Shown: positions 1-64,000 of the stretch, in pieces
How positions within the stretch are numbered: position 1 is the stretch's first letter
Layout: each line of letters opens with the position of its first letter
Source of the DNA: a virus
Strand: one strand, 5' to 3'
Virus record (IMG/VR): IMGVR_UViG_3300020109_000011
Span: 22,484-86,483 of that record
DNA length: 64,000 nt
Translations under genes and position numbers: made by a program
Notes under the pieces: model-generated
Told to the model about the DNA's origin: nothing
Databases searched by the model: none
What the model saw: the letters and a program-made list of their open reading frames with translations, nothing else

Positions 1-2
1 TC

Positions 3-1883
3 CTGCCGCCGAGCGCGATGATCGCGGCCGTCCCGGCCGACCAGGTCACCGCCGCGCTGCCCGAGACGGTGGCCGTGGACAGCCAGGACGCGCTGGACCC
101 CGAGCTCGCATCCGAGCAGGGCTGGGTGGCCTACGCGGTCGTGGACGACCTGGACCCCGGTGCCGTGCTCGACCTCATCCGGCTGCGCCGGGGAGCGACC
201 GGGCCCGAGCTCGTGGCCTACCGCAACGGCGCCTGGAGCGAGGCGCCGGAGATCCTGGCCGACCTCCAGGGCGTGCAGCCCCCGCCGCTGGTGGAGCTCG
301 ACCAGGCCCAGCAGGCCAGCGTGCTGGAGCAGATCGGCGGCGTGCCCGAGGGCAGCGAGGACTCCGGCGACCCGGGCGAGGGCCTGGACGAGGCCGACAA
401 GGTTCCGCCGCTGGCCGCTGCCGCCTTCGGCCGGAAGACCCCGGACCGCCTGGGCGCCCTGCTGGCCGACGCGCCCCTGACCGTGAGCCCGGACCCGCGC
501 GCCGAGAAGCTGCGCCGGTACTGGACCACCGGGAAGGGCGCGGCGAAGATCCGCTGGGGCACCCCCGGCGACTGGACCCGGTGCTACCGCCAGCTGCGCA
601 AGCACATGGGGCTGCGGGCCAAGGGCTACTGCCAGAACCTGCACAAGCGCGCCACCGGCATGTGGGCCGGTGACCGAGGCAACCGGGGCGGCGGACGTGC
701 TGCCGCCCTGGCGGCGGCTGGAACCCCAGCTGCCCAGTCGATGGAGGTCGCGCTGGTCGCGGCCGTGTCAACCGGGCGCTGGTTCTGCCCGGAGGGAGGC
801 ACCACCATGCTGAAGGACGGCATCTACGTGGAGGGCGGCGAGAACGTCGCGCTGCTGCGGACGCTCACCGCCGGGGGCTTCCCGGTCGCGCCGCCGGACG
901 AGTGGTTCGAGAACCCCCAGCTGGACGGCCCGACGCCGCTCACGGTAGACGACGACGGCCGGGTCTACGGCCACATCGCCACCCGCGACGTGTCGCACAT
1001 CGGCCTGCCGGGCCGGGTCAAGGCGCCGATCTCGAAGACGGACTACGCCTACTTCAAGACCGGCCAGCTGGTGACCGCCAGCGGTCGGAAGGTCAACGTC
1101 GGGCAGCTGACCCTGGCCGGGGGCCACGCGCCCCTCCAGGCCGACGCAGCGGCGGCCGTGGCCCACTACGACAACACCGCCAGCGCGGTGGCCGACCTCA
1201 ACGCCGGGGACGACCAGTGGGGCATCTGGGTGGCCGGGGCCGTGCGCCCGGAGGTCACCCCCTCCCAGCTGCGCACGCTGCGCGCCAGCGCGCCGTCGGG
1301 CGACTGGCGGCCGATCAACGGTCGGCTGGAGCTCGTGGCCTGCTGCCAGGTCAACGTGCCCGGCTTCCCGGTCGTGCGCGCCCGGGTGGCCAGCGGCGCC
1401 ATCACCAGCCTGGTGGCGGCCGGTGCGGGGCCGCTCTACGCCCGGCGCCTGGCGCTGATGGCCGACGCGGCCACGGCCGAGCGCATCACCGCGCTGGAGA
1501 ACGCCGTCTTCGCCCAGCTGACCGCCGGGCTGGAGGACCCCAGCGAGGTCATCGTGGCCGACGGGGAGGGCGAGGGCCTGGATGGCGGGGAGCCGATCTC
1601 CGAGGAGCAGGCAGCGGCCGAGGGCCTGGAGGACGAGGACCCGGCGGCCGAGCCGGAGATCAGCGACGCCGTGAAGCGCGCACGGGAGGCCGTGGCCGCG
1701 CGGAAGGCGGCCCAGCCTGCTGAGGCGGCCGTGGAGGCCACGGAGGAGCCTCCGGCACCCGAGGAGACCAGCACCGACCCCGCCAAGGCCACGGACGAGG
1801 ACAAGGAGCGCGCCGACCGGCTGGCCGCGCTGCGCGCGCGGGTGCACGGCAACCGCGAGCCGGTCGCCGCCTCCGGCTCCTGA
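3..1883 (+). CDS. Capsid maturation protease-like head protein, 5' end possibly outside window
   Basis: The frame is open to the left edge. The first ATG is at 18 but lacks a clear ribosome-binding site, so the true start may be upstream. The blocks YWTTGKGAAKIRWGTPGDW (about residues 168-186) and SGDWRPINGRLELVACCQV (about 427-445) are familiar from head maturation/capsid protease proteins of actinobacterial siphophages. The tail beyond residue 500 is Ala/Glu-rich and probably disordered. Position two genes ahead of the major capsid gene fits processing or scaffolding of the prohead. I could not assign a catalytic triad by eye, so protease activity is inferred from family resemblance and gene order. 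Confidence 0.6.
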   Translation: MPPSAMIAAVPADQVTAALPETVAVDSQDALDPELASEQGWVAYAVVDDLDPGAVLDLIRLRRGATGPELVAYRNGAWSEAPEILADLQGVQPPPLVELDQAQQASVLEQIGGVPEGSEDSGDPGEGLDEADKVPPLAAAAFGRKTPDRLGALLADAPLTVSPDPRAEKLRRYWTTGKGAAKIRWGTPGDWTRCYRQLRKHMGLRAKGYCQNLHKRATGMWAGDRGNRGGGRAAALAAAGTPAAQSMEVALVAAVSTGRWFCPEGGTTMLKDGIYVEGGENVALLRTLTAGGFPVAPPDEWFENPQLDGPTPLTVDDDGRVYGHIATRDVSHIGLPGRVKAPISKTDYAYFKTGQLVTASGRKVNVGQLTLAGGHAPLQADAAAAVAHYDNTASAVADLNAGDDQWGIWVAGAVRPEVTPSQLRTLRASAPSGDWRPINGRLELVACCQVNVPGFPVVRARVASGAITSLVAAGAGPLYARRLALMADAATAERITALENAVFAQLTAGLEDPSEVIVADGEGEGLDGGEPISEEQAAAEGLEDEDPAAEPEISDAVKRAREAVAARKAAQPAEAAVEATEEPPAPEETSTDPAKATDEDKERADRLAALRARVHGNREPVAASGS

Positions 1884-1920
1884 CCTCCGACCCGGCCTGC
1901 CCACCCCCGAGAGGACCCGC

Positions 1921-3957
1921 GTGCTGACGACCGCCGAGCGCCTGGATGTGCTGGAGCGCGCGGTGACCGCCGCCTTCGACCCCAGCCAGCCGCGCGACAA
2001 GAACGGCCGCTGGATCGACACGTTCTCCTCGGTGCACTTCTCCACCGGCCTCATGGGGAAGAAGCGGGCAGGCCGGGTCGCCGGTCCCACCGCCGGGAAG
2101 CCCGGCTACTTCGACGTGGTGGAGAGCGGCAGCGGCAAGCGCACCAGCATCCGCTCGGACAAGCTGGAGGTCATCGACGCCCGGGCCCGGCTGGACACCG
2201 GCCTGGACGAGGCGACTCGGGGGCTGATCGACCGGACCAGCCAGCGTCTGGGCCCTGGGGCACCGTCGGCGCCCGCGCCCGCGCCTGCACCGGCTCCCGT
2301 GCCGGAGGCGCCCCGGCCGGTTGACACGCCCGCCCCGGTCATCGACATGGCCCAGCGGGCCCCGAGCCTGCCCGGTCGCAAGACCGCCGAGGAGGCTCCG
2401 GCCGGGGAGCGGTTCCACGCGAAGGGACCCGACGGGCAGGGCCTCCAGCTGCTGCTGGCGGGCAAGGCCCGTCGGTCCGACGGCGGCTGGACGATCATCG
2501 GCCACGACCAGGAGGGCAACTCCCACCGCGTCGTGGTCCCGCCCGGCGGCACGCTGCGGACGATCCAGCCCGACGCACCCTGGCCGGACACCCGCAACGT
2601 GCCCGAGCCCCCGAAGGACCCCCAGAAGCCGGGCACGCCGCGCGGCAACGCCACGCTGGAGGATCTGGAGGCCGAGGCCGCCGCCAACGGCGAGATCGTG
2701 CTGTACCACGGCGGCCTGCCCGAGGGCACCGGGATGGACGACATCGACCTGGGCCGCGCCGGGAGCCAGCAGAACAAGAAGGGGAAGTCCTACGGCGGCT
2801 TCTACCTGACCGACCCCGGCTCGAAGGACTGGTCCACCGACTACGCGCGGGGCCGCAACGGGGTCATGCACGGCTTCCGGGTCAGCAAGGACGCGAAGGT
2901 CGGCGACCTGGGCAGCAAGAACATCGACCGCCTGTCGGCGAACGAGCGCGCGTCCCTGGCCGAGCAGTTCGACGTGGTCAAGGGCAAGGACACGATGGGC
3001 CGCGACCAGTACGTCCTGCTCAACAAGGACGCCATCTCGGGCGTGGGCGAGACCAACGTGGGGCTGGGCCGCACGGGCAACGTCGGGACCCGGCCGGTGG
3101 CCGCCGCACTGCTGGCTGCGCCGCCCCCGGCTGGGGGCCCGGCGCACCGGATCGCGGCCGACTACGGCGCCAAGAGCAAGAAGAAGGGCCGGAAGGTCGC
3201 CACGAAGGCCGGGGAGAAGCGCTACGGCCTGCCCATCGGCACCCCGCTGGGCCAGGGCAAGGCGAAGAACGAGCAGGACGCCTACAAGCGCTTCACCGAC
3301 CAGAAGACCCCGGCCGACCTCGCGCGAACCGCCTCGTACATGAGCAACGGCGACCTGGCCCTGACGGCCAAGGCCGTGTTCGGCGTGAAGGGCCAGAACG
3401 AGTGGGACAAGGCCGCGCAGATCGCGCTGGTGAAGGAGCTCGCCCAGCGGGGGATCGACCCGCACGGGCTGGGCTACGAGGGCGGCTTCGTCGCGCTGAA
3501 CCCGAACCCGAAGAAGGACCCGACGATCAAGGCGGCGAAGAAGCCGAAGGCCTCCGAGCTCCCTGACAGCGTGGACGCCGAGAAGCTGTCCGACGCGGAC
3601 CTGAGCGTGCTGGCCGAAGCTGGCTGGAAGGGCCGGGCCGACGACCAGCGCGAAGCTCTCTACGCCCCGGAGAATCCCGGACCGCTGCCGTCCGGCCGCC
3701 TGAGCCAGCCCGCCAAGGAGATGCTGCTGGCCCAGGGCTGGCGGACACAGGGCGACCAGCTGGTGCCGCCGAAGACGCAGGTCGAGAAGGAGAACGAGCG
3801 CCTGGCCCGGGAGGCCGAGAGCACGGCCAAGAAGGCCGAGACCGAGCGGAAGAAGGCCGAGGCCGAGGCCGAGAAGGCGCGCAAGGCGGCCGAGCGCCAG
3901 GCCGAGCGCGAGCGGCTGGCGGCCGAGGAGTTGGCGACCATCCCCCGGCGCCGCTGA
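1921..3957 (+). CDS. Virion-module protein with ADP-ribosyltransferase-like domain
   Basis: GTG start 37 bp after the previous stop, preceded by GAGAGGA. The N-terminus carries the FDPSQPRDKNGRWI signature often seen in phage head (MuF-like) proteins. Residues about 258-380 look like an ADP-ribosyltransferase fold of the H-Y-E/Q type: LYHGG with His263, GGFYLT with Tyr295, and a late GRDQYVLL block with Gln363. The middle is rich in Pro/Ala, and the last 60 residues are a charged Glu/Lys/Ala coiled coil. Toxins of this fold fused to head proteins are known in phages, so this may be packaged and delivered with DNA. The substrate is unknown and activity is inference. Confidence 0.55.
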   Translation: MLTTAERLDVLERAVTAAFDPSQPRDKNGRWIDTFSSVHFSTGLMGKKRAGRVAGPTAGKPGYFDVVESGSGKRTSIRSDKLEVIDARARLDTGLDEATRGLIDRTSQRLGPGAPSAPAPAPAPAPVPEAPRPVDTPAPVIDMAQRAPSLPGRKTAEEAPAGERFHAKGPDGQGLQLLLAGKARRSDGGWTIIGHDQEGNSHRVVVPPGGTLRTIQPDAPWPDTRNVPEPPKDPQKPGTPRGNATLEDLEAEAAANGEIVLYHGGLPEGTGMDDIDLGRAGSQQNKKGKSYGGFYLTDPGSKDWSTDYARGRNGVMHGFRVSKDAKVGDLGSKNIDRLSANERASLAEQFDVVKGKDTMGRDQYVLLNKDAISGVGETNVGLGRTGNVGTRPVAAALLAAPPPAGGPAHRIAADYGAKSKKKGRKVATKAGEKRYGLPIGTPLGQGKAKNEQDAYKRFTDQKTPADLARTASYMSNGDLALTAKAVFGVKGQNEWDKAAQIALVKELAQRGIDPHGLGYEGGFVALNPNPKKDPTIKAAKKPKASELPDSVDAEKLSDADLSVLAEAGWKGRADDQREALYAPENPGPLPSGRLSQPAKEMLLAQGWRTQGDQLVPPKTQVEKENERLAREAESTAKKAETERKKAEAEAEKARKAAERQAERERLAAEELATIPRRR

Positions 3958-3969
3958 CCGGTTGACACG

Positions 3970-4006
3970 ACAGAGGCCCCCCGCCCGATGGGCGAGGGGC
4001 CTCTGT
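3970..4006. terminator. Bidirectional terminator between convergent genes
   Basis: Perfect 11-bp stem (3970-3980 with 3996-4006) whose loop contains a further GCCC/GGGC pairing. It lies between the stop of the rightward gene at 3957 and the stop of the leftward gene at 4024, so it can end transcription from both sides. Confidence 0.8.
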
Positions 4007-4023
4007 GCTGAGAAGGGGGCTTA

Positions 4024-4443
4024 TCAGCCCTCGTCGGCCTGGTTGGCCTCGTCCAGCTTGGCCATCGCGGCCTCGTCGTCCTCGTTGACCTCCTCGGCGG
4101 TGAACTCGTACTCCCCCGCCTCGCCGGTCAGACCGGCCACGAGCGCGTCGAACGACGCCTGCTCGGCGGCGGTCAGCTTGCCCTCGGCGACGGCCTTCTT
4201 CGCCTCCAGGTAGGCCTCGTAGTCGCGGTTCTCCGCGAGCTCCAGCGCCTTCTGCGCGCCGGAGGCCATCTTGCGGAGCTCGCCGACCACGGCCTTCAGC
4301 ACGCGGACCTGCTTCTCCTGGGTCATGTTCGGCTTGCCGGAGACGGCCGCCGCGATGGCCAGCGCGGACTTCCGCAGCTTGTGCCGGTACGGGGTGAGGG
4401 TCTTCGGCTCGACCTTCGGCGTCTCGTTCGTGGGCTCGGTCAT
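4024..4443 (-). CDS. Hypothetical acidic helical protein of the leftward cassette
   Basis: 139 residues, with the start chosen at an ATG preceded by GAGAGGA; its ATGA overlaps the stop of the upstream gene at 4440. The sequence is Ala/Lys/Glu-rich, predicted largely helical, with a very acidic C-terminus. No known family recognised. It is transcribed against the surrounding head genes together with the membrane protein at 4440-4697, from a promoter at 4737-4764. Confidence 0.75.
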   Translation of the reverse strand: MTEPTNETPKVEPKTLTPYRHKLRKSALAIAAAVSGKPNMTQEKQVRVLKAVVGELRKMASGAQKALELAENRDYEAYLEAKKAVAEGKLTAAEQASFDALVAGLTGEAGEYEFTAEEVNEDDEAAMAKLDEANQADEG

Positions 4444-4697
4444 CGGGCGGTCCTCTCGTCGGTGGTGCGGTCGCTGGTGGTCCCGGACTTCGGGGCGTAG
4501 TGCCCCGCCGCCCAGACGGCGGTCCCCAGGATCAGGACCACGCCCGCGAGGGGCGAGGCCTGGGCGAGCAGGAAGACCGTGATCGCCCAGAGGACCCACT
4601 TCGTCCTCGGGCTCTCGTCCTGTGCGGGCTTCCGCTCCCGGGTGCTGGCCACGAAGACGGGGCCGACCTGGACGCCCACGGTGCTGTGCTCGCTCAT
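4440..4697 (-). CDS. Small membrane protein, first gene of leftward cassette
   Basis: 85 residues. A soluble N-terminus of about 30 residues is followed by a hydrophobic stretch (VLWAITVFLLAQASPLAG and VVLILGTAVWAAG) long enough for two short membrane passes or a hairpin. The ATG follows GGGAGGACC. Its last codons overlap the start of the next gene. Function unknown; a membrane protein in a separately promoted cassette inside a late operon may be a host-interaction gene (inference). Confidence 0.72.
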   Translation of the reverse strand: MSEHSTVGVQVGPVFVASTRERKPAQDESPRTKWVLWAITVFLLAQASPLAGVVLILGTAVWAAGHYAPKSGTTSDRTTDERTAR

Positions 4698-4736
4698 GCC
4701 GGTCCTCCCTCGGGGCTCTGCTTACCGTGCCTGCCA

Positions 4737-4764
4737 AGAATAGCAGGTCTCTCAACACTGTCAA
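4737..4764 (-). promoter_or_regulatory. Leftward promoter with TTGACA/TTGAGA boxes
   Basis: On the minus strand a TTGACA -35 (4759-4764) and TATTCT -10 (4737-4742) are 16 bp apart. A second box, TTGAGA (4750-4755), lies within the spacer at the 9-bp period seen in the early promoters. A leader of about 30 nt precedes the 4440-4697 gene. Confidence 0.7.
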
Positions 4765-4897
4765 CTAGATCTTGCGGCGTGCCCTCACCCGGACGAGTGC
4801 TGTACCGTCTGCCAACGAGAAACGACGGTCGGTGACCACTCCCGATGCGCTCGGACCCTCCGGTGATGTAGCTGACCCTCTACCGGAGGACCCTTTC

Positions 4898-6613
4898 ATG
4901 GACCCCCTCGCCGACTTCCAGGGCGACCTGGACCGTCTGGCCGATCTCAGCGACGACGAGCTCCGCGACCTGGAGACCCGTCTGGTGGACGCCTTCGACG
5001 CGGCCGACCAGGGCGGGGACGACACCGCCGCCGGTCAGCTGGCCGACGCGCTGGACACCGTCCGCAACGAGATCAGCCAGCGTTCCGAGGCGCCCCCGGC
5101 CGAGCCGGTGGCCGCGTCCGTCCAGGCCCCCGACGGCCCGACGGAGCCCACCGAGCTCCCCTCCCCGGAGAGCCCCAACGCGGGCTCCCCCGACGGTCCG
5201 GCTCCCGAGACGCCGGTCGCCACCCCGCCCGCCACCCCCGCCCCCAACACCGAGCAGGAGAGCACCCCCGTGACCGCTTCCGTCGAGGTCATCGAGCCGC
5301 AGGTCCCCGAGGGCCGCGCGCCCGTCGCCGTCAGCACGGGCTTCACCAACACCATCGTCGCGGGCGCGGGTGTCCCCAACATGGAGACCGGCCAGGTCTT
5401 CAGCGACCTGCGCGACGTGGCCCTGAAGATGGGCCGCAAGATCGAGCAGCTGGCCGGTCTCGGCGGCAACGGCGAGAAGGTGCTGGTCGCCTCCATCCGC
5501 AACGACATCCCGCAGGACCGCTGGCTGTCCTTCGGCGACCCCATCGGCAACCGCGAGAAGATCGACGCGGCCATCAACCTGGACACCCTCCGGGCCAACG
5601 CCGAGCAGATGGGCATGACGGCGGCCGGTGGCTGCTGCGCGCCGCTGGAGACCCGCTACGACCTGTTCGGCATCGGCGACACCGACCGGCCGGTCAAGGC
5701 CTCCCTCACCGGCTTCGGCGCCGACCGGGGCGGCATCCGCTTCTTCGAGGGCCCGACGCTGGACCAGGTGGCCGCCGCCACCGGCTTCTGGACCTGCGCC
5801 GACGACGCCGCCGTGGACGCGGCCGACCCCGACACCTGGAAGGTCTGCGCCCGCGTGGACTGCCCGGACGAGGCCGAGGCGCTGGTCCAGGCCGTCACCT
5901 TCTGCCTCACCTTCGGCGTGATGCAGAGCCGGGTCTTCCCGGAGATGGTCACGGCCAACACGAACCTGGCGATGGTCTCCCAGGCCCGTCTGGCCGAGTC
6001 GGCCCTGCTGGCCCAGATCAAGGCCCAGTCCAAGGCCGTCAACGGCGGCACGGTGATCGCGGGGCTCTCCTTCCTGCGCTCGCTCCTGGTCACGGTGGAC
6101 CGCGCGGCGGCCTACTACCGCGACCGGCACCGCCTGGCCCCGGAGACCCCGCTGCGGGCCCGGTTCCCCGTCTGGATGCTGTCGGCCATCGACGCCGACC
6201 TGGTCCTCCAGCCGCCGTCCACGGCGCAGATGGCCGACAACTTCGGCATGAGCCGTGACGAGGTGCTGTCCTTCTTCGCGGACCGCAACATCAACGTCAC
6301 CTGGACCCTGGACACCCCGAACCCCGCCACGAACGGTGGCGGCCAGTACGGGGCGCTCGCGGCGGCCGGGACCATCCCGGACTTCCCGTCCACGATGGAG
6401 TGGTCGCTGTCCATCGAGGGCTCGTTCCTCTACCTGGACGGCGGCCAGCTGGACCTCGGCATCGTCCGGGACTCCACGCTGGTCCGGACCAACGACTACC
6501 AGACCTTCTCGGAGACCTTCGAGTCGGTCGCGCGCGTCGGCGGCGAGGCCCTGTGGGTCACCTCGCCGGTCCAGGTCACCGGCCGGTACGCCGGTCCGCT
6601 GGTCTACGCCTGA
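4898..6613 (+). CDS. Major capsid protein with N-terminal scaffold-like region
   Basis: ATG at 4898 chosen because GGAGGA sits 7 bases upstream; 571 residues. Residues 1-65 are an acidic helical segment, followed by a Pro/Glu/Ser-rich linker to about residue 145, resembling a scaffold (delta) domain fused to the coat. The remainder, from VEVIEPQVPEGRAPVAVSTG onward, matches the style of HK97-fold major capsid proteins of actinobacterial siphophages (QVFSDLRDVALKMGRKI, later YYRDRHRLAPETPLRARFP). The N-terminal part is likely removed at maturation by the protease encoded upstream. Confidence 0.82.
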   Translation: MDPLADFQGDLDRLADLSDDELRDLETRLVDAFDAADQGGDDTAAGQLADALDTVRNEISQRSEAPPAEPVAASVQAPDGPTEPTELPSPESPNAGSPDGPAPETPVATPPATPAPNTEQESTPVTASVEVIEPQVPEGRAPVAVSTGFTNTIVAGAGVPNMETGQVFSDLRDVALKMGRKIEQLAGLGGNGEKVLVASIRNDIPQDRWLSFGDPIGNREKIDAAINLDTLRANAEQMGMTAAGGCCAPLETRYDLFGIGDTDRPVKASLTGFGADRGGIRFFEGPTLDQVAAATGFWTCADDAAVDAADPDTWKVCARVDCPDEAEALVQAVTFCLTFGVMQSRVFPEMVTANTNLAMVSQARLAESALLAQIKAQSKAVNGGTVIAGLSFLRSLLVTVDRAAAYYRDRHRLAPETPLRARFPVWMLSAIDADLVLQPPSTAQMADNFGMSRDEVLSFFADRNINVTWTLDTPNPATNGGGQYGALAAAGTIPDFPSTMEWSLSIEGSFLYLDGGQLDLGIVRDSTLVRTNDYQTFSETFESVARVGGEALWVTSPVQVTGRYAGPLVYA

Positions 6614-6660
6614 TCCGCCTCTCTGACCGGAGTGGTTGACACAGAGAGGAGAGGATCAGC

Positions 6661-7821
6661 GTGACGAGTCCGAACTACGTCCAGGACAACGCCGCGTCGG
6701 TCCGGGGTCGCGCGCTGCGCGTGACGGCCCTGGCCGACGACGGTGCCCCGGCCGTGGGCACCGAGTGCGACGTGTACCTGACCGGCGGCTTCATCTCGTT
6801 CCAGTTCACCCCGGAGTATTCGGACGGGGACGAGATCGAGGTCAAGAACGCGGCCGGTGAGACCTGCGTCTACTACAAGCTGCCCGACACCCTGAAGAAC
6901 GTCGGTCTCCAGCTGTCCATCTGCGACCCGGACCCCGTCCTGACGCAGATGCTGGTGGGTGGCACGGTGCTCACGGCGGCCGGGAACTCGGCCTACGCCC
7001 CGGCGGGGACCGACCCGGCCAGCGCGGTCGCGGTCGGCTACGCCTCCGGGCTGGCCGGTCAGGCGGCCACGCCCAACGGCGTGGCGGTCGAGGTCTGGGC
7101 CGACGCCATCGTCAACTCGCGCTCGGCCAGCCGGGCGCCGTTCTGGCACTACCTGTTCCCGTCGGCCCAGTTCAAGCTGGACGGCGACCGGGTGATCGAG
7201 AACGGCAACCTGGCCACGGCCTTCGCGGGCACGGGCGTCGGCAACGAGGCCTTCGGCACGGGTCCGAACATGGACCTGACCGGGGTCACCCCGACCCCGG
7301 CCGAGGGCATCTGGGACTGGCACTTCCCCGAGCACACGCAGAGCCCGTTCCTGTACGCCAGGACGTTCTCGGCGCCCATCGGGCTGAAGGGTCAGTTCGA
7401 CAACCTCGGCGTGCCCATCGTGGCGATCATCGCGGGCGACCCCGCGACGTTCAACCCGGTGAACGCCACCCGCCCGGCCGACATCGATGAGCTCGCCGAC
7501 CTCGGCGCGCTCGGCAACGTCGGTGCCTGGCAGTCCGGGCAGTACGTCACCCTGCGAGACGGGACCCAGGCCTACTGGGACGGCGACAGCTGGGAGGTCG
7601 GGGCTGCCCCGGCACCGGTCATCACCGCCACCGGGGCCAACGCGGGCTCGCCGGGTGCCTACACCCCCTCGGGTGCCACGCCCCCGGCCAACCTCGCGGC
7701 GCTGGACAGCGTCACGGCGAACCCGACCACGGCCTGGACCGCTGGTCAGTACGTCGTGCTCGCCAACAGCACGCTGGCGCACTGGGACGGCACCGACTGG
7801 GTGGCGGGCGCCGCCACCTGA
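6661..7821 (+). CDS. Major tail protein with duplicated C-terminal unit
   Basis: GTG start after GAGAGGAGAGG. The first 230 residues have the layout of actinophage major tail proteins: GRALRVTALADDGAP, GGFISFQFTPEYSDGDEIEV, then an ICDPDPVLTQMLVGG block and a WHYLFPSAQFKLDGDRVIENG block. It forms the tail tube. Residues about 270-318 and 340-386 are two copies of a short unit (GQYVTLRDGTQAYWDGDSWE and GQYVVLANSTLAHWDGTDWV) that probably decorate the tail surface. It sits directly after the capsid gene and before the connector genes, rather than after the connectors as in many siphophages. Confidence 0.75.
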   Translation: MTSPNYVQDNAASVRGRALRVTALADDGAPAVGTECDVYLTGGFISFQFTPEYSDGDEIEVKNAAGETCVYYKLPDTLKNVGLQLSICDPDPVLTQMLVGGTVLTAAGNSAYAPAGTDPASAVAVGYASGLAGQAATPNGVAVEVWADAIVNSRSASRAPFWHYLFPSAQFKLDGDRVIENGNLATAFAGTGVGNEAFGTGPNMDLTGVTPTPAEGIWDWHFPEHTQSPFLYARTFSAPIGLKGQFDNLGVPIVAIIAGDPATFNPVNATRPADIDELADLGALGNVGAWQSGQYVTLRDGTQAYWDGDSWEVGAAPAPVITATGANAGSPGAYTPSGATPPANLAALDSVTANPTTAWTAGQYVVLANSTLAHWDGTDWVAGAAT

Positions 7822-7872
7822 CCGCTCTGAGCGGTTGACACACCACGACGGCGGCGAGGACTGGAGGATCGG

Positions 7873-8580
7873 ATGCTCTGGGTGGACCCCACCGATCCCG
7901 AGGTCTTCGCCGCCGTCTCTGGTGTCGAGCTCGGCGAGGAGCCTGCGGACCCCGACCTCCAGCTGGAGGTCAACCGGGCCGTGGCCATCGCCAGCGAGCT
8001 CCTGACACTGGCCACCGGCCAGCTGATCCACCCCGCCGGGACCCGCACCGAGGAGTTCATCGGCCGGGGGACCAAGCGCTTCGCGCCCGTCTTCGGGCCC
8101 GTCATCGAGGTCGTGAGCCTGGTCCGTGTCGCGGCGGACGACACCGAGCGGCCCATGACTCACCGCCTGGTGGGCAACACCGTCTACCTGACCGGCGCGG
8201 CCGGAGGAGACACCGGCAGCGTGCCGCTGTGGCGGACCAACTGGGCGCCCAGCGGGAGCACCCAGGTGCACCGGCTGACCTACCGCTACGCCAGCACGCT
8301 CACCGCGACCGCGCGCGCGATGGCGCTGCACTACGCAGCCCAGTTCTTCGCCTGGCTGACCGGCGCCGACGACTGCGAGCTCCCCGACAACGTCACGAGC
8401 ATCGACCGTGAGGGCCTGGGGATCCAGCTGGCCACCCCGCAGGACTTCCTGGACCGGGGCCGCACCGGCATCGCCAAGATCGACACCTGGCTGGCCCAGG
8501 TCAACGCCAAGCGCGCGCTGCGCCCGTCGGCCGTCTACACGCCCGACAGCCCGCCCGGGGTGGCGGTGAGGCGCCAGTGA
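7873..8580 (+). CDS. Head-tail connector (adaptor) protein
   Basis: 235 residues, ATG after CTGGAGGA. The protein starts with DPTDPEVFAAVSGVELGEE and is mainly helical with a central beta part, like head-tail adaptor proteins that dock on the portal. The assignment rests on size, position between major tail and tail-completion genes, and overall pattern. Its stop overlaps the start of the next gene (GTGAG). Confidence 0.5.
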   Translation: MLWVDPTDPEVFAAVSGVELGEEPADPDLQLEVNRAVAIASELLTLATGQLIHPAGTRTEEFIGRGTKRFAPVFGPVIEVVSLVRVAADDTERPMTHRLVGNTVYLTGAAGGDTGSVPLWRTNWAPSGSTQVHRLTYRYASTLTATARAMALHYAAQFFAWLTGADDCELPDNVTSIDREGLGIQLATPQDFLDRGRTGIAKIDTWLAQVNAKRALRPSAVYTPDSPPGVAVRRQ

Positions 8581-9149
8581 GCGGCCCCATCTCCTACGCC
8601 CGCATGGACCCCTACTACGAGGCCCTGGCGGCCGAGCAGCAGGCCCAGGAGAACGAGGCGACCGGCACCAGCCAGAGCACTGGGGCGCCCGAGACGCTGG
8701 ACGCGATGGGTCACGCGCTGCTGGAGATCGTGGAGCAGGCGGCCGTCGCGCGCGGTGTGCAGCTGCCCGCCCGCCGCGTGGTCTACCCGGCGCCGATCCC
8801 GGCCGACTGCGAGCAGGTCGCGGTCCTGTTCACCGAGTGGTCCCCGACCCCCGGGCAGGACGGTCCGACCATCTGCCAGCCCTGGCGCTGGATCGCGCCG
8901 TTCTCCGTGGCCATCACCCGGTGCACCCCGGCCGCGCCGAAGATGAACAAGCCCCTGAGCTCGGTCACGGTCGAGGCGATGATGGCCGCCGCCAAGCTGG
9001 CCAGCGACGACGCCGAGGTCTTCCTGGAGGCCATGACCCGGCTGTCCGAGGTCGGCTCGGACGTGTCCATCGTGACCAACGCGCCCCAGGGCGGGATGCA
9101 GACGGTGGAGTGGAACGTGCCGCTGATCAGCGGCGGGAGCTTCCTCTGA
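8577..9149 (+). CDS. Head-tail connector / head closure protein
   Basis: 190 residues, GTG start overlapping the previous stop. Two helices (MGHALLEIVEQAAVARGV) precede a beta-rich core with RRVVYPAPIPADCEQVAVLF and end with a VEWNVPLISGG segment. This is the expected size and place for a head closure or tail terminator protein. Stop and next start are fused as TGATG, so translation is coupled. Confidence 0.5.
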   Translation: MSGPISYARMDPYYEALAAEQQAQENEATGTSQSTGAPETLDAMGHALLEIVEQAAVARGVQLPARRVVYPAPIPADCEQVAVLFTEWSPTPGQDGPTICQPWRWIAPFSVAITRCTPAAPKMNKPLSSVTVEAMMAAAKLASDDAEVFLEAMTRLSEVGSDVSIVTNAPQGGMQTVEWNVPLISGGSFL

Positions 9150-9565
9150 TGGCCGTGGACGTGGTGGTCGAGATCGATGAGGCCGCCCTGGCCAAGTTCC
9201 AGGGGTGGGAGGGTCCGGTCGGCAAGTCGGTCGAGCGGCTGGCCAAGGAGACGGTCTTCCGGCAGAAGGCCCTCCAGAAGAAGAAGTCCGGCGCGATGAC
9301 CCTGGGCACCCACTACATCAAGCGGACCTGGAAGCGGAACATCGGCTTCGACGCGGGCTCGGACGTGCCCTACGCGGCGGCCAACGACCAGGGCGCGAAG
9401 CCCCACAAGATCAAGGCGAAGAACGCCCCCGCGCTGGTCTTCTTCTGGCCCAAGGTCGGCCGCGTCGTGGCCTTCAAGTCGGTCAACCACCCCGGCAACA
9501 AGCCCTACAACTGGGCCATGCGGGGGCTGGAGCGCGCGCTCCGGATGTGGGAGCGGGGCGGTTGA
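9149..9565 (+). CDS. HK97 gp10-like tail completion protein
   Basis: 138 residues, ATG in the TGATG overlap with the upstream gene. The sequence is basic, with a VPYAAANDQGAKPHKIKAKN stretch and a following FWPKVGRVVAFKSVNHPG segment. The Y(A)..(D/N)xG..PH.I....A..F pattern is typical of gp10/minor capsid tail-completion proteins. The stop codon TGA is part of the GGTTGACAC repeat at 9560. Confidence 0.6.
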   Translation: MAVDVVVEIDEAALAKFQGWEGPVGKSVERLAKETVFRQKALQKKKSGAMTLGTHYIKRTWKRNIGFDAGSDVPYAAANDQGAKPHKIKAKNAPALVFFWPKVGRVVAFKSVNHPGNKPYNWAMRGLERALRMWERGG

Positions 9566-9616
9566 CACACTGAGCTCGTCCGCACGACCAGCACCACGCG
9601 ATGAGATGGAGATGAG

Positions 9617-10090
9617 ATGCCCCGCAAGAGCTTCCGGGTGGCCATCGCGGCCGAGCCGATCAGCTTCGACCTCCAGGGTGCCCTGAGCACCCAGAACTTC
9701 CACTGCCGGGACCGGATGTCGGCCGGGACCCTGATGAAGTTCGCCGAGACCTTCGCCAACCTGGAGGACGGGGACGAGAACCCCTCCTCGGCCAAGCAGG
9801 GCGCCGCCGCCATCCCGGCGCTGCGGGACTTCTTCAACTCGGCCCTGATGCCCGAGGGCAGGCCCCGCTTCTGGGCCATGATCAACTCCGACGACGAGGG
9901 CATCCCGATGGACACCCTCGTGGAGATCGCGGGCTGGCTCGCGGAGGTGTACGCCGGGGACCGCCCTACTGGGCCGACCTCGTCCGGTACGTCGGGGGCG
10001 ACATCCACTGGCGACGCTTCTCTGGGTTCGCAGGAGCAGCCGGACACGCAGACGTACTCGCGGCCGGAGCTGACTTCGTCTTCGACCTGA
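9617..10090 (+). CDS. Tail assembly chaperone, short product
   Basis: 157 residues, ATG start. N-terminal three quarters (FDLQGALSTQNFHCRDRMSA, then FFNSALMPEGRPRFWAMINS) resemble the gpG-type tail assembly chaperone. The last 40 residues are low-complexity Ser/Thr, as usual when ribosomes fail to shift frame. Lies immediately before the tape measure gene, the diagnostic position. Confidence 0.75.
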   Translation: MPRKSFRVAIAAEPISFDLQGALSTQNFHCRDRMSAGTLMKFAETFANLEDGDENPSSAKQGAAAIPALRDFFNSALMPEGRPRFWAMINSDDEGIPMDTLVEIAGWLAEVYAGDRPTGPTSSGTSGATSTGDASLGSQEQPDTQTYSRPELTSSST

Positions 10091-10248
10091 TCGAGCACTG
10101 GATGGAGGAGCGCGCCATCGAGGAGAAGGCCATCGGGGAGGCCCGGGACCGGGTCCGCTCCCAGCTGCACCGGGCCGAGAAGGTCCACCAGCAGCTGCAC
10201 AGCGACGAGGACATCAGCGACATCCCGCCCCACATGCTCGGCAGGTAA
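9617..10248 (+). CDS. Tail assembly chaperone, -1 frameshift fusion product
   Basis: After about codon 114 the -1 frame continues with YWADLVRYVGGDIHWRRFSG and a helical segment ending HMLGR at a TAA (10246-10248), giving a fusion of roughly 210 residues. The frame change must fall near 9950-9967, where GGGGA (9956-9960) and CCGCCCT (9961-9967) are candidate slip sites. No independent start with a ribosome-binding site serves the second frame. gpG/gpGT-type fusion is expected from the family; the exact slip codon is not determined. Confidence 0.7.
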
Positions 10249-10320
10249 CCGCAGGTCAGGGCCGGTTGACACGGACCGCCCGGACAGGAATGGACGTTCA
10301 GGAGAGGAGGCAAGTCGCCG

Positions 10321-13300
10321 ATGGCCATCGTGGGCACTGCGTTCGTCCGGCTGCGGGTCATCGGCGACAAGCTGAAGAACGACATCTCCCAGGCGACCAA
10401 GGACGCCATCCAGGACGCCTCGCCCGACCTCAACGAGGCCGGGCGGGACGCCGGGCGTGATGTCGGCGATGGGATGGGCGATGGTGTCGAGGAGAGCACC
10501 GACCGCGACATGCCCCGCCGGGGCCAGCGCATCGCCCAGCGGATCAGCGAGGCGATGGCCAAGGCGCTGGCCCCGCTCATCCGGACCAAGGTGGGCGGGG
10601 CCTTCGCCCGGGGCTTCGACCGGATCAGCGACAGCCTGGGCGACCTCGGCAGCCGGGTCTCACCGGTCTTCGAGGGCTTCGGTGACCGGTGGGCCAAGGC
10701 CAGCGCGTTCAAGTTCAAGGGGATCTTCGGGAAGCTGCTGTCCAGCGCCGTAGGCCTGGCCGTGCTCGCGCTCCCGTCCATCCTGTCCTTCATCGGCGTG
10801 GCCATCGGCTCGGTCGTGGCCACGTCGATCACGGCCATCGCAGCGCTGGGCCCGGCCTTCGCCGGGGCCGGGATCGCGGGCGTCGCCGCCTTCTCGGCCG
10901 TGATGATCTCCACCAAGCTGCTGGGCCTGGCCATGAAGTACCCGTCAGACCAACTGACGGACTTCCAGGAGCGCGCGGAACGCTTCCGGGGCACCATCGC
11001 CCGGCCGATCCAGGCGGGGCTGCTGTCGGGCCTCAACGCGGCCATGCGCATCGCCCAGCCCGTGGTGAACGCCCTCCAGCCGCAGCTGACCCGGCTGGGC
11101 ATGGCGGCCGGGGACGTGGCCATCGGCTTCGCCGACGCCATGCGTCAGGGCGCCAACATGGAGCGCCTGGGCCGGATCCTGGACACGAACAACCAGTTCA
11201 TCACCGACGCAGGCGGTGGCATCAGCAAGCTGGGCCAGGCCTTCGTCATCGTGCTGGACGCCCTGCGGCCGATCACCACCGAGATCGGGCAGATGATCGG
11301 CCAGCTGGGGGACTTCGCCCTGCGCTCGGCCGAGGCCGGGTCGGCCAGCGGCGGGTTGGCAGCCGGGGTCGAGCGCTACTGGCGGGCCTTCACCTACTTC
11401 GTCGGCATCCTGGTGGACTACGCCAAGGGCATCGGCAACATCTTCAGCGCGGCCAGCCAGGCCAGCGGCGGGATGCTCCAGAACCTCCAGGCCAACGCGG
11501 ACGCCTTCAACCGCTGGACCGGGGACCCGGCCAACCAGGAGCGGATGGTCGGCTTCTTCGAGCGGATGCGCACCGCCGCAGGTCAGGTCTTCGACCTGCT
11601 CCAGCGCATCGGCGGGGCCTCCATCCGGGGCCTGGAGGGCACGAACATCGAGCGCTTCACGGGCGCCATCGAGGGCCTGATTGCGATGGGCGCGCCCATC
11701 GCCACGATGTTCTCGCAGATCAAGGAGGCGGCCGGGCCGTCCCTCCAGAACGCGCTCAACAACTTCACCACGATGATGGTCCACCTGGCCGAGTCCGGCG
11801 TGCTCACCGTCGTGGCCGACGCCCTGAGCATGGTCTTCGAGGCCATCTCGATGCTGCTGGCCATCCCGGGCATCGGTCAGCTGCTGGCGCTGGCCGCCGG
11901 GGCGCTGGCCATCTTCAAGGCCCTGAGCCTGCTGTGGACCCTGCTCGGGCCCGTCGTGCGGATCCTGATCCTGCTGGTGCAGGTCGTCGGTGGCGCGCTG
12001 GTCGCGGCCTTCGGCTGGATCCCGGTGATTATCGGCCTGGTCGTCGCGGCGCTGATCTGGTTCTTCACCCAGACCGAGATCGGCCGACAGATCATCGAGG
12101 CGGTCTGGAACGCCATCGTGGCGGCCTTCAACTGGGCCAAGGACGCGATCATGACCGCGCTGGAGGCGGTCTGGGGCTTCCTCCAGGAGACCTGGGACGT
12201 GATCTCCACGGTGGCGCAGGCCATCTGGGGGGTCGTGTCAACCGTCTTCGGCGCGATCCGGGACTTCTTCGTCACGGTCTTCACGGCCATCTGGAACGTG
12301 GTCTCGACCTACTTCAACATCGTCTGGACCGTCGTCAGCACGGTGATGAACGCGATCTGGACCGTGATCAGCACGATCCTGAACGTGATCTGGGTGATCT
12401 ACCGGACGATCATCATGACCATCGTCGCCTTCGTGGTGGCCTACTTCCAGCTGATGTGGGGCGTGATCTCCACGGTCATGCAGGCCATCTGGCTGGTCAT
12501 CAGCACCATCTGGGAGGCCATCTGGGGCTTCCTGGAGCCGATCATCTCGGCCATCTGGGAGTTCATCGTCGGGGCCTGGGAGGCCATCTCCGGAGCCATC
12601 AGCACGGCGATGGAGTTCGTGTGGGGCGTCATCTCCGGGGTCTGGAACCGGATCTGGGGCTTCATCAGCGGGATCCTCGGAGCCATCGGCGGCTTCATCT
12701 CCAGCGTGTGGAGCAGCGTCGCGGACTCGGTCGGCGGCTTCGTCTCCCGGATCTGGGAGCGGGTGCGCGACGGCTTCAACACCGTGGTGGACTTCATCCG
12801 GGGCATCCCGGGCCGGGTGATCGGGCTGGCCGGGGACTTCCTGTCGGCCGGTGGCCGGATCATCTCCGGGCTCATGGACGGCATCGCCGAGGGGATCAAC
12901 GCCGCCGGGGACTTCGCGCGGTCGGTGGTCAACCGCATCATCGACTTCCTGAACTCGGCCTTCATCGACGGTCTGAACGACCTACTGGAGTTCACCATCC
13001 CGGTGCCCGGCCTCCCGGACATCAACATCAACCCACCGGACATCCCACGCATCCCCCGCCTGGCCAAGGGCGGCACCATCTCCCCGACGACGGGCGGCAC
13101 GCTGGCGCTCATCGCCGAGGCCGGGCGCTCCGAGCGTGTCGAGCCGCTGGACCCCCAGGGCCTGTCCCGGCGCGACCGCGCGATGATCGACCTGCTGGCG
13201 GGCAGCGCTGGCGCGGGTGCGAACGTGCAGGTCTACATCGGCACGCGCGAGCTCACCGAGCTCGTGGACTTCGTGGTCGAGGACCGCGAGGAGCGGCTGG

Positions 13301-13332
13301 CCGACCGCATCCTGACCGGGACGAAGGGGTAG
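10321..13332 (+). CDS. Tape measure protein
   Basis: 1003 residues, ATG after AGGAGAGGAGG. N-terminal basic coiled-coil region, then long hydrophobic segments. Residues about 590-850 form a repeat array with Trp roughly every 11 residues (AIWNVVSTYFNIVWTVVST style), a hallmark of tape measure proteins that line the tail lumen and set tail length. C-terminus has a Pro-rich DININPPDIPRIPRLAKGG block. No lytic transglycosylase or peptidase motif seen. Follows the frameshifted chaperones, as expected. Confidence 0.9.
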   Translation: MAIVGTAFVRLRVIGDKLKNDISQATKDAIQDASPDLNEAGRDAGRDVGDGMGDGVEESTDRDMPRRGQRIAQRISEAMAKALAPLIRTKVGGAFARGFDRISDSLGDLGSRVSPVFEGFGDRWAKASAFKFKGIFGKLLSSAVGLAVLALPSILSFIGVAIGSVVATSITAIAALGPAFAGAGIAGVAAFSAVMISTKLLGLAMKYPSDQLTDFQERAERFRGTIARPIQAGLLSGLNAAMRIAQPVVNALQPQLTRLGMAAGDVAIGFADAMRQGANMERLGRILDTNNQFITDAGGGISKLGQAFVIVLDALRPITTEIGQMIGQLGDFALRSAEAGSASGGLAAGVERYWRAFTYFVGILVDYAKGIGNIFSAASQASGGMLQNLQANADAFNRWTGDPANQERMVGFFERMRTAAGQVFDLLQRIGGASIRGLEGTNIERFTGAIEGLIAMGAPIATMFSQIKEAAGPSLQNALNNFTTMMVHLAESGVLTVVADALSMVFEAISMLLAIPGIGQLLALAAGALAIFKALSLLWTLLGPVVRILILLVQVVGGALVAAFGWIPVIIGLVVAALIWFFTQTEIGRQIIEAVWNAIVAAFNWAKDAIMTALEAVWGFLQETWDVISTVAQAIWGVVSTVFGAIRDFFVTVFTAIWNVVSTYFNIVWTVVSTVMNAIWTVISTILNVIWVIYRTIIMTIVAFVVAYFQLMWGVISTVMQAIWLVISTIWEAIWGFLEPIISAIWEFIVGAWEAISGAISTAMEFVWGVISGVWNRIWGFISGILGAIGGFISSVWSSVADSVGGFVSRIWERVRDGFNTVVDFIRGIPGRVIGLAGDFLSAGGRIISGLMDGIAEGINAAGDFARSVVNRIIDFLNSAFIDGLNDLLEFTIPVPGLPDININPPDIPRIPRLAKGGTISPTTGGTLALIAEAGRSERVEPLDPQGLSRRDRAMIDLLAGSAGAGANVQVYIGTRELTELVDFVVEDREERLADRILTGTKG

Positions 13333-13335
13333 CGC

Positions 13336-15555
13336 GTGGCCAAGGCCCTGACCGCCCAGCCGGACGTGATGCGCGGCCTGGTCCGCCTCGCGGCCCAGGG
13401 GGCGCCTCCGGGTGCGGGCATCATCACCCGTCGCACCGGGCGCCAGGTGGACACCATCCGGGGCGGCGTCTTCCCCATCACCGGGACCGGCGGCACGATC
13501 ATCACCGACGCCGAGGCCCACTTCGGCAACGAGCTCGTGTACCGCCTGGTTGACACGCCGACCGACCGGTACATCGGCAGCAACCGGGTCCTGAACCCGA
13601 AGGCCGCCACCGGGGTGGCCAACGTGACCAGCGGCCCCAGCCGCACGGTGACCCGCGAGACGGATCCGCTGCTGGCGCCCCCGCGCGACGCGGTCACGTC
13701 CTTCAAGGTCGGCCCGCACCCGACCGCGCCCACCTGGTGGACCGTCGAGGACCGGCTGCTGCTCTCGATGCTGCCCAGCGGCTTCGGTCCCGGCCGCTGG
13801 TACGTCTCCGGCCAGCTGCGCTACGACAGCCCCGACATCTGGCTGTGGGACGACGCCAAGGCCGCAGGGTCCTGGCAGACGGTGAAGGACAAGGGCACCT
13901 GGCAGCAGGTCAAGGCGTCGAACTCGCCGCTGGCCGGGCAGCCCTTCGCCAGCCTGTTCGCCACCGTGCTGGGCCCGGCCAAGACCACCCAGGAGCGGCG
14001 CCGCAACCTGGCCACCGACCCGCGCGTGGTCAGCGCCAGCCTGTGGATGAACTACGCCGGGGTCGGCGGCGCGGTCACCGCCTCCAAGCCCACCAGTGGT
14101 GGCCCGACGGCCGGGCTGCCCAACTACCGGCGGCTCCAGTGGACGACGGCGCCGACCAGCCAGGGCGGGCTGGTCCTGCACAACGCCACGGGTGCTCGGT
14201 TCGTCACCGAGCCTGGCGGGAAGCTGACCATCGGCTGCTGGGTGCGCTCCAGCGTGGCCAAGAACCTGACCATCCGGGCGGACTACCGCAACGCGGCAGA
14301 CAGCGCCGGGGTCGGCTCGGCCGAGTCCGCTCCCATCGCGGTCGCCGCGAACACCTGGACCTGGATCAAGGCCACCCTGACCACCCCCGCCGGGGGCTAC
14401 CGGGCGGTCCCCACCGTCTACGACGCGCCTACCGCTGCACGCTGGGCGGTCGGGAACACCCTGGACGGTGCCGGGCTGTTGGTCGAGTCCGGCGAGACCA
14501 GCGGCGACTACTTCGACGCCACGGCGGCGGCAACGGGCCCGGTGACCTACGCCTGGGCGGGAACGGTGGACGCGAGCGCCAGCATCCAGAACGTCCTGGA
14601 CTACCCGACCCACGTGGTGCCCTTCCAGATCCTCGGCGTGCAGGCCGGGGACAACGGCGGCTGGGCGACCTTCCAGGGCGTCGTGGAGGTCCCTGCGGGT
14701 ACCCCGGCCAACTCCCGGCTGGCCTTCCTGTCCGGGAAGGTCACGCGCGAGGCCACGGTCACCTGGTGGCTGTCCACGTTCATGGCCTGCCCCGAGGCCG
14801 AGGCCCTGCACGGCGGCGCGATCCTGCCCTACTTCGACGGGGACACGCCGATCAACTCCATCGGCCGCGACCCCGGGGACCGGCTGGCGCCCGGGTACGA
14901 CTGGCGAGCCCTGAGCGGCGACGCCGCGATCACCTGGCAGGGCACCCCGAACGCCAGCTGGAGCCAGTTCATCGGCCCCTCGCAGATCTTCGCCGAGGAC
15001 ACCACCTACATCGGGCGGCCCGACCGGCATCTGCTCCCCCGGGTCCGGATGCCGGTCTACCTGTCCGACCCGGTGGCTCCGCAGCTGGGGCAGTGGTTCG
15101 AGCTCATCGAGATGGGCGACCTGTCCTTCGCCGCACGCCAGCAGCTGTTCGACGTGCTCGGCCGGGGTGCGGCCATCGCTGTCAACCAGAAGCGCGGCTG
15201 GGCGACCGGCGAGCTCCAGCTGATGACCTACACCCTCTCCGAGGCCGAGATCGCGGAGCGGATGTTCGAGAGCGGCCGGATCCTCTACTGGCGCAACCCG
15301 GACCCGCGCTTCACCGAGAACGGCTGGTGGGTCGCCATCGGGAACATCACGCAGGGCCGCGTGGGCCCGCGTGCGGCCTTCCGGCCCGAGCGGCTGTGGC
15401 GGGTGCCCTTCGTGCGCGTCGAGCGTCCTGAGGGCCTGATCAACGCCTCCACCAGCATCGACTGGAACCTGGTGAAGAACAACTACACCTGGCAGCAGCT
15501 GCGCGACATGAAGAACGACTGGCTGGACGCGGCGCTCACGGGGCCCGGCGCATGA
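13336..15555 (+). CDS. Minor tail protein with carbohydrate-binding-like insert
   Basis: 739 residues, GTG start 3 bases after the tape measure stop. N-terminal 200 residues probably form a tail-tip ring domain. A middle segment beginning RRNLATDPRVVSASLW (about residue 223) and running to about 415 has the alternating-strand composition of jelly-roll carbohydrate-binding modules common in phage tail tips. The C-terminal part (WRNPDPRFTENGWWVAIGNI) is a distal tail-type domain. Likely contacts the host surface. Its stop overlaps the next start. Confidence 0.65.
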   Translation: MAKALTAQPDVMRGLVRLAAQGAPPGAGIITRRTGRQVDTIRGGVFPITGTGGTIITDAEAHFGNELVYRLVDTPTDRYIGSNRVLNPKAATGVANVTSGPSRTVTRETDPLLAPPRDAVTSFKVGPHPTAPTWWTVEDRLLLSMLPSGFGPGRWYVSGQLRYDSPDIWLWDDAKAAGSWQTVKDKGTWQQVKASNSPLAGQPFASLFATVLGPAKTTQERRRNLATDPRVVSASLWMNYAGVGGAVTASKPTSGGPTAGLPNYRRLQWTTAPTSQGGLVLHNATGARFVTEPGGKLTIGCWVRSSVAKNLTIRADYRNAADSAGVGSAESAPIAVAANTWTWIKATLTTPAGGYRAVPTVYDAPTAARWAVGNTLDGAGLLVESGETSGDYFDATAAATGPVTYAWAGTVDASASIQNVLDYPTHVVPFQILGVQAGDNGGWATFQGVVEVPAGTPANSRLAFLSGKVTREATVTWWLSTFMACPEAEALHGGAILPYFDGDTPINSIGRDPGDRLAPGYDWRALSGDAAITWQGTPNASWSQFIGPSQIFAEDTTYIGRPDRHLLPRVRMPVYLSDPVAPQLGQWFELIEMGDLSFAARQQLFDVLGRGAAIAVNQKRGWATGELQLMTYTLSEAEIAERMFESGRILYWRNPDPRFTENGWWVAIGNITQGRVGPRAAFRPERLWRVPFVRVERPEGLINASTSIDWNLVKNNYTWQQLRDMKNDWLDAALTGPGA

Positions 15556-16646
15556 TCCCGCACAGCCAGCTGTTCGGGTCCGCCATGTCCTACTCGCGGA
15601 CGGTGTTCGCCGAGATGGACATCCTGAAGGGCGGCGTGGTCCTGGAGAACAACGTGCCGCTGACCGGCGGCTCGGTGTCAACCGACCGGACCCGCAACAC
15701 TCGGTACGAGGCCAGCGTCGAGATCGGCATGTACGACTGGGACAGCCTGCCGATCTCCTCGAAGGGCCACCGCATCCGGCTGTGGCACGGCGTGGAGAGC
15801 ATCGGCGTGCGCGAGCGCGTGCAGGTCGGCGAGTACCAGGTCTTCAGCTACCGCCGGAACGGCCGTGGGTCGGTGTCAACCACCCTGAAGGGCCTGGAGA
15901 ACTTCCTGATCGAGTCAGGCTTCATCCGGCCGCGCACCCCGCCCTACGGGCAGCCGATCATCACCGCGATCAGCGACCTGATCCACGAGGTGCTGCCCGA
16001 CGCCGAGGTGGTCAACCTGGCCTCCCAGAACGCCCTGGTGCGCTCCACCGGGGCCTGGGAGAAGGAGCGCTGGGACGAGGCCATCACCGCGATGGCGAAG
16101 GGCATCGACGCGGAGGTCTTCTGCGGGCACGACGGGCGCTTCTACATCGTGGACGCGCCCAACCTGGAGAACCTGGTCGGCCAGTACCAGATCGCGGGCG
16201 GCCAGGGCGGCGTGATGGTCACCGAGGACCGCTCGGACACCCGGGACCAGGTCTACAACGCCGTCAGCGTCTCGGCGAACTCCTCCGACCAGACGGTGCC
16301 CCCGCTGTGGGCCTGGGCCCGGGACAACGACCCGACCAGCCCGACGTACTTCTACGGCGACTACGGCCAGCGCGTCCGGTACTACTCCAGCCAGTTCTTC
16401 ACCACGACCTCCCAGTGCCAGGCCTACGCCGACCGGCTGCTGATCGAGTCCCTGGCGCCCAACCAGACCCTGTCCATCGGCTCGGCGCCGATCCCCTTCC
16501 TGGAGGCCGGTGACCCCATCCGGGTCATCTCCCAGCAGGGCGCGCCGGACGGCACCTTCCTGATCAACAAGACCGCGCTGCCGCTGGGCAACGCCGAGTG
16601 GTCCGCCGAGATGCTGACCGCTGGCGAGACGGTGGAGGCAGCCTGA
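15552..16646 (+). CDS. Minor tail protein, tail hub-like
   Basis: 364 residues, ATG overlapping the previous stop (ATGA). Beta-rich sequence with YEASVEIGMYDWDSLPISSK and a late GSAPIPFLEAGDPIRVISQ segment, the pattern of baseplate hub/tail-associated proteins that bind DNA ejection machinery at the tail tip. Two copies of the GGTTGACAC repeat lie inside it (15675, 15873), where they encode Val-Ser-Thr. Confidence 0.6.
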   Translation: MIPHSQLFGSAMSYSRTVFAEMDILKGGVVLENNVPLTGGSVSTDRTRNTRYEASVEIGMYDWDSLPISSKGHRIRLWHGVESIGVRERVQVGEYQVFSYRRNGRGSVSTTLKGLENFLIESGFIRPRTPPYGQPIITAISDLIHEVLPDAEVVNLASQNALVRSTGAWEKERWDEAITAMAKGIDAEVFCGHDGRFYIVDAPNLENLVGQYQIAGGQGGVMVTEDRSDTRDQVYNAVSVSANSSDQTVPPLWAWARDNDPTSPTYFYGDYGQRVRYYSSQFFTTTSQCQAYADRLLIESLAPNQTLSIGSAPIPFLEAGDPIRVISQQGAPDGTFLINKTALPLGNAEWSAEMLTAGETVEAA

Positions 16647-17398
16647 TGCCCGACCTCGGCAACGCCCTGGAGGCACTGTTCTCCGGCGGCGACACGACCA
16701 TCTTCAAGGCCACCGTGGACGCATTCGACAGCTTCCAGGGCACCGTGGAGATCCACGTCAACGGGGGCAGCTTCACCGACGTGCCGGTGCTGGCCTCGGC
16801 CAACTACTGGGGCATCGACATCGGGGACCTGGTCTACGTGATCGGCAAGCAGGGCTGGGGGATGCTCTGCCTGGGCGAGGCCCTGCCCTCGGACCGGCCG
16901 CCCGTCGGGGACTCCAGCGTCTTCACCTGGGACCCCGCTGCGCTCGCGCGCTGGAACGCCAGCCCGGCCACCTGGACCGTGCCCGCCACTGACGAGGTGG
17001 TCCTGTCGGCCGCCGTCCCCGACCGCGCGGCGGTCTACTTCTTCAGCCCCAGCGACCTGACGGCGGCGGGCTGGCCCAACGACGCCGAGCTCGGCTCGTT
17101 GAGCTTCAAGCTGGGCGTCAAGAACCTGGTGCAGAACCCCGAGATGGCCGTGGACTACAGCTACGTGACCATCGGCCTGCACTCCTCGGCCAGCCCGGCG
17201 GGGACCTTCGCGCCGATGGCCAACCTGTCGGCCGAGTTCCGGGTCTGGATGAGCGGCAACAACGGCTACGTGACGGTCCCGCTGGACTGGTTCGCCCGGC
17301 TGATGAACGGCACGGCCAAGGGCATCTACGTGCGGCCCTCGGGCGGGCACGACCTCACCGTCTACGGCGATGGCGACCTGCGGGTCACCGCGCTGTGA
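16646..17398 (+). CDS. Minor tail protein with OB-like N-terminus
   Basis: 250 residues, ATG in a TGATG overlap. Residues 18-75 (TIFKATVDAFDSFQGTVEIH, YWGIDIGDLVYVIGKQG) look like a small beta-barrel (OB-type) found in tail spike hubs. The rest is beta-rich with a GLHSSASPAGTF segment. Position after the hub gene supports a tail-tip accessory role; the exact function is not known. Confidence 0.5.
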   Translation: MPDLGNALEALFSGGDTTIFKATVDAFDSFQGTVEIHVNGGSFTDVPVLASANYWGIDIGDLVYVIGKQGWGMLCLGEALPSDRPPVGDSSVFTWDPAALARWNASPATWTVPATDEVVLSAAVPDRAAVYFFSPSDLTAAGWPNDAELGSLSFKLGVKNLVQNPEMAVDYSYVTIGLHSSASPAGTFAPMANLSAEFRVWMSGNNGYVTVPLDWFARLMNGTAKGIYVRPSGGHDLTVYGDGDLRVTAL

Positions 17399-17430
17399 CA
17401 CCCTGAACGCACCGTGACACGAAGGAGACC

Positions 17431-18216
17431 GTGGTGAAGCTGCTGGACGCCGCCGAGGTGGAGTGGGCCGCCCGAGGCAACTGGGAGCGCGGCTGGGACG
17501 GGGACACCCGGTCGTGCAGTGGGATCCACGTCTACCTGTCCGAGTGCGACCCGGATGTGACCGCCGACGTGATCAACACCGAGGGGACCGACTGCGGCTA
17601 CCGCGTCATCCCCTTCGGCATCGTGGCCACGATGGAGCGGACCGTCCGTGCGTCCAAGGACGACGACGACGAGTGGCTGGCCCGCACGCTGAAGGAGGCC
17701 GCCGAGATCCCGGTCTCGCGCGGCCTGCTGGTGCGCCAGGGCATGGGCAACGCGGTGGGGGAGACCTGGATCGGCAGCCCCGCCGGGCACGAGGTCCCCG
17801 CGCCCGTGCTCACCGACAACGCGGCCGTGGCCACGGCGGTCAGCGACGGCCGCCGGGAGTTCTTCCAGCGGACCCTGGGCCTCCAGCCGATCCTGCACGT
17901 CAACCCGGGCAACGCCCTGACGCTGAAGAACGCCGGGGTGCTCCAGCTGGACCCGACGACCGGCGACGACCGCACGGTCTGGGGCGACCCGGTGGTCATC
18001 TCCGAGGGCTACTACGACATCCCCGACCTGTCGGCGGTGCCGCTGGCCTTCTGGACCGGGCCGATCAAGATCAAGCTGTCCGATGTCAACCGCGAGGAGG
18101 TCGCGCGGGCCATCCGGCAGAACAAGGCCATGCACCAGGCCACGATGCTCGCGGCCATCGACTTCCTGCCCTGCTCCATCGTGCGCATCGGCCCCGCGCC
18201 TGCCCCGGAGGGGTGA
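17431..18216 (+). CDS. Conserved structural-module protein, function unknown
   Basis: 261 residues, GTG start after GAAGGAGA. Alternating helix and strand with DPDVTADVINTEGTDCGYRV, LKEAAEIPVSRGLLVRQGMG and VISEGYYDIPDLSAVPLAFW. Proteins of this appearance end late gene modules in several actinophages and are usually labelled minor tail proteins, but I see no diagnostic motif. It is the last gene of the co-directional tail operon. Confidence 0.5.
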   Translation: MVKLLDAAEVEWAARGNWERGWDGDTRSCSGIHVYLSECDPDVTADVINTEGTDCGYRVIPFGIVATMERTVRASKDDDDEWLARTLKEAAEIPVSRGLLVRQGMGNAVGETWIGSPAGHEVPAPVLTDNAAVATAVSDGRREFFQRTLGLQPILHVNPGNALTLKNAGVLQLDPTTGDDRTVWGDPVVISEGYYDIPDLSAVPLAFWTGPIKIKLSDVNREEVARAIRQNKAMHQATMLAAIDFLPCSIVRIGPAPAPEG

Positions 18217-18230
18217 ACGGCCCCGGGCTG

Positions 18231-18250
18231 TTGAGTCCGACGGCTATTCT
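18231..18250 (+). promoter_or_regulatory. Leaderless promoter for small HTH gene
   Basis: TTGAGT box (18231-18236), 8 bp, TATTCT -10 (18245-18250), then exactly six bases to the ATG at 18257. No ribosome-binding site precedes the start, so translation should begin at or next to the first transcribed base. Confidence 0.65.
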
Positions 18251-18256
18251 CAGACC

Positions 18257-18556
18257 ATGACCGGCAAGATCGAGCTCCGTGAGCCCCCGCCCCGGGTCGC
18301 CACCGGGCGGCGGCCGATCATGCAGCTGGACGCCGCCATCCTGCGGGTCGCCACCGAGCACGCGCGGCGACCGGTGGAGATCGCGTCCTTCCTGCGGGAC
18401 AACGGCCACGCCGGGCTGACCACGCAGCGCGTCGCCAGCCGCCTGAAGGCCCTGGTGGCCCGTGGGCTGGCCGAGCGCATCAAGCCGGTCGGTGGGCCCG
18501 CCAACGGGCCAGGGACGAGCCTCTACAAGGCGGTGAAGCAGGACGGCGGTGGGTGA
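18257..18556 (+). CDS. Winged-helix DNA-binding protein (candidate regulator)
   Basis: 99 residues. LDAAILRVATEHARRPVEIASF, a turn, then TTQRVASRLKALVARGLAERI read as the helix-turn-helix and wing of a MarR-like winged helix. It sits at the boundary between the late rightward operon and the leftward arm, with its own leaderless promoter bearing a TTGAGT box. A role in controlling the TTGACA-box regulon is possible but is inference from position. Confidence 0.6.
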   Translation: MTGKIELREPPPRVATGRRPIMQLDAAILRVATEHARRPVEIASFLRDNGHAGLTTQRVASRLKALVARGLAERIKPVGGPANGPGTSLYKAVKQDGGG

Positions 18557-19073
18557 GGTCGGCCTGCGCCAGGTCCGGGACGGTGCGCGCGTGCTGCGCT
18601 TCCACGCCCGGGTCCTCGGTGCAGGCACCTCCCAGCGCGGGTCGGTGCCCCGCTGGTCGGAGCTCGTGGTCTACCAGCTGACCGACGGGACCTACCTGAT
18701 CTCGAAGATCGGGCGCTCCACCGTGGCCCACCGGCCGGACTGCCTGCGTGTCAACCACCGGATGGTCACCTGGGGGTCGGCCCAGTCCTCGGACGAGTTC
18801 ATCGGCCCCCGGAGCCCCTGCCCTGACTGCTGCCCCGACGTGGAGCACATGGCGGTCAGCACGCGGCTGGAGATCGACCGCTACCGGGCCATCGCCGCCC
18901 CGACAGCAGAGAGGGTCGCCCAGTCCCTCACCGGGGACCGGGCGACCCTCCTGATGCCTCAGCTGGTCAGCACCGTGCTCGCGCAGTGCGCTCAGGCGGA
19001 CCCGTGCTTCGCCAGGTACGCGGACGCGGCCATCGAGCCGAACCCCTTGGAGAAGACCACCCGCACCGGGTAG
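18549..19073 (+). CDS. Hypothetical protein with Cys cluster
   Basis: 174 residues, GTG start overlapping the upstream stop. The N-terminal half is beta-rich (WSELVVYQLTDGTYLISKIG); then HRPDC and CPDCCPDVEH suggest a metal site; the C-terminal half is helical with AQCAQADPCFARY. The last 82 bp overlap the end of the leftward gene 18992-19375 tail to tail. Family unknown. Confidence 0.55.
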   Translation: MGEVGLRQVRDGARVLRFHARVLGAGTSQRGSVPRWSELVVYQLTDGTYLISKIGRSTVAHRPDCLRVNHRMVTWGSAQSSDEFIGPRSPCPDCCPDVEHMAVSTRLEIDRYRAIAAPTAERVAQSLTGDRATLLMPQLVSTVLAQCAQADPCFARYADAAIEPNPLEKTTRTG

Positions 19074-19375
19074 CCCGACCGGCCCGCGTGGTTGAAGACC
19101 TCGCGCACGGCCTCGGGCATGAGGTGCCCGGCCCGCTGGACGACCGTCCGCACCTCGGTGGGCTGGAGCAGGCCGCCCTGGTCCAGGACCGTGCACGCGG
19201 CGTCGCTGCTGGAGCTCCCAGGGGCCGCGCAGACGGCCTGGACCATGCTGGCCATGTCCGAGACGCTGACGCCGGTCCAGGGGGCGTTCTCCGGCGCCCA
19301 CAGCGTCCAGGCCGAGAAGTCGGCCGCCTTGCGCGTCTGGCTCTCCGGGTGGTCGGAGTAGATCTCGTAGCCCAT
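18992..19375 (-). CDS. Hypothetical protein
   Basis: 127 residues. ATG at 19375 chosen because GAGAGGAGG lies just upstream. MGYEIYSDHPESQTRKAADF start, helical middle, then a GYPVRVVFSKGFGSM strand pair. No family recognised. It is the last gene of the long leftward arm and overlaps the convergent gene 18549-19073. Confidence 0.6.
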   Translation of the reverse strand: MGYEIYSDHPESQTRKAADFSAWTLWAPENAPWTGVSVSDMASMVQAVCAAPGSSSSDAACTVLDQGGLLQPTEVRTVVQRAGHLMPEAVREVFNHAGRSGYPVRVVFSKGFGSMAASAYLAKHGSA

Positions 19376-19451
19376 GACGGCCTCCTCTCTGTGTGGTGAC
19401 ACAGTTGATAACGGCAAGAATAGTCCTCGACCTTAGCCGAGGGTTGGGAGT

Positions 19452-19766
19452 TCACCCCTCCAGGTGAGGCCTCAACCTCTGGTAGAGCCCGTCGGTCGCG
19501 GCTACGAGCAGCAGCCCGATGCGGTCCATCGTGCGCTGGCCCAGGCTGCCGTGGTTCCCGGCCGCGCGCTCGGCCTCGATGTCGCGCCGGATCTTGCGGC
19601 CCCAGTAGTGCCAGGACCACAGCATCAGCCGGATCTCCTCGCGCCGGTCCCGGCGGCAGGGCCCGTCGCTGGACCGGTAGACGGTCCCGTAGTCGTGGTA
19701 CCCGCCGACGACCGGCGGCGGTGCCTCCAGCCCCATCAGCTGCCAGGCCGGGGTCTTCTTCGCCAT
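19452..19766 (-). CDS. Hypothetical basic protein
   Basis: 104 residues, ATG after AAGGAGA. Two parts: a short Pro-rich N-terminus and a helical basic region LMLWSWHYWGRKIRRDIEAE. It lies downstream of a strong terminator, so it probably has its own promoter or is reached by read-through. Function unknown. Confidence 0.6.
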   Translation of the reverse strand: MAKKTPAWQLMGLEAPPPVVGGYHDYGTVYRSSDGPCRRDRREEIRLMLWSWHYWGRKIRRDIEAERAAGNHGSLGQRTMDRIGLLLVAATDGLYQRLRPHLEG

Positions 19767-19797
19767 GCGGGGAGTCTCCTTCGTGGGCGTGACGAAA

Positions 19798-19821
19798 GGG
19801 CCCCCGGTGTCCCGGGGGCCC
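19798..19821 (-). terminator. Rho-independent-type hairpin
   Basis: GGGCCCCCGG (19798-19807) pairs with CCGGGGGCCC (19812-19821) around a 4-base loop, 13 bp past the stop of the DUF6011 gene (19835), on the leftward strand. Confidence 0.8.
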
Positions 19822-19834
19822 CTCCGCGAGTGGA

Positions 19835-20521
19835 TCAGGACCAGTAGGTCTTGCAGACCGGCCCGATGCCGTCCGCGACGCTCTGCGGGTCGGTCAGCGT
19901 GGCGCCGCACCGGATGCAGAAGCCCATCACGTGACCCTGGGTCGCGGCCTGGGTCATGCTCATCGGCTTCGCGCCCGCCTGGACGGCCTCGGCCAGCACC
20001 TTGGGGACCGTGACGGTCTTGGTCACCGGGGCGGTGATGTAGCTCTTGCCCGCGTAGGGGGTCCAGGTGCCGGTGACCTTCGGGGCGGTCTTGAACTCGG
20101 CGTAGGGGGCGCTGTGCTTCTTCCAGCTGCCCTTGACGGCCCCGGTGTAGCTGGTGACCTTGGTCAGCTGGCGCAGGACCGGGAAGGCGTCCTTGCCGGT
20201 CACGTCCCAGTAGAAGACCTTTCCGTCGATCAGGTAGTAGCCGAACTCGGGGAGCTCGGTCAGGGCCATGACCTCGGCGGCCGAGGGCAGGACCGGCGAG
20301 GCCGGGGCCGCGAAGGTCTGGTGCTTCTTCTTCGGGGCCTTCAGCGCCTCATCGATCAGGCCGCTGGCGGCGCCCTTGGCCAGGAAGCCGATCTTGGTCG
20401 AGAAGCGGAACTTCTCGGCTACGGCCGGGCACTCGCGGTCCTTGACCAGGCTGGTCAGGAAGGCGATCTGCTTGTCGGTGGCCGGGGCGGCCGGGTCCTT
20501 GATGGTGATCGTCTGCGTCAT
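19835..20521 (-). CDS. DUF6011-type zinc-binding protein, leaderless
   Basis: 228 residues beginning MTQTITIKDPAAPATDKQIA. The N-terminal 70 residues are helical (FLTSLVKDRECPAVAEKF). The C-terminus GFCIRCGATLTDPQSVADG, then GIGPVCKTYW, matches the DUF6011 zinc motif (C-x2-CG, S..GIGP.C). The CATACT -10 is six bases from the ATG and there is no ribosome-binding site, so the message is predicted leaderless. Role unknown; DUF6011 proteins are frequent in actinophages. Confidence 0.75.
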   Translation of the reverse strand: MTQTITIKDPAAPATDKQIAFLTSLVKDRECPAVAEKFRFSTKIGFLAKGAASGLIDEALKAPKKKHQTFAAPASPVLPSAAEVMALTELPEFGYYLIDGKVFYWDVTGKDAFPVLRQLTKVTSYTGAVKGSWKKHSAPYAEFKTAPKVTGTWTPYAGKSYITAPVTKTVTVPKVLAEAVQAGAKPMSMTQAATQGHVMGFCIRCGATLTDPQSVADGIGPVCKTYWS

Positions 20522-20527
20522 GGGAGA

Positions 20528-20557
20528 AGTATGCGCCTCGGGTGTCAACATTGTCAA
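20528..20557 (-). promoter_or_regulatory. Leaderless early promoter with tandem TTGACA boxes
   Basis: Minus-strand TTGACA (20552-20557) serves as -35, a second TTGACA (20543-20548) lies in the 18-bp spacer, CATACT (20528-20533) is the -10, and the ATG starts six bases later at 20521. Confidence 0.8.
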
Positions 20558-20588
20558 CACACTTTCTCGGCGTGTCCCCGGAACGGGT

Positions 20589-20624
20589 GAGGCCCCGTCC
20601 CCGGGGAAGCGGGAACGGGGCCTC
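20589..20624 (-). terminator. Rho-independent-type hairpin
   Basis: GAGGCCCCGT (20589-20598) and ACGGGGCCTC (20615-20624) form a 10-bp stem that continues into CCC/GGG. It lies between the stop at 20643 and the next leaderless promoter. Confidence 0.75.
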
Positions 20625-20642
20625 GGTGGGCGGTTACCCAGG

Positions 20643-20978
20643 TCAGTCGGTGCACTCGCGGCAGCCGCAGGGGTGCTCGCAGTCCCGGCAGCGCGTCTCG
20701 TCGTCGTGCCAGTCCTTCGTCATCGTGCAGTAGCAGCCGCGCTCGCCGCAGTCGCGGCACTCGACCTCGCCGTTCTCGGCGCCGCACTCGGTGCAGCAGA
20801 CTCCGAGCACGAAGTTCCGGGCGGCCTCCCAGCCGTCGCCGAACTCCTCGCGGGCGGCCTCGACGCTGGTCATGGCCACGAAGTGGAGCTTCACGAAGCG
20901 GTAGCCGGAGACGTTCCGGACGACGGTCATGGCGACCGTGGGGACGATGTCTGCGGGGGTGGAGAAGGTCTGCGTCAT
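20643..20978 (-). CDS. Cys-rich zinc-finger-like protein, leaderless
   Basis: 111 residues beginning MTQTFSTPADIVPTVAMTVV. The second half has about a dozen cysteines in C-x2-C spacings (CCTECG, CRDCGERGCYC, CRDCEHPCGC), consistent with two or three zinc-binding knuckles. CATACT lies six bases upstream of the ATG. Function unknown; nucleic-acid binding is a guess from the zinc motifs. Confidence 0.68.
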   Translation of the reverse strand: MTQTFSTPADIVPTVAMTVVRNVSGYRFVKLHFVAMTSVEAAREEFGDGWEAARNFVLGVCCTECGAENGEVECRDCGERGCYCTMTKDWHDDETRCRDCEHPCGCRECTD

Positions 20979-20984
20979 GGCACC

Positions 20985-21013
20985 AGTATGGGCACCGGTG
21001 TCAACAATGTCAA
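20985..21013 (-). promoter_or_regulatory. Leaderless early promoter with tandem TTGACA boxes
   Basis: TTGACA boxes at 21008-21013 and 20999-21004 (minus strand), 17 bp, CATACT at 20985-20990, six bases to the ATG at 20978. The -35 box contains the stop codon of the upstream gene 21010-21252. Confidence 0.8.
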
Positions 21014-21252
21014 CTAGCGATGCACTCCAGCGTGCCGCAGACCGGGCAGGGATCCCCCGAGCACCACATCTCGATGCCCAGCACGCAGACCCGGCAGAAG
21101 TCCTCCAGCGGCGGGGGCGGGTCGGGAAGCTGGAGGAGGTCGCGGGCGTCCTGGCCGCACCAGGTCCGGTCCAGGGTGTCGCACGCGACGTGGTGGAGCT
21201 CGTCGTCATCGGCGCCCGTGTCAACCGGGCTGGGCAGCACCTCGGTGGCCAT
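21010..21252 (-). CDS. Small zinc-binding protein
   Basis: 80 residues, ATG after GAGGATC. Acidic N-terminus with HHVACDTLDRTWCG, then FCRVCVLGIEMWC and CPVCGTLEC, giving two likely Cys4 sites. Its TGA stop is supplied by the TTGACA box of the next promoter. Confidence 0.65.
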   Translation of the reverse strand: MATEVLPSPVDTGADDDELHHVACDTLDRTWCGQDARDLLQLPDPPPPLEDFCRVCVLGIEMWCSGDPCPVCGTLECIAS

Positions 21253-21275
21253 GACCGATCCTCGCACCAGACGCC

Positions 21276-21308
21276 GCGAGCCCGCTCCGAGGGCTGGAGC
21301 GGGCTCGC
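21276..21308 (-). terminator. Rho-independent-type hairpin
   Basis: 13-bp perfect stem (21276-21288 with 21296-21308) between the membrane peptide gene and the zinc-protein gene. Confidence 0.8.
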
Positions 21309-21319
21309 GGGTCGTGCTC

Positions 21320-21433
21320 TCAGCGGGCGAAGTAGACCATCACGGCCACCATCGCGCCGACGACGATGACGGCCTCCGCGACCATCGCCACCGCGATCCG
21401 CCACGTCGGCCGGAACCGGATCTTCAGGGGCAT
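21320..21433 (-). CDS. Single-span membrane microprotein
   Basis: 37 residues. ATG follows GGGGAGGACGG. A basic N-terminus (MPLKIRFRPTWR) is followed by one hydrophobic helix (IAVAMVAEAVIVVGAMVAVM). Flanked on both sides by hairpins, so it is a monocistronic unit. Function unknown. Confidence 0.6.
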   Translation of the reverse strand: MPLKIRFRPTWRIAVAMVAEAVIVVGAMVAVMVYFAR

Positions 21434-21492
21434 GACTCCGTCCTCCCCGTGGTGCCTCGGGGCTGACAGCCCCCTCACAGGTGGGAACGGTA

Positions 21493-21529
21493 CGGACCGG
21501 GACCGACGTTCCACGCCGATCCCGGTCCG
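21493..21529 (-). terminator. Hairpin downstream of coiled-coil operon
   Basis: CGGACCGGGA (21493-21502) pairs with TCCCGGTCCG (21520-21529), loop 17 bases, about 75 bp past the stop at 21604. Confidence 0.6.
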
Positions 21530-21603
21530 TTGGAGAGGGATGTCGCAGGCCCCGATCCCGGGTGCCCCGTGCGCCCCTCCTGACGCAGCGAGTTGCCAGC
21601 CGG

Positions 21604-21987
21604 TCAGGCCCTGGCGGGCTCACCACTGGCAGGACTCGACAGCCGGGCCCGCATCTCCTCGGTCCACCTCCACGACGGCAGCAGGCCCATGACGGCGTGC
21701 ACGTCGCCCTCCACGACCTTGGCCGCCGCCTCCAGCGCGCAGGCCTCGGACTCCAGGGCGGCGCGCTGGGCGCGCAGGGCGTGGTTGGTCTCCTGGAGCG
21801 AGTAGCCCCCGGCGTACTCGGTCCGCCCGGCCGCGCAGGTGCGCAGCAGCGCGGCGAGCTCGGCCCGCTGGGTGGCCAGCGCCTGGGCGATCAGGTCCCG
21901 CTGGCGGGTCGGTGAGAGGTCCCCGCTGGACCACTCGATCACGACGGCCTCGGCGGCCTTCAGGTCAGCGGCGGTGGGCTCGGGCAT
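21604..21987 (-). CDS. Hypothetical helical protein
   Basis: 127 residues, start within the TGATG overlap with the coiled-coil gene. Almost entirely helical (RQRDLIAQALATQRAELAAL, later LRAQRAALESEACALEAAAK). Translationally coupled to the 532-residue gene upstream, so the two products may act together. No family recognised. Confidence 0.6.
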   Translation of the reverse strand: MPEPTAADLKAAEAVVIEWSSGDLSPTRQRDLIAQALATQRAELAALLRTCAAGRTEYAGGYSLQETNHALRAQRAALESEACALEAAAKVVEGDVHAVMGLLPSWRWTEEMRARLSSPASGEPARA

Positions 21988-23585
21988 CACTTCTCCAGGT
22001 CGTCGGCGAGGCGGTCCAGCATGTTGGCCACGGCGTCCCGGGTGAACAGCATGACGCTGTCGGCCCGGAAGGCCTTGGCCGAGCGGCGGATCTCGACGGC
22101 CGCGCGCGCCCGGCCGACGGTGTCCACCGTGATGTGGCGGATGTCGGAGATCTCGGCCTCCCCGAGGAAGACCCGCACCGGGCCGGTTGACACCAGGCCG
22201 CCGTCCTCCGGCACCGGGGTCTCCTCCAGGATGTGCACGAGCTCCTGGTAGACCGAGCTCTCTTCCCAGCCCGAGTCCCGCAGGCGGGTGACCAGGTCGC
22301 GCAGCTTGGTCCGGCCCTCCCGGAGCGTCCGGGTGCGGTCGGCGAGCACCTGCTGGAGGCGCTGGCACTGCTCGCGCTCGCGGTCCCGCTGGCGGCGCAG
22401 CACCTCCTCGCTGGCCTCGGCCTGGGTGTTCAGCCGGGCCAGCTGGGCGTTCTTCTCGTGGATCATGCGGGCCTGCTCGGAGTTGGCCGACTGGAAGGTG
22501 TCCCGCTGCTCCCGGAGCTCCCCGGCCTCGGTCAACTTCGCCATCAGCGCCTGCTGGGCACGATCACGCTCGTCCCGAGCATCGGCCAGGTCGGAGCGCA
22601 GCTGGTTGTTGATCTCCTCCAGGTCGTGCACCAGCGACTCGGCCTCCCCGACCGCCTGGGCCTGCTCCTGCATCGCGCGCTGGGCCTCGCGGGCCTGCGT
22701 CACGAGCTCGCGCACCTTGTCCTCGGACGCGCGCCCGGCCGCCAGGGCCGCGTCGCGCTCCTCCACGGCCTCCTGGTTGAGCAGGTCCAGGTAGCCCGGG
22801 ATGGCCGCCAGACCGCCGCGCCGCAGCCACTCCAGCAGCCGCTCGGCGGGGGCCTGGTAGGGCGCGCGCAGCGCGTACCGACCGGCCCGGCCCAAGCCGT
22901 CGTCGGCCGCCCAGTCGCGGTCGAAGTCCACCCCGGCCATCGCCGCGATGATCCGGTCCACCAGGATCCGGCGCTGGCCGTCGGCCTGGACCTCCTCCTC
23001 GGCCGCGTCCTCGGGGTCAGTGCTCGGGGCGGCGCTGTGCAGCGCGATGTGCTGGGCGTAGACCTCGCGCACGTCGATGTCGCTGGTGGCCAGCCCGTGG
23101 GCCTCGTTCAGGTGGTAGGCCAGCGTCCGGCGGTCGGCGTTGCTGTGCCAGTCGGCGACGCTGCCGTGGTTGTGGCGGACGGTCCGGGCCTGGGGCTCGG
23201 CCTCCTCCTGGGCCAGCTGTCGGGCGGCGGCGTCCCCGTGCGCGTGGGCGCGAGCGTGCAGGCCGTGCCAGCTGGAGGTCGTTCCGGTGTCGATCCCGTG
23301 GTCCTGACGCAGGTGCCCGGCGAGGACCGCGTCCGGCGTCGTGTCGTGCCAGCGGGCCAGGTCGCCGTGGCTGTGGTCGGGCAGGTCGGGCACGGAGGTC
23401 TCCTCGATCTCGGGAGCCTGGTGGCTCTCCAGGTGAGCCTGGTGAAGGCGGCCGAGGTCCCAGGACATCGGGATGGTCATCTCGTGGACATCGCGCAGGT
23501 GCCGCCGCATCCGGTCGGCGCCCCAGCGGTAGAGGTGGTCCCCGCCGCTGGCGCTCTCGCTCTCATCGTGGACGTGCTGGCGCAT
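21987..23585 (-). CDS. His-rich triple-repeat protein with long coiled coil
   Basis: 532 residues, TGATG-coupled to the MTQT gene upstream. Residues 1-170 hold three units of about 65 residues sharing an HLxxxH core (H29-H34, H91-H96, H158-H163), each followed by a (W/L)xxLHxxH stretch, which could bind metal. Residues about 215-440 are a continuous coiled coil (ASEDKVRELVTQAREAQRAM and onward). The C-terminus has a short alpha/beta segment (VRVFLGEAEISDIRHITVD). No known family. Possibly a scaffold or DNA-organising protein; inference only. Confidence 0.6.
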   Translation of the reverse strand: MRQHVHDESESASGGDHLYRWGADRMRRHLRDVHEMTIPMSWDLGRLHQAHLESHQAPEIEETSVPDLPDHSHGDLARWHDTTPDAVLAGHLRQDHGIDTGTTSSWHGLHARAHAHGDAAARQLAQEEAEPQARTVRHNHGSVADWHSNADRRTLAYHLNEAHGLATSDIDVREVYAQHIALHSAAPSTDPEDAAEEEVQADGQRRILVDRIIAAMAGVDFDRDWAADDGLGRAGRYALRAPYQAPAERLLEWLRRGGLAAIPGYLDLLNQEAVEERDAALAAGRASEDKVRELVTQAREAQRAMQEQAQAVGEAESLVHDLEEINNQLRSDLADARDERDRAQQALMAKLTEAGELREQRDTFQSANSEQARMIHEKNAQLARLNTQAEASEEVLRRQRDREREQCQRLQQVLADRTRTLREGRTKLRDLVTRLRDSGWEESSVYQELVHILEETPVPEDGGLVSTGPVRVFLGEAEISDIRHITVDTVGRARAAVEIRRSAKAFRADSVMLFTRDAVANMLDRLADDLEK

Positions 23586-23878
23586 CAGGCGCTCACCCGG
23601 GTGTCAACCGCGAGGTCCAGCGCTGCCCCGTGGGCCGCCATGACCTTGGCCAGCCAGCCGCGCCGGTCGCAGGGGTCCTCGGGCAGCCGGAGCTCGGCGA
23701 TCCAGGGGTGCTGGCGGACGATCTCGGCGCGCAGCTGGGACTGGACCACGGGCAGATTCTCGGGGGTCGCCGGGGACCCCAGGAGGTCGTGCATCAGCTG
23801 GAAGGCGCTGGTCAGCCCGGACAGCGGGATCCCGGTGGCCACGGTGAGCACCGTGGGCGTGTAGTAGGTCTGCGTCAT
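23585..23878 (-). CDS. Leaderless MTQT-class protein
   Basis: 97 residues beginning MTQTYYTPTVLTVATGIPLS, mostly helical after residue 25, ending VDTRVSA where the Val-Asp-Thr comes from an embedded GGTTGACAC site (23601). First gene of the operon leading into the His-rich coiled-coil gene. CATACT is seven bases from the ATG. Function unknown. Confidence 0.65.
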   Translation of the reverse strand: MTQTYYTPTVLTVATGIPLSGLTSAFQLMHDLLGSPATPENLPVVQSQLRAEIVRQHPWIAELRLPEDPCDRRGWLAKVMAAHGAALDLAVDTRVSA

Positions 23879-23885
23879 GGCGCCG

Positions 23886-23904
23886 AGTATGGCACCTTTG
23901 TCAA
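23886..23904 (-). promoter_or_regulatory. Leaderless promoter with single TTGACA box
   Basis: TTGACA (23899-23904) lies 7 bp upstream of CATACT (23886-23891) on the minus strand. No second TTGACA is found at the usual -35 position, so this is a weaker or differently controlled member of the family. Confidence 0.6.
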
Positions 23905-24075
23905 CTAGACACCGGGAGGCCTGCCCTGTGGCCAGGGGCGCGCCGGGGCGCCCTGGAGGTCGCAGTCCGGGCAGACCCAGACGGCCGCAGTGCCGGGCAG
24001 GCTCAGGCCGCCCAGGCCGCCCTTCGGGACCCTGACCTTCGTCCGGTTGCAGCAGGTGCAGTCCGCGAGAGCCAC
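23905..24075 (-). CDS. Zinc-ribbon microprotein
   Basis: 56 residues read from a GTG at 24075, with CTCC near residue 7 and CPDC near residue 37, a clean Cys4 zinc ribbon. Ends at a TAG (23905-23907) next to the promoter box of the following gene. It begins 4 bases after the stop of gene 24080-25084, suggesting coupling. No clear ribosome-binding site. The Cys spacing is the main support for this frame. Confidence 0.5.
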   Translation of the reverse strand: MALADCTCCNRTKVRVPKGGLGGLSLPGTAAVWVCPDCDLQGAPARPWPQGRPPGV

Positions 24076-24079
24076 ATGA

Positions 24080-25084
24080 TCAGGATTGCAGCAGGGCCCG
24101 CTTGTGCTCGGCCGAGGTGGCCGGACGCAGCCAGCCGCCGGACTCGCAGCCCACCGGGTCGGCGGTGTGCCGCTCCCAGTGCACCTCGCAGCACGAGCAC
24201 CACCAGCCGTAGAGCGCCCGGTGCGCGGCGGACTCCGGGCCCACCGTGATGACCCAGCCGCCCTTCAGCGCGAACTCCCAGACCGCGCCGTCCGGCCCGA
24301 CGTGCTGGGTCCCGTCGGCTGGCCAGTGGCTGGTTGACACCGGCTTCGGCATGACCACGACCGGCTGGGCCTTCCCGAGCACGTCGAAGACCAGGGGCTT
24401 GTAAGAGGCCGAGACGTGCGGGAACAGGTCCCCGTCCCCCTCCAGGTGCTCGGGCTCGGGCTCGAAGCCGGTCACGGTCCCCAGCGGGGCCCAGTAGCCG
24501 GAGTCCTCCAGGTGGTCCAGCGGCGCGATGAAGCCCCCGCTGGCCACGATGGGCGCCTTCTTCGGCGAGGTGGTCACGGAGACCTCCGTCGGGCTCAGGT
24601 GCTGGATGGTGCCGTCGCTCATCTTCGCCACGAAGGTGGTCCCGTAGACCGCCAGATCGACCCCCACGGCCTCGATCACGGGCTGGTCCACCACCGGGTC
24701 GGCCACGAGCGACAGCGGGATGTCGAAGGCCTTGGCCACCTGCTCGGCGGTGATCTGCTGGCCGTGCTTGTGCTGGACCAGCAGCTTCCCGGGCTGGTTG
24801 GCCAGGTACTTGGCCTGCGCCTGGGCCACGGCCGCCGAGAAGCAGGCGTCGCCGGACCCGGGGTCCACCTTGCCGACGGGCTTCTGCCATTCGTGGTGCC
24901 AGGCGGGCTGGAGCGTGAAGTCGGCCTGCTCCAGGGCCTTCTTGAAGCCCTCGAAGGCTGGGGTGACCGCTTCGGCGAAGCCCCGGGCGATCTGGTCCAC
25001 CGTCTTGCCGATGACCGTGAACACCTCGGTGATCTGGGCCGTGTCGGCCTTCACGTAGGCCTGGAGCTCGGCGTTCTCAGGCAT
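24080..25084 (-). CDS. Hypothetical protein with C-terminal Cys motif
   Basis: 334 residues. N-terminal 55 residues form an amphipathic helix pair (AQITEVFTVIGKTVDQIARG). The middle is alpha/beta with GVDLAVYGTTFVAKMSDGTI, and the C-terminus has WWCSCCEVHWERH and VGCESGGW, a possible zinc site. One GGTTGACAC copy (24332) lies inside. It overlaps the upstream gene by 8 bp. No family recognised. Confidence 0.6.
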   Translation of the reverse strand: MPENAELQAYVKADTAQITEVFTVIGKTVDQIARGFAEAVTPAFEGFKKALEQADFTLQPAWHHEWQKPVGKVDPGSGDACFSAAVAQAQAKYLANQPGKLLVQHKHGQQITAEQVAKAFDIPLSLVADPVVDQPVIEAVGVDLAVYGTTFVAKMSDGTIQHLSPTEVSVTTSPKKAPIVASGGFIAPLDHLEDSGYWAPLGTVTGFEPEPEHLEGDGDLFPHVSASYKPLVFDVLGKAQPVVVMPKPVSTSHWPADGTQHVGPDGAVWEFALKGGWVITVGPESAAHRALYGWWCSCCEVHWERHTADPVGCESGGWLRPATSAEHKRALLQS

Positions 25085-25256
25085 CGGGGCACATCCTCGG
25101 CGGCTCGGCGGGCATCAGGGTCTGGAAGTCCTGGCAGACCGTGCAGCTGGTCAGCCGGTAGCTGGAGCTCTCGCCGCAGCTGCCGCAGGCCCGGGTCACG
25201 ATCACCCCGGGGTCCAGCCGGTGCATCCGGCAGCGCGTGTCAACCGCGTCGGGCAT
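25077..25256 (-). CDS. Zinc-ribbon microprotein
   Basis: 59 residues, ATG after GGGAGG. CGSCGESSSYRLTSCTVCQ is a typical C-x2-C, C-x2-C ribbon. Start overlaps the end of the preceding gene by 17 bp, and its end overlaps the next start. Function unknown. Confidence 0.6.
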   Translation of the reverse strand: MPDAVDTRCRMHRLDPGVIVTRACGSCGESSSYRLTSCTVCQDFQTLMPAEPPRMCPDA

Positions 25257-25476
25257 CGGCCGCCTCCCGCTCGTCCTGGTGGGCACGGTAGGCCTCCTGG
25301 TAGTCGCGCTCGAAGTCGTCGCGGGGCTCGGCGCCTGCGCGCAGCGCAGCACGGCGCTCGGGCAGCAGCCAGCGGGCCTGGGCGTGCACGCACGCGCACC
25401 AGGCGCGCGAGAAGCAATCGGCGTGCGCCCCGGCGGTGCAGAAGTCGCAGATCCAGGGGTCAGTCAGTCTGGGCAC
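25240..25476 (-). CDS. Small Cys-containing helical protein
   Basis: 78 residues from a GTG at 25476 that overlaps the preceding gene by 17 bp. CDFC, then HADCF and WCACVH near the N-terminus suggest a metal site; the second half is a charged helix (DDFERDYQEAYRAHQDERE). No strong ribosome-binding site, so expression is probably coupled. Confidence 0.55.
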   Translation of the reverse strand: MPRLTDPWICDFCTAGAHADCFSRAWCACVHAQARWLLPERRAALRAGAEPRDDFERDYQEAYRAHQDEREAADARRG

Positions 25477-25720
25477 GCACGTAGTCCAGGTAGTCCTCGC
25501 GGTGCTCGGGCTCGATGACCAGCCAGACCGCGATGCAGGGCGCCGTGGGGTGGCCGTAGCCCTCGCAGAGCATCGGGGCCCCGCCGTCCAGCGTGCCGCG
25601 CCGGGTGTCGGCCTGGCACTCCGGGACGCAGCAGGGGTCCCCGGGAGCGGGCGGGCGGCGCGGCTCGGGCGCGGGACCCTCGGCGAGGATCTGCGAGATG
25701 CGCTCGGTGGGGCCGATCAT
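25460..25720 (-). CDS. Small leaderless protein with Cys pairs
   Basis: 86 residues. The ATG at 25720 (MIGPTERISQILAEG) is chosen because CATACT ends six bases before it. CCVPECQAD, LCEGYG and a late HREDYLDYV segment. First gene of a four-gene coupled run of small metal-binding proteins. Confidence 0.6.
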   Translation of the reverse strand: MIGPTERISQILAEGPAPEPRRPPAPGDPCCVPECQADTRRGTLDGGAPMLCEGYGHPTAPCIAVWLVIEPEHREDYLDYVRAQTD

Positions 25721-25726
25721 GCAGCG

Positions 25727-25747
25727 AGTATGCATGGTCGGACTCAA
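25727..25747 (-). promoter_or_regulatory. Leaderless promoter with TTGAGT box
   Basis: TTGAGT (25742-25747, minus strand), 9 bp, CATACT (25727-25732), six bases to the ATG at 25720. The TTGAGT variant also occurs at the 18231 and 41559 promoters. Confidence 0.6.
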
Positions 25748-25761
25748 CAGAGCGAGCAGGT

Positions 25762-26031
25762 TCAGGCGGCGAGGTCCGCGAGCTCGCGCTGGGCGCGCTT
25801 GTGGCGGCGCCAGGCCCGTCGGCGCGCGGCGCCGGTCAGCAGGTGTTCGGAGGTCCAGCCGCACTCACAGAGCGCGTGGCCGTGGCCGCCGACGCCCTGG
25901 TCCCGGACGGTACCGAACTTGTCCACCCGGCGGACGCCCGCGTGCAGGTCGCAGGGCCACTTCTGGCACGTCTGGCCGGTGTGGGGCGCGCCTCGGCCCT
26001 GGAGCCGGTGGCCGGGGACGCGCAGGCGCAT
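25762..26031 (-). CDS. Small zinc-finger-like protein
   Basis: 89 residues, ATG in a TGATG overlap. CQKWPCDLH, then CECGWTSEHLLTGAARRRAW, followed by a basic helix. The CxCGW...H pattern is seen in many short actinophage proteins of unknown role. Confidence 0.6.
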   Translation of the reverse strand: MRLRVPGHRLQGRGAPHTGQTCQKWPCDLHAGVRRVDKFGTVRDQGVGGHGHALCECGWTSEHLLTGAARRRAWRRHKRAQRELADLAA

Positions 26032-26153
26032 CAGAGCAGCGGCTGACCGCTGGTGGGCTCCTGGGAGCGCGTGAAGACGACGGTGATCCCGCCGAGCAGA
26101 CCGAGCATCAGGAGCAGCATGGCGACAGTCCTACCCCACTGGCGCGGTTCCAT
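26031..26153 (-). CDS. Single-span membrane microprotein
   Basis: 40 residues, ATG after GAGGAGC. MEPRQWGRTVAMLLLMLGLL gives a basic start and one transmembrane helix, with a polar C-terminus. Overlaps the upstream gene by 23 bp. Function unknown. Confidence 0.55.
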   Translation of the reverse strand: MEPRQWGRTVAMLLLMLGLLGGITVVFTRSQEPTSGQPLL

Positions 26154-26319
26154 GCTCCTCGGGCTGGGCACTACGCGGGGCTGGGATGACGGTCTGATCG
26201 GCGGCGAGGGACCGGGCATCGTCCGGAGTCCGGGGCACCTGACGCACGGCTGACCTGGACAGAAGCCCGAAGACGGCCATGAACAGCAGGCCCTGGACGG
26301 ACTCCCAGAGGCTGATCAC
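26131..26319 (-). CDS. Small membrane protein, possibly leaderless
   Basis: 62 residues from a GTG at 26319. VISLWESVQGLLFMAVFGLL gives one hydrophobic helix, followed by a polar tail with AADQTVIPAP. A TACAAT hexamer (26326-26331) ends six bases before the GTG, the same spacing as the leaderless family, but without a TTGACA box at the usual place. Confidence 0.5.
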   Translation of the reverse strand: MISLWESVQGLLFMAVFGLLSRSAVRQVPRTPDDARSLAADQTVIPAPRSAQPEEHGTAPVG

Positions 26320-26386
26320 CCTCGGATTGTAGGCGCTGACAGGCTGTAGTACCCCTACCTCTGGGCGCGTCAAACCCCACAACGCA

Positions 26387-26423
26387 CCGAGCCCCCGACC
26401 CTGGGCGGGGGTCGGGGGCTCGG
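26387..26423 (-). terminator. Strong rho-independent-type hairpin
   Basis: 14-bp perfect stem (26387-26400 with 26410-26423), about 34 bp past the stop at 26457 on the minus strand. Confidence 0.82.
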
Positions 26424-26456
26424 CGGAAGGGCAGGGGGGACGCTGCCGGGGTCAGC

Positions 26457-26717
26457 CTATCGGGTGGTCGTGATCTGGAAGGCCTTGCGGTGCTTCTGGT
26501 AGCCCTCCATGCGGGCCTTGCGGGCGGCGGCCTTGGTCCGGAAGGTCCGCACCGGCTCGTTCACGCGCGGGTGGCCGACGTGGTAGCGGACCTTGCTGCG
26601 GCGCCAGGCGGCCATCGCGCCGAGGACTCCCAGCGCGGGCAGGCCGTAGGTGAGGGCGATGACCCCGAGGCCCTGGAGGACGATCAGGATGTTGTCGAGG
26701 GTGATGGTCTGCGTCAT
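26457..26717 (-). CDS. Leaderless membrane protein, MTQT class
   Basis: 86 residues beginning MTQTITLDNILIVLQGLGVI. One hydrophobic segment (VIALTYGLPALGVLGAMAAW) is followed by a very basic tail (RTKAAARKARMEGYQKHRKA) that would face the cytoplasm. CATACT ends six bases before the ATG. Monocistronic between hairpins. Function unknown. Confidence 0.68.
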   Translation of the reverse strand: MTQTITLDNILIVLQGLGVIALTYGLPALGVLGAMAAWRRSKVRYHVGHPRVNEPVRTFRTKAAARKARMEGYQKHRKAFQITTTR

Positions 26718-26723
26718 GGGAGA

Positions 26724-26752
26724 AGTATGCAGGGCAGTGTCAACATTGTCAA
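26724..26752 (-). promoter_or_regulatory. Leaderless early promoter with tandem TTGACA boxes
   Basis: TTGACA at 26747-26752 and 26738-26743 (minus strand), 17-bp spacer, CATACT at 26724-26729, six bases to the ATG at 26717. Confidence 0.8.
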
Positions 26753-26792
26753 CACGCGACACGCAGGCAACTTCTGACCCAGTGCGGGGCGC

Positions 26793-26819
26793 CGGAGAGC
26801 CACGGGGGGGAGCTCTCCG
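26793..26819 (-). terminator. Hairpin ending the 28-27 kb leftward operon
   Basis: CGGAGAGC (26793-26800) pairs with GCTCTCCG (26812-26819), just past the stop at 26834. Confidence 0.65.
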
Positions 26820-26833
26820 ACGCGCGGGCGAGG

Positions 26834-27040
26834 CTACTCGTCCCGGGGCGGGCCCAGAGCGTGCTGGGCCGTGCAGAGCACCACGACCGCACCGAGGCTG
26901 CCGAGCACGAGCATCGCCCACCAGTAGGGCACCCCGAGCACCGGCACCAGCAGCACGAAGCCCGTGAGCATGGCGGGAAGGCCGTGCTCACGGGCGTCGC
27001 GGGTCCAGAGGGCTACCTGCTCCTCGTCCACGGTTGACAC
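26834..27040 (-). CDS. Small two-span membrane protein
   Basis: 68 residues. The GTG at 27040 is part of a GGTTGACAC repeat (27032-27040), which encodes Val-Ser-Thr here, and it lies one base after the previous stop (TAGCGTG). A soluble N-terminus is followed by AMLTGFVLLVPVLGVPYWW and AMLVLGSLGAVVVLC. Function unknown. Confidence 0.55.
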   Translation of the reverse strand: MSTVDEEQVALWTRDAREHGLPAMLTGFVLLVPVLGVPYWWAMLVLGSLGAVVVLCTAQHALGPPRDE

Positions 27041-27041
27041 G

Positions 27042-27338
27042 CTACGGCGCGGGCCGCATCCGGTCGGGCCGCGCGAAGATGCCGGGCAGGAGCTCGAAGC
27101 CCGGCCCGATCAGGGCCTCCAGCTGGGTCCGATGCTGCTCGGCCCAGTGCGCGGCCAGGGCCACCCCGGCGACGTGCGGGCCGTCGATGGTGTCGCTCAG
27201 GTGCACCGTGGCGGGCATCGTGCCCGTCCAGCCGACCGGCAGGGGCTCCCCGGGCAGGTAGACCGCCCAGGGGGTCCCCGACCAGTCCAACGTCCAGTCG
27301 CACAGGACGCACTCGGTGGGCACCCACTCGCGGGCCAT
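27042..27338 (-). CDS. Hypothetical protein
   Basis: 98 residues, ATG overlapping the previous stop (TGATG). ECVLCDWTLDWSGTPWAV suggests a partial zinc site; the rest alternates short helices and strands (GPHVAGVALAAHWAEQH). Part of a five-gene coupled run from 28031 to 26834. No family recognised. Confidence 0.6.
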   Translation of the reverse strand: MAREWVPTECVLCDWTLDWSGTPWAVYLPGEPLPVGWTGTMPATVHLSDTIDGPHVAGVALAAHWAEQHRTQLEALIGPGFELLPGIFARPDRMRPAP

Positions 27339-27634
27339 CAGTCCGCGAAGGGGTCGTCCAGGCCCGAGGCCTCGCGGTCGGACCCAGCGTTGCGCCAGGG
27401 CCACCACTTCGCCCGGGAGTACCGGGGCGGGTCCGCGATGGAGTAGCCGTTCTGCGAGGACTCCTCCAACTCGGTGGCGTGCTCGATACACAGGCACGTC
27501 TCCCAGCCGGTGTCGCCCCGGGCCAGCAGGAAGCCCACCCGCTCGCAGTCCAGCCAGCAGATGTCGTAGGGCTCGGGGTCCCAGCCCAGCTTCTCCAGGA
27601 AGGCCGGGAGCGTCGGCGTGACGACGGTGACCAT
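27338..27634 (-). CDS. Hypothetical protein
   Basis: 98 residues, start in a TGATG overlap. PTLPAFLEKLGWDPEPYDIC and GWETCLCIEHATELEESS, with several Cys and Trp. Coupled to its neighbours; function unknown. Confidence 0.58.
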   Translation of the reverse strand: MVTVVTPTLPAFLEKLGWDPEPYDICWLDCERVGFLLARGDTGWETCLCIEHATELEESSQNGYSIADPPRYSRAKWWPWRNAGSDREASGLDDPFAD

Positions 27635-27834
27635 CAGAGCACCGCCAGGGGGCCGCGCGAGTCCCACATGGCCTCCCAGCGGCCGAACGCGGGGCCGTCG
27701 GGCTGGCGGGCCCAGCCCGCCTCCGTGCGGACGTGCTGGGCGCCGAGGCGGTCGGTCACCCTGGTGCCCACCGGGGGCTCCTCGGGCGCTGGAGTCGGCT
27801 CGACGTGGACGGTGCAGTCGGGGCGGCAGGCCAT
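27634..27834 (-). CDS. Hypothetical small protein
   Basis: 66 residues, ATG in a TGATG overlap. Beta-like sequence (CTVHVEPTPAPEEPP, then GTRVTDRLGAQHVRTEAGW). No motif recognised. Confidence 0.5.
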   Translation of the reverse strand: MACRPDCTVHVEPTPAPEEPPVGTRVTDRLGAQHVRTEAGWARQPDGPAFGRWEAMWDSRGPLAVL

Positions 27835-28031
27835 CACGCGCTCACCAGCGTGGCGATCAGGCCGTCCACCAGGTCACGGCCGTGCTGGCGGCAGAGCCGG
27901 TCGGCCTTGGCCGGGACCGGATCGTCCAGGTCGTAGTAGAGCGTCGTGCGGATCCCGCGCGTCCGGGTCCGGGCGCTGGCCACGGCCATAACGGCCTCGG
28001 CCGTGCAGACCTCGTTGGAGCAGGTGGTCAT
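27834..28031 (-). CDS. Small Cys-containing protein
   Basis: 65 residues, ATG after GAGGAGG. CSNEVC near the N-terminus and CRQHGRDL near the C-terminus form a likely Cys3His zinc site around a TTLYYDLDDPVPAKAD strand. The same arrangement is seen in other short actinophage proteins. Confidence 0.58.
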   Translation of the reverse strand: MTTCSNEVCTAEAVMAVASARTRTRGIRTTLYYDLDDPVPAKADRLCRQHGRDLVDGLIATLVSA

Positions 28032-28060
28032 GGGGGCCTCCTCAGGCAGCGGTTGACACA

Positions 28061-28342
28061 TCAGACGGGGAGGTCGGTGGGGATCTCGGTGGGCTCGATG
28101 CCGAGGACGCGGGTCACGCGCACCTGCACCGAACCCGTGCCACCCTCGGCCTTGCGCTTCTTCTCGTCGCGGCGGAACTCGGCGGCCACCGACCGGGCAC
28201 GCGCCCGGCCGATGAACGCCTCGACCTTGGTCCCCTCGGGGTCGTGCACGGGGCCCTCGCCCCAGGCGTGCACGACCCCGTTGTCGGCGATGGTCACCAC
28301 CACGTACAGGCCGTTGAGCTCGGCCTTCTCGCTGCCGGGCAT
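28061..28342 (-). CDS. Hypothetical protein
   Basis: 93 residues, TGATG-coupled to the 306-residue gene upstream. Compact alpha/beta sequence (LYVVVTIADNGVVHAWGEGP, AFIGRARARSVAAEFR, VQVRVTRVLGIE). A GGTTGACAC copy lies just downstream at 28051. Function unknown. Confidence 0.6.
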   Translation of the reverse strand: MPGSEKAELNGLYVVVTIADNGVVHAWGEGPVHDPEGTKVEAFIGRARARSVAAEFRRDEKKRKAEGGTGSVQVRVTRVLGIEPTEIPTDLPV

Positions 28343-29262
28343 CAGGCCAGCCCGTTCCGGCGCCGCTCGGCCGTCTGCTTGTCCAGGTAGGCCTGCCGGT
28401 TGCGGGCCTCGCTGCCGTGCTTGCCGTCGCGGCGCTCCTGCTCGTAGCGCGCCTGGTCGGACGCGGCGCGCTCCTGGTTGTGCCGGTTCTTCCGGCCCTT
28501 GCGGGCCTTCCGGCGCTCGCGGCGGCTGCCCGGCCGGTTCATCGGCGCCGGGGAGACCACCAGGGCCCGCTGGGCGGCCTCGAACTCCTCCTCCATCTCC
28601 CGGCGGCGCAGGTCGGCCTCCTCGGCGTCCAGGTACTCGTCGCGCTCGTCGTCGGTCAGGGCGCTCCACCAGGCCTCGAACTCCTCGTCCGTGGCCCACG
28701 GGTCGGCGGCCTCGGGACGGGTGGTGGGCGAGACCGGGTCCGGGTGGCTGACCCCGCTGCCGCTGCCCCAGGCGTTGGCGTCCCAGTCGAACTCCGACGC
28801 CCGGCGGCTGCCCCCGGTGCCGAAGCCGATGGCCTGCTGGCCGGGACCCGGCTGGCGGCTGCCGCCGAGCACGCCGCCGCTGGCGTAGGTCTTCTTGACC
28901 GGCTCGGGGCGCGGGGTCTTCGAGTAGGGCGCGTAGGGCTGCATCTTGGCCAGCGAGCCCCACAGGGCGTAGTAGGCGTCCCGGCGGCTGCCGTGCTTGG
29001 GGACGGCGGACCGGCGGATGGCCTCGTCCTTGAAGTGGCTGGTGATCGTGGCGGCCATGATCAGCTTGGTCATCTGCTCGGCGAACTCGGCCTTGGAGAC
29101 CTTCGCCCGGAACAGGTAGTCCGCGCCCGGCTTCTCGTAGACGGCGACGCCGGGGAAGTTGCGCTCCAGGTCTTCGCGCAGGCGTGCCCGCAGGTGCAGG
29201 ACGTTGGAGTCCTTGCGGTCCACGACGAAGGAGATGAAGCCGTGCTCGGTGATGATCCACAT
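28342..29262 (-). CDS. Conserved phage protein with N-terminal MWIIT domain
   Basis: 306 residues. The first 100 residues (MWIITEHGFISFVVDRKDSN, LRARLREDLERNF, FKDEAI, YYALWGSLAKMQ) match a short domain that recurs across actinophage genomes, where it is of unknown function. Residues about 120-200 are Gly/Ser/Pro-rich; the C-terminus is a strongly basic helix (RRERRKARKGRKNRHNQERA). The promoter gives a leader of about 40 nt, but no obvious ribosome-binding site precedes the ATG. Confidence 0.65.
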   Translation of the reverse strand: MWIITEHGFISFVVDRKDSNVLHLRARLREDLERNFPGVAVYEKPGADYLFRAKVSKAEFAEQMTKLIMAATITSHFKDEAIRRSAVPKHGSRRDAYYALWGSLAKMQPYAPYSKTPRPEPVKKTYASGGVLGGSRQPGPGQQAIGFGTGGSRRASEFDWDANAWGSGSGVSHPDPVSPTTRPEAADPWATDEEFEAWWSALTDDERDEYLDAEEADLRRREMEEEFEAAQRALVVSPAPMNRPGSRRERRKARKGRKNRHNQERAASDQARYEQERRDGKHGSEARNRQAYLDKQTAERRRNGLA

Positions 29263-29310
29263 GGTGGCGGGGGTGTCCGATCTGTCGGGGTGCGGTGGTC
29301 GCGTGAATGA

Positions 29311-29339
29311 AGAATAGCTGGCTTTGTCAACAACGTCAA
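29311..29339 (-). promoter_or_regulatory. Early promoter with tandem boxes and a leader
   Basis: TTGACG (29334-29339) as -35, TTGACA (29325-29330) in the 17-bp spacer, TATTCT (29311-29316) as -10 on the minus strand. The start codon is about 45 bases further, so this member of the family is not leaderless. Confidence 0.7.
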
Positions 29340-29370
29340 CACGGGGACCCCCGGAGGGGCCCCCGTGTTG
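29337..29370 (-). terminator. Hairpin overlapping the next promoter box
   Basis: CAACACGGGG (29337-29346) pairs with CCCCGTGTTG (29361-29370), with an inner CCCCC/GGGG pairing. It ends the operon at 29374 and shares three bases with the TTGACG -35 of the following gene. Confidence 0.7.
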
Positions 29371-29373
29371 CGG

Positions 29374-30006
29374 TCAGCGGGTGGAGCGGTTGCCGGTGCC
29401 CAGGAGGTTGACCAGGTTCTCCTCGGTCTCCTCGGCCAACCCCTGCCAGACGGTGAGCTCGTCCCGGAGCCGAGCGACCTCCTGCCGGGCCAGGTACAGC
29501 GCGCGCCGCGCCTCGTCCTCGGGCAGCGTGGCCTCGTCGTGGGTCAGCTGGTGCCGGGGCAGGTTGCCCGGGCTGAACGCCCCCGCGCAGATCGGGCAGT
29601 TGACACGGACGTGGGCCCGTACCCGGTGCACCGACATCGCCTGGAGCGTCCGGAACGGCTTGCCGCACTCCGTGCAGTCCACCGTCGGCTCGGGCTCGGC
29701 TGCCAGCGGCCGGGGCGGCATCACGGGCCAGGGCAGCCACTCGACCGGCCGGGGCGCCTCAGGCGCCTCCTGGGAGGCTGCGGCGGCCTCCTGCTCGCGC
29801 TGCCAGCGGCGGAACTCCATGCCGAGGTTCGCGGCGCGGAACGCGGCGCCGACCTTCGGGGACACCGAGCAGGTGGTCTGACCGTCGGGGGCCCGCATGA
29901 TCGCGTGGCCCTTGCGGGAGACCTTGCCCGTCCAGCCTGCCGCCTCCATCTCGCGGATCAGCTTGGTCGGGATCTCCTCGAAGGTGTTGGACAGCTTCAG
30001 CGCCAT
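29374..30006 (-). CDS. HicA-like domain fused to two C2H2 zinc fingers
   Basis: 210 residues, TGATG-coupled to the MTQT gene upstream. Residues 10-50 (KLIREMEAAGWTGKVSRKGH, then DGQTTCSVS) resemble the HicA double-stranded-RNA-binding fold, with His34 at the catalytic-type position. Two classical C2H2 fingers follow: C111-x2-C114-x12-H127-x4-H132 and C137-x2-C140-x11-H152-x3-H156. A C-terminal coiled coil ends the protein. No HicB-like antitoxin is adjacent. Nucleic-acid binding is likely; RNase activity is inference. Confidence 0.6.
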   Translation of the reverse strand: MALKLSNTFEEIPTKLIREMEAAGWTGKVSRKGHAIMRAPDGQTTCSVSPKVGAAFRAANLGMEFRRWQREQEAAAASQEAPEAPRPVEWLPWPVMPPRPLAAEPEPTVDCTECGKPFRTLQAMSVHRVRAHVRVNCPICAGAFSPGNLPRHQLTHDEATLPEDEARRALYLARQEVARLRDELTVWQGLAEETEENLVNLLGTGNRSTR

Positions 30007-30329
30007 CAGGCTGCCACCGCCGCGACCTCGCGCCGGATCTGCTCGGCGGCCTGGTCCTTGACCTCGGCCTCGACCCGGTCCAGCCAGCCGTAGCCGCCCT
30101 CGAACTCGTGGGCCTCGGCGGCGTTGCGGGCCTTCTGGGCCTGGGCGGCCAGGTCGGCGGCTGCGGCCTCGGTGATGCCCTGGGCCCGCACGACCTTGGC
30201 GGCTGTGCTCCAGGCGAAGTAGCGGGTGGTGGCGGCGCGGTCGCTGCCATCGTTGCCGTAGTCGGCCCAGCGGGCCGACTCCATGAACCGGGTGGCTACC
30301 TGCTCTGCGGTGGTGCTGGTCTGCGTCAT
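30006..30329 (-). CDS. Leaderless helical protein, MTQT class
   Basis: 107 residues beginning MTQTSTTAEQVATRFMESAR, helical and Ala-rich throughout, with a WSTAAKVVRAQGITEAAAAD stretch. The -10 is GATACT, six bases from the ATG. Function unknown; co-transcribed with the HicA-like/C2H2 gene. Confidence 0.65.
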   Translation of the reverse strand: MTQTSTTAEQVATRFMESARWADYGNDGSDRAATTRYFAWSTAAKVVRAQGITEAAAADLAAQAQKARNAAEAHEFEGGYGWLDRVEAEVKDQAAEQIRREVAAVAA

Positions 30330-30335
30330 GGGACC

Positions 30336-30364
30336 AGTATCGCAGACCTTGTCAACACTGTCAA
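30336..30364 (-). promoter_or_regulatory. Leaderless early promoter with tandem TTGACA boxes
   Basis: TTGACA at 30359-30364 and 30350-30355 (minus strand), 17 bp, GATACT at 30336-30341, six bases to the ATG at 30329. The TGA of the upstream gene (30361-30363) is inside the -35 box. Confidence 0.8.
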
Positions 30365-30867
30365 CTAATGGCTGGCTCGGGTTCCTCGTCCGGATCGCGC
30401 GGTGAGCCGTTGACCTGCGGCATTGCCTGGGTGTCGGTGCGCGGTGCGCGCCACGGGATGCGCAGCGGCGGGGGTGTCGGGATGTCCCCCGGACGCACGC
30501 CGCGCTGGATCAGGGTCTGGACGACATCGTGGTCCCAGCCCATGTGCTCGCGGATCACGCGCTGGAGGGCGTCCCGGTCGTCCAGGGTCTCGTCCAGCTG
30601 GCGCCGCAGGCTCTCGATCTCCTGGTCGGCGAAGGCCCGGCCCTCGGTGGCCTGGGCGATCATCTGCTCGCGGCGCTTCCGCCGCTCCTCGACCTCGCGG
30701 TTGACACGCCGCTCGCCGAGGGACTGGAACCACCGCGCCACCTTGCCGAAGGGGCCCTTCAGGTTCGTGGCCGCGTTCGTGCCCACGGTCAGGATCACGA
30801 CGACGACCAGGAACCACTGGACGACGACGTTGTCCTTGACCAGGTCTAGCAGCGCGGTGGGGTCCAT
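30361..30867 (-). CDS. Membrane-anchored coiled-coil protein
   Basis: 168 residues. One N-terminal transmembrane helix (VVVQWFLVVVVILTVGTNAA), then a basic linker and a coiled coil (ADQEIESLRRQLDETLDDRD), then a Pro-rich tail. The layout resembles phage lysis accessory (spanin- or holin-associated) or membrane-tether proteins, but no specific motif is present. It follows two other membrane-protein genes. Confidence 0.55.
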   Translation of the reverse strand: MDPTALLDLVKDNVVVQWFLVVVVILTVGTNAATNLKGPFGKVARWFQSLGERRVNREVEERRKRREQMIAQATEGRAFADQEIESLRRQLDETLDDRDALQRVIREHMGWDHDVVQTLIQRGVRPGDIPTPPPLRIPWRAPRTDTQAMPQVNGSPRDPDEEPEPAIS

Positions 30868-30870
30868 GCG

Positions 30871-31551
30871 TCAACGGAGGGCAGCGACCCGTGCCAGGGC
30901 CTTGAAGTCCTCGTCCTCCTCTCGCTTCAGGCGCTCGGAACGGCGGGCCAGCACCTGCGTGCCGAATCCGAAGATGAAGTGCAGCGCCGCGCCGCCCAGG
31001 AAGCCGTTACCGGTCCGGTAGCCGTAGCCGAGGCCGTGACTGGCCAGGTAGCCCCCGGCGACCATCGCGGCCACCCCGAGCACGAGCGCGAGGATGTCGG
31101 GCACGAAGCGGGAGTCGCTGGCCAGCAGGACGGCGGCGAACAGCAGCAGGGAGCACCCCGCACCGGCCAGCCACCAGCTGTCCAACGGCGCATCCCGCAG
31201 GAAGGTGATGCCCAGGATCAGATAGCTCGCGCCGACGAACAGGTGGCCCATGCTCAGGGCCCGCATCCAGCCCATCGCCAGCCCGACGAAGCCGACCCCG
31301 GCCGGGATCAGGAAGGCCAGGCCGAGCACCCGCAGCGGCACGTCGGCCTCGATGCCCGACAGCACGGGGTTGAGCTCGGGCCCGTCGTTCACCACGTCCG
31401 GCAGGTTGAAGTAGTCCATGCCGCGCTGGGCGGCGGTCCACAGCACGACGATCTGGGCCATCAGCAGCACCACGTTGGCCGCGCCGGGCTTCCAGTTGCC
31501 TCGGAGGCGGACGGCGGCCAGGCGGCGCAGGGCGTGCACGGGGGAGGTCAT
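30871..31551 (-). CDS. Multi-span membrane protein
   Basis: 226 residues with about six hydrophobic segments (VVLLMAQIVVLWTAA, LRVLGLAFLIPAGVGFVGLA, HLFVGASYLILGITFL and further) and a basic, acidic-patched C-terminus. ATG overlaps the upstream stop. Middle gene of a three-gene membrane cluster; function not recognised. Confidence 0.6.
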   Translation of the reverse strand: MTSPVHALRRLAAVRLRGNWKPGAANVVLLMAQIVVLWTAAQRGMDYFNLPDVVNDGPELNPVLSGIEADVPLRVLGLAFLIPAGVGFVGLAMGWMRALSMGHLFVGASYLILGITFLRDAPLDSWWLAGAGCSLLLFAAVLLASDSRFVPDILALVLGVAAMVAGGYLASHGLGYGYRTGNGFLGGAALHFIFGFGTQVLARRSERLKREEDEDFKALARVAALR

Positions 31552-32000
31552 GGCTCCTCGATGGGGGTCAGCTTGCGGCCGAGGGTGTCCCGGGGGTCGG
31601 ACAGCGGCGTGACCTTGTCCCGGGCGCGCAGGCGGGCCATCAGCCAGGGGCCGACCAGGCTCCAGGCACCGGCCAGGGCCAGCACCACGTTGCCCGCCTG
31701 GTCCGCGATGGCGTCCAGGTCATAGTCCTCGGGGAGCGTGACTCCGACCAGCTTCAGCAGGCCGCCGATGGCCAGGATCACCGCGCTGACCACACCAGCC
31801 ACACGCGCCGCACTCAGGACGGGCTCGGGGCGGGGCGCCAGCACCTCGCCCGACAGCGCGGTGTCGCTCAGGTCGTTGGGGACCTCGATGACCAGGCGGC
31901 CGTCCCGGGATAGCTCGTCCGTCTGGGTAGCAGGGGTCTCGGGCTCGGGCGCCGCGTGCTGCGGGATGCCGTCGTTGCCGGAGTGCAGGGGTTCGCTCAT
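31548..32000 (-). CDS. Holin-like membrane protein
   Basis: 150 residues. A soluble Pro/Glu-rich N-terminus, then two helices (VAGVVSAVILAIGGLLKLVG and VVLALAGAWSLVGPWLMARL), separated by an acidic loop and followed by RARDKVTPLSDPR. Two helices plus the KVTPxxDPR tail resemble actinophage holins. The ATG follows a GGTTGACAC copy by one base and no ribosome-binding site is evident. No endolysin gene is nearby, so the lysis role is tentative. Confidence 0.45.
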   Translation of the reverse strand: MSEPLHSGNDGIPQHAAPEPETPATQTDELSRDGRLVIEVPNDLSDTALSGEVLAPRPEPVLSAARVAGVVSAVILAIGGLLKLVGVTLPEDYDLDAIADQAGNVVLALAGAWSLVGPWLMARLRARDKVTPLSDPRDTLGRKLTPIEEP

Positions 32001-32056
32001 CGTGTCAACCGGTCAGGCCCGGGGCGCCGGTTGACCCAGCGCCCCGAGCTCGGACC

Positions 32057-32626
32057 TCAGGCCTCGTCGGCCCCGGAGCGGGCCTCGGCCTGCTCGCGCG
32101 CAGCGGCCAGCTGCTGCTGCTTGCGCTGCTGGGACAGGCCCTGGAGCACCTCGGCGTGGTGGGTGCCCCGGCTGGTGCGCTGGATGCCCCCGTTCTCGAC
32201 CGTGCTGGGGTCCACCGAGGCGGTGGGCACCTGGGAGGCGTCCCCGCCAGCGGCCTGCTGGGCGTCGTTCTCGCGCAGGCGCGCGATGAGCTCGTCCCGC
32301 TCCCCGCCGCCGTTGAGGCCGCGCTGCTTGGCCTCCTGCTGGAGCGCCCGGTAGCGCCAGGCGTTCTCGTCGTCGTAGTTGTCGGTGGGGCCGTCGGTGT
32401 CGTTGCTGGCGACCCCTCCGGTGCCCGGGTCGGCGTTCTCGTCGCCGGTCCCGATGGTGGGGTCCTGGTTGATCGTCACGTCGGCCTGCTGGGTCTGGCC
32501 CTCGCTGGCACGGCTGACGTTGGACTCCACGGACTCCTGCGTCGGCGCAGGGGCCGCGTCGGCCGGGGTGGCGCTCGGGGTCGCGGTGGTGGGGCTGGTC
32601 TGCTGGTCCAGGGACTGGTCGGGCAC
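32057..32626 (-). CDS. Acidic protein with SAP-like motif
   Basis: 189 residues from a GTG after GAGGAGC. Long disordered Thr/Ala/Pro/Asp-rich N-terminus, then LQQEAKQRGLNGGGERDELI, a helix-turn-helix pattern like SAP/Rho N-terminal nucleic-acid-binding motifs, then a Gln-rich coiled coil. The function of the protein is unknown. Confidence 0.6.
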   Translation of the reverse strand: MPDQSLDQQTSPTTATPSATPADAAPAPTQESVESNVSRASEGQTQQADVTINQDPTIGTGDENADPGTGGVASNDTDGPTDNYDDENAWRYRALQQEAKQRGLNGGGERDELIARLRENDAQQAAGGDASQVPTASVDPSTVENGGIQRTSRGTHHAEVLQGLSQQRKQQQLAAAREQAEARSGADEA

Positions 32627-32684
32627 GGGGTGCTCCTCGCTGCGGACGGTGGTGATGGGCGTGCTCACGGTACCGACGAGTCTG

Positions 32685-33071
32685 CTATGCAGAGAGGTAG
32701 GCGATGGCCTTCTGGAACAGCGTCGGGTCGTCGCGGAACAGCCCCAGACCGTTGTTGCAGCTGGTACAGAGCCAGCCTCGGACATCTCCTGAGCGGTGGC
32801 AGTGGTCCAGGACCAGCTTGTCGCCCTTGCCGCAGATGGCACATCCATCGCCGTAGCGGGCCTGGATCTCATCCATCTGCTCAGTGGTCAGCCCGTGCTT
32901 CGCCTTCCTGACCCGCCTGGCCTTGTTCTCCTTCGACTCGCGCGGCTCGCCCGGTCGGCGGCAGACCCAGGTCGTGCTTCCGGTCTTGGTCTTGCGCGGA
33001 CGGATAGGCGTGTCTGGCCCGCACTCGGCGCAGGTGCCTCGGCGGGTCTCGGTGTTCTTCTCGGTCAGCAC
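32685..33071 (-). CDS. Recombination endonuclease VII
   Basis: About 128 residues from a GTG at 33071. An ATG at 33086 is in frame but buried in a terminator stem. GTCAECG near the start and CAICGKGDKLVLDHCHRSGD followed by VRGWLCTSCNNGLG match the zinc-binding His-Asn endonuclease VII family (T4 gp49), which resolves Holliday junctions and branched DNA before packaging. A RuvC-like resolvase is also encoded at 35822-36310. Confidence 0.8.
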   Translation of the reverse strand: MLTEKNTETRRGTCAECGPDTPIRPRKTKTGSTTWVCRRPGEPRESKENKARRVRKAKHGLTTEQMDEIQARYGDGCAICGKGDKLVLDHCHRSGDVRGWLCTSCNNGLGLFRDDPTLFQKAIAYLSA

Positions 33072-33076
33072 ATGAC

Positions 33077-33116
33077 AACGCCCCATCCTCCAACCGTAGC
33101 TGGAGGATGGGGCGTT
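33077..33116 (-). terminator. Very strong hairpin overlapping start of endonuclease VII
   Basis: 16-bp perfect stem (33077-33092 with 33101-33116) with an 8-base loop, directly after the stop at 33133. It contains the in-frame ATG and the GGAGGA that would serve the endonuclease VII gene. Confidence 0.82.
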
Positions 33117-33132
33117 ATCGGGGACGGGCTGG

Positions 33133-33450
33133 TCAGGCCTTGGCGGGCGGCACGGGCACGAAGCGCAGGTAGACCTCCACCTCGTGCTGGCGGCCCTCCA
33201 CCCGCTGGTCGGTGGACACCTGGATCTCCCAGCGCCCGCCCTCCGGCTCGGCGAAGGCCTTGATCTGGCCCCGGCGGATCCGGTGGGCGGTCTGCGAGAA
33301 GACGCCGTAGCGGGCCTTCTCGCCGCCGCCGACCAGATGCCAGGCGCCAGGGTTCTCGCGGACGGTCTGGGCGGTCGTCTCGAAGTCCTCGAACAGCACC
33401 CGGGACCGGGTGCGCCGGGGCTCCTTCACGGTCAGCGTGGGCGCAGTCAT
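33133..33450 (-). CDS. Leaderless hypothetical protein
   Basis: 105 residues beginning MTAPTLTVKEPRRTRSRVLF. Alpha/beta pattern with VRENPGAWHLVGGGEKARYG and a C-terminal strand HEVEVYLRFVPVP. It resembles small phage proteins with an AWxLV..G.......A..I..G pattern (possible DNA-binding), family not assigned. CATACT ends six bases before the ATG. Confidence 0.62.
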   Translation of the reverse strand: MTAPTLTVKEPRRTRSRVLFEDFETTAQTVRENPGAWHLVGGGEKARYGVFSQTAHRIRRGQIKAFAEPEGGRWEIQVSTDQRVEGRQHEVEVYLRFVPVPPAKA

Positions 33451-33456
33451 GCAGCC

Positions 33457-33485
33457 AGTATGGGCATCGTGGTCAACAATGTCAA
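33457..33485 (-). promoter_or_regulatory. Leaderless early promoter with tandem boxes
   Basis: TTGACA (33480-33485) and TTGACC (33471-33476) on the minus strand, 17-bp spacer, CATACT (33457-33462), six bases to the ATG at 33450. Confidence 0.78.
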
Positions 33486-33508
33486 CTCTGTGACACCCCG
33501 GACAGCGC

Positions 33509-33549
33509 GAGGGGCGGGCCCCGGTGTCCACCGGGAACTCCCGCCCCTC
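33509..33549 (-). terminator. Hairpin downstream of helicase operon
   Basis: GAGGGGCGGG (33509-33518) pairs with CCCGCCCCTC (33540-33549), with an inner CCGG pairing, about 43 bp past the helicase stop at 33592. Confidence 0.75.
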
Positions 33550-33591
33550 ACTTCCACCCGCGTCCGCAGACCGGAGGCCTCACCGCCGAAA

Positions 33592-35547
33592 CTACTCCCC
33601 GCCGAACAGCGCGGCCAGCTTCTCCCCGTCGTTGACCAGGGACTCCAGCACCTCGGCGTTCTCGCCCTGGCGGGTCAGCTGGCGCTCCTCGATGGTCCCG
33701 GCCGTCACGTAGTCGATGACCTTGACGTGCTGGTGACGCTCCGAGCCGATCCGGTGCACTCGGTCCAGGCCCTGCTTCCACAGGATCGGGCTCCACGGCC
33801 GCTGGACGCGCATCAGCGTGCTGGCAGCCGTCAGCGTGGTCCCGGTGCCCCCGGCGGCGTAGGTGTAGGCGATCAGCCGCTTCTTCCCGGCCTGGAAGTC
33901 CTGAATGGCGATGTCGCACAGCTGGTGCGTGCGGTCGCCCGCGATCACGTCCAGCTGCTCGTGGAGCTCGGGGTGGCGCTTCAGCAACTCGGCCTCCCAC
34001 AGCCGCAGCAGCCGCCGGGACTCGAAGGCCAGCGCGATCTGCTCGCCGTCGAACTCGCCCGAGACCAAGTCCTCGATGACCTGGTCGATCTTCCCGCTGG
34101 GCATCCGCAGCAGCATCTTCACGGGCACGTCGTCCTCGGTGCTCGCGCTGACCGCGTCGGGGTCCTCGGGGTAGCCGGTGGCGCTGGCCAGCATGGTGAG
34201 GCGCCCGGCCGCGATCATGGCGTTCTGGGCCACGATCACGCCCTCGGCGACCTTCAGGACCATCTCGTCGCGCATCTGGAGGTAGGCGGTCGCCTGCTCC
34301 TTCGGCATGAAGCACTCGCGCCGGAGCTCGCCGCCCATCAGCAGCGGCGGCAGGTCCAGCACCTCGGCCTTCAGGCGGCGCCGGGTGATCCCGCTGAAGA
34401 CCTGCTGGAACTCCTCGACCCGGTCGGCCCGGAAGCCGTTGGTCTCGAAGAAGCCCGCCATGTTGTAGCCGGACTCGGCGTAGTAGCCGATCCAGGTGGT
34501 CTTCACCGGCCAGGCCTCGGCGTCCGCGTAGTGCAGGATCGTCCAGGCCTGCTCGACCTTCCGGCTGACCGGCGTGCCGGTCAGGCCCCAGCGCAGGGCG
34601 TTCGGCGCCGACCGGACCAGGCCCCACAGCGCCAGGGTGTTCTGGCTGGTGTTGTTCATCGCCCGGTGGACCTCGTCGGCGACGATGAGGCCCCAGTCGA
34701 TGGCGTTGAGCTCCTTCTCGTGGGCCTGGCACTTGGCCTCGGTGACCGTGTTCTCCTCGGACTGGTTCGGGCCGCCGCAGGCCTCGCACTTCTTCAGCGC
34801 GTGCCCGGGCTGGGCCTTGAACCGGGTGTGGGTCTTCAGCGACTCCCAGCCGATGATGCCGATCTGCGTCTCACCAGCGGCGATGCGCTCGATGACCTTG
34901 CGGCGCTGGGTCGGGGTGCCACGGATGAGCTCGGCGGTGGCCTCGGGCATGAAGTCGGCGAGGTCGTCCAGCCAGGCGGTCTTCAGGGTCTTCTGCGGCG
35001 CCACGATCAGCACCGGCTTGCCGGTTGACACGGGGATCCCGAGCTCGCGCATCCCGGCGATGATCGAGATGGTCTTGCCGGTGCCGGTCTCGTTCAGCAG
35101 CAGCCGGGCGGGCACCGGAGCGGTCCCACCGCCGTAGGCCAGCCACGCGGCGTCGTCCACCTGGTGCGGGTAGAGCTCGGCGTCGGGCTCCTTGCGCGCG
35201 GCGGGGTCCACCTTGGCCGAGAGCTCGCGCATGGCCTTCCAGTGCGCGGTCTGCTCGTTCACCCAGGCCATGAGCTCGGGGTGCGGCAGGATCCGCAGCC
35301 CGGTCTCCTTGGCCATCACCCCGAGGCTCAGGACGGCCGGGTAGGCCTTCGGCAGCGTCCAGACCTCGTCGGCCTTCGAGTAGAGCGCGCCGGGGATGAG
35401 CTCCAGCCGCTTCATGTACGTCGGGGGCACGTAGACCCCCATCCGGCCCGCGTAGCGGCCGTCAGCGATCTCCCAGGGGTAGATGCCCGGGGAGGCCCCG
35501 GCCAGCTTCGCGGCCATCTTCAGCGGGGCGGTCAGGGTCGCGGTCAT
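33592..35547 (-). CDS. SNF2/DEAD-like superfamily 2 DNA helicase
   Basis: 651 residues. Walker A NETGTGKT (about 152-159), Walker B DEVH (about 289), motif III GLTGTP (about 320) and motif VI QGLDRVHRIGS (about 590) define a two-domain SF2 helicase of the SNF2 type common in actinophage replication modules. Between motifs Ia and II there is a small insertion with CEACGG and KCQAH that could bind zinc. ATGA overlap with the upstream gene. Likely remodels replication or recombination intermediates. Confidence 0.88.
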   Translation of the reverse strand: MTATLTAPLKMAAKLAGASPGIYPWEIADGRYAGRMGVYVPPTYMKRLELIPGALYSKADEVWTLPKAYPAVLSLGVMAKETGLRILPHPELMAWVNEQTAHWKAMRELSAKVDPAARKEPDAELYPHQVDDAAWLAYGGGTAPVPARLLLNETGTGKTISIIAGMRELGIPVSTGKPVLIVAPQKTLKTAWLDDLADFMPEATAELIRGTPTQRRKVIERIAAGETQIGIIGWESLKTHTRFKAQPGHALKKCEACGGPNQSEENTVTEAKCQAHEKELNAIDWGLIVADEVHRAMNNTSQNTLALWGLVRSAPNALRWGLTGTPVSRKVEQAWTILHYADAEAWPVKTTWIGYYAESGYNMAGFFETNGFRADRVEEFQQVFSGITRRRLKAEVLDLPPLLMGGELRRECFMPKEQATAYLQMRDEMVLKVAEGVIVAQNAMIAAGRLTMLASATGYPEDPDAVSASTEDDVPVKMLLRMPSGKIDQVIEDLVSGEFDGEQIALAFESRRLLRLWEAELLKRHPELHEQLDVIAGDRTHQLCDIAIQDFQAGKKRLIAYTYAAGGTGTTLTAASTLMRVQRPWSPILWKQGLDRVHRIGSERHQHVKVIDYVTAGTIEERQLTRQGENAEVLESLVNDGEKLAALFGGE

Positions 35548-35825
35548 CGGATCTCCTCCATCACGCGGGCCAGCACATCCGCGACGTGCGCGGGGCCGGA
35601 CAGGGCGAGTTCAACGGGGTCCAGGCGCGCCATCAGCTGCTCCTGGGCGGTGTCCTTCACGCGCTCGCGCTCGGCGCGGCGCAGGCGGGCAGCGCGGTCC
35701 ACGGTCCGCAGCAGCCGGTCGTTCAGGGTGTGGATCTTGACCCCGGCAGCGTCCAGGCCGGGGCACATGGCCTCGAAGGCGGCCTGGTAGTCCAGACCGG
35801 TCGGGGTGGGCTCCGTCGTGGTCAC
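35544..35825 (-). CDS. Hypothetical helical protein in replication operon
   Basis: 93 residues from a GTG in a GTGA overlap. Helical with LLRTVDRAARLRRAERERVK and AHVADVLARVMEEI. Lies between the resolvase and helicase genes, with coupling on both sides, so it may be an accessory to one of them. No family recognised. Confidence 0.6.
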   Translation of the reverse strand: MTTTEPTPTGLDYQAAFEAMCPGLDAAGVKIHTLNDRLLRTVDRAARLRRAERERVKDTAQEQLMARLDPVELALSGPAHVADVLARVMEEIR

Positions 35826-36310
35826 TCGGGCCTCCAGCGGGTGCTCGCCCACAGCAGGGCGTGCCTCAGGGCCTGGACGGCATGGCCCTCGCCGCCCTTG
35901 CCCACGTTGTTGGGCCGGTCCCGGTTCTCCCGGTACCGGCGGATCTTCTCGGGGGTGGACCACTCGCGCTCCGACGGCTTCTGGACGTAGAACCGGCCGG
36001 GCTCGCCGTCCATCAGCCACCGGCAGAAGCCGATGACCTCGACGGCCTCGGGCTGCCAGGTGCGCACGCCCTCGCGCGGCCACCAGCCCTCGATGACGAT
36101 GCCGCTGATCCGCTCCGAGGGGAGCCGAGCGTTCGTGCACTGCATGGCGAAGTCCATGAAGCGCAGGTGGTTGGGCTGCTCGCCCCAGTCGGCGATCTCC
36201 AGCCCGACGTTGGCCAGCTGGGTCGTGTCAACCACCGGCCGGAACAGCACCCAGCCGGTCACACCGCCTGGGTCCACGGCCAGCCACAGCCCGGGCCCGC
36301 GCGCGATCAC
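35822..36310 (-). CDS. RuvC-like Holliday junction resolvase
   Basis: 162 residues from a GTG overlapping the polymerase stop. The RNase H-fold nuclease motifs are visible: LAVDPGGVTGW with Asp13, GIVIEGWWP with Glu74, and a C-terminal GEGHAVQALRHALLW helix. This arrangement is typical of the short RuvC-like resolvases found beside DNA polymerase I in actinophages. It should cleave four-way junctions or branched DNA. Confidence 0.78.
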   Translation of the reverse strand: MIARGPGLWLAVDPGGVTGWVLFRPVVDTTQLANVGLEIADWGEQPNHLRFMDFAMQCTNARLPSERISGIVIEGWWPREGVRTWQPEAVEVIGFCRWLMDGEPGRFYVQKPSEREWSTPEKIRRYRENRDRPNNVGKGGEGHAVQALRHALLWASTRWRPE

Positions 36311-38115
36311 TTCGCCTCGGCCCAGTTCGCGCCCATGCCGGGCTCGGCCTGCACGTCCACCAGCCAGCCGGTCTGCTCGTTGACCACCTGGTCCATGACC
36401 TCCTTGATCTCCTGCATGGCGTCCTCGGCCTCGGCCTTCGGGCAGCTGAACAGCACCTCGTCGTGCACCGGCAGCAGCATGTGCGGGCTGAAGCCCGCCG
36501 CGTCCAGCCCGACCAGGGCCTTCTTCAGCGCGATGGCGGCGCTGCCCTGGGTCACGTAGTTGGGCAGCACGCGGCGCTGGGATGGGTCGGCGACCTGGAA
36601 CCGACGGCCGAAGGGGCTGTCCAGGTAGTGCACGAGGCCCCGGGGCGTCTGCTCGGTCTGCACCAGGTCCATCCCGACCTCGCGCAGGCTCGGGTAGGAC
36701 TGCTCCAGCTTCTTCCAGGTCGGGACCAGCTGGTAGACACCGACCCCGGCGGTGGCCGCCGCCGTCTCGATCCCGCCGCCGAACAGCTTGGCGTAGACGG
36801 TGGACTTCAGCAGGGTCCGGCGGGCGTCCTTCTTCACGAAGTCCGGCTCGCCGTAGACCACCTTGCCGAGCTCCACGAAGAAGTCGCCGCCCGTGGCGTC
36901 GGCCTGCTTCAGGGCCGCGATCATCGCGGTGTCCTTGTTCCAGCTGGCCCACATCCGGAGCTCGATCTGGCCGTAGTCGGCCGAGATGATGACCTCGTCG
37001 GGGTTGCGCGGGATGACGGCCGTGCGCACGGTCGGGTCGTTGCTGGGCAGCTGCTGGAGCGGCGGGTTCTCCACCGACATGCGGCCGGTGCGCGCCTCGA
37101 AGGGCTTGATCCCGGGGTGCAGCACGGCGCCCTCCTCGGGCACCACGCCGTTCTCGAAGTCGCCCCCGGCGCCCCGCAGCATGGCCTCCAGGTAGCTGGT
37201 CCGGGTCTTGTAGAGCCCCCGGAACTCCAGCACGTCCTGGGCGGCCGGGTGCTCGATGTGCTCCAGCACCTCGGCGTCCAGCTTGACCTTGCCCTTCTCG
37301 GTCTTGGCCGGGAGCGGGATGCCCGCCTCGTGCAGCACGAGCTCCAGCTGGCCGTTCTGGTGCGGGTTGGTCACGCCGATGCTGGCCAGCCGCGCGCGGA
37401 CCTCGTTCTCCTGCTCCAGGTGCTCGTGGATCTTGTCCATCAGGTAGGGGCCGTCCACCGGCAGGCCGCGCCAGGACATCTCCCCGGTGATCCGGAGGCT
37501 GGCGATCTCCAGGGCGTGGTCGGCCGCCCACTTCTTCCGGCGATCGGCCCACTGCTCCCACAGGGCTGCGGTGACGCAGGTGTCCACCACGCCGTAGAGG
37601 GGGTAGGGCTTCCAGCCCAGCGGCACGTCCGCCCAGGTCCAGCCCGCGTTCTTCATGCCCTCGTGCAGCACGCGCTCGCCCGCGCCCGCCCACGGGCCGA
37701 ACTCGCGCATGGCCAGCGTCTTCAGGCCTCGGGGCTGCTCGGCGAAGCCGCCCAGCGCCGCCCAGGTGAAGGTGTCCTCGACCACCGACCAGTCCACGGT
37801 GATGCCCTTGGACCGCAGCGAGAGGATGTCGTACCCGGCGTTGTGGAAGACGATCTTCACGCGCGCCCGGGAGCACCAGTCCAGCGCGCCCTGGACCATC
37901 GCGGGCCAGCCCTCGAAGGGGATGGCCCAGCCGCCTGCCACGTCGCCGAACTGGATCAGCCGGACCTTGAAGGCCGGGGAGTACCAGTCCAGGCCGGTGT
38001 TCTCCGTGTCAACCGCGACCATCCGGCGCCCGGGCAGGGTCAGCCACTCCCAGAAGGCGGCCATCTGGTCGGGGGAGGTGAGCACCCGGATCTTCAGGTT
38101 GGGCACGGCGGACAT
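36307..38115 (-). CDS. polA: Family A DNA polymerase with 3'-5' exonuclease
   Basis: 602 residues, ATG after CAGGAGC. The N-terminal exonuclease domain shows VAVDTENTGLDW (DxE), FHNAGYDI and YGVVDTCVT. The polymerase domain shows motif A SADYGQIELRMWA (about 377), motif B RRTLLKSTVYAKLFGG (about 430-445) and motif C LPVHDEVLF (about 550). No 5'-3' exonuclease domain, as usual for phage enzymes of this length. Replicative DNA polymerase. Confidence 0.95.
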   Translation of the reverse strand: MSAVPNLKIRVLTSPDQMAAFWEWLTLPGRRMVAVDTENTGLDWYSPAFKVRLIQFGDVAGGWAIPFEGWPAMVQGALDWCSRARVKIVFHNAGYDILSLRSKGITVDWSVVEDTFTWAALGGFAEQPRGLKTLAMREFGPWAGAGERVLHEGMKNAGWTWADVPLGWKPYPLYGVVDTCVTAALWEQWADRRKKWAADHALEIASLRITGEMSWRGLPVDGPYLMDKIHEHLEQENEVRARLASIGVTNPHQNGQLELVLHEAGIPLPAKTEKGKVKLDAEVLEHIEHPAAQDVLEFRGLYKTRTSYLEAMLRGAGGDFENGVVPEEGAVLHPGIKPFEARTGRMSVENPPLQQLPSNDPTVRTAVIPRNPDEVIISADYGQIELRMWASWNKDTAMIAALKQADATGGDFFVELGKVVYGEPDFVKKDARRTLLKSTVYAKLFGGGIETAAATAGVGVYQLVPTWKKLEQSYPSLREVGMDLVQTEQTPRGLVHYLDSPFGRRFQVADPSQRRVLPNYVTQGSAAIALKKALVGLDAAGFSPHMLLPVHDEVLFSCPKAEAEDAMQEIKEVMDQVVNEQTGWLVDVQAEPGMGANWAEAK

Positions 38116-38150
38116 CGGCGCTCCTGGGGGACGGAAGGTCTGGAGATGGT

Positions 38151-38187
38151 GCAGGGCGGGCCCCGGGGGAGGTGGGGCCCGCCCTGC
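38151..38187 (-). terminator. Strong hairpin between SSB-like gene and polA
   Basis: 14-bp stem (38151-38164 with 38174-38187), 15 bp beyond the stop at 38202. It may reduce expression of the polymerase operon relative to the recombination genes upstream. Confidence 0.82.
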
Positions 38188-38201
38188 GGATCAGGTGGGG
38201 A

Positions 38202-38771
38202 TCAGCCCCACGGGTTGTTGCTGCTGGCGCTCGCACCGGCCGTCGCGGGCTCGGTGTCGGGGTCACCGGCAGCGGCGCTGGCCGCGTCGGCCTCGTCGTC
38301 CAGCGAGACGGCCTGGGAGGCCGACTTGCCGCCGCCCGGGGTGGCCGTGGCCGCCTTGGACGAGACGGTGGACCGGTAGGTCACCCGGGTCTGCGGCTGG
38401 CCGTTGAACTCGTCGGCCTTCAGCCGGGCCTCGAAGACCGTGCCGGTGATCTGCTCGGCGATCTGGTCCGGGGTCGGGCGGGCCGACATGATCCACTCCT
38501 GGCTGGCCCCGAGGGTGCGCAGCGTCTGGGCGAAGATCCGGGCGGCCGTGTCGGACTCCGGGGACCAGTAGAGCCGGTCCTGGATCTCCTTGTTCTTCGC
38601 GGCGTGCGGGCCGGACTTGAAGCCGAGGGTCAGCGTGAACATCCGCTTGCCCTTCGGGCTGGTCCCGGCCACGGCCTTCTTCACGAACATGGTGTGGTCG
38701 CCCTCGTAGGCGACGCCCTTCAGGTCGTCACCGAAGGCCGCGAACTCCGCGCCGAAGTCGAACTCGCTCAT
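38202..38771 (-). CDS. DUF669/SSB-like DNA-binding protein
   Basis: 189 residues, ATG after CAGGAGAA. Residues 1-125 (FKSGPHAAKNKEIQDRLYW, GTVFEARLKADEFNGQPQTR) have the pattern of DUF669-type single-stranded DNA-binding accessory proteins that sit beside Sak4 recombinases. The tail is a disordered Ala/Ser/Asp stretch ending NNPWG, reminiscent of the protein-docking C-tip of SSBs. Directly downstream of the RecA-fold ATPase gene, which supports the role. Confidence 0.7.
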   Translation of the reverse strand: MSEFDFGAEFAAFGDDLKGVAYEGDHTMFVKKAVAGTSPKGKRMFTLTLGFKSGPHAAKNKEIQDRLYWSPESDTAARIFAQTLRTLGASQEWIMSARPTPDQIAEQITGTVFEARLKADEFNGQPQTRVTYRSTVSSKAATATPGGGKSASQAVSLDDEADAASAAAGDPDTEPATAGASASSNNPWG

Positions 38772-38774
38772 GGG

Positions 38775-39659
38775 TCAGTTCTCCTGCTTCTCGGGGGTGG
38801 GGGTGGGCTGCTCGCCCTGGTTGACAGGCGCGCTGGCCTGGTCCTGCTGCTGGGAGTGCGGCACGCCCGTCTGCGCGGGCTGGGAGATGCCACGGCCCTT
38901 GAACACCATCTTGATCAACTTCTCGAAGGTGGTGTTCTTCGCGCGGATCTCGTCCTCCGTCTGACCCACGACCTGGGGCAGCTGGATGATCGGCGGGATC
39001 CGGCCGCCGACCCGCTCCTTGGCCTCCTTGCCGTTCATGCGGCGGGTCTGGAGGTAGCGGGTCTCGGTGCCGTCCGCGTCGGGCTCGACGTACAGCCAGG
39101 CGCACACGTCGAACAGGTACGGGATCACGTCCCGCAGCTGACCCTGGAGGTAGGGCCGCATGATGCCCTGGTTGTCCTCCTTGGTCATCGACGTGAAGAC
39201 GACGGCCTCCAGGGGCTTGGTCGGGTGCTCGGTGAGGTCCCGGAGGTCCCGGCAGAAGCCGCCGACCTCCCGGAGCGCGGCGCCCCAGTCCTGGATCTTC
39301 ATCTGGTCGCGCCCGGCGACCTTCTCGACGTACCGGTACTGGAGCTCGGAGATCGAGTCCACCGTGGCCGAGCGGAAGGGGTGCTCGCCCTGCTTCAGCC
39401 AGTCCAGGCCGTTCAGGGCGTCCTGCCAGGTCCGGACGATGATGACGGCGGTGTCCCACTCGGGCTCGCCGTTCTTGTCGATCTTCGGGGGCTCGGGGGG
39501 CGGGTTCGCGGGGTCCCAGATCTTCACCTTCACCGGCAGGAACCGGTGGGCGGCCTCGCAGTCGAACAGGACCCTGGGCCACGGGGTGGAGGACCCCAGC
39601 AGCGACTTCCCCGCGCCCGACGGCCCATGCACCAGCATGGACAGTGCAGGCACCTTCAT
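38775..39659 (-). CDS. Sak4-like RecA-fold recombination ATPase
   Basis: 294 residues, ATG at 39659 after GGGAGGGAG. Walker A GPSGAGKS (residues 12-19), FDCEAAH, a Walker B-like AVVFTSMTKED segment and a TVDSISEL strand identify the AAA_24/Sak4 family of phage single-strand annealing-type ATPases. C-terminus is Gln/Pro-rich. Probably promotes strand annealing together with the SSB-like protein encoded next. Confidence 0.82.
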   Translation of the reverse strand: MKVPALSMLVHGPSGAGKSLLGSSTPWPRVLFDCEAAHRFLPVKVKIWDPANPPPEPPKIDKNGEPEWDTAVIIVRTWQDALNGLDWLKQGEHPFRSATVDSISELQYRYVEKVAGRDQMKIQDWGAALREVGGFCRDLRDLTEHPTKPLEAVVFTSMTKEDNQGIMRPYLQGQLRDVIPYLFDVCAWLYVEPDADGTETRYLQTRRMNGKEAKERVGGRIPPIIQLPQVVGQTEDEIRAKNTTFEKLIKMVFKGRGISQPAQTGVPHSQQQDQASAPVNQGEQPTPTPEKQEN

Positions 39660-39801
39660 GTGACTCCCTCCCAAGCCGCTGACCAGCCGCTTCGCACAGA
39701 GGGATCCACCGGAATCTCAGATGCTCAGGGTCGCTCAGATGGCTTAGATGTTGTTGTGGGTGTTGACAGAACCTACCACTCTCGGGTGACAGGCACCAGC
39801 C

Positions 39802-39987
39802 TCAGGACCGGTGTCGCCAGCCCGGGAGCAGCAGCCACCAGAGGGTGCGCCCCTCCAGCTTCCGCATCCGGCGCTCGCGCCTGCGGAGGATCCGGTTGTC
39901 GTTGCCGTGCAGGCCGATGGCGAAGGCGATGTTGGACAGCACGGTGCCGATGGCGACCCCGGACAGCAGCCAGGCGTACCAGGTCAT
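39802..39987 (-). CDS. Single-span membrane protein
   Basis: 61 residues, TGATG-coupled. MTWYAWLLSGVAIGTVLSNI forms one membrane helix; the remainder is strongly basic (RILRRRERRMRKLEGR). Unknown function. About 140 bp without genes separates it from the Sak4-like gene; that gap contains a TTGACA (near 39762) and a GTGACA but no convincing promoter. Confidence 0.6.
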   Translation of the reverse strand: MTWYAWLLSGVAIGTVLSNIAFAIGLHGNDNRILRRRERRMRKLEGRTLWWLLLPGWRHRS

Positions 39988-40331
39988 CACGGGCCCCAGA
40001 CCGAGAAGGGCTGGTTGGGCGGGTAGACGGCCACGCCCGAGGTGGTGGCGACGTGGACGTTGCCCTTCGCGGTGAGCTCGGTGCTGCGCAGGTAGCCCCG
40101 GTGCCCGGGGGTCTGCACGATCCGGCCGTGCTCGGCGGTTGACAGGGCGTCGGCCGCCACCGTCAGCACCTGCTCGCCGGAGCGCCGGGCGCGCGGGAAG
40201 GCGTAGACCCTGCCCTCGATGAGGTAGCTGGCGGCCATCCGGCAGCCGTAGCAGCTGACGCCGGGGTCGTCCGGGTGGTGAGCGGCGTGGAGCTCGCGGG
40301 CCTTGCGCCCGACCGGGCCGATGGCGGCCAT
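39987..40331 (-). CDS. Hypothetical protein
   Basis: 114 residues, start in a TGATG overlap. Basic helical N-terminus with CYGCRM, then VYAFPRARRSGEQVLTVAAD and a beta-rich end (GNVHVATTSGVAVYPP). Contains a GGTTGACAG variant of the repeat at 40137. No family recognised. Confidence 0.58.
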   Translation of the reverse strand: MAAIGPVGRKARELHAAHHPDDPGVSCYGCRMAASYLIEGRVYAFPRARRSGEQVLTVAADALSTAEHGRIVQTPGHRGYLRSTELTAKGNVHVATTSGVAVYPPNQPFSVWGP

Positions 40332-40519
40332 CAGCCCTCCTCGGCCGGGTTGGCGTGGTTCGGGCACAGGATCGGCACGTCCGGACGGTGCGGGTTGTAC
40401 CGCCAGCCGTCCTCCATCAGCTGGGCCCAGTTGCTGGCCAGCGCCTCGTACCAGTCCAGGGTCCAGTTGGGGCACCCGGACTCGTCGTCGCAGGTGATGA
40501 TCGGGAAGGTGGCCTTCAT
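40331..40519 (-). CDS. Small Cys-containing protein
   Basis: 62 residues, TGATG-coupled to the Cas4-like nuclease. ITCDDESGCPNWTLDWYEAL and a C-terminal CPNHANPAEEG give a probable zinc site. Function unknown. Confidence 0.55.
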   Translation of the reverse strand: MKATFPIITCDDESGCPNWTLDWYEALASNWAQLMEDGWRYNPHRPDVPILCPNHANPAEEG

Positions 40520-41532
40520 CAGGCGGGCCCGCCCGAGATCTCCGAGTCGGCGCCCTGGTCGGCCATGTACCGGGCCCACGGGTCGCCCTCGGTGTAGAGG
40601 TCGTCCAGCATCGCCTCGGCGGACTGGGGGGTGTGCTGCATCAGCCCGCACGGCAGCTTGAACGGGCAGGTGGCGCAGTGCCAGCCCGGGGTGAAGTAGG
40701 CGACCCGCCGGGGGTCAGCGCCAGCGTCCAGCGCGAACTTGGTCCGGGCCAGGTCGGTGACCGCGCCCTCCAGGCGGACGTTGTAGGCCTCCTGCTCGGC
40801 GTCGTTGATCTCGATGGTCACCCGCTTGTAGAACGGCGGCTTCGCGGTCGGCGTGCGCAGCACCTTGCGCAGCAGCGTGAAGCTGACCCCGGCGGTCCAC
40901 TGGTCGGCGGGGGCCTGCTGCTGCTCCAGCATCCGGTAGAGCCGGGGCTGCGGGCTCATCTCCAGCGACAGCATCGCGGGCTCGCCGAAGTTGCCCATCG
41001 TCTTGAAGTCGTCCACGTAGACGGCGCCGTCGGACTTCCGGCGGCGGCGGCGGTCCAGCTTGCCCCGGACCAGCACGGTGACCTCGGCGTCCCCGTCGGG
41101 CGTGTCAACCACCAGGGTCAGGAAGTGGGACAGCTTGGTCTCGACCCCGACGATGTCCCAGTAGGCGTCCTCGCCCTCGGCCTCCAGCCACTCCATGTAG
41201 CCCTCCAGCATCCGGAAGCCCAGCTTCGACTCCTTGTCCAGGTCCAGGACGAAGGGGGAGTTGCTGGCCTCGGCCACGGCGAACTCGTGGGCCATCAGCT
41301 GCTTCCAGGCGATGGCGGGGTCGGGGACGGTGCCGTCGTAGAAGGCCTCCAGCGCGCTGTGGATCCGGGAGCCGAACGGCAGCGCGCCCGTCGGGGGCTC
41401 CTCGATCTTGCGCAGGCGCCGGTAGTCCCCGAGCCACCAGCGGCGGCGGCACTGGTGGAACTGGCCGAGGGAGGAGAAGGACGCCACCGTGTTGTCAGGA
41501 ACGTGGGCGGTGGTCGCCGGGGGAGAGGTCAC
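40519..41532 (-). CDS. Cas4/RecB-like PD-(D/E)XK exonuclease
   Basis: 337 residues from a GTG after GGAGAC. Cys28 (QFHQCRRRWW) plus the C-terminal CATCPFKLPC (about 285-294) make the four-Cys iron-sulphur site of Cas4/AddB-type nucleases. VYVDDFKTMG carries the D-x-K catalytic pair and a QPRLYRML helix follows, as in RecB-family nucleases. Genes of this class in actinophages form a recombination set with Sak4-like ATPases. First gene of the leftward replication/recombination operon. Confidence 0.82.
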   Translation of the reverse strand: MTSPPATTAHVPDNTVASFSSLGQFHQCRRRWWLGDYRRLRKIEEPPTGALPFGSRIHSALEAFYDGTVPDPAIAWKQLMAHEFAVAEASNSPFVLDLDKESKLGFRMLEGYMEWLEAEGEDAYWDIVGVETKLSHFLTLVVDTPDGDAEVTVLVRGKLDRRRRRKSDGAVYVDDFKTMGNFGEPAMLSLEMSPQPRLYRMLEQQQAPADQWTAGVSFTLLRKVLRTPTAKPPFYKRVTIEINDAEQEAYNVRLEGAVTDLARTKFALDAGADPRRVAYFTPGWHCATCPFKLPCGLMQHTPQSAEAMLDDLYTEGDPWARYMADQGADSEISGGPA

Positions 41533-41558
41533 AGGGTCTCCGTAACTGGTTGATGTAG

Positions 41559-41587
41559 TTGAGTCAACGGACTATACCCGTTAGAGT
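41559..41587. promoter_or_regulatory. Divergent promoter region with palindromic TTGAGTCAA
   Basis: Rightward: TTGAGT (41559-41564), 17 bp, TAGAGT (41582-41587), six bases to the ATG at 41594, so leaderless. The minus strand of the same palindrome reads TTGACT and could be the -35 of a leftward promoter for the nuclease gene at 41532. One protein bound here could control both arms. Confidence 0.6.
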
Positions 41588-41593
41588 GACCGC

Positions 41594-41944
41594 ATGGCCA
41601 CCAGCGACAGGCTCCCACCGGGGTCCGACAGTTCCGACCGGCTCAACCGGCTGACCTCGGGGGACGACTCCGACGCGCACCTGGTGCGGGTCTTCCGGCG
41701 GCGCGTGAAGGTCCAGCCCGACCAGCCCGTCTGGGTGGCCTACCGCTACCGCACGACCCGGAACGGGGACCGGCTGGTGCGCCCGCAGCGGGCCTACCGC
41801 CTGATGGTGCACCTGCCCGGGCACGGGGAGCTCACCGGCTTCGAGCGGAAGTTCCCGGGCACCCCACTGGGCTGGGCGGCCTGGCGGTTCGCGGTCGCGC
41901 TGTGCGGGGTGCACCCGGTGCTGCGGCAGGCGCGGTGGCCCTGA
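41594..41944 (+). CDS. Hypothetical basic protein, leaderless
   Basis: 116 residues. Disordered Ser/Asp-rich start, then a basic beta-like core (HLVRVFRRRVKVQPDQPVWV, YRTTRNGDRLVRPQRAYRL) and a C-terminal helix. First gene of the rightward replication arm, coupled to the HTH gene by TGATG. No family recognised. Confidence 0.62.
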   Translation: MATSDRLPPGSDSSDRLNRLTSGDDSDAHLVRVFRRRVKVQPDQPVWVAYRYRTTRNGDRLVRPQRAYRLMVHLPGHGELTGFERKFPGTPLGWAAWRFAVALCGVHPVLRQARWP

Positions 41945-42561
41945 TGCCGCCGAGGGGGAAGATCACCGCGCCCGGACCGGTGCTGTACCCGGTCTGCGGC
42001 ACGGCGCAGGGCATCTACCAGCACCGCAAGCACGGCACACCGCGCTGCGCACCCTGCCGGGCGTTCAACGCCGAGCAGACCGAGCAGATCAAGCGGGACA
42101 TCTACCTGCGGCGCCCGAGGCTGGTCCCGGCGCGCGGGTCGCAGCGGCGGCTGCGCGCGCTGATGGCCATCGGCTGGCCGCTGGAGGAGATGGCCCGGAT
42201 GTGGGGCATCGGGCGCACGGTGCTTCAGCGGGTGCTGCACCCGGACACCGTGAAGGTCTCCCGGGCCCGTGCCGAGCTCATCGAGCGCGAGTACCGGCGG
42301 CTGGCCTTCGCGGGGGCCGGGCCCTCGGCACGGGCGCGAACCTGGGCGCGCAACCGGGGCTTTCCCGGGCCGATGGACTGGGACGACATCGACCGGCAGG
42401 AGCGGGAGCCGGTGCCGGGCTACGTCATCGAGCGGGACCACCAGGAGGCCCTGGTCATCGACCGCGCGGTGAAGAAGATGCTGGCCAAGCGGGAGCGCCG
42501 GTCCCGGTTGACACCGGCCGACCGGCAGGCCGCCCGGGCTCGCCGGGAGTCTGCGGCGTGA
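41944..42561 (+). CDS. Helix-turn-helix DNA-binding protein with Cys motif
   Basis: 205 residues, ATG in a TGATG overlap. CGTAQGIYQHRKHGTPRCAP near the N-terminus is the CGT..GY..H...G..PC..C pattern common in actinophage proteins. A helix-turn-helix follows (GWPLEEMARMWGIGRTVLQR), then a KVSRARAELIEREYRRL helix. The position beside the primase/helicase genes and the origin-like region makes it a candidate origin-binding or regulatory protein (inference). Confidence 0.68.
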   Translation: MPPRGKITAPGPVLYPVCGTAQGIYQHRKHGTPRCAPCRAFNAEQTEQIKRDIYLRRPRLVPARGSQRRLRALMAIGWPLEEMARMWGIGRTVLQRVLHPDTVKVSRARAELIEREYRRLAFAGAGPSARARTWARNRGFPGPMDWDDIDRQEREPVPGYVIERDHQEALVIDRAVKKMLAKRERRSRLTPADRQAARARRESAA

Positions 42562-42608
42562 GGCTCTACGGTTCTCGGACGGGACTTCGTTGAGCAGGGG
42601 GACAGACA

Positions 42609-42908
42609 GTGGGGGCACGGACCTGGGAGCGCAAGCCGCCCGACGCCTGGCGCCCGCTGTTCACCTCCCGGCTGGCGTGCGGGTGCTGGACCGACGACTG
42701 GACCGGTCAGGTGCGGGAGCCGTGCGTGGCACATGAGAGCGAGGGCCACGTCTCGGTGGTCTCGCCGGACCAGGACGGGGTGGCGGTGGCGCGCTGCCTG
42801 GTTCGGGAGTGCCGGTGGCAGGAGTCGCGGGCGACGGAGGGCTGGGCGGTCGAGGCCGCCCAGCGGCACTGGGCTGACACCCGTGTGGCGGGTGTGGCTG
42901 ACACCTGA
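42609..42908 (+). CDS. Small protein with Cys/His motif
   Basis: 99 residues from a GTG after a GGGGGAC stretch. LACGCWTDDWTGQVREPCVA and a C-terminal CLVRECRWQES with EAAQRHW form a zinc-finger-like arrangement seen in many short phage proteins. Function unknown. Confidence 0.58.
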   Translation: MGARTWERKPPDAWRPLFTSRLACGCWTDDWTGQVREPCVAHESEGHVSVVSPDQDGVAVARCLVRECRWQESRATEGWAVEAAQRHWADTRVAGVADT

Positions 42909-42980
42909 CCAGGGAGGGTCGGGTCCGTAAGGTCGAAGGTCCCCGTTGGAGCAGGGCTCGCGGGGACGGGGGGAGAACTC

Positions 42981-44126
42981 ATGGGCAAGGGCATCGTGGT
43001 CGAGCCGTCCCTGGCGCAGGGCTGGCCTGGGAGATCGCTGGACGGAGGAGCAGGGCAGGAGCAGCCGGAGGCGGGACCCGTTCCGGGGGACGGGGTGCTC
43101 GGGGGTGAGCGCTGGTTCCTGGTGTGGAACCGGGGCCCGGACGGCGAGTGCTGCTGCTGGCGCGGGTCGGTGCGCGGCGACGGCTGGGGCGCGGCGGGGT
43201 CCTGCCAGCGTCCCGGGAAGCACCCGTGGATCACCCGGGTGGACGGGGAGCTCTACGGCTTCGTGCACGGCGCGGCCGACGCGCTGACGTGGGACGCGCT
43301 GGTGGACCTCTACGGGCCGCCCGGGGGCGCACGGCAGCTGGCCGTGGTGCTGGACGGGCTGCTGCTGATCGACATCGACGGGCCCCGGGCCCTGCGGGAC
43401 TTCGCGCGGGTCAGCTACACCGTGCCGAAGGAGAAGATCCTGGGGGTCAGCACCTCACCCCGGGGCTTCCACGTCTGGCTGGACCAGGGCGGCTGGGACC
43501 AGAAGTCGCTGAACACCTGGCTGGCGCAGTGGCTCGGCAAGGCGGGCGGCTGGCACAACACCGATGCCGAGAAGGCCGGTCGGCGGGGCCTGCTGCTGGA
43601 CGTGCGCACCGGGGTCAACCGCTACGCGGTCTGGCCCGGGGAGGACGCGCTGGGGCAGCGCAGGTGGCTGTCGCGGCGCGAGTTCGGTGAAGTCCTGCGG
43701 GGCCAGCTGGTCGGGATGCCCGCCTGGCGGATGGTCGGCGGCGAGGGTGCGCCCTGGGCGGTTGACACGCGGGAGCCCGGGATGGCCGCCTGGATCGAGG
43801 GGCACCGGGGCGGTGCCGAGATCGATCTTCAGGGCTGGCAGCTGGACGGGTCGGACTCCGAGATGGACGTGGCCTGGGCCGAGATGGAGCGCTGGCTGGC
43901 GCGCCTGGAGGGCATGGGCGCGGGGTCCGGGCGCAACAACCGGCTGAACCAGATCGCGTACTACAGCGGGGCGAAGGCCGTCGCCGCTGGTCACAGCCTC
44001 GAAGCCGTCCGGGCTCGGCTGGTGGAGGTGGGGGAGAGCGTGGGGACGCACGGCGTGGAGGCCACCGTGGCCTCGGGTCTGAACTCGGGTCTGCTGACGA
44101 TCAAGAAGCAGCAGGGCAAGGGCTGA
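42981..44126 (+). CDS. Bifunctional prim-pol DNA primase/polymerase
   Basis: 381 residues, ATG after GGGGGAGAA. The archaeo-eukaryotic primase motifs are present: GKHPW (about 79), LLIDIDG with Asp131 and Asp133, and TSPRGFHVWL with His164. The C-terminal helical part (MDVAWAEMERWLARLEGMGA, NNRLNQIAYYSGAKAVAAGH) is of the type that follows prim-pol domains. It overlaps the DUF3987 helicase-like gene by one base (TGATGG), and the two probably act as primase-helicase partners at the origin downstream. Confidence 0.85.
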   Translation: MGKGIVVEPSLAQGWPGRSLDGGAGQEQPEAGPVPGDGVLGGERWFLVWNRGPDGECCCWRGSVRGDGWGAAGSCQRPGKHPWITRVDGELYGFVHGAADALTWDALVDLYGPPGGARQLAVVLDGLLLIDIDGPRALRDFARVSYTVPKEKILGVSTSPRGFHVWLDQGGWDQKSLNTWLAQWLGKAGGWHNTDAEKAGRRGLLLDVRTGVNRYAVWPGEDALGQRRWLSRREFGEVLRGQLVGMPAWRMVGGEGAPWAVDTREPGMAAWIEGHRGGAEIDLQGWQLDGSDSEMDVAWAEMERWLARLEGMGAGSGRNNRLNQIAYYSGAKAVAAGHSLEAVRARLVEVGESVGTHGVEATVASGLNSGLLTIKKQQGKG

Positions 44127-45850
44127 TGGCCGGGCAGGGGGACGCCTGGTCAGCAGCAACGGCGCGGATCACGACGATGATCAAGAAGGGCGTCGATCCG
44201 CTGGAGGGCCTGCTCGGGGAGGGCTACGGCACCGACAGGGTGGTCGAGAAGCACGCGCGGCTGTTCGCCGAGGCCAACTCGGTGGACGTGGCGATGATCT
44301 TCCCGGTGCTGCTCACGGCCTTCAGCGGCGCGACGCAGGGGGCCTTCCTGGCGCCGGTCTACGCCGAGGACTGGTCGGGGGCGCACGTGCCGCTGGTGTT
44401 CCAGTTCCTGGGCATCGCGGACTCGGGTGCCCGCAAGTCCACCGTGATCCGCGAGGGCAAGATCCCGCTGGAGATGGCGCTGAACAAGGGCGTCATCGAG
44501 CGGCGGTCGGCGGTGCTCGCGCTGCGGCAGCAGGCGATGGACGCGGCCGGGCACTCGGGCGGCAAGATGGACGAGCACGCCGGGGTCTACCAGAAGGTCT
44601 ACGACGGCGGGATCTGTGCGTCCACGCTGACCGACGGCGGTACGCAGGAGGGCATCCGGAACAAGCTGATCACCAACGGCGGGCACCGCGTGCTGATCAC
44701 CGGGGAATCGGACGTGCTCCAGGAGGTCTCGAAGTACCAGAAGGGCTCGGGGTCGCTCGGGCTGTTCGTGCGCACCTGGGACCAGGAGACCATCTCGGTG
44801 GACCGGGCCAGTGAGACCTCGCACCTCTACATGCCCGAGGCCAGCCTGCCGTTCCTGATCTTCGTGCAGCCCAACGCCTTCGCCGAGCACACGGCGCCCG
44901 GGCCGAAGGGCTACGACGAGTTCACCGACAAGGGCGTGTTCGGCCGGGCCTGGCTGTGGCGGATGCCGAAGCCGGAGATCCCCGAGGGCTTCGCGTTCAA
45001 GCCAAAGCCGCAGCCGGGGGAGAGCTCGGAGCTCCTGGCGGCGCGGCTGAAGACGCTGGACCGGATGACGGCGCTGGTGGAGCGCTCCAACTCCTACCGG
45101 ATGACCAAGGGCATCCGGTACGCCTGGGAGACCACGGCCGGGGCCACGGTGGCGCTGAAGGAGCCCGCCGAGGTCAAGCGCGAGCTCATCGACCTGGACC
45201 ACGAGGCGGGGGGCGTGGAGGCCTTCGTCCGGGTGCAGAACATGCTGCTGGACCTGCGGCGGGCACTGGCTGAAGCCGACGAGGAGGACCCCGGCCTGGC
45301 GCACCAGTACCACCCGCTCGTGGCCCGCTTCACCGACCACGTCATGCGGCTGGCGGTGCTGTTGACCTTGGCCGACGACCCCGGCGCGCTGACGGTTGAC
45401 ACCGGGCACGTCGAGGACGTGGCCACGAGGCTGGTGCCCTGGCTGTGGTCCGGCTGGGTCGCGGTCATGGGCGAGCGGCGCGCGGCGAACATCGCCGAGA
45501 TCGTGGAGGAGCAGACCCTGAAGAACCCGAAGGGGATGGACCTGTCGATGCAGGCGGCCATCCTGCGGGTGATGGGGCAGATGACCGAGGACGACGGCCC
45601 GGTGGGCACGCTGGTGGGCTGGCCGAAGCGGGAGATCACCGTGAAGGCGCGCTACCGGATCCGGGGCTGGAAGAAGGTCTCCGGGCTGGCCGGGATGCTG
45701 GGGCAGACCCTGGAGGAGATGGCCAACGAGCAGACGCTGGTCGCGCGGGTGGCCGGGGACGGTCCGCCGAACGCCTCGGGGCAGGTGGCGCCGACCTACA
45801 AGCTGACGGCGCAGGGGATCGCAGCGGCCAAGGGGCTGGACAAGCAGTAG
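44126..45850 (+). CDS. DUF3987-like helicase/ATPase
   Basis: 574 residues. Residues 55-280 match the layout of DUF3987 proteins, RecA-fold ATPases that partner prim-pol primases. The P-loop is unusual: GIADSGARKST (96-106) in place of GxSGxGKS. SGGKMDEHAG, a Walker B-like RVLITGESD and an FVRTWDQETISVDRAS block follow. A C-terminal winged-helix-like region (RYRIRGWKKVSGLAGMLGQT) may bind DNA. Contains a GGTTGACAC copy at 45394. Confidence 0.75.
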   Translation: MAGQGDAWSAATARITTMIKKGVDPLEGLLGEGYGTDRVVEKHARLFAEANSVDVAMIFPVLLTAFSGATQGAFLAPVYAEDWSGAHVPLVFQFLGIADSGARKSTVIREGKIPLEMALNKGVIERRSAVLALRQQAMDAAGHSGGKMDEHAGVYQKVYDGGICASTLTDGGTQEGIRNKLITNGGHRVLITGESDVLQEVSKYQKGSGSLGLFVRTWDQETISVDRASETSHLYMPEASLPFLIFVQPNAFAEHTAPGPKGYDEFTDKGVFGRAWLWRMPKPEIPEGFAFKPKPQPGESSELLAARLKTLDRMTALVERSNSYRMTKGIRYAWETTAGATVALKEPAEVKRELIDLDHEAGGVEAFVRVQNMLLDLRRALAEADEEDPGLAHQYHPLVARFTDHVMRLAVLLTLADDPGALTVDTGHVEDVATRLVPWLWSGWVAVMGERRAANIAEIVEEQTLKNPKGMDLSMQAAILRVMGQMTEDDGPVGTLVGWPKREITVKARYRIRGWKKVSGLAGMLGQTLEEMANEQTLVARVAGDGPPNASGQVAPTYKLTAQGIAAAKGLDKQ

Positions 45851-46237
45851 AAGCAGTAACGCTGGGTGACGGTGGCTCCTGATCTGTCGGTGGACGGATC
45901 GGGGGCCATTCGTCCATCTGAGGGGGAAACGTGCAGGTCAGACGGTGCACACCGTGGGGTGTGCCGGGTGTGCTCGGTGTGCAGGGCCGAGTGTGCGGAG
46001 AAACCGCAGGTCAGAGCAGTGGTGGGCCAGAGTGGGCCAGATGTGCCGAGGACAGAGGCGGGGATCAAGATCCGTCACACACAGTGACTCGCGCGCACGT
46101 CATGCGTGTTGAGAGAGAGAGAGAATACTTATCTACCAGATCTCCGACACCGTAAGCACAATCCGCACATTCTGGCCCACACCAGCGCTGACCTGCACAT
46201 TTTCGGCACACCAGAGGGCACAACGAGGGGCACAGCG
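45851..46237. other. Non-coding block with nested repeats, candidate replication origin
   Basis: 387 bp without a convincing gene. Left half: GTGTGC at 45959, 45968, 45977 and 45991 (9, 9 and 14 bp apart) and GTGGGCCAGA twice in tandem (46022-46031, 46032-46041). Right half: the inverse, TCTGGCCCAC (46171-46180) and several GCACA. GTGCAGGTCAG (45931-45941) is repeated inverted at 46188-46198. A purine-rich, AT-richer stretch GAGAGAGAGAATACTTATCT lies between. Iterons flanking an unwinding-type centre next to primase and helicase genes suggest an origin. Confidence 0.5.
46109..46129 (+). promoter_or_regulatory. Rightward promoter for small-gene operon
   Basis: TTGAGA (46109-46114), 9 bp, AATACT (46124-46129): the same box-to-(-10) spacing as the leaderless promoters, but the first gene starts about 100 bp downstream with its own GAGGGG ribosome-binding site. 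Confidence 0.5.
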
Positions 46238-46651
46238 ATGGCACGCAACGGGCGAGGACGGCAGGTGCAGCGGCGGGGGACGCCTGCCGAGCGGGCCGAG
46301 CGGCGGGTGGGGTCCCTGGATCGGCTGGGGGTGCCGGGGTCGAGGGAGGCCTACGCCCATGCCCGGCAGGTCTGGGAGGACGCCAGGCGGGCGGTGGCGG
46401 CGAGGGCCGACCAGCTGGCGCTGGAGACGCAGCGGGATCCGACGGGGCAGGCGTTCAACGGCCAGGTGGACCTGGTGCTCGTGGCAGCGCTGGGGGCGCA
46501 CCTGGCCCGCTGCGAGGTCTGCTGGGTGCGCTGGGTCGATGGCTGGCGGCCCGGGGACATCCTCACCGGGGCAGTGCGGCGGCGACCGGCTGGACAGGTG
46601 CTGAGGGCGGCAGAGCTCGAAGCGAGGGCGAGGAGGGGGCGGGGCAAGTGA
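46238..46651 (+). CDS. Hypothetical basic protein
   Basis: 137 residues, ATG after GAGGGG. Very basic N-terminus (MARNGRGRQVQRRGTPAERA), helical middle, and CEVCWVRWVDGWRPGDILTG near the C-terminus. First gene of the rightward small-gene operon. No family recognised. Confidence 0.6.
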   Translation: MARNGRGRQVQRRGTPAERAERRVGSLDRLGVPGSREAYAHARQVWEDARRAVAARADQLALETQRDPTGQAFNGQVDLVLVAALGAHLARCEVCWVRWVDGWRPGDILTGAVRRRPAGQVLRAAELEARARRGRGK

Positions 46652-47031
46652 CGGAGATGGGCAACGCGGGGCAGGAGCGGGCCGAGGACGGCCTGGAGGG
46701 GGCTGGCGGGTATCCCGGTAACCCCCAGAGCGTCCTGGAGGCGCTGAGGGGGTCGGGCGTGCACGTCGAGACGGAGGTGCACGGGGCCCTGACGGTGGTG
46801 ACCGCCGGGCCCGTCCCCGAGGGCCTGCCGCTGGCGCCGCTGGTCGGGGTGACCGACTGGGGACCCTGGGCGCAGCACAACGTGCCGTGCCCGGTCTGCA
46901 AGGAGCGGCACGCGGTGGTCAACCTGGCGGGCTGGGTGTTCGGGCCCTGCGGCGAGTGTCGGCGGGAGGGCTGGGAGCTCCGGCCGCCGGGGCGAAAGCG
47001 CTGGTGGGAGCGGTTGACACGGCGCCGTTGA
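46648..47031 (+). CDS. Hypothetical protein with zinc ribbon
   Basis: 127 residues from a GTG overlapping the previous stop. CPVCKERHAVVNLAGWVFG and CGECRREG form a Cys4 site. The last codons and the TGA stop are written by two adjacent TTGACAC boxes (47012 and 47026). Confidence 0.6.
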   Translation: MTEMGNAGQERAEDGLEGAGGYPGNPQSVLEALRGSGVHVETEVHGALTVVTAGPVPEGLPLAPLVGVTDWGPWAQHNVPCPVCKERHAVVNLAGWVFGPCGECRREGWELRPPGRKRWWERLTRRR

Positions 47032-47047
47032 CACCGGCTGCCATACT
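47028..47047 (+). promoter_or_regulatory. Leaderless promoter inside the operon
   Basis: TTGACA (47028-47033), 8 bp, CATACT (47042-47047), six bases to the ATG at 47054. A second GGTTGACAC lies at 47012, 16 bp further upstream. Confidence 0.7.
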
Positions 47048-47053
47048 CGGAAG

Positions 47054-47329
47054 ATGCCGCCGAACGACGCACAGACCCATCCCCGTGCCGCCGATCCCGA
47101 GCTCCCCGAGTGGGCGCAGCGCGCGGTCGGGACCCTGGTGACCTGGCAGGAGACCGAGGGCGCCGATGAGACGCCCGCGCTGGTGCTGGGGGCCCGCTGG
47201 GCCCGGGACGTGGACGGCAAGCCGCTGATGGGCGGCTACGTGGCGGTCCAGTTCCTGCTGGAGCGCGTGGACGGGAGCTCACGCTGGTCGGCGCCGCAGC
47301 TGGCGCCCGAGGGCACGGTGCCCGCATGA
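47054..47329 (+). CDS. Leaderless hypothetical protein
   Basis: 91 residues. ELPEWAQRAVGTLVTWQETE followed by beta-like LVLGARWARDVDGKPLMGGY and VAVQFLLERVDGSSRW. No ribosome-binding site. ATGA-coupled to the next gene. Function unknown. Confidence 0.6.
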   Translation: MPPNDAQTHPRAADPELPEWAQRAVGTLVTWQETEGADETPALVLGARWARDVDGKPLMGGYVAVQFLLERVDGSSRWSAPQLAPEGTVPA

Positions 47330-47907
47330 AGGTCCGGGTCAACCAGGGCGGCACCACGCTGGCGCTGCTGGACGAGGAGACCGGGGTCTGGCGGACCACG
47401 CAGGGCCAGCCGCTGGAGGAGCGCTACGTGGCCAGCTGGACGCCGCTGGTGCCCGCCGAGCCGACGACCGACGCCGCCCCGGCACCTCGGCAGGGGCCCG
47501 AGCCCACCGACTGGTGGTGCGGCAACTGCGGCGCCAGCGGGGACATCCCGGCGCCGGAGGCCTGCCCGAACTGCGAGGTGGGGCGCATCCACGAGGGCAG
47601 CAACGCCGCGCGCGAGGCCGACGAGGTCAGCAAGCTGTGGGGGATGTGGCCGGTCCAGGAGGTCGCGGTGGTGGTCTTCGTGCGGTCGAGGGGCGCCGAC
47701 CGCGCTGACGCCCGCGACAGGGCCGTGGCGGCCGTGCAGCGGGCCGTGGCGCTGGGCAGCGAGAACTCCGGCCGCCTGGAGGTCATGCACCGGGGCCAGG
47801 TGGTGGCCGGGGGATCGTTCATCACCGTGGACGGCGTGAGCGAGCTCGGGCGAGCGGCGGGCAACGGCCTGATCACCGTGCAGCCGACCAGCCGGGGCTT
47901 CGAGTGA
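47326..47907 (+). CDS. Hypothetical protein with rubredoxin-like zinc ribbon
   Basis: 193 residues, ATG in an ATGA overlap. The first 60 residues are beta-like (LALLDEETGVWRTTQGQPLE). WWCGNCGASGDIPAPEACPN, then C, is a Cys4 ribbon around residues 65-85, followed by an alpha/beta domain (VAVVVFVRSRGADRADARDR). Function unknown. Confidence 0.6.
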   Translation: MKVRVNQGGTTLALLDEETGVWRTTQGQPLEERYVASWTPLVPAEPTTDAAPAPRQGPEPTDWWCGNCGASGDIPAPEACPNCEVGRIHEGSNAAREADEVSKLWGMWPVQEVAVVVFVRSRGADRADARDRAVAAVQRAVALGSENSGRLEVMHRGQVVAGGSFITVDGVSELGRAAGNGLITVQPTSRGFE

Positions 47908-48440
47908 GCGGCGGCGAGCCGGGCTCGGTGGACCTGGACGAGGCGACCTTCGAGCTCGTGGGGCCCGTGGTCGGGGTGGCGCTCACGCTGCTGGAGATCC
48001 GCGAGAAGCTGGAGACCCTGGACGAGCTCGTGCGCGACGCGCGCCTGGACGATCCCCGCTGGGCGGCCGACCTGCGTGAGCGCATGAGCTCCGACCTAGG
48101 GGAGATGCTGGACCAGATGCGCCGCGAGGCGCGCAAGGTCGAGAAGTCCCTGGTCAGGCGCGTGTCAACCGCTGACCAGGAGGGCCCGGAGATGGGCCAC
48201 ACCTGGCGGTTCACCGTGCAGAGCAGGACCGCGAGCGGCACCTGGGACGAGGAGACGCAGCGCGCCACGGGTTACGCCGACGCCGAGGCGTTCACCGGGG
48301 TGCCCTGGAGCCTGGAGGTCCGGGGCTGGTCGCTGGTCGAGGGCCTGGAACGGGCTGTCCAGCTGGGCATGGGCGCCTGGCGCTGGCCCGACGGGCGGCG
48401 CCTGGACCACGACCCGGACGCCGAGGAGGGCCAGGAGTGA
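47904..48440 (+). CDS. Hypothetical coiled-coil plus beta domain protein
   Basis: 178 residues from a GTG overlapping the previous stop. Residues 15-90 are a helical coiled coil (LEIREKLETLDELVRDARLD); then a short beta domain (HTWRFTVQSRTASGTWDEET). A GGTTGACAC copy at 48162 encodes Val-Ser-Thr at the domain border. No family recognised. Confidence 0.6.
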   Translation: MSGGEPGSVDLDEATFELVGPVVGVALTLLEIREKLETLDELVRDARLDDPRWAADLRERMSSDLGEMLDQMRREARKVEKSLVRRVSTADQEGPEMGHTWRFTVQSRTASGTWDEETQRATGYADAEAFTGVPWSLEVRGWSLVEGLERAVQLGMGAWRWPDGRRLDHDPDAEEGQE

Positions 48441-48856
48441 GCGCTGTGGAGCACCGCCGGGTCGGGCGGGGGAAGTGCTCGTGTGGCGAGGAGGCCCCGC
48501 TGGGGACCGACATCCACCGCTGGTGGGACGTGCACCTGCTGGGCGAGCGTCCCGAGGGCTGCCGGTCGGTGCACTGCCTGGGCATCGAGTGCATGAACGA
48601 GTGCGAGAGCTCGCACCGGCTGGCCATGTTCGCGGCCCGCTGCGCGGCGGCCGAGGGCGTGCCGGTTGACAGCGTGCGTGCCGTCGAGCTCCAGCCCGAG
48701 CCGCTGGCGGTGGACCCGGGCTGGGCGGCCGTGGACCAGCTGCTGGACGCCATCCAGATCCGCTGCCGCGAGGGCGACAAGCGCTCGGACTGGCTGCCGG
48801 TGATCGACCGGCTGGCCACCGAGGCGCGCGAGCGGCTGCGCAAGATGGTGCCGTGA
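48437..48856 (+). CDS. Hypothetical Cys-rich protein
   Basis: 139 residues, GTG start in an overlap. KCSCGEEAP, then CRSVHCLGIECMNECESSHR contain seven cysteines in the first 65 residues; the C-terminal half is helical (VDQLLDAIQIRCREGDKRSD). Function unknown. Confidence 0.58.
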   Translation: MSAVEHRRVGRGKCSCGEEAPLGTDIHRWWDVHLLGERPEGCRSVHCLGIECMNECESSHRLAMFAARCAAAEGVPVDSVRAVELQPEPLAVDPGWAAVDQLLDAIQIRCREGDKRSDWLPVIDRLATEARERLRKMVP

Positions 48857-48999
48857 GGCGCGGGATCCTGGTCAGCGTGGAGTGCGGCCGGTGCGGCGAG
48901 GTCGTGCGGGGCCGCAGGCGGGGCTGGCGCACCCGGGCGGCCTGGCGCTGGCACCGGCTGCGCAGGCACGGCCAGCTGTCGGCGTGGAGCGCCTGGTGA
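48853..48999 (+). CDS. Zinc-finger microprotein
   Basis: 48 residues from a GTG overlapping the previous stop. VECGRCGEVVRGRRRGWRTR followed by AWRWHRLRRHG gives a C-x2-C...H-x4-H finger with a highly basic loop. Too short for most gene finders but fits the chain of GTGA overlaps exactly. Confidence 0.6.
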   Translation: MRRGILVSVECGRCGEVVRGRRRGWRTRAAWRWHRLRRHGQLSAWSAW

Positions 49000-49187
49000 G
49001 CGCCGTCTACGCCCCTACCGAGCCCGCCGATCTCCCGGCGGCCTACCAGGAGGCCGTGCAGGACTACCTGACCCGCCGCGAGACCGGCCAGCCCACCGGC
49101 CTGGCCCGGCTGCGGCAGCTGCACCCCGACCCTCTCTGCCACACCCCGGGCGAGGGCCGCTTCCCGTGCACGAGGTGCGGCGGGTGA
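48996..49187 (+). CDS. Small hypothetical protein
   Basis: 63 residues, GTG start in a GTGA overlap. Helical (LPAAYQEAVQDYLTRRETGQ) with a C-terminal CHTPGEGRFPCTRCGG that could bind zinc. Function unknown. Confidence 0.55.
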   Translation: MSAVYAPTEPADLPAAYQEAVQDYLTRRETGQPTGLARLRQLHPDPLCHTPGEGRFPCTRCGG

Positions 49188-49366
49188 GCCGGGGCAAGTG
49201 CAGCTTCCCGGCCAAGGAGGCGCTGACCCACGCCGAGGCCAAGGCGCGCGCGGGCAAGCTGAACCGGCTCCAGCCGCACTCCGGGCGCCTGGAGTCCTAC
49301 CGCTGCCCGGCGGGCGGGCACTGGCACGTCGGGCACCGCCGGGGCCGGAAGCGGCAGCGCTGGTGA
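49184..49366 (+). CDS. Small basic zinc-finger-like protein
   Basis: 60 residues, GTG start in a GTGA overlap. KCSFPAKEALTHAEAKARAG, then YRCPAGGHWHVGHRRGRKRQ. This K..F.sk..A...a......L..YrCp.gg.WH.gh pattern recurs in actinophage genomes in small proteins of unknown role. Confidence 0.62.
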   Translation: MSRGKCSFPAKEALTHAEAKARAGKLNRLQPHSGRLESYRCPAGGHWHVGHRRGRKRQRW

Positions 49367-49794
49367 GCACGCTGCTGTGCCCGGAGTGCGGCAGCGGCGG
49401 CGCGCACGAGGCCTGGTGCAGCTGGCGGCCGGAGTGCCTGGTGTTCTGGGGCAGCCACGGCTGCTCCCTGCCCAAGGGCCACGACGACCCCGAGCGGCAC
49501 GTCTGCGGGCACGACGACCCCGACGGGCCGTGCAGCAAGATCGAGCGCGAGTTGGACGAGGTCACCGGCACCGAGGTCTGGGTCTGGCGGTTCGCCGACT
49601 ACGACATCGCTGAGGACCGCGACACCTGGGGCGACGACGCCTTCACGGTGGCGCCGTTCGGCGAGGACGTGCCCGAGAAGTACCAGGTCACCGCCGAGGA
49701 GGAGCAGGCCCTGCGCGAGGCCTGGCGGGCGGCCGGGAAGGTGGCCACCTGGGTGGAGGGCTCCGGCTGGGTCAAGCTGACCCCCGGTGGTTGA
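49363..49794 (+). CDS. Hypothetical Cys/His-rich acidic protein
   Basis: 143 residues, GTG start in a GTGA overlap. CPECGSGGAHEAWCSWRPEC, then CSLPKGHDDPERHVCGHDDP resemble repeated Cys/His metal sites. The rest is acidic alpha/beta. The TGA stop is part of GGTTGACAC at 49789. Confidence 0.58.
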   Translation: MSTLLCPECGSGGAHEAWCSWRPECLVFWGSHGCSLPKGHDDPERHVCGHDDPDGPCSKIERELDEVTGTEVWVWRFADYDIAEDRDTWGDDAFTVAPFGEDVPEKYQVTAEEEQALREAWRAAGKVATWVEGSGWVKLTPGG

Positions 49795-49811
49795 CACACC
49801 TGGGCCATACT
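49791..49811 (+). promoter_or_regulatory. Leaderless promoter inside the operon
   Basis: TTGACA (49791-49796), 9 bp, CATACT (49806-49811), six bases to the GTG at 49818. This supports use of GTG as a leaderless start. Confidence 0.68.
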
Positions 49812-49817
49812 CGCCGT

Positions 49818-49970
49818 GTGCCCCGGACCCAAGACGCCGGTAGACGGCGCAAGACCGGCCGCCGCCGACGCTGGCGGTGGGCCGAGCGGGACACCTACCT
49901 TGCCCTGTTCTGGCTGGGGGTCGGCTTCGCCGCCGGGGCCTGGCACGTCTCCCACGGAGGTACCTGGTGA
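49818..49970 (+). CDS. Basic single-span membrane microprotein, leaderless
   Basis: 50 residues from a GTG six bases after CATACT. Arg-rich N-terminus (RRRKTGRRRRWRWAERD) and one hydrophobic helix (TYLALFWLGVGFAAGAW). Coupled to the next gene by GTGA. Function unknown. Confidence 0.6.
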   Translation: MPRTQDAGRRRKTGRRRRWRWAERDTYLALFWLGVGFAAGAWHVSHGGTW

Positions 49971-50356
49971 CCATGAGCTCCAGCCCGCTGACCGGGCCGC
50001 TCTCCGTCCAGAACACCGGCCACGGCCACGTTCGTCCCCGGCCGGACAACGTGAAGGCGCGCTGCGGCGGCCCGGCGGTGTGCTCGGTCTGCCAGCGCGA
50101 GCAGGCCGAGCTCACCGGCAGCCTGAAGCTGCGCGAGGGCGACCAGCCGCTGCCCACCCCGCACGGGGACGCCGTGACCGACATCCAGACCCTGGTCATC
50201 GCCGACATCACCGCCCGCCGGGAGGTGGGCATCTCCCGGTACGGCACCGCGCTCCAGCCGCACAACGGCCGCGACGCCTTGCGGGACGCCTACGAGGAGG
50301 CCATCGACCTGGCCATGTACCTGAAGCAGCTGCTGGTGGAGCGCGACGGTGCCTGA
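49967..50356 (+). CDS. Conserved helical phage protein, possibly MazG-like
   Basis: 129 residues from a GTG 6 bases after GGAGG. CGGPAVCSVC near residue 35, then VTDIQTLVIADITARREVGI, SRYGTALQPHNGRDALRDAY and EEAIDLAMYLKQLL. The RYG..LQP.NGRD.L.DAYEE..D...YL segment is widespread in actinophages; the acidic helix pairs recall MazG-type nucleotide pyrophosphohydrolases, but the full metal motif is not evident. Confidence 0.5.
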   Translation: MTMSSSPLTGPLSVQNTGHGHVRPRPDNVKARCGGPAVCSVCQREQAELTGSLKLREGDQPLPTPHGDAVTDIQTLVIADITARREVGISRYGTALQPHNGRDALRDAYEEAIDLAMYLKQLLVERDGA

Positions 50357-50777
50357 CGCCGAGCACGCCGTGCCCGACGGCTGGGAGGGCTGCGGCTGGC
50401 ACGGCTGTCGGCTGTGCTACCCCGACCCGATGCCCGACGGCGGGCCCTGCCCGCTGTGCGGCAGGCAGGTTGCGCGCGTGCTGCTGGACGGGCACCTGGC
50501 CGTGCACGAGCTCCGGGGCGACCAGCTGACCGGACCGCAGCGGGTGCGCGCCGCCATCGCCCGGGACCGGGGGCAGGTCGCGCCGCAGCGGCCGGTCACG
50601 CTGTGCGGGCCCGACCGTCCGGCCCCCGGGGGCTACGGCGACAACCGGCTGGACTGGGCGGGCCTGTCCTGGCGGCGCCTGCGGGGCTGGTTCCGGGACA
50701 GCCAGTGCCTGGCCCGCTGCGACGAGGGGCACACCTACGGCCGCTGGTGCCTGCTGGGACCGAGGAGGACGCGATGA
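50349..50777 (+). CDS. Hypothetical Cys-rich protein
   Basis: 142 residues, GTG start overlapping the previous gene. GCGWHGCRLCYPDP and CPLCGRQVARVLLDGHLAVH (a C2H2-like finger), with further Cys near the end. Ends ATGA-coupled to the HAD gene. Function unknown. Confidence 0.58.
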   Translation: MPDAEHAVPDGWEGCGWHGCRLCYPDPMPDGGPCPLCGRQVARVLLDGHLAVHELRGDQLTGPQRVRAAIARDRGQVAPQRPVTLCGPDRPAPGGYGDNRLDWAGLSWRRLRGWFRDSQCLARCDEGHTYGRWCLLGPRRTR

Positions 50778-51196
50778 CCAACGAGGCCAACCGGCGACCC
50801 ACCGGGGACTACCGGCCGCGCGCCCTGATCGACTTCGACGGGGTGATCCACGCCTACGGCAGGGGCTGGCACGACGGCACCGCCTACGACGGGCCGATCC
50901 CCGGCGCCCAGAGCGCGCTGGACCAGCTGACCGAGGCGGGCTGGGAGGTGGTGATCTTCTCGACCCGCGATGCCGAGCAGATCCGCCAGTGGCTGGTCCA
51001 GCACGGCTTCCCCGCCTACCGGGTGACCAACGTCAAGGAGCCCGCCCAGTTCCTGCTGGACGACCGCGCGATCCGCTTCGAGCGCTGGAGCCAGGCGATG
51101 GCCGACATCCGCCGCCAGTACCCGATGACCACCGCCGACGCCGCCGAGGCGCGCCGGATCCACGGCTTCGCCGGGCCGCCGGTCCTGAACCGCTGA
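50774..51196 (+). CDS. HAD-superfamily hydrolase
   Basis: 140 residues, ATG after GAGGAGGAC. ALIDFDGVIHAY gives the nucleophile pair Asp20/Asp22 (DxDG), VVIFSTRDA gives motif II, and AQFLLDDRAI gives the acidic motif IV. Small single-domain HAD phosphatase without a cap domain, similar to phage-encoded polynucleotide kinase-type or nucleotide phosphatases. The substrate is unknown. Confidence 0.75.
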   Translation: MTNEANRRPTGDYRPRALIDFDGVIHAYGRGWHDGTAYDGPIPGAQSALDQLTEAGWEVVIFSTRDAEQIRQWLVQHGFPAYRVTNVKEPAQFLLDDRAIRFERWSQAMADIRRQYPMTTADAAEARRIHGFAGPPVLNR

Positions 51197-51345
51197 TGCG
51201 CTGGTGGAGGCGCTGGCGGGCCCAGCGGGAGTGCTTCCACCACGACCACACCCGGGGCATCTCGTGGATCCGGAGCGAGCTCATCGACCTGGGACGGCGC
51301 AAGATGTTCTGGTGCGCGGTCTGCGACCGCACCTGGTTCACCTGA
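51196..51345 (+). CDS. Basic zinc-finger-like microprotein
   Basis: 49 residues, ATG in a TGATG overlap. MRWWRRWRAQRECFHHDHTR, then FWCAVCDRTWF: Cys, His-His and CxxC could bind one zinc. Function unknown. Confidence 0.55.
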   Translation: MRWWRRWRAQRECFHHDHTRGISWIRSELIDLGRRKMFWCAVCDRTWFT

Positions 51346-51354
51346 GGAGACCCC

Positions 51355-51849
51355 GTGGCTGAAGCCTCCGGCATGGCCGGGAAGTACCCCGTGTCAACCG
51401 GCGGTCCCGAGGACATCCAGACCGCCTGGAAGATCCTGGCCGGGGGCGCGCCCGTGGCGGCTGCCTCGCTGGTGGACATCGCCGAGAACGGGAAGTCCGA
51501 GATGGCCCGGGTGACGGCCAGCATGGCCGTGCTGGACCGGGTGGGCCTGGCCACGCCGAAGGAGCGCCCCTCGGTCACCTTCGCGGTCATCCCGAAGGAG
51601 GCCCAGGAGTACGGGATCACCCAGCAGATCTCGGCCGCCGAGGTGATCCGGGACCGCCTGAAGGCCCTGGGCGCCGCCGTGCCGGGAGGCGGCAACTCCC
51701 ACCCGCACGTCCAGCCGCAGACGCAGACACCGCCGCTGGCCGAGGTCCCGGCCGGGGACCCGTCCTGGGCGTCCGACGACAGCGACATCGTGGACGCCCA
51801 GATCGTGGACGACGACGGCGACTGGGACGACGGCAACCCGTGGGGCTGA
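51355..51849 (+). CDS. Terminase small subunit-like protein
   Basis: 164 residues, GTG after GAGGAGA. The helical core IQTAWKILAGGAPVAAASLV, then SEMARVTASMAVLDRVGLAT, resembles the DNA-binding helices of phage small terminase subunits (..A...iLdRvGl..p). The C-terminus is strongly acidic and ends WDDGNPWG. No large terminase gene lies nearby, so the call is tentative. Contains GGTTGACAC at 51391. Confidence 0.4.
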   Translation: MAEASGMAGKYPVSTGGPEDIQTAWKILAGGAPVAAASLVDIAENGKSEMARVTASMAVLDRVGLATPKERPSVTFAVIPKEAQEYGITQQISAAEVIRDRLKALGAAVPGGGNSHPHVQPQTQTPPLAEVPAGDPSWASDDSDIVDAQIVDDDGDWDDGNPWG

Positions 51850-51944
51850 TCCTGGCCTTCCTGGCCGTGGCCGCGCTGGCTGGCCTGCTGGGCTTCTGGT
51901 GCGCGCTGGCGCTGCCCTGCCCGCACTGCGGGCGGCTGCGCTGA
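51840..51944 (+). CDS. Membrane microprotein with CxxC
   Basis: 34 residues from a GTG inside the end of the previous gene. MGLILAFLAVAALAGLLGFW is a membrane helix and CPHCGRLR a possible metal or redox pair. Coupled to the next gene by TGATG. Support is position and composition only. Confidence 0.45.
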   Translation: MGLILAFLAVAALAGLLGFWCALALPCPHCGRLR

Positions 51945-52156
51945 TGGACCTGATCCAGGGCTTCTGGCTGTTCCTGTGGGCGGTCACGGTCCTGCTGGCC
52001 GCCTTCGCCGGGTACGGGGCGGGCTGGGCAGTCGGCTGGCGCCGTGGCGCGCGCTGGCGGGACAGCCGCCCCTGGGACGGCGTGGAGCGGCGCGGTGCGC
52101 CCCGGCTGCCGCTGGACCCTCCGGCACCCCGGCAACGGCGGCACGGTGGCTCGTAG
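51944..52156 (+). CDS. Single-span membrane protein
   Basis: 70 residues. IQGFWLFLWAVTVLLAAFAG forms the membrane helix; the rest is basic and Pro-rich. ATG in a TGATG overlap. Unknown function. Confidence 0.58.
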   Translation: MDLIQGFWLFLWAVTVLLAAFAGYGAGWAVGWRRGARWRDSRPWDGVERRGAPRLPLDPPAPRQRRHGGS

Positions 52157-52165
52157 GGTCGGGAC

Positions 52166-52561
52166 GTGGACTTCACCTGGACCGGAGCGGACTGGCTGGT
52201 CGCGCTGCTGCTGTGCTGGCTGGCGCTGGGGATCGGCTTCGTCATGGGCTGGGCCGGGCGGGTGTCCTTCGAGCGGCACCACCGGGGCAGCGTCCCCGTG
52301 GAGGCTGCTCCCGCGCCGAAGACTGCGCCCTCCCCTACCCCGCACACCCAGAAGATCGACTTCAGCCAGGCGCCCCCGCCTGTGTCAACCGCCGGGCACC
52401 CGCTGCGCCGGGCCAGCGACCGCCCGGGCGGCCCGGAGCCCGAGGTCCGGCCCGGGGGCCGACGCCGGTCCGACGCCCCCGCGATGACCCGGGCCGAGGC
52501 GCGCAGGCTGCGGGAGCAGGGCTATCCGGACCCGGACACAGAACGGCCCCGCCAGCCGTAG
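52166..52561 (+). CDS. Membrane-anchored protein with disordered tail
   Basis: 131 residues from a GTG. WLVALLLCWLALGIGFVMGW is a membrane helix; a Pro/Ala-rich cytoplasmic tail ends in a short helix (MTRAEARRLREQGY). TAGGGT (52154-52159) lies six bases before the GTG, matching the leaderless spacing although no TTGACA box is seen. Last gene of the rightward arm; its stop is within the terminator loop. Confidence 0.55.
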   Translation: MDFTWTGADWLVALLLCWLALGIGFVMGWAGRVSFERHHRGSVPVEAAPAPKTAPSPTPHTQKIDFSQAPPPVSTAGHPLRRASDRPGGPEPEVRPGGRRRSDAPAMTRAEARRLREQGYPDPDTERPRQP

Positions 52562-52574
52562 CCAGCGGGGCCGT
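52543..52574. terminator. Bidirectional terminator between convergent arms
   Basis: ACGGCCCCGC (52543-52552) pairs with GCGGGGCCGT (52565-52574). It separates the rightward gene ending at 52561 from the leftward gene ending at 52648. Confidence 0.8.
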
Positions 52575-52647
52575 CTCGCGGGGGCTACCCCTGTGGGGCG
52601 CTTGGGCCGCGTGCATCCCTGATGCGGGGAGGCTACGCGCGCCGGGG

Positions 52648-53145
52648 TCACCAGGTGAAGACCTCCCGGATGAGCGCCACGATCCGGTCCAGCAGGGCCT
52701 GGAGCGAGCTCACAGCCTGCCCGGCGGGGGCAGCGTCGAGGACGGGGGCGCTGGCGGGCTGGGGAGCAGGCCGCACGGGCGCTGCCGTGGCGGACGGCTG
52801 GGCGCCCACCGGAGCCTGCTGCGCAACGGGCGCCTGCGGGGCGGGCTGCGGCGCGGGAGCAGGTGCACTCGGGGTCTCCTCGGGCTGGGGCCCCCAGATG
52901 ATCTCGGCCGGGCCGCACACGTCAGGGTCCACCGAGATGATGACCTCGGCCGGGTCGGGGCACCGGTAGGAGCCGATCCGCTCCTCGGGCAGCTGGACGG
53001 CCACGCAGCCGAACTCGCCCTGGAACTCCTCGCCGGGAGCGCAGGTCGGCTCGCTGGGGCCGTCGGCCAGCGCGGGGCTGGCGGTGAGCAGGACCGCGCC
53101 AGCGGCGGTCACCGTGATGAGCGCTCGGAGCGCGGTCTTCGTCAT
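52648..53145 (-). CDS. Secreted protein with signal peptide, leaderless
   Basis: 165 residues beginning MTKTALRALITVTAAGAVLL, a clear Sec signal peptide with likely cleavage after ASPALA (residue 27). The mature N-terminal 60 residues hold four Cys that could form disulphides (CAPGEEFQGEFGC, CPDPAEV, CGPAE); then a Pro/Ala-rich linker and a C-terminal amphipathic helix (LQALLDRIVALIREVFTW). GATACT lies six bases from the ATG. Likely acts in the cell envelope, for example in superinfection exclusion (inference). Confidence 0.7.
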   Translation of the reverse strand: MTKTALRALITVTAAGAVLLTASPALADGPSEPTCAPGEEFQGEFGCVAVQLPEERIGSYRCPDPAEVIISVDPDVCGPAEIIWGPQPEETPSAPAPAPQPAPQAPVAQQAPVGAQPSATAAPVRPAPQPASAPVLDAAPAGQAVSSLQALLDRIVALIREVFTW

Positions 53146-53151
53146 GCACCC

Positions 53152-53171
53152 AGTATCGTCACATTTGTCAA
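53152..53171 (-). promoter_or_regulatory. Leaderless promoter with single TTGACA box
   Basis: TTGACA (53166-53171), 8 bp, GATACT (53152-53157), six bases to the ATG at 53145, minus strand. Just upstream, TTGAGCGGCGCGCCGAAG (53177-53194, plus strand) is nearly repeated at 57064. Confidence 0.65.
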
Positions 53172-53245
53172 CAAACTTGAGCGGCGCGCCGAAGAAATGT
53201 CTCTGGGCCGTGGTAGTCCACCCCTCCGGGTGACCCCGGGCACGA

Positions 53246-53280
53246 CGAAGGCCCGCTCCCCGGAGGGGAACGGGCCTTCG
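53246..53280 (-). terminator. Rho-independent-type hairpin
   Basis: CGAAGGCCCG (53246-53255) pairs with CGGGCCTTCG (53271-53280), with an inner CTCCCC/GGGG pairing, 31 bp past the stop at 53311. Confidence 0.8.
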
Positions 53281-53310
53281 CGGCTGCCTGAGGATGCGAG
53301 CCCGGCCAGG

Positions 53311-53502
53311 CTACCCGAGCAGCGTGCGGGCGTCGGCCACCTCGGTGCCCAGGGCCTCCAGCTGGTCAGGGTCGATCAGGAAGTCCTGGCCGCCGATGCA
53401 GAGCCGGAACGCGGTCCAGCCCTCCTGCGGGTCGTAGGTGATCTCGGGGTTCTCCCCGCTGTCCCGGATGTCGGTGGTCGGGTGGTCCGGCTCGTCGGCC
53501 AT
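53311..53502 (-). CDS. Hypothetical small protein
   Basis: 63 residues, ATG overlapping the previous stop. EITYDPQEGWTAFRLCIGGQ then DFLIDPDQLEALGTEVADA: a strand pair and helix. Coupled to the genes upstream; function unknown. Confidence 0.58.
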   Translation of the reverse strand: MADEPDHPTTDIRDSGENPEITYDPQEGWTAFRLCIGGQDFLIDPDQLEALGTEVADARTLLG

Positions 53503-53720
53503 CACGCCTCCACGCTCACGATCCGGACCTCGGTCACCATCGGCCCCAGCCGGTGCCAGCACATCCAGGCGGCCAGGTTGCGGGCCTCGTTCTCGACGCG
53601 GCTCCAGCCCGGGCGGTCCTCGACCGCGACCCGGACGTGGTGGGTCCGGGTGTTGGCCGGGGTGGGCGGGCGCTGGCGCGCCACGTCCACCTCCAGGTCG
53701 AAGATCAGCTGCTGGGCCAT
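53502..53720 (-). CDS. Hypothetical small protein
   Basis: 72 residues, ATG in a TGATG overlap. Alternating strands (AQQLIFDLEVDVARQRPP, HHVRVAVEDRPGWS) and a helix with NEARNLAAWMCWHRLG. No family recognised. Confidence 0.55.
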   Translation of the reverse strand: MAQQLIFDLEVDVARQRPPTPANTRTHHVRVAVEDRPGWSRVENEARNLAAWMCWHRLGPMVTEVRIVSVEA

Positions 53721-54493
53721 CACAGGGTCCTCTCGGCGGGCGGGGAGCCCAGGAGCTCGGGGCGGTCGTTCTCGTCGGCGGCCTCGTCCAGCACCTCCAC
53801 GTCGGTGTCAACCGGCACGGCCGGGAGCTCGACCAGGGTCCGGGTCTCCCCCGCCTCGATGCCCAGCCGGGTGGCCTCGGCCTGGACCATCGCCTCGATG
53901 TCGGCGCGGGCCTTCTGCACGACGTTCTCGGTGTGCTCGACCAGCGTCTTCGCCGCGTGGTGGATGTTGGGCGCGGAGTTCTCGATGGCGTAGTGCAGCG
54001 CGCGCAGCGCCTCGTTGCGCACCTTGGCGGGCGCCTTGTCGGTCAGCGCCTTCTCGTAGGCGTCGCGCGCCTCGCGGATCTTCACGAAGGCCGCCGCCGC
54101 CGCGCCCTTGACCTCGCCCATCGAGTGCGCGAGCCGGGGCGCGTACTCCACGCCGGGGACGTTCCAGTCGGTCTCGGTGCGCCGGATGGTGCACGGGACC
54201 CCGGAGGTGTTCATGGACGAGACGAAGCTGGCCCACTGGGCCTCGCTCATCTCGACCTCGATCAGGTCCGGCCCGGAGCCGTGGATGTAGTCGTGGCTGC
54301 CCTCCCGCGAGCGGGTGGCGCGCTGGACGGTGACCCGCACGGTGCGGCCGTGCTTGATGTCGCTGTCGAACAGGACGACCCCCGGGGTGGCCGAGACCCG
54401 GTGCGCCACGATGCTGCCCCAGGCGGGGTGCTCCTCGGAGCCGTACTCGGTCTTGGTCGGGGGCTGCGGGGCGTGCCAGACGGTGTCGCGCAT
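53720..54493 (-). CDS. Conserved actinophage protein of unknown function
   Basis: 257 residues, ATG after GAGGAGAA. EEHPAWGSIVAHRVSATPGV, VLFDSDIKHGRTVRVTVQRA, DYIHGSGPDLIEVEMSEAQW, then ASFVSSMNTSGVPCTIRR is a pattern that recurs in many actinophage early regions without known function. The C-terminal half is a coiled coil. Contains GGTTGACAC at 53805. Confidence 0.7.
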   Translation of the reverse strand: MRDTVWHAPQPPTKTEYGSEEHPAWGSIVAHRVSATPGVVLFDSDIKHGRTVRVTVQRATRSREGSHDYIHGSGPDLIEVEMSEAQWASFVSSMNTSGVPCTIRRTETDWNVPGVEYAPRLAHSMGEVKGAAAAAFVKIREARDAYEKALTDKAPAKVRNEALRALHYAIENSAPNIHHAAKTLVEHTENVVQKARADIEAMVQAEATRLGIEAGETRTLVELPAVPVDTDVEVLDEAADENDRPELLGSPPAERTL

Positions 54494-54526
54494 GGGGGTT
54501 CTCCTCAGGCTGTGGAAAGGGCTGTG

Positions 54527-54550
54527 GGCCCGGCCCCGAAGGGCCGGGCC
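54527..54550 (-). terminator. Short-loop hairpin
   Basis: GGCCCGGCCC (54527-54536) pairs with GGGCCGGGCC (54541-54550), tetraloop CGAA, 12 bp past the stop at 54563. A GGTTGACAG variant abuts it at 54551. Confidence 0.8.
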
Positions 54551-54562
54551 GGTTGACAGGGG

Positions 54563-54739
54563 TCAGCCGTTCAGGCGCTCGGCCAGGTAGACCGCGTCGC
54601 CCTCGAAGCTGCCGAGGACGAAGGCCAGGCGCCCGGCGGGGATGAGCTCCACGCCTGCGGGGGTCTGCACGGCGGGGCCCTGCTCCTGGGCTGCGAGCAG
54701 CTGGGCGGGGGTGACCGGGGTGGTGAGCGTCTGCGTCAT
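54563..54739 (-). CDS. Leaderless small protein, MTQT class
   Basis: 58 residues beginning MTQTLTTPVTPAQLLAAQEQ, ending AFVLGSFEGDAVYLAERLNG. Compact, mixed helix and strand. CATACT ends six bases before the ATG. Monocistronic between two hairpins. Function unknown. Confidence 0.62.
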   Translation of the reverse strand: MTQTLTTPVTPAQLLAAQEQGPAVQTPAGVELIPAGRLAFVLGSFEGDAVYLAERLNG

Positions 54740-54745
54740 GGGCCA

Positions 54746-54774
54746 AGTATGCATGGCCGTGTCAACAGTGTCAA
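54746..54774 (-). promoter_or_regulatory. Leaderless early promoter with tandem TTGACA boxes
   Basis: TTGACA at 54769-54774 and 54760-54765 (minus strand), 17 bp, CATACT at 54746-54751, six bases to the ATG at 54739. Confidence 0.8.
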
Positions 54775-54797
54775 CAAGACACGCCCGGGACACACCA

Positions 54798-54839
54798 CGG
54801 GCCCGGCTACCGAGGCTTGAACGCCTTGGGCCGGGCCCG
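54798..54839 (-). terminator. Hairpin ending the short orphan unit
   Basis: CGGGCCCGGC (54798-54807) pairs with GCCGGGCCCG (54830-54839), with an inner AGGC/GCCT stem. It lies 115-160 bp downstream of the orphan promoter at 54955. Confidence 0.75.
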
Positions 54840-54932
54840 GGTGCTGCGGTGCGGGAAGCGTGGCCGAACGTCCCCGGATCCGTGCGTGTGACCAGCGCGC
54901 CGGTCACGCCCGTAGGTGGGGTGGAAGGCCAG
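54807..54932 (-). other. Possible short gene or small RNA with no canonical start
   Basis: Downstream of the promoter at 54955-54973 one minus-strand frame runs 41 codons from a CTG (54932) to a TAG at 54807-54809, encoding GPLAFHPTYGRD... and ending RARPKAFKPR. No ATG, GTG or TTG opens it. Either a non-standard start is used or the 150-nt transcript is a small RNA ending at the hairpin 54798-54839. Confidence 0.3.
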
Positions 54933-54954
54933 TGGCCCCTGCTGCCGCGAGCTC

Positions 54955-54973
54955 AGTATGGCAACCGTGTCAA
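54955..54973 (-). promoter_or_regulatory. Orphan early-type promoter
   Basis: TTGACA (54968-54973), 7 bp, CATACT (54955-54960), minus strand. No start codon lies six bases downstream. The box contains the TGA of the gene 54970-56034. Confidence 0.55.
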
Positions 54974-56034
54974 CGGTGGAGCGCGTAGACCTTGTCGGTC
55001 ACGACCAGCGGCTTGCCCTCGGGGCCCTTCACGTAGGGCGCCCGCCAGATCCGGGCCATGAAGCGCCCGGGCGCGACCTCCTGCGCCAGCGGGTGGTCCG
55101 GCCCGACGTGGTACCAGGCCCAGTGGCCGCGCACGACCCAGCGGTGCGACCACTCCACCAGAGTCTCCCCCTCGGCGCGGGCGCTCTCCTTGCGGCGCAG
55201 CTGGACCACGGTGACGCGGTGCGGGATGCCCATCCGGCCGGTCCGCTTCCGCCGGGCCCTGTCAACCGGGGCGTCGGAGGTGTCGGCGACCGTCTGGCCC
55301 AGCAGCAGCCAGAAGGCGTGCATCAGGCGGACCGGGTTCGTGAACTCGTGCGGCGTGTCGCCCTCGGCGAGGATCTGTGCGGCGTGCTCCTCGCGCGTGG
55401 TCATCATCGCCGGGCCCAGCCGCATCCCCTCGTAGAGGTTGTTGCAGCCGATCAGGCCCCAGCGGCCCAGCGTGCGCTCGACCTCGTCCACGGCCGACTG
55501 CGGGAAGCCCTTGCTCTCGGCGTCCTTCGGGAGCAGCGCGTAGATCTCGTCGGGCTCCTCGCGGTGGTCGTTGAACAGGTAGATCACCGTGCCGGTCATC
55601 GGCTCGCCCGTGTCGTGCTGGGCGTACTGCACCAGCACCGGGGCCCAGCAGGCCCAGCTGATCAGCATCTTCCGGCCGCGCACGTCGTGGAACGGCAGCC
55701 CGCCCTCGAACCGCGCGATGCCCGAGCGGGTCGGCATGATCGAGTGCTGGATCCGGTCCAGGCCGTCCAGCTGGCTGGCCGCGTACTGGATCAGCGTGCC
55801 CATCTCGGCCGAGACGTGGTAGGCGGCAGCGTTGGGCAGGGTCTGGCGCAGCGCGTCCACCACGGCCGCACCCTGTGCGCGGGCCAGCGGCGGGCTCTCG
55901 ATGGCCTCCTGCACGGCCGCACGCGGGTTGTGGATGTCCAGGGCCACCTGACCGGTCCACATGCGCCGCAGCAGCGGGTTCTCCAGCCGGACCATCAGGT
56001 CGGCCTTGTGGTCCAGCACCTCGGGCGCCCTCAC
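54970..56034 (-). CDS. Large hypothetical early protein
   Basis: 354 residues from a GTG in a GTGA overlap. N-terminal helical part (NPLLRRMWTGQVALDIHNPR); a middle alpha/beta part with ISWACWAPVLVQYAQHDTGE; and a C-terminal block RVTVVQLRRKE, WSHRWVVRGHWAWYHVG, APYVKGPEGKPLVV. That last block is familiar from proteins of unknown function in actinobacterial phages and plasmids. Third gene of an operon starting at 56593. Enzymatic role not evident. Confidence 0.62.
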   Translation of the reverse strand: MRAPEVLDHKADLMVRLENPLLRRMWTGQVALDIHNPRAAVQEAIESPPLARAQGAAVVDALRQTLPNAAAYHVSAEMGTLIQYAASQLDGLDRIQHSIMPTRSGIARFEGGLPFHDVRGRKMLISWACWAPVLVQYAQHDTGEPMTGTVIYLFNDHREEPDEIYALLPKDAESKGFPQSAVDEVERTLGRWGLIGCNNLYEGMRLGPAMMTTREEHAAQILAEGDTPHEFTNPVRLMHAFWLLLGQTVADTSDAPVDRARRKRTGRMGIPHRVTVVQLRRKESARAEGETLVEWSHRWVVRGHWAWYHVGPDHPLAQEVAPGRFMARIWRAPYVKGPEGKPLVVTDKVYALHR

Positions 56035-56255
56035 AGGAGCATCCGGGGGAAGGGCAGCTGCTTGGTCTCCAGCGCGGCGGCGGCCAGGTAGCCCGCCTGG
56101 GCGTTGGACCCGGCGATGGCCTCCAGCACGCCCTCCCACAGCCCGTGCTCCAGGATGGTGGCCGAGACGTAGTCGGCGGCGGCGGCGGCCTTGGCCACCA
56201 GGCCCACCTCGCGGCGGACCTCGGCCACGGACGAGAACGGCACGGCGGCGGTCAC
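56031..56255 (-). CDS. Hypothetical helical protein
   Basis: 74 residues from a GTG in a GTGA overlap. Almost all helix (VAEVRREVGLVAKAAAAADY, WEGVLEAIAGSNAQAGYLAA). Coupled on both sides; unknown function. Confidence 0.58.
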   Translation of the reverse strand: MTAAVPFSSVAEVRREVGLVAKAAAAADYVSATILEHGLWEGVLEAIAGSNAQAGYLAAAALETKQLPFPRMLL

Positions 56256-56593
56256 GCCCGCACCGTCCCGCCCAGCGCGCCGCGCACGGCCACGACCGCG
56301 AAGATCGCGCGGCCCTCGGCGTCCATCCGGGCCCGCACCGCGCGGGCGTCGGCCGGGAGGACGTAGGAGTCCAGCTTCGCGGCCCAGCGCGGGCCGCGCG
56401 GGTCGTCGGCCAGCCGCTCGGTCTCGAAGCGGATCAGCGCGCCGTAGGTGGCGCCGGAGCGGCCGTTGATCAGGGTGGCGGGCTCGGTCGTCTCGATGCG
56501 CTCGGCCTGGAGGAGGGCCAGCCACAGGGCGTCGTTGACCTCGCCCTGTGCGAGGGCTCCGGTCGGGGTGCTGGGGATCAGGGTCTGCGTCAT
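56252..56593 (-). CDS. Leaderless protein, MTQT class
   Basis: 113 residues beginning MTQTLIPSTPTGALAQGEVN. Alpha/beta sequence with LINGRSGATYGALIRFETER and AEGRAIFAVVAVRGALGG. First gene of the operon 56593-54970. CATACT lies six bases from the ATG. No family recognised. Confidence 0.65.
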   Translation of the reverse strand: MTQTLIPSTPTGALAQGEVNDALWLALLQAERIETTEPATLINGRSGATYGALIRFETERLADDPRGPRWAAKLDSYVLPADARAVRARMDAEGRAIFAVVAVRGALGGTVRA

Positions 56594-56599
56594 GGCTCT

Positions 56600-56628
56600 A
56601 GTATGCACTCCGTTGTCAACAGTGTCAA
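56600..56628 (-). promoter_or_regulatory. Leaderless early promoter with tandem TTGACA boxes
   Basis: TTGACA at 56623-56628 and 56614-56619 (minus strand), 17 bp, CATACT at 56600-56605, six bases to the ATG at 56593. It begins only 5 bp beyond the stop at 56634, with no hairpin between. Confidence 0.8.
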
Positions 56629-56633
56629 CAGGG

Positions 56634-57032
56634 TCAGCAGTGCGTGTTGCCGACCTGGTTGACGAAGTCCCGGGCCTCGGTGTCGGTCAGGCCGAAGTTC
56701 CAGACCAGCGAGTCGGCCATGTTGACCACCGGCACCCCGGCGGTGAAGCCCTCGCAGATCAGGTCGGCGGTCTGCTCGACCAGCGCGACCTGCTCGGGGG
56801 TGAGGTCCGCGCCGGGCACGAGCTCGACGGCCACCGACTGGTAGACCGGGATCGCGTCGATGCGCTGGAACTCCACGGCCGGGGTGTCAACCACCTGGGC
56901 CTGGGTGCCGGGGTTCGGCATCAGCAGCAGGGCCATCAGGCCGAAGGCCAGCGTGGCCAGGACGACCAGGGCGCCACGAGCGGCGGCCTGGGTGCGGGTG
57001 AGGGCGGGGGCGAGGGCGAAGGTCTGCGTCAT
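56634..57032 (-). CDS. Membrane-anchored or secreted DUF732-like protein, leaderless
   Basis: 132 residues beginning MTQTFALAPALTRTQAAARG, followed by a hydrophobic helix (ALVVLATLAFGLMALLLM) that acts as signal or anchor. The exported part ends LICEGFTAGVPVVNMADSLV, then TDTEARDFVNQVGNTHC: two Cys framing helices, as in the actinobacterial DUF732 family. The -10 is a weak GAGACT six bases from the ATG, and the TTGACA boxes here point the other way (57056). Confidence 0.62.
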   Translation of the reverse strand: MTQTFALAPALTRTQAAARGALVVLATLAFGLMALLLMPNPGTQAQVVDTPAVEFQRIDAIPVYQSVAVELVPGADLTPEQVALVEQTADLICEGFTAGVPVVNMADSLVWNFGLTDTEARDFVNQVGNTHC

Positions 57033-57143
57033 GCCCAGAGTCTCGGCTATCTCGTTGACAATGTTGAGCCGACGCGCCGAAGTTCTTTCGCGCGTCGCCG
57101 GACAACGCGCCGAGGTGCGACGTTCTGGGTCACCGGGGGCTCC

Positions 57144-57149
57144 TACGCT
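57144..57149 (+). promoter_or_regulatory. Possible leaderless -10 for rightward gene
   Basis: TACGCT (57144-57149) ends six bases before the GTG at 57156. Upstream, a plus-strand TTGACA/TTGAGC pair (near 57055-57069) is too far away to be the -35. Confidence 0.4.
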
Positions 57150-57155
57150 CGCGGC

Positions 57156-57674
57156 GTGGAGCTCATCGACCTGGACGACCTCACCGACCGGGGCCTGCTG
57201 AAGCAGGTGCTCCGATCTGTCAACCGCATGGAGGAACGCATGACCGCGCTCACCGACGCCATCGGCCGCCTGGCCGGGGCCATCACCGACCGGATCGGCA
57301 CGCTGGAGGACACCATCGCGCGCGAGCGTGAGGCGGCCGAGGCGCTGGCCGCCGCCGAGGCGGCCGAGGACGTGGAGCAGAACGCCGAGCGCGACCGGCT
57401 CATCAGCGAGCGGGACGCGGCGCGCGCCGAGACCGACCGCGTGCTGGCCGAGGCCACCGAGCAGGTGGATGCGCTCACCGCGCAGGTGCAGGGTTCCCAG
57501 GAGGCGCCGGGCACCGAGGAGCCGGACGCCCCGACCGAGCCGGAGACCCCGGCGGGCGGCGGCGGCACGGTGGACGGCAGCGAGGGCGAGGTCCCCGGGG
57601 TGACCCCGGTGGAGACCGAGCCGGTCGCCAGCGAGCCGGTCGGCGAGGGCGACCAGCCGCAGCAGCAGGGCTGA
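57156..57674 (+). CDS. Coiled-coil protein with acidic tail, inserted rightward gene
   Basis: 172 residues from a GTG. A helical N-terminus (ELIDLDDLTDRGLLKQVLRS) leads into a long coiled coil (TDRIGTLEDTIAREREAAEA and on), then a Glu/Pro/Gly-rich acidic tail ending QPQQQG. The only rightward gene within the leftward arm 52.6-63.4 kb, closed by its own terminator. Function unknown. Confidence 0.6.
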   Translation: MELIDLDDLTDRGLLKQVLRSVNRMEERMTALTDAIGRLAGAITDRIGTLEDTIAREREAAEALAAAEAAEDVEQNAERDRLISERDAARAETDRVLAEATEQVDALTAQVQGSQEAPGTEEPDAPTEPETPAGGGGTVDGSEGEVPGVTPVETEPVASEPVGEGDQPQQQG

Positions 57675-57680
57675 CGCAGC

Positions 57681-57710
57681 GAGGCCCGGACCCATGCGGG
57701 TCCGGGCCTC
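57681..57710. terminator. Strong bidirectional hairpin
   Basis: 13-bp perfect stem (57681-57693 with 57698-57710), tetraloop ATGC, between the rightward stop at 57674 and the leftward stop at 57714. A GGTTGACAC copy abuts it. Confidence 0.85.
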
Positions 57711-57713
57711 GTG

Positions 57714-57899
57714 TCAACCAGCCTGCTGGTCGCGCTTCTCGGTGGAGATCTCGGCCAGCGCGTCGCGGCGGCCGTCCCGGCGCCCGACCTTGTAGGCCGC
57801 CTTCAGCGCCTCGTGCAGGAAGTCCACCCGCTTGACCGTCCCGGCCGAGTGCATCCGGCGCAGGAGGCGGGCACTCTCCTCGATGCTCGGCTCGGCCAC
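57714..57899 (-). CDS. Small helical protein
   Basis: 61 residues from a GTG at 57899; an in-frame ATG at 57968 would overlap the HIT gene by 47 bp. EESARLLRRMHSAGTVKRVD, then FLHEALKAAYKVGRRDGRRD: two basic helices. The TGA stop is written by the GGTTGACAC copy at 57711. Unknown function. Confidence 0.55.
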   Translation of the reverse strand: MAEPSIEESARLLRRMHSAGTVKRVDFLHEALKAAYKVGRRDGRRDALAEISTEKRDQQAG

Positions 57900-57921
57900 A
57901 AGCCCACTCTGCGGGGTCTGC

Positions 57922-58275
57922 TCAGGCCCCGCTCTGCTGCTGTGACCAGGGCAGTAACAGCCCGTCATCGGGGTACCGGGGCACCACGTGGACGTGCAGG
58001 TGGAAGACCGTCTGGGTCGCCGCCCGACCGGCTGAGGTGATCAGGTTCACATCCGCCCCGACCATCTCCTGGGCGAGCTCGGCCGCCCGGCGGAAGACCT
58101 CCCCGGTCACGTAGGGCGCCGTCCGGGCGTCGGCCACGTGCTGGTGAGGCACCACGAGCACGTGTCCGGGCACCACCGGGTTGAGCGGCCGGAAGGCGAT
58201 GTCGTCCGGCCAGCGCCGGATGATCTCGGCCTCGGCCTCGCCCCGGACGATCTTGCAGAACACGCACTCGCCCAT
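57922..58275 (-). CDS. HIT-family nucleotide hydrolase
   Basis: 117 residues, ATG in a TGATG overlap. CVFCKIVRGEAEAEIIRRWP, FRPLNPVVPGHVLVVPHQHV and the histidine triad FHLHVHVVPR near residue 100 identify a HIT/Hint-like protein of the AMP-lysine or dinucleoside polyphosphate hydrolase group. Normally a cytoplasmic nucleotide-metabolism enzyme. It is uncommon in phages and may adjust nucleotide signals during infection. Confidence 0.88.
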   Translation of the reverse strand: MGECVFCKIVRGEAEAEIIRRWPDDIAFRPLNPVVPGHVLVVPHQHVADARTAPYVTGEVFRRAAELAQEMVGADVNLITSAGRAATQTVFHLHVHVVPRYPDDGLLLPWSQQQSGA

Positions 58276-58688
58276 CAGCCCGGCCACCTCTCGTCGTGCA
58301 CCTCGATGTCGGCGTAGCTGCCGAACAGCCCGGCGAAGGTCGGCAGCCGCTGCCCGGTCACCCGGGACTCGAAGGTCCGCACCGGTACCGACCGCAGCTG
58401 GCCCGAGCGGTACTCCTCGTGCGCGGCCGTCAGGGCCTGGTAGACCGCGTCCTCGTTCGGCCCCTGGTTGACACGCCACTTCCGGCCGCAGCCCGGACAG
58501 CGGAGCTCCCCAGCCGTCGGGCCCATCTCGACCTCGACGTGCGGACGGTCGTGCAGGAAGTAGTGCGGGCTGGGCGGCCAGACCAGGCGCTGGATCCGGA
58601 ACGCGATCTCGTTGCGCCCGTCCTCGTCCAGGTCCAGCGACTTCGCCAGCTGGACGGCGGTCTCCATGATGTCGTCGTCGGTGATCAC
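58275..58688 (-). CDS. Hypothetical protein with zinc ribbon
   Basis: 137 residues from a GTG in a GTGA overlap. N-terminal helices (METAVQLAKSLDLDEDGRNE), then LRCPGCGRKWRVNQGPNEDA (one visible CxxC) and a strand-rich end. TGATG-coupled to the HIT gene. Function unknown. Confidence 0.6.
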   Translation of the reverse strand: MITDDDIMETAVQLAKSLDLDEDGRNEIAFRIQRLVWPPSPHYFLHDRPHVEVEMGPTAGELRCPGCGRKWRVNQGPNEDAVYQALTAAHEEYRSGQLRSVPVRTFESRVTGQRLPTFAGLFGSYADIEVHDERWPG

Positions 58689-59083
58689 GCGACCCCCGCC
58701 CGCCGTGCAGCCGCCCGCGCCTCGCGCTCCCGCTGGGCGTCGTCCAGCGTCCAGATCCACAGCTGGCGGTCGGCGTCCTCGGGCTGGTTGAAGATGATCC
58801 GGCGCCGAGCCTGGGACGGCCGCCGCACGCCGTGCGCGTACCCGAGCGAGAAGACCCGGTGCCCCTCGGCGGTCAGCGCGCCCCCGAGCACGTCGAAGAC
58901 CGTGCCGTAGATCCCGAACGGCCAGATGAACATCTTGATCCGCAGGTAGCTGCCCCGGGGCCCCAGCCGCAGCGAGCCGTTGGGCTTGGCCACCCGGTCC
59001 CGGAGCTCGGCCAGCGTCACCAGGCGGGCGCCCGCAGGCACCCCGCCCGGCCGCTTGTCCGGGGTCTGCACCGGCTCCAGCAT
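58685..59083 (-). CDS. Hypothetical protein
   Basis: 132 residues, ATG in a TGATG overlap. LRLGPRGSYLRIKMFIWPFG, then YGTVFDVLGGALTAEGHRVF and RRIIFNQPEDADRQLWIWTL. Beta-rich with a terminal basic helix. No family recognised. Confidence 0.6.
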   Translation of the reverse strand: MLEPVQTPDKRPGGVPAGARLVTLAELRDRVAKPNGSLRLGPRGSYLRIKMFIWPFGIYGTVFDVLGGALTAEGHRVFSLGYAHGVRRPSQARRRIIFNQPEDADRQLWIWTLDDAQREREARAAARRAGVA

Positions 59084-59436
59084 CACTCCACCACCTGCCA
59101 GTCCCCGACCAGACGCCGGACGATCTCGAAGTGCTTGTGGTCCTCGGGGTCGTGCCCCGCGATCTTCGTCAGGTGCCACTGGGCGGCCTCCAGCGTGCCG
59201 CGCTTCCCGTAGAGCGCCTTCGGGATGATCCGGGGCAGGGCGTAGACCCAGTCCTCGGACTTGGACCGGACGCACCACTCGTAGCGCAGGCCCTCCTCCT
59301 CCCGCAGCACCGCCAGCGCGCGCTCGGCGCGGCCGGGCTCCCCGGTGAACTCCCCCATGTCAACCGGGCACTGGGGGTCGCCGTAGGCGCACCGGGCGCG
59401 CGTGCAGTGGCCCCGGTGGATGGCCTCGTCACCCAC
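59083..59436 (-). CDS. Hypothetical protein
   Basis: 117 residues from a GTG overlapping the previous gene by 8 bp. CTRARCAYGDPQCPVDMGEF (Cys-rich), then a helical part with RYEWCVRSKSEDWVYALPRI and HFEIVRRLVGDWQVVE. Unknown function. Confidence 0.58.
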   Translation of the reverse strand: MGDEAIHRGHCTRARCAYGDPQCPVDMGEFTGEPGRAERALAVLREEEGLRYEWCVRSKSEDWVYALPRIIPKALYGKRGTLEAAQWHLTKIAGHDPEDHKHFEIVRRLVGDWQVVE

Positions 59437-59818
59437 GGGCCCGGTCCGCCTTCCAGCTCTCCAGCACCTGATCCAGCGGCTGGCCGGTCATCCCCTCGGT
59501 GTCCCGCAGGATCACCAGCTGGTTGGGCCGCAGCCACTGGAGGAAGTCGTGCACGGCCTCGGACCCGGCGGTTGACAGGTGCCGGGCCAGCAGCGAGATC
59601 GCGCCGTCCTGGCTGTGCCCGCCGAAGGTCAGGTCGTCCAGGATCGCGCTGGCCTGCGCGCGCTGGCTGGCCGTGCTCGGCGGCACCGCGTGCTGGAGGG
59701 CGCCCTTCTCCCGCTCGTCGGCCAGCGCCTGCGCGATGGCCCAGACGGTGGGCTGGTAGCCGTCCTCGCCCAGCAACTCCTCGGCGTGGTCCTGGTCGGC
59801 CTGGGTCGGCTTCGCCAT
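59429..59818 (-). CDS. Hypothetical helical protein
   Basis: 129 residues, ATG in a TGATG overlap. Helical with WAIAQALADEREKGALQHAV and HDFLQWLRPNQLVILRDTEG. A GGTTGACAG variant sits at 59571. Function unknown. Confidence 0.58.
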   Translation of the reverse strand: MAKPTQADQDHAEELLGEDGYQPTVWAIAQALADEREKGALQHAVPPSTASQRAQASAILDDLTFGGHSQDGAISLLARHLSTAGSEAVHDFLQWLRPNQLVILRDTEGMTGQPLDQVLESWKADRARG

Positions 59819-60162
59819 CAGCCCAGCACCTCCACCGGCAGCACGGTGGACCGCAGGGTCATGCCCGCGCGCGGGCTGTAGACGCCCTGCACGGCCCAGC
59901 GGGCCCGGTCCTCGGCCATCGCCCGGGCGTCGGGGTAGACGTACTCGATCAGCCGCAGCACGCGCACGCCGCCCTTCGCCCGGGCCAGGCCGCGCGCCTC
60001 CGCGTCGGCGATGGCCTGGGCCAGCAGCCCGGCCACCTCGCCGCGCTCGGGGTAGTCCTGGGGCAGCAGGTCGTTGGCCACGTCCCAGTGCTCGGTGGTC
60101 GGCTCGATCTCGTTGATGCTCGCGCTGCCCATCTGCATGGTGATGCGCTCGGTGTCGGCCAT
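59818..60162 (-). CDS. Hypothetical protein
   Basis: 114 residues, ATG in a TGATG overlap. AGLLAQAIADAEARGLARAK helix and VRVLRLIEYVYPDARAMAED, with a strand-rich end (GMTLRSTVLPVEVLG). Coupled on both sides; no family recognised. Confidence 0.58.
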   Translation of the reverse strand: MADTERITMQMGSASINEIEPTTEHWDVANDLLPQDYPERGEVAGLLAQAIADAEARGLARAKGGVRVLRLIEYVYPDARAMAEDRARWAVQGVYSPRAGMTLRSTVLPVEVLG

Positions 60163-60566
60163 CAGGCCATCGCCTCCTCAGGCTTGCTGTCCATCCACCA
60201 CAGGCCCTTGCTGGGCGCCGCGTGGTCCCACTCGGTGTCGTGCATGACCAGGCCCCCGGGAGTCCCCCTGCGCCCGAGGACCGGGGCGTGCCCCCGGGGG
60301 TACTCGCAGCGCGCCTCCAGGTAGGCCCCCTTCGGGTTGTCGATCTCGTGCACCGCCGCGCACCTGCGCTCGTCCTGGATGGCCAGCGCGCGCTGGAGGA
60401 CCAGGTCATCGATCTTGCGCTGGGCGTTGCGCATCCGGGTGCGCGCGGACCGGACCAGCGGGCGCTGGTCGCTCTGGTCCACCCGCACCCCGGCGATGCC
60501 CGAGGCCATCCGCCAGACGTAGGTCGGCTTCAGCAGCTGGCTCATGAAGCCCTCGAAGGTCAGCAT
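60162..60566 (-). CDS. Hypothetical protein with helical core
   Basis: 134 residues, ATG in a TGATG overlap. RPLVRSARTRMRNAQRKIDD helix, then CAAVHEIDNPKGAYLEARCE and RGHAPVLGRRGTPGGLVMH, which could be a Cys/His metal site. Function unknown. Confidence 0.58.
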   Translation of the reverse strand: MLTFEGFMSQLLKPTYVWRMASGIAGVRVDQSDQRPLVRSARTRMRNAQRKIDDLVLQRALAIQDERRCAAVHEIDNPKGAYLEARCEYPRGHAPVLGRRGTPGGLVMHDTEWDHAAPSKGLWWMDSKPEEAMA

Positions 60567-60823
60567 CACGAGCCCTCCAGCGACGGCACGGACTTCCAGG
60601 TCCGGCCGCCGTTCAGGGCGGTCCCGGCGACCACGGCCAGCCCCTGCCGCTCCAGGGCCTTCATGGCCACCAGGGTCTGGCCCGGTGGCAGCTTCAGCGC
60701 CTGCGCGATCTCGGTGATGGTCTCCGGGGACCAGCCCAGGTTCCGGGCCCGTCGGAGGCGGTCCAGGACGGCCTGCTGCCGGGCGTTGAGCTCGCGCCGC
60801 TGACGGCCGTCGGGAGCGGTCAC
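60566..60823 (-). CDS. Winged-helix DNA-binding protein
   Basis: 85 residues from a GTG in a GTGA overlap. RQQAVLDRLRRARNLGWSPE, TITEIAQALKLPPGQTLVAM, KALERQGLAVVAG: three helices and a wing of the MarR/IclR type. A second small winged helix of this kind is at 18257. Either could be a regulator; the gene lies mid-operon without its own promoter. Confidence 0.6.
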   Translation of the reverse strand: MTAPDGRQRRELNARQQAVLDRLRRARNLGWSPETITEIAQALKLPPGQTLVAMKALERQGLAVVAGTALNGGRTWKSVPSLEGS

Positions 60824-61158
60824 AGGTACATCCCGGCGAGCTCGAAGGTCAGCGCCACGAGCTCGGTCTTCTCGCCGCCGTCCTCGGTCCACACCACCCG
60901 GAAGGACTCCGGGACCAGCAGGTTGTCCAGCATCAGCGAGGACGGCATCTCGTCCTCGAACAGGGTGACCGTCCAGGCCGGGGCCTTGGCCGGGGAGAAC
61001 ATCGACGGGGCCGGACGGTCCAGGTACTGCACGGTCCGCACGCCGGGCCGCAGGGCCAGCATCTGCTCGGCCGCCGCGAGCACGCGGGGATCGCCCCAGC
61101 CGACCGACCGGGCCTGGAAGACCTCGGCGTTCAGCTGGACGACGACGGTGGTGATCAT
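60820..61158 (-). CDS. Hypothetical protein
   Basis: 112 residues, ATG overlapping the previous stop (ATGA). Alpha/beta pattern with MITTVVVQLNAEVFQARSVG and FEDEMPSSLMLDNLLVPESF. No family recognised. Confidence 0.58.
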   Translation of the reverse strand: MITTVVVQLNAEVFQARSVGWGDPRVLAAAEQMLALRPGVRTVQYLDRPAPSMFSPAKAPAWTVTLFEDEMPSSLMLDNLLVPESFRVVWTEDGGEKTELVALTFELAGMYL

Positions 61159-61316
61159 GTGCGCCTCCTCAGGCGGTTGACACGGCGACGCCAGCGCCAG
61201 CGGGACCAGAAGCCCGCGTGCAGCGCCACGTCCTCGGAGCAGACCAGGCAGCGCCAGGACCAGTAGAGGGGCCCTGGCGCTGCCGCGTGGTCGTAGATCA
61301 GGCCGTTGCGGATCAC
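61155..61316 (-). CDS. Basic microprotein
   Basis: 53 residues from a GTG in a GTGA overlap with the nicotinamidase gene. CLVCSEDVALHAGFWSRWRW followed by an Arg-rich end; the final codons contain GGTTGACAC (61175). One CxxC, so possibly metal binding. Function unknown. Confidence 0.52.
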   Translation of the reverse strand: MIRNGLIYDHAAAPGPLYWSWRCLVCSEDVALHAGFWSRWRWRRRVNRLRRRT

Positions 61317-61951
61317 AGCAGCGCGGTGGTGGTGAGCACCGCGCCCTGCTGCTCCAGCTGGGCCAGGGCGTCCTGGCTGCTCTGGAGGGCCACCCCGGCC
61401 ACCAGGTCGGTGATGACCCGGACCTGCGCCAGCCGCTGGCTGCGGACCAGGCCCAGCGCGTGCAGCGCGGACTCCTTCACGCAGTAGTCGGTGGCGATGC
61501 CGACCACGTCCAGGGCCTCGATCTGGTCCACGCCCAGCTGGTAGGACAGCGGCGCGTTGCCGCGCGCCGTGCGCCCCTGGAAGGCCGAGTAGTCCGGCCG
61601 ACCCTGGCCCTTGCGGATGACCTTGATCGGCGTGCCCTCCCAGCCCAGGACGAGCTCGGGGTGCAGCTGGGACCCCTCGGTGCCGGACACGCAGTGCACC
61701 GGCCAGGTGGTCACGTAGTCGGGGTCGGTGCCCGGCGCGGCGAAGTGGCCGCCGTTGAGGCTGGGCAGCGGGTCGTGCCAGTCCTGCGACACGTAGATGC
61801 GCGAGTAGCGGTCCTGGTGGGCCGCCATGATCTTCGTGGAGATGTCGCGGGCCACCTGGGCCCCGCCGGTCACCGCGAGGGCGCCGCCCTCGCAGAAGTC
61901 CCTCTGCACGTCCACGATCAGGAGCCCTCGGCGGGCCTGGGTCTGCGTCAT
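61313..61951 (-). CDS. Nicotinamidase-like cysteine hydrolase (isochorismatase family), leaderless
   Basis: 212 residues beginning MTQTQARRGLLIVDVQRDFC. The catalytic triad is complete: Asp14 (LIVDVQRDF), Lys114 (VIRKGQGRPDYSAF) and Cys157 (ATDYCVKES). Metal ligands typical of PncA are present in SQDWHDPLPSLNGGHFA (Asp57, His59, His69) and the substrate loop WPVHCVSGTEG. It should hydrolyse nicotinamide to nicotinate. CATACT lies six bases from the ATG. First gene of a long coupled operon that runs down to 57,714. Confidence 0.88.
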   Translation of the reverse strand: MTQTQARRGLLIVDVQRDFCEGGALAVTGGAQVARDISTKIMAAHQDRYSRIYVSQDWHDPLPSLNGGHFAAPGTDPDYVTTWPVHCVSGTEGSQLHPELVLGWEGTPIKVIRKGQGRPDYSAFQGRTARGNAPLSYQLGVDQIEALDVVGIATDYCVKESALHALGLVRSQRLAQVRVITDLVAGVALQSSQDALAQLEQQGAVLTTTALL

Positions 61952-61957
61952 GGAACA

Positions 61958-61986
61958 AGTATGGGCCCCGCTGTCAACTGTGTCAA
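61958..61986 (-). promoter_or_regulatory. Leaderless early promoter with tandem TTGACA boxes
   Basis: TTGACA at 61981-61986 and 61972-61977 (minus strand), 17 bp, CATACT at 61958-61963, six bases to the ATG at 61951. Both boxes lie in the loop of an 11-bp hairpin. Confidence 0.8.
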
Positions 61987-62000
61987 CAACGGGGCCCATA
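61960..62000 (-). terminator. Hairpin enclosing the next promoter
   Basis: TATGGGCCCCG (61960-61970) pairs perfectly with CGGGGCCCATA (61990-62000). It lies 17 bp past the stop at 62017 and holds both TTGACA boxes of the nicotinamidase promoter in its 19-base loop. Confidence 0.7.
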
Positions 62001-62016
62001 CGGGTGAGCGTGCCGC

Positions 62017-62310
62017 TCAGAAGGCGACGACCTTCGGGCCGTCGTCCAGCACCTTCTCGGCCTCGAACACGGCCTCGGTGGCGTCGGGCGCGAACACCCG
62101 GATGACCATCCGGCCGGTCTTGCCGCGCGCCATGACCTCCACCGGGACCGGCAGGTTCCAGACGCGCTTGCCGTAGGCGTTGAGCACGGCCCGGTACTGG
62201 GCGAGCCAGGTGTCCACGGCCTCGGGGCCGGTCGGGCCGAAGTCCACCAGGAAGTTCTCGGGCTGGATGACGGGAGCCTCGGTCCCGTCGCTCAGGGTCT
62301 TGGTCTGCAT
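62017..62310 (-). CDS. Hypothetical protein
   Basis: 97 residues, ATG after GAGGAGGA. VIQPENFLVDFGPTGPEAVD, then YGKRVWNLPVPVEVMARGKT and RMVIRVFAPDATEAVFEAEK: small alpha/beta fold. Follows the MTQT gene 62321-62461. Function unknown. Confidence 0.6.
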   Translation of the reverse strand: MQTKTLSDGTEAPVIQPENFLVDFGPTGPEAVDTWLAQYRAVLNAYGKRVWNLPVPVEVMARGKTGRMVIRVFAPDATEAVFEAEKVLDDGPKVVAF

Positions 62311-62320
62311 GGGGTCCTCC

Positions 62321-62461
62321 TCAGACGGTCAGGGAACGGACGCGGCGCGCCTGGAGCCGCCACATCAGCAGGGCGACGCGGACCGGGCCCATGCTCGGCG
62401 CGGTGGCCGGGGTCTGGAAAGCGGCGGGCCGGGTGCGGATCGCCTGCCAGGTCTGCGTCAT
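62321..62461 (-). CDS. Leaderless basic microprotein, MTQT class
   Basis: 46 residues beginning MTQTWQAIRTRPAAFQTPAT, ending VALLMWRLQARRVRSLTV, a basic amphipathic helix that could bind membrane or nucleic acid. CATACT lies six bases from the ATG. Found through its promoter rather than by length. Confidence 0.6.
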   Translation of the reverse strand: MTQTWQAIRTRPAAFQTPATAPSMGPVRVALLMWRLQARRVRSLTV

Positions 62462-62467
62462 GGAGAA

Positions 62468-62496
62468 AGTATGGCGCGCCGTGTCAACAGTGTCAA
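62468..62496 (-). promoter_or_regulatory. Leaderless early promoter with tandem TTGACA boxes
   Basis: TTGACA at 62491-62496 and 62482-62487 (minus strand), 17 bp, CATACT at 62468-62473, six bases to the ATG at 62461. Confidence 0.8.
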
Positions 62497-62506
62497 CACG
62501 GCGCGC
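62474..62506 (-). terminator. Hairpin enclosing the next promoter
   Basis: GCGCGCCGTGT (62474-62484) pairs perfectly with ACACGGCGCGC (62496-62506), loop 11 bases. It ends the operon at 62520 and overlaps both promoter boxes of the gene 62321-62461. Confidence 0.7.
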
Positions 62507-62519
62507 TCTACCGGGTGAG

Positions 62520-62891
62520 TCAGATGCCGATGTCCTCGGGCTCGGTCACCCAGCGGCGGACCACCCGGACGGTCAGGTGCCAGCCCTCCTCCCGCAGCTT
62601 GACCACCCGGGCGTTGGCCGGGCCCTGGTGCTGGTTCCACGGCGTCAGCGCCTGCCAGAACCCGGACCGGGTGAGCTCCTGGGCCTGGTACTCGGCGCGG
62701 AAGTCGGTGGTCCCCAGCGAGCGGACCGTGTTGACGGCCAGCACGGCCTCGGCGGCATCGTTCGCCGCCACGTCCCGGGCGCCCAGGAAGCTGGCCACGG
62801 GCTGGTCGTCGTGGTGGTTGTCGGTGCCCGCGCCCTCGTAGACGTGCTCGGCCCGGTTCCGGCCGACCCGCCACTCCCCGGCGGCGGTCAC
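62520..62891 (-). CDS. Hypothetical protein
   Basis: 123 residues from a GTG in a GTGA overlap. DNHHDDQPVASFLGARDVAA, DFRAEYQAQELTRSGFWQAL and GWHLTVRVVRRWVTEPEDI. Mixed alpha/beta; no family recognised. Confidence 0.58.
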   Translation of the reverse strand: MTAAGEWRVGRNRAEHVYEGAGTDNHHDDQPVASFLGARDVAANDAAEAVLAVNTVRSLGTTDFRAEYQAQELTRSGFWQALTPWNQHQGPANARVVKLREEGWHLTVRVVRRWVTEPEDIGI

Positions 62892-63187
62892 GCGGCCAGG
62901 CTCTCGGGGTCGTAGCGCCAGGACCCGTCCGGGTCCTGCACCATCGCGTCACGCCAGATGCCGTGGGCGTCCCGGGCCAGGCCCTGGCAGGCCAGACCGG
63001 ACTCCAGGGTCTGGCGGATGATGCCCAGGAACTCGTCCCCGTTCAGCATCTCCAGCGCGTCCAGGGCCTCGGCCTTCATCGCGTCGTCCTCGTCCCACTC
63101 CAGGATGGCGCGCAGCTGGACGGGGCTGACATGCGCACGGGGCTCGGAGAGGTCCCGGCGCTCGTAGTCGGGCAGCGGGGCGGTCAC
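62888..63187 (-). CDS. Hypothetical acidic protein
   Basis: 99 residues from a GTG in a GTGA overlap. Helical (AILEWDEDDAMKAEALDALE, EFLGIIRQTLESGLACQGLA). Coupled on both sides. Function unknown. Confidence 0.58.
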   Translation of the reverse strand: MTAPLPDYERRDLSEPRAHVSPVQLRAILEWDEDDAMKAEALDALEMLNGDEFLGIIRQTLESGLACQGLARDAHGIWRDAMVQDPDGSWRYDPESLAA

Positions 63188-63354
63188 GCGGGCACCGGGG
63201 TGATCAGGGCGTCCATCTCCGGGCCCCGGACCAGGAAGGCCCGGCGGTCGGCCCACAGCTGGCACTCGCCGTAGGACCCCACGAAGGTGGTCCACTGGTC
63301 GAACAGGCGGTCCTTGCCCCGGACCTCGTACTGCGGCTCTGCGGTCTGCGTCAT
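63184..63354 (-). CDS. Leaderless microprotein, MTQT class
   Basis: 56 residues beginning MTQTAEPQYEVRGKDRLFDQ, with WTTFVGSYGECQLWADRRAF. Small alpha/beta fold. TATCTT lies six bases before the ATG. First gene of the leftward operon ending at 62520. Confidence 0.6.
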   Translation of the reverse strand: MTQTAEPQYEVRGKDRLFDQWTTFVGSYGECQLWADRRAFLVRGPEMDALITPVPA

Positions 63355-63360
63355 GAGTCC

Positions 63361-63397
63361 AAGATAGTTGACAGTGTTGACAAATGCAAGCCATACC
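63361..63397. promoter_or_regulatory. Bidirectional promoter region at right end of leftward arm
   Basis: Plus strand: TTGACA (63368-63373), second TTGACA (63377-63382) in an 18-bp spacer, CATACC (63392-63397). Minus strand: TATCTT (63361-63366), six bases from the ATG at 63354. The tandem boxes point rightward here, so the leftward -10 uses them in the opposite orientation. Confidence 0.6.
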
Positions 63398-63423
63398 CCG
63401 GCGAGTCCTGCCACCATCGAGGG

Positions 63424-63666
63424 ATGTACGAGATCCCCGACCCGCTGACCGAGGCCCGCCAGCAGGCCGCACAGGGCTGGACCCAGACCATCCTGGCCCG
63501 GACCTCCGAGCTTTCGCCGAGCACGCCGCTGCCCGACCGCATCGCGCACGCCGACCTGCCCGAGCTCCCGGAGTGGCTGACGAAGCTGATCTGGATCGAG
63601 CTCGTGGCCTGGCGCGGCCAGGCCCTGGTCGAGCGGGTCGTGGCCCGCGCGGGCGCCCACGGTTGA
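63424..63666 (+). CDS. Hypothetical helical protein
   Basis: 80 residues. MYEIPDPLTEARQQAAQGWT, then LPEWLTKLIWIELVAWRGQA. Helical with conserved-looking Trp residues. About 26 bases of leader from the rightward promoter. Its TGA stop is in GGTTGACAC (63661). No family recognised. Confidence 0.58.
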   Translation: MYEIPDPLTEARQQAAQGWTQTILARTSELSPSTPLPDRIAHADLPELPEWLTKLIWIELVAWRGQALVERVVARAGAHG

Positions 63667-63682
63667 CACGGCTGGCTATAGC
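63663..63682 (+). promoter_or_regulatory. Promoter for the last gene, near-leaderless
   Basis: TTGACA (63663-63668), 8 bp, TATAGC (63677-63682), nine bases to the ATG at 63692. Confidence 0.55.
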
Positions 63683-63691
63683 CTGACCGCC

Positions 63692-64000
63692 ATGAGCGAG
63701 CTCCCCGAAGACCCGCCCCCGCACCTCGTCAACCCGCCCGTGATGCGCCCGCTGGAGGGCGTGAACATCCACGTCCGGCACGGTGACCGCTGCCTGGCCG
63801 CCCAGGTCGTGAACGTGGACAGCGAGGACCCGCTGGGCGGGGTCTTCGTCGTGGACGCGGTGATCTTCCAGCCGCCGGTCAAGAACTCGAACGACAAGTT
63901 CCAGAAGGCCAACACCCGGCCCGGATCCGTGCGCTGGGCGAACAACATGCAGCACGCGCCGGTCGAGGAGAACACCCAGCTGACCTGGCACTACCCGGGC
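63692..64000 (+). CDS. Hypothetical protein, 3' end outside window
   Basis: First 103 codons of a rightward gene that continues past the window. VMRPLEGVNIHVRHGDRCLA, then AQVVNVDSEDPLGGVFVVDA and VRWANNMQHAPVEENTQLTW: beta-rich. No ribosome-binding site. Function unknown. Confidence 0.6.
   Translation, partial: MSELPEDPPPHLVNPPVMRPLEGVNIHVRHGDRCLAAQVVNVDSEDPLGGVFVVDAVIFQPPVKNSNDKFQKANTRPGSVRWANNMQHAPVEENTQLTWHYPG

What the first reader, a model, noticed from the sequence alone, without database searches (positions are those of the whole stretch)
45931..46230. Candidate replication origin with mirrored iterons
The only gene-free block over 300 bp. It follows the prim-pol and DUF3987 genes. 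GTGTGC occurs four times (first three 9 bp apart), GTGGGCCAGA is tandemly repeated and then inverted at 46171, and GTGCAGGTCAG (45931) is perfectly inverted at 46188. The two halves mirror each other around a purine-rich GAGAGAATACTTATCT centre. Repeats plus an easily melted centre beside replication genes are classic origin traits. The neighbouring HTH protein (41944-42561) could be the binder.
Basis: partly seen in the sequence, partly recalled or inferred. Interest (0 to 1): 0.68.

Follow-up and report, generated by a model that had tools for sequence, protein, structure and literature searches.

The report
Conserved mirrored-repeat phage replication origin candidate
A 300-base non-coding stretch in an actinobacterial virus has binding-site-like repeats mirrored around an easily melted centre; two related viruses keep the same layout with altered repeat letters, which marks it as a working DNA control site, most likely where the virus starts copying its genome.

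Summary
The block 45851-46237 carries GTGTGC iterons pointing inward from both sides, a tandem-plus-inverted GTGGGCCAGA, and GCAGGTCAG twice forward and once inverted, around one of the two most AT-rich 50-bp windows of the 86-kb phage. Two related phage contigs (prim-pol about 60%, DUF3987 about 40% identical) keep the same layout just 5' of the same small gene. There the iteron reads GTGTCGCA or GTGTCGCC (in one, 9 of 11 genome-wide copies are in the site), while the centre GTTGAGAGAG-N4-6-AATACT and GCAGGTCAG are unchanged. Mirroring beats dinucleotide shuffles in all three (P<=0.0005). A replication origin is the best reading (about 0.68). The likeliest binder is not the HTH protein at 41935-42561 but the predicted C-terminal winged helix of the DUF3987 helicase-like protein: among three genomes its divergence tracks the iteron change. 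A promoter/operator for the downstream gene is the main rival; GC skew gives no support. Extra finding: GCAGGTCAG, within a longer consensus, recurs in intergenic, often iteron-rich sites of many dissimilar viral contigs, including cluster O mycobacteriophages, where others had proposed an origin. Nothing here was tested by experiment.

The parts
42981..44126 (+). Prim-pol-like primase gene (381 aa); hDhD (LLIDID) and SxH (STSPRGFH) motifs present
   Evidence: Orthologue in G2 (about 64% identical) matches Pfam PF09250 Prim-Pol above its cut-off; own match only to a weak PHROG primase
44126..45850 (+). DUF3987 putative replicative helicase/ATPase gene (574 aa), Walker-A-like GIADSGARKST
   Evidence: PF13148 E=2.4e-21; PHROG 2373 DNA helicase E=2.9e-7
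45533..45850 (+). Coding region of the DUF3987 C-terminal winged-helix domain (residues 470-574), proposed iteron binder
   Evidence: AlphaFold2 of the domain: pLDDT 80.5, pTM 0.75; Foldseek top hits are mostly winged-helix proteins (MukBEF chains, PadR, MarR), none at E<=0.001
45931..46237 (.). Candidate origin: mirrored iteron block
45933..45941 (+). GCAGGTCAG element, copy 1
   Evidence: conserved in G1 and G2
46006..46014 (+). GCAGGTCAG element, copy 2 (GAAACCGCAGGTCAGAG)
46188..46196 (-). GCAGGTCAG element, inverted copy 3
45959..45996 (+). Left iterons GTGTGC x4 (45959, 45968, 45977, 45991); a further TGTGC at 46042
46156..46235 (-). Right iterons, inverted: TGTGC on the minus strand at 46156, 46165, 46195, 46206, 46218, 46230
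46022..46041 (+). Tandem GTGGGCCAGA x2, inverted partner at 46171-46180
46090..46149 (.). Centre: CGCGCGCAC then GTTGAGAGAG(46108-46117)-N6-AATACT(46124-46129); putative melting element, possibly also a rightward promoter
   Evidence: 56% AT in 50 bp against a genome mean of 29%; core conserved in G1 and G2 with N4 and N5
46238..46651 (+). Small conserved gene (137 aa, HLARCEVC motif), always immediately 3' of the site; function unknown
   Evidence: 44-50% identical homologues in G1 and G2; no convincing Pfam or PHROG match

Best explanation
The block is the phage's iteron-type replication origin. Proposed mechanism: the DUF3987 helicase-like protein, encoded just upstream, docks through its C-terminal winged helix on the short iterons, many of which are spaced roughly one helical turn apart and which point inward from both sides; the symmetric assembly melts the AT-rich centre; helicase and the neighbouring prim-pol start forks in both directions. 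The conserved GCAGGTCAG elements bracketing the iterons bind a second factor, perhaps from the host. Shown: anatomy, conservation of layout with diverged iterons, gene neighbourhood, predicted winged helix, and co-divergence in three genomes. Inferred: binding, melting, initiation, bidirectionality, and the role of GCAGGTCAG.
For: Same layout in two relatives: G1 has TGTCGCA 5x forward left and 6x inverted right with no exception, and 9 of 11 genome-wide GTGTCGCA copies in the site; G2 has GTCGCC 4x forward left and 5x inverted right (one further forward copy lies right of centre, at the start of the next gene). The window's iteron is this one with one base missing (GTGTCGCC to GTGTGCC) in nearly all copies. 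Shuffles: P<=0.0005 for mirrored k-mers in all three. The centre is the most AT-rich 50 bp of G1, ties with one other place in G0, and is among five such places in G2. The core pattern GCGCG-N-TTGAGAGAG-N-AATACT occurs in 2.9 million viral contigs only in these phages plus one unrelated chance match. Neighbouring genes are prim-pol, DUF3987, and (divergent) exonuclease, Sak4, SSB, polA and a helicase. DUF3987 co-diverges with the iteron: 110 of 239 informative columns group G1 with G2, against 28% in other proteins (P=1e-8; winged helix 26/48, P=1.6e-4). PMC5862659 predicts DUF3987 to be a helicase and suggests C-terminal winged helices of such replication proteins for origin recognition.
Against: No functional data. 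GC skew does not turn here. The centre resembles half of the phage's own promoter motif, so a promoter role is possible. In G2 two genes separate the site from DUF3987, so linkage is tighter to the downstream gene. Only three genomes are compared; faster evolution of the G0 lineage, or recombination, could mimic co-divergence, and the DUF3987 body leans the same way as its winged helix. GCAGGTCAG also occurs singly or in pairs away from replication genes in other phages.
Confidence: 0.68

Rival explanations
1. The block is the promoter-operator of the gene at 46238 and its operon: a rightward promoter in the centre, with the mirrored iterons as repressor or activator sites.
For: The site lies directly 5' of the same small gene in all three phages, even where genes are inserted upstream. 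The centre GTTGAGA-N-AATACT resembles the downstream half of the phage promoter family GTTGACA-N2-GTTGACA-N7-9-CATACT. A terminator-like GC-rich hairpin follows DUF3987 in G1.
Against: No -35/-10 pair at 16-18 bp; the spacing in G0 falls outside the family's range; there is no start codon at the expected +1 although most family members have one; 11-12 iterons over about 280 bp, symmetric on both sides, are unusual for an operator; iteron change tracks DUF3987 more than the other candidate proteins tested.
Confidence: 0.2
2. It is a general repeat-rich intergenic element of actinophages without a replication role, for example a host-factor site or terminator-like element.
For: GCAGGTCAG pairs occur in intergenic sites near terminase, integrase or other genes and singly in phage Joe near attP.
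Against: In these three phages only this locus combines several copies with mirrored phage-specific iterons and an AT-rich centre; several of the iteron-rich sites elsewhere adjoin or lie within a few kb of replication genes.
Confidence: 0.08
3. It is a partition, recombination (attP) or packaging site.
For: Such sites can also be repeat clusters with inverted arms.
Against: No ParB_N, tyrosine integrase or resolvase-family match in any of the three contigs; the terminase gene lies about 63 kb away on the record.
Confidence: 0.04

Closest known systems
Iteron-type phage and plasmid origins (lambda O/ori, P4 ori/crr, RK2 and R6K iterons)
   Same: Repeated short sites next to an AT-rich segment beside replication genes (comparison from general knowledge)
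   Different: Here the iterons are mirrored on both sides of the AT-rich centre, are very short (6-8 bp core) and are interleaved with a second conserved element; the putative initiator is a separate DUF3987 protein rather than an O, alpha or RepA protein
pRN1/BIP-1 prim-pol replicons (PMC4234260)
   Same: Prim-pol with a helicase and a C-terminal winged helix; site 3' of the replication gene; strong inverted-repeat folding potential (z -4.3, -9.5, -5.0)
   Different: pRN1 has no iterons and a single fused protein; here there are many iterons and two separate proteins, and in G2 the site is not directly 3' of DUF3987
Cluster O mycobacteriophage (Corndog/Firecracker) AT-rich repeat region, proposed by others as a possible origin (PMC4351075)
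   Same: Intergenic AT-rich element with flanking repeat sets near exonuclease and DNA polymerase/primase genes; contains the same GCAGGTCAG element, 1 forward and 2 inverted
   Different: Different iterons, divergent promoters, no DNA similarity found; origin function also untested there
Extrachromosomal mycobacterial prophage origins (RepA and RNA-based; PMC7157519)
   Same: Experimentally supported actinophage replication regions
   Different: Those are prophage (plasmid-state) origins with RepA or RNA initiation, next to parABS; here no ParB_N or integrase match

Membership tests
Iteron-containing replication origin | Multiple short repeats clustered at one locus of the genome | tested here: met
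Iteron-containing replication origin | AT-rich melting region within or beside the repeats | tested here: met
   AT-richness met; melting itself not tested
Iteron-containing replication origin | Adjacency to replication initiator/helicase/primase genes | tested here: met
Iteron-containing replication origin | Cognate initiator binds the iterons | not testable with these tools
   only co-divergence and a predicted winged helix
Iteron-containing replication origin | Supports autonomous replication / early copy-number peak | not testable with these tools
   no reads and no experiment
Iteron-containing replication origin | Strand-composition switch at the site | tested here: inconclusive
   cumulative GC-skew extremes lie elsewhere in G0 and G2 and about 4 kb away in G1
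DnaA-type origin (oriC-like) | DnaA boxes TT(A/G)TCCACA in the block | tested here: not met
   none in 45851-46237 with up to 1 mismatch
P4-type origin | Single alpha protein: TOPRIM primase-helicase-origin-binding fusion | tested here: not met
   separate prim-pol (AEP) and DUF3987 genes
pRN1-type origin | Large stem-loop 3' of a prim-pol/helicase/winged-helix gene, without iterons | tested here: not met
   folding potential is present but iterons are present and the proteins are separate
attP site | Integrase encoded by the phage | tested here: not met
   no PF00589 or PF00239 match in G000-G002; records may be incomplete
parS / centromere | ParB encoded by the phage | tested here: not met
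   no PF02195 match; ParB types outside this family not tested

The most novel reading that the evidence does not exclude
Many otherwise dissimilar actinophages share one unnamed origin element, about RWNNCYGCAGGTCAGAG, placed in several copies (often inverted) around phage-specific iterons next to different primase/helicase systems. A common, perhaps host-encoded, factor would recognise the shared element while each phage's own initiator reads its private iterons.
Probability: 0.35. Interest if true: 0.8.

Novelty: new variant of a known kind. Interest (0 to 1): 0.62.

Why it matters
To my knowledge, lytic replication origins are established for few actinobacterial phages. A candidate with a conserved layout, a named putative initiator domain and iterons that differ between relatives gives a direct specificity-swap test. 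If the GCAGGTCAG element marks such sites in many phages, origins could be predicted across a large group and a shared factor sought.

Tried and rejected
Skew as evidence: no support. DnaA boxes: none in the site. Partition and integration: no ParB_N, PF00589 or PF00239 match. Named phages: no match by DNA, or with the prim-pol and DUF3987 proteins; the HTH protein finds only distant phage HTH proteins. Further relatives: prim-pol, DUF3987 and exonuclease alignments gave only G1 and G2 plus distant exonuclease loci; genomes: none. Contig L020 matched the core pattern but is unrelated; the six genome contigs matches to the core pattern show no homology to the replication genes in tblastn. A genome-wide self-mirror scan did not single out the site in G0 or G2; GC-rich coding DNA probably competes. 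The whole DUF3987 model was poor (pLDDT 42); only its C-terminal domain is usable. Many GCAGGTCAG pairs are coding tandem repeats and were set aside. Not every GCAGGTCAG cluster has extra iterons: L061, L064, L084, L093, L106, L109 and L117 do not exceed shuffles. Searches of papers for the 9-mer returned mostly unrelated papers, presumably primers.

Full report
Setting. The window is the last 64 kb of an 86,483-bp virus record. Its polA and capsid proteins resemble those of Arthrobacter, Gordonia and Microbacterium phages at about 30-42% identity. Around 41.5 kb the genes diverge: exonuclease, Sak4, SSB, polA and a helicase run left; an HTH protein, a prim-pol-like gene, DUF3987, the 387-bp gap and a small gene at 46238 run right.

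Observation. The left half of the site shares more k-mers with the reverse complement of the right half than any of 2000 dinucleotide shuffles. GTGTGC is otherwise depleted in the window. The centre is 56% AT in 50 bp against a genome mean of 29%.

Relatives. A polA search brought contig G1 (82.7 kb; loci L008/L017) and a DUF3987 search brought G2 (89.6 kb; L016). Both carry the same replication genes in the same order; in G2 extra genes lie between prim-pol and DUF3987 and between DUF3987 and the site. In both, a site of the same layout lies just 5' of the homologue of the 46238 gene. It has two forward GCAGGTCAG on the left, one inverted (CTGACCTG) on the right, a run of CG alternation, then GTTGAGAGAG-N4-6-AATACT. 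The iterons differ: GTGTGC(C) in the window, GTGTCGCA in G1, GTGTCGCC in G2. In G1 all 11 TGTCGCA copies of the site obey the mirror, and 9 of the 11 GTGTCGCA copies of the whole contig are in the site. A layout kept while its repeated letters change together is what one expects of protein-binding sites that co-evolve with their binder.

Which binder? I compared three-way column patterns. Over the other shared proteins, 28% of informative columns group G1 with G2 (the two GTGTCGC phages). DUF3987 gives 46% (P=1e-8), its last 105 residues 54% (P=1.6e-4), the HTH protein 39% (P=0.045), prim-pol 36% and the 46238 product 42% (both about P=0.05). The background count contains a second call of the HTH gene and a shorter call of the prim-pol gene, a small conservative error. 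The last 105 residues fold with fair confidence as a helix-rich domain with a two-strand wing (pLDDT 80.5, pTM 0.75); the closest solved structures are mostly winged-helix proteins, without a significant E-value. DUF3987 is predicted in the literature to be a helicase of mobile elements, and C-terminal winged helices of related replication proteins are suggested to recognise origins (PMC5862659). With three genomes this is suggestive, not decisive; the DUF3987 body leans the same way (44%, P=6e-6).

Alternatives. The phage has a promoter-like family, GTTGACA-N2-GTTGACA-N7-9-CATACT, followed by ATGACGCAGAC at the start of the gene, in all three contigs. The centre of the site resembles its downstream half but lacks the upstream hexamer and a start codon, and in the window has a wider spacing. 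A promoter inside the site therefore remains possible, with or without an origin. No ParB_N, tyrosine integrase or resolvase match is present, which lowers partition and attachment-site readings. GC skew is uninformative.

The GCAGGTCAG element. Many hits are coding tandem repeats. But 14 of 118 loci also have an inverted copy within 400 bp, with 0.44 expected from base composition, a feature not used in picking them; L092 and L097 are related to each other, so about 13 look independent. In these and the other apparently intergenic clusters the element extends to about RWNNCYGCAGGTCAGAG, and 12 of the 22 clusters examined have an excess of other repeats, different in each, at P<=0.02. Clear cases by eye are L102, L105, L087 and L079. 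Some lie next to replication genes: L079 directly 3' of a TOPRIM/AAA_25 protein, L105 beside a prim-pol, L138 a few kb from an AAA_25 protein, a prim-pol and an exonuclease, L054 beside an exonuclease. L054 is mycobacteriophage Ryadel, of the cluster O group, whose relatives' authors had already named an AT-rich, repeat-flanked intergenic element near the left end as a possible origin (PMC4351075); the Firecracker sequence at the corresponding gap shows the AT tract running straight into GCAGGTCAG. Others lie next to terminase, integrase or FtsK-like genes, and phage Joe has single copies near attP and near its right end. So the element is common in actinophage intergenic DNA and is not by itself an origin mark. 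As a look outside phages, the first 50 kb of one Streptomyces plasmid held no cluster.

Verdict. The site is a real, conserved element with the anatomy of a cis-acting control site, most probably the replication origin (0.68), with DUF3987 as the likeliest binder. Binding and replication activity are untested.

Noticed in passing
window, e.g. minus strand 20498-20548, 26694-26744, 30306-30356, 54716-54766, 61928-61978; also G1 and G2: Promoter-like family GTTGACA-N2-GTTGACA-N7-9-CATACT followed 6-8 bases later by ATGACGCAGAC at the gene start: apparently leaderless mRNAs with a conserved first codon stretch, shared by the three phages.
   Followed up: partly
L087:2250-3250, L105:12350-13330, L102:4250-4850, L079:5050-5350, L138:1850-2200, L054:3600-3900: Intergenic arrays in other viral contigs combining GCAGGTCAG copies with contig-specific repeats; L087 has several different repeat blocks separated by GCAGGTCAG.
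   Followed up: partly
window 46238-46651: Small conserved protein with an HxxxCxxC motif (HLARCEVC), reminiscent of zinc-binding anti-sigma factors; no family match.
   Followed up: partly
record G000:C1:10241-19270: A single open frame of 3009 aa, high GC3, directly after the portal gene; not identified.
   Followed up: no
window 42000-49000: Unusually strong positive GC skew (up to 0.19) confined to the rightward early operon.
   Followed up: no
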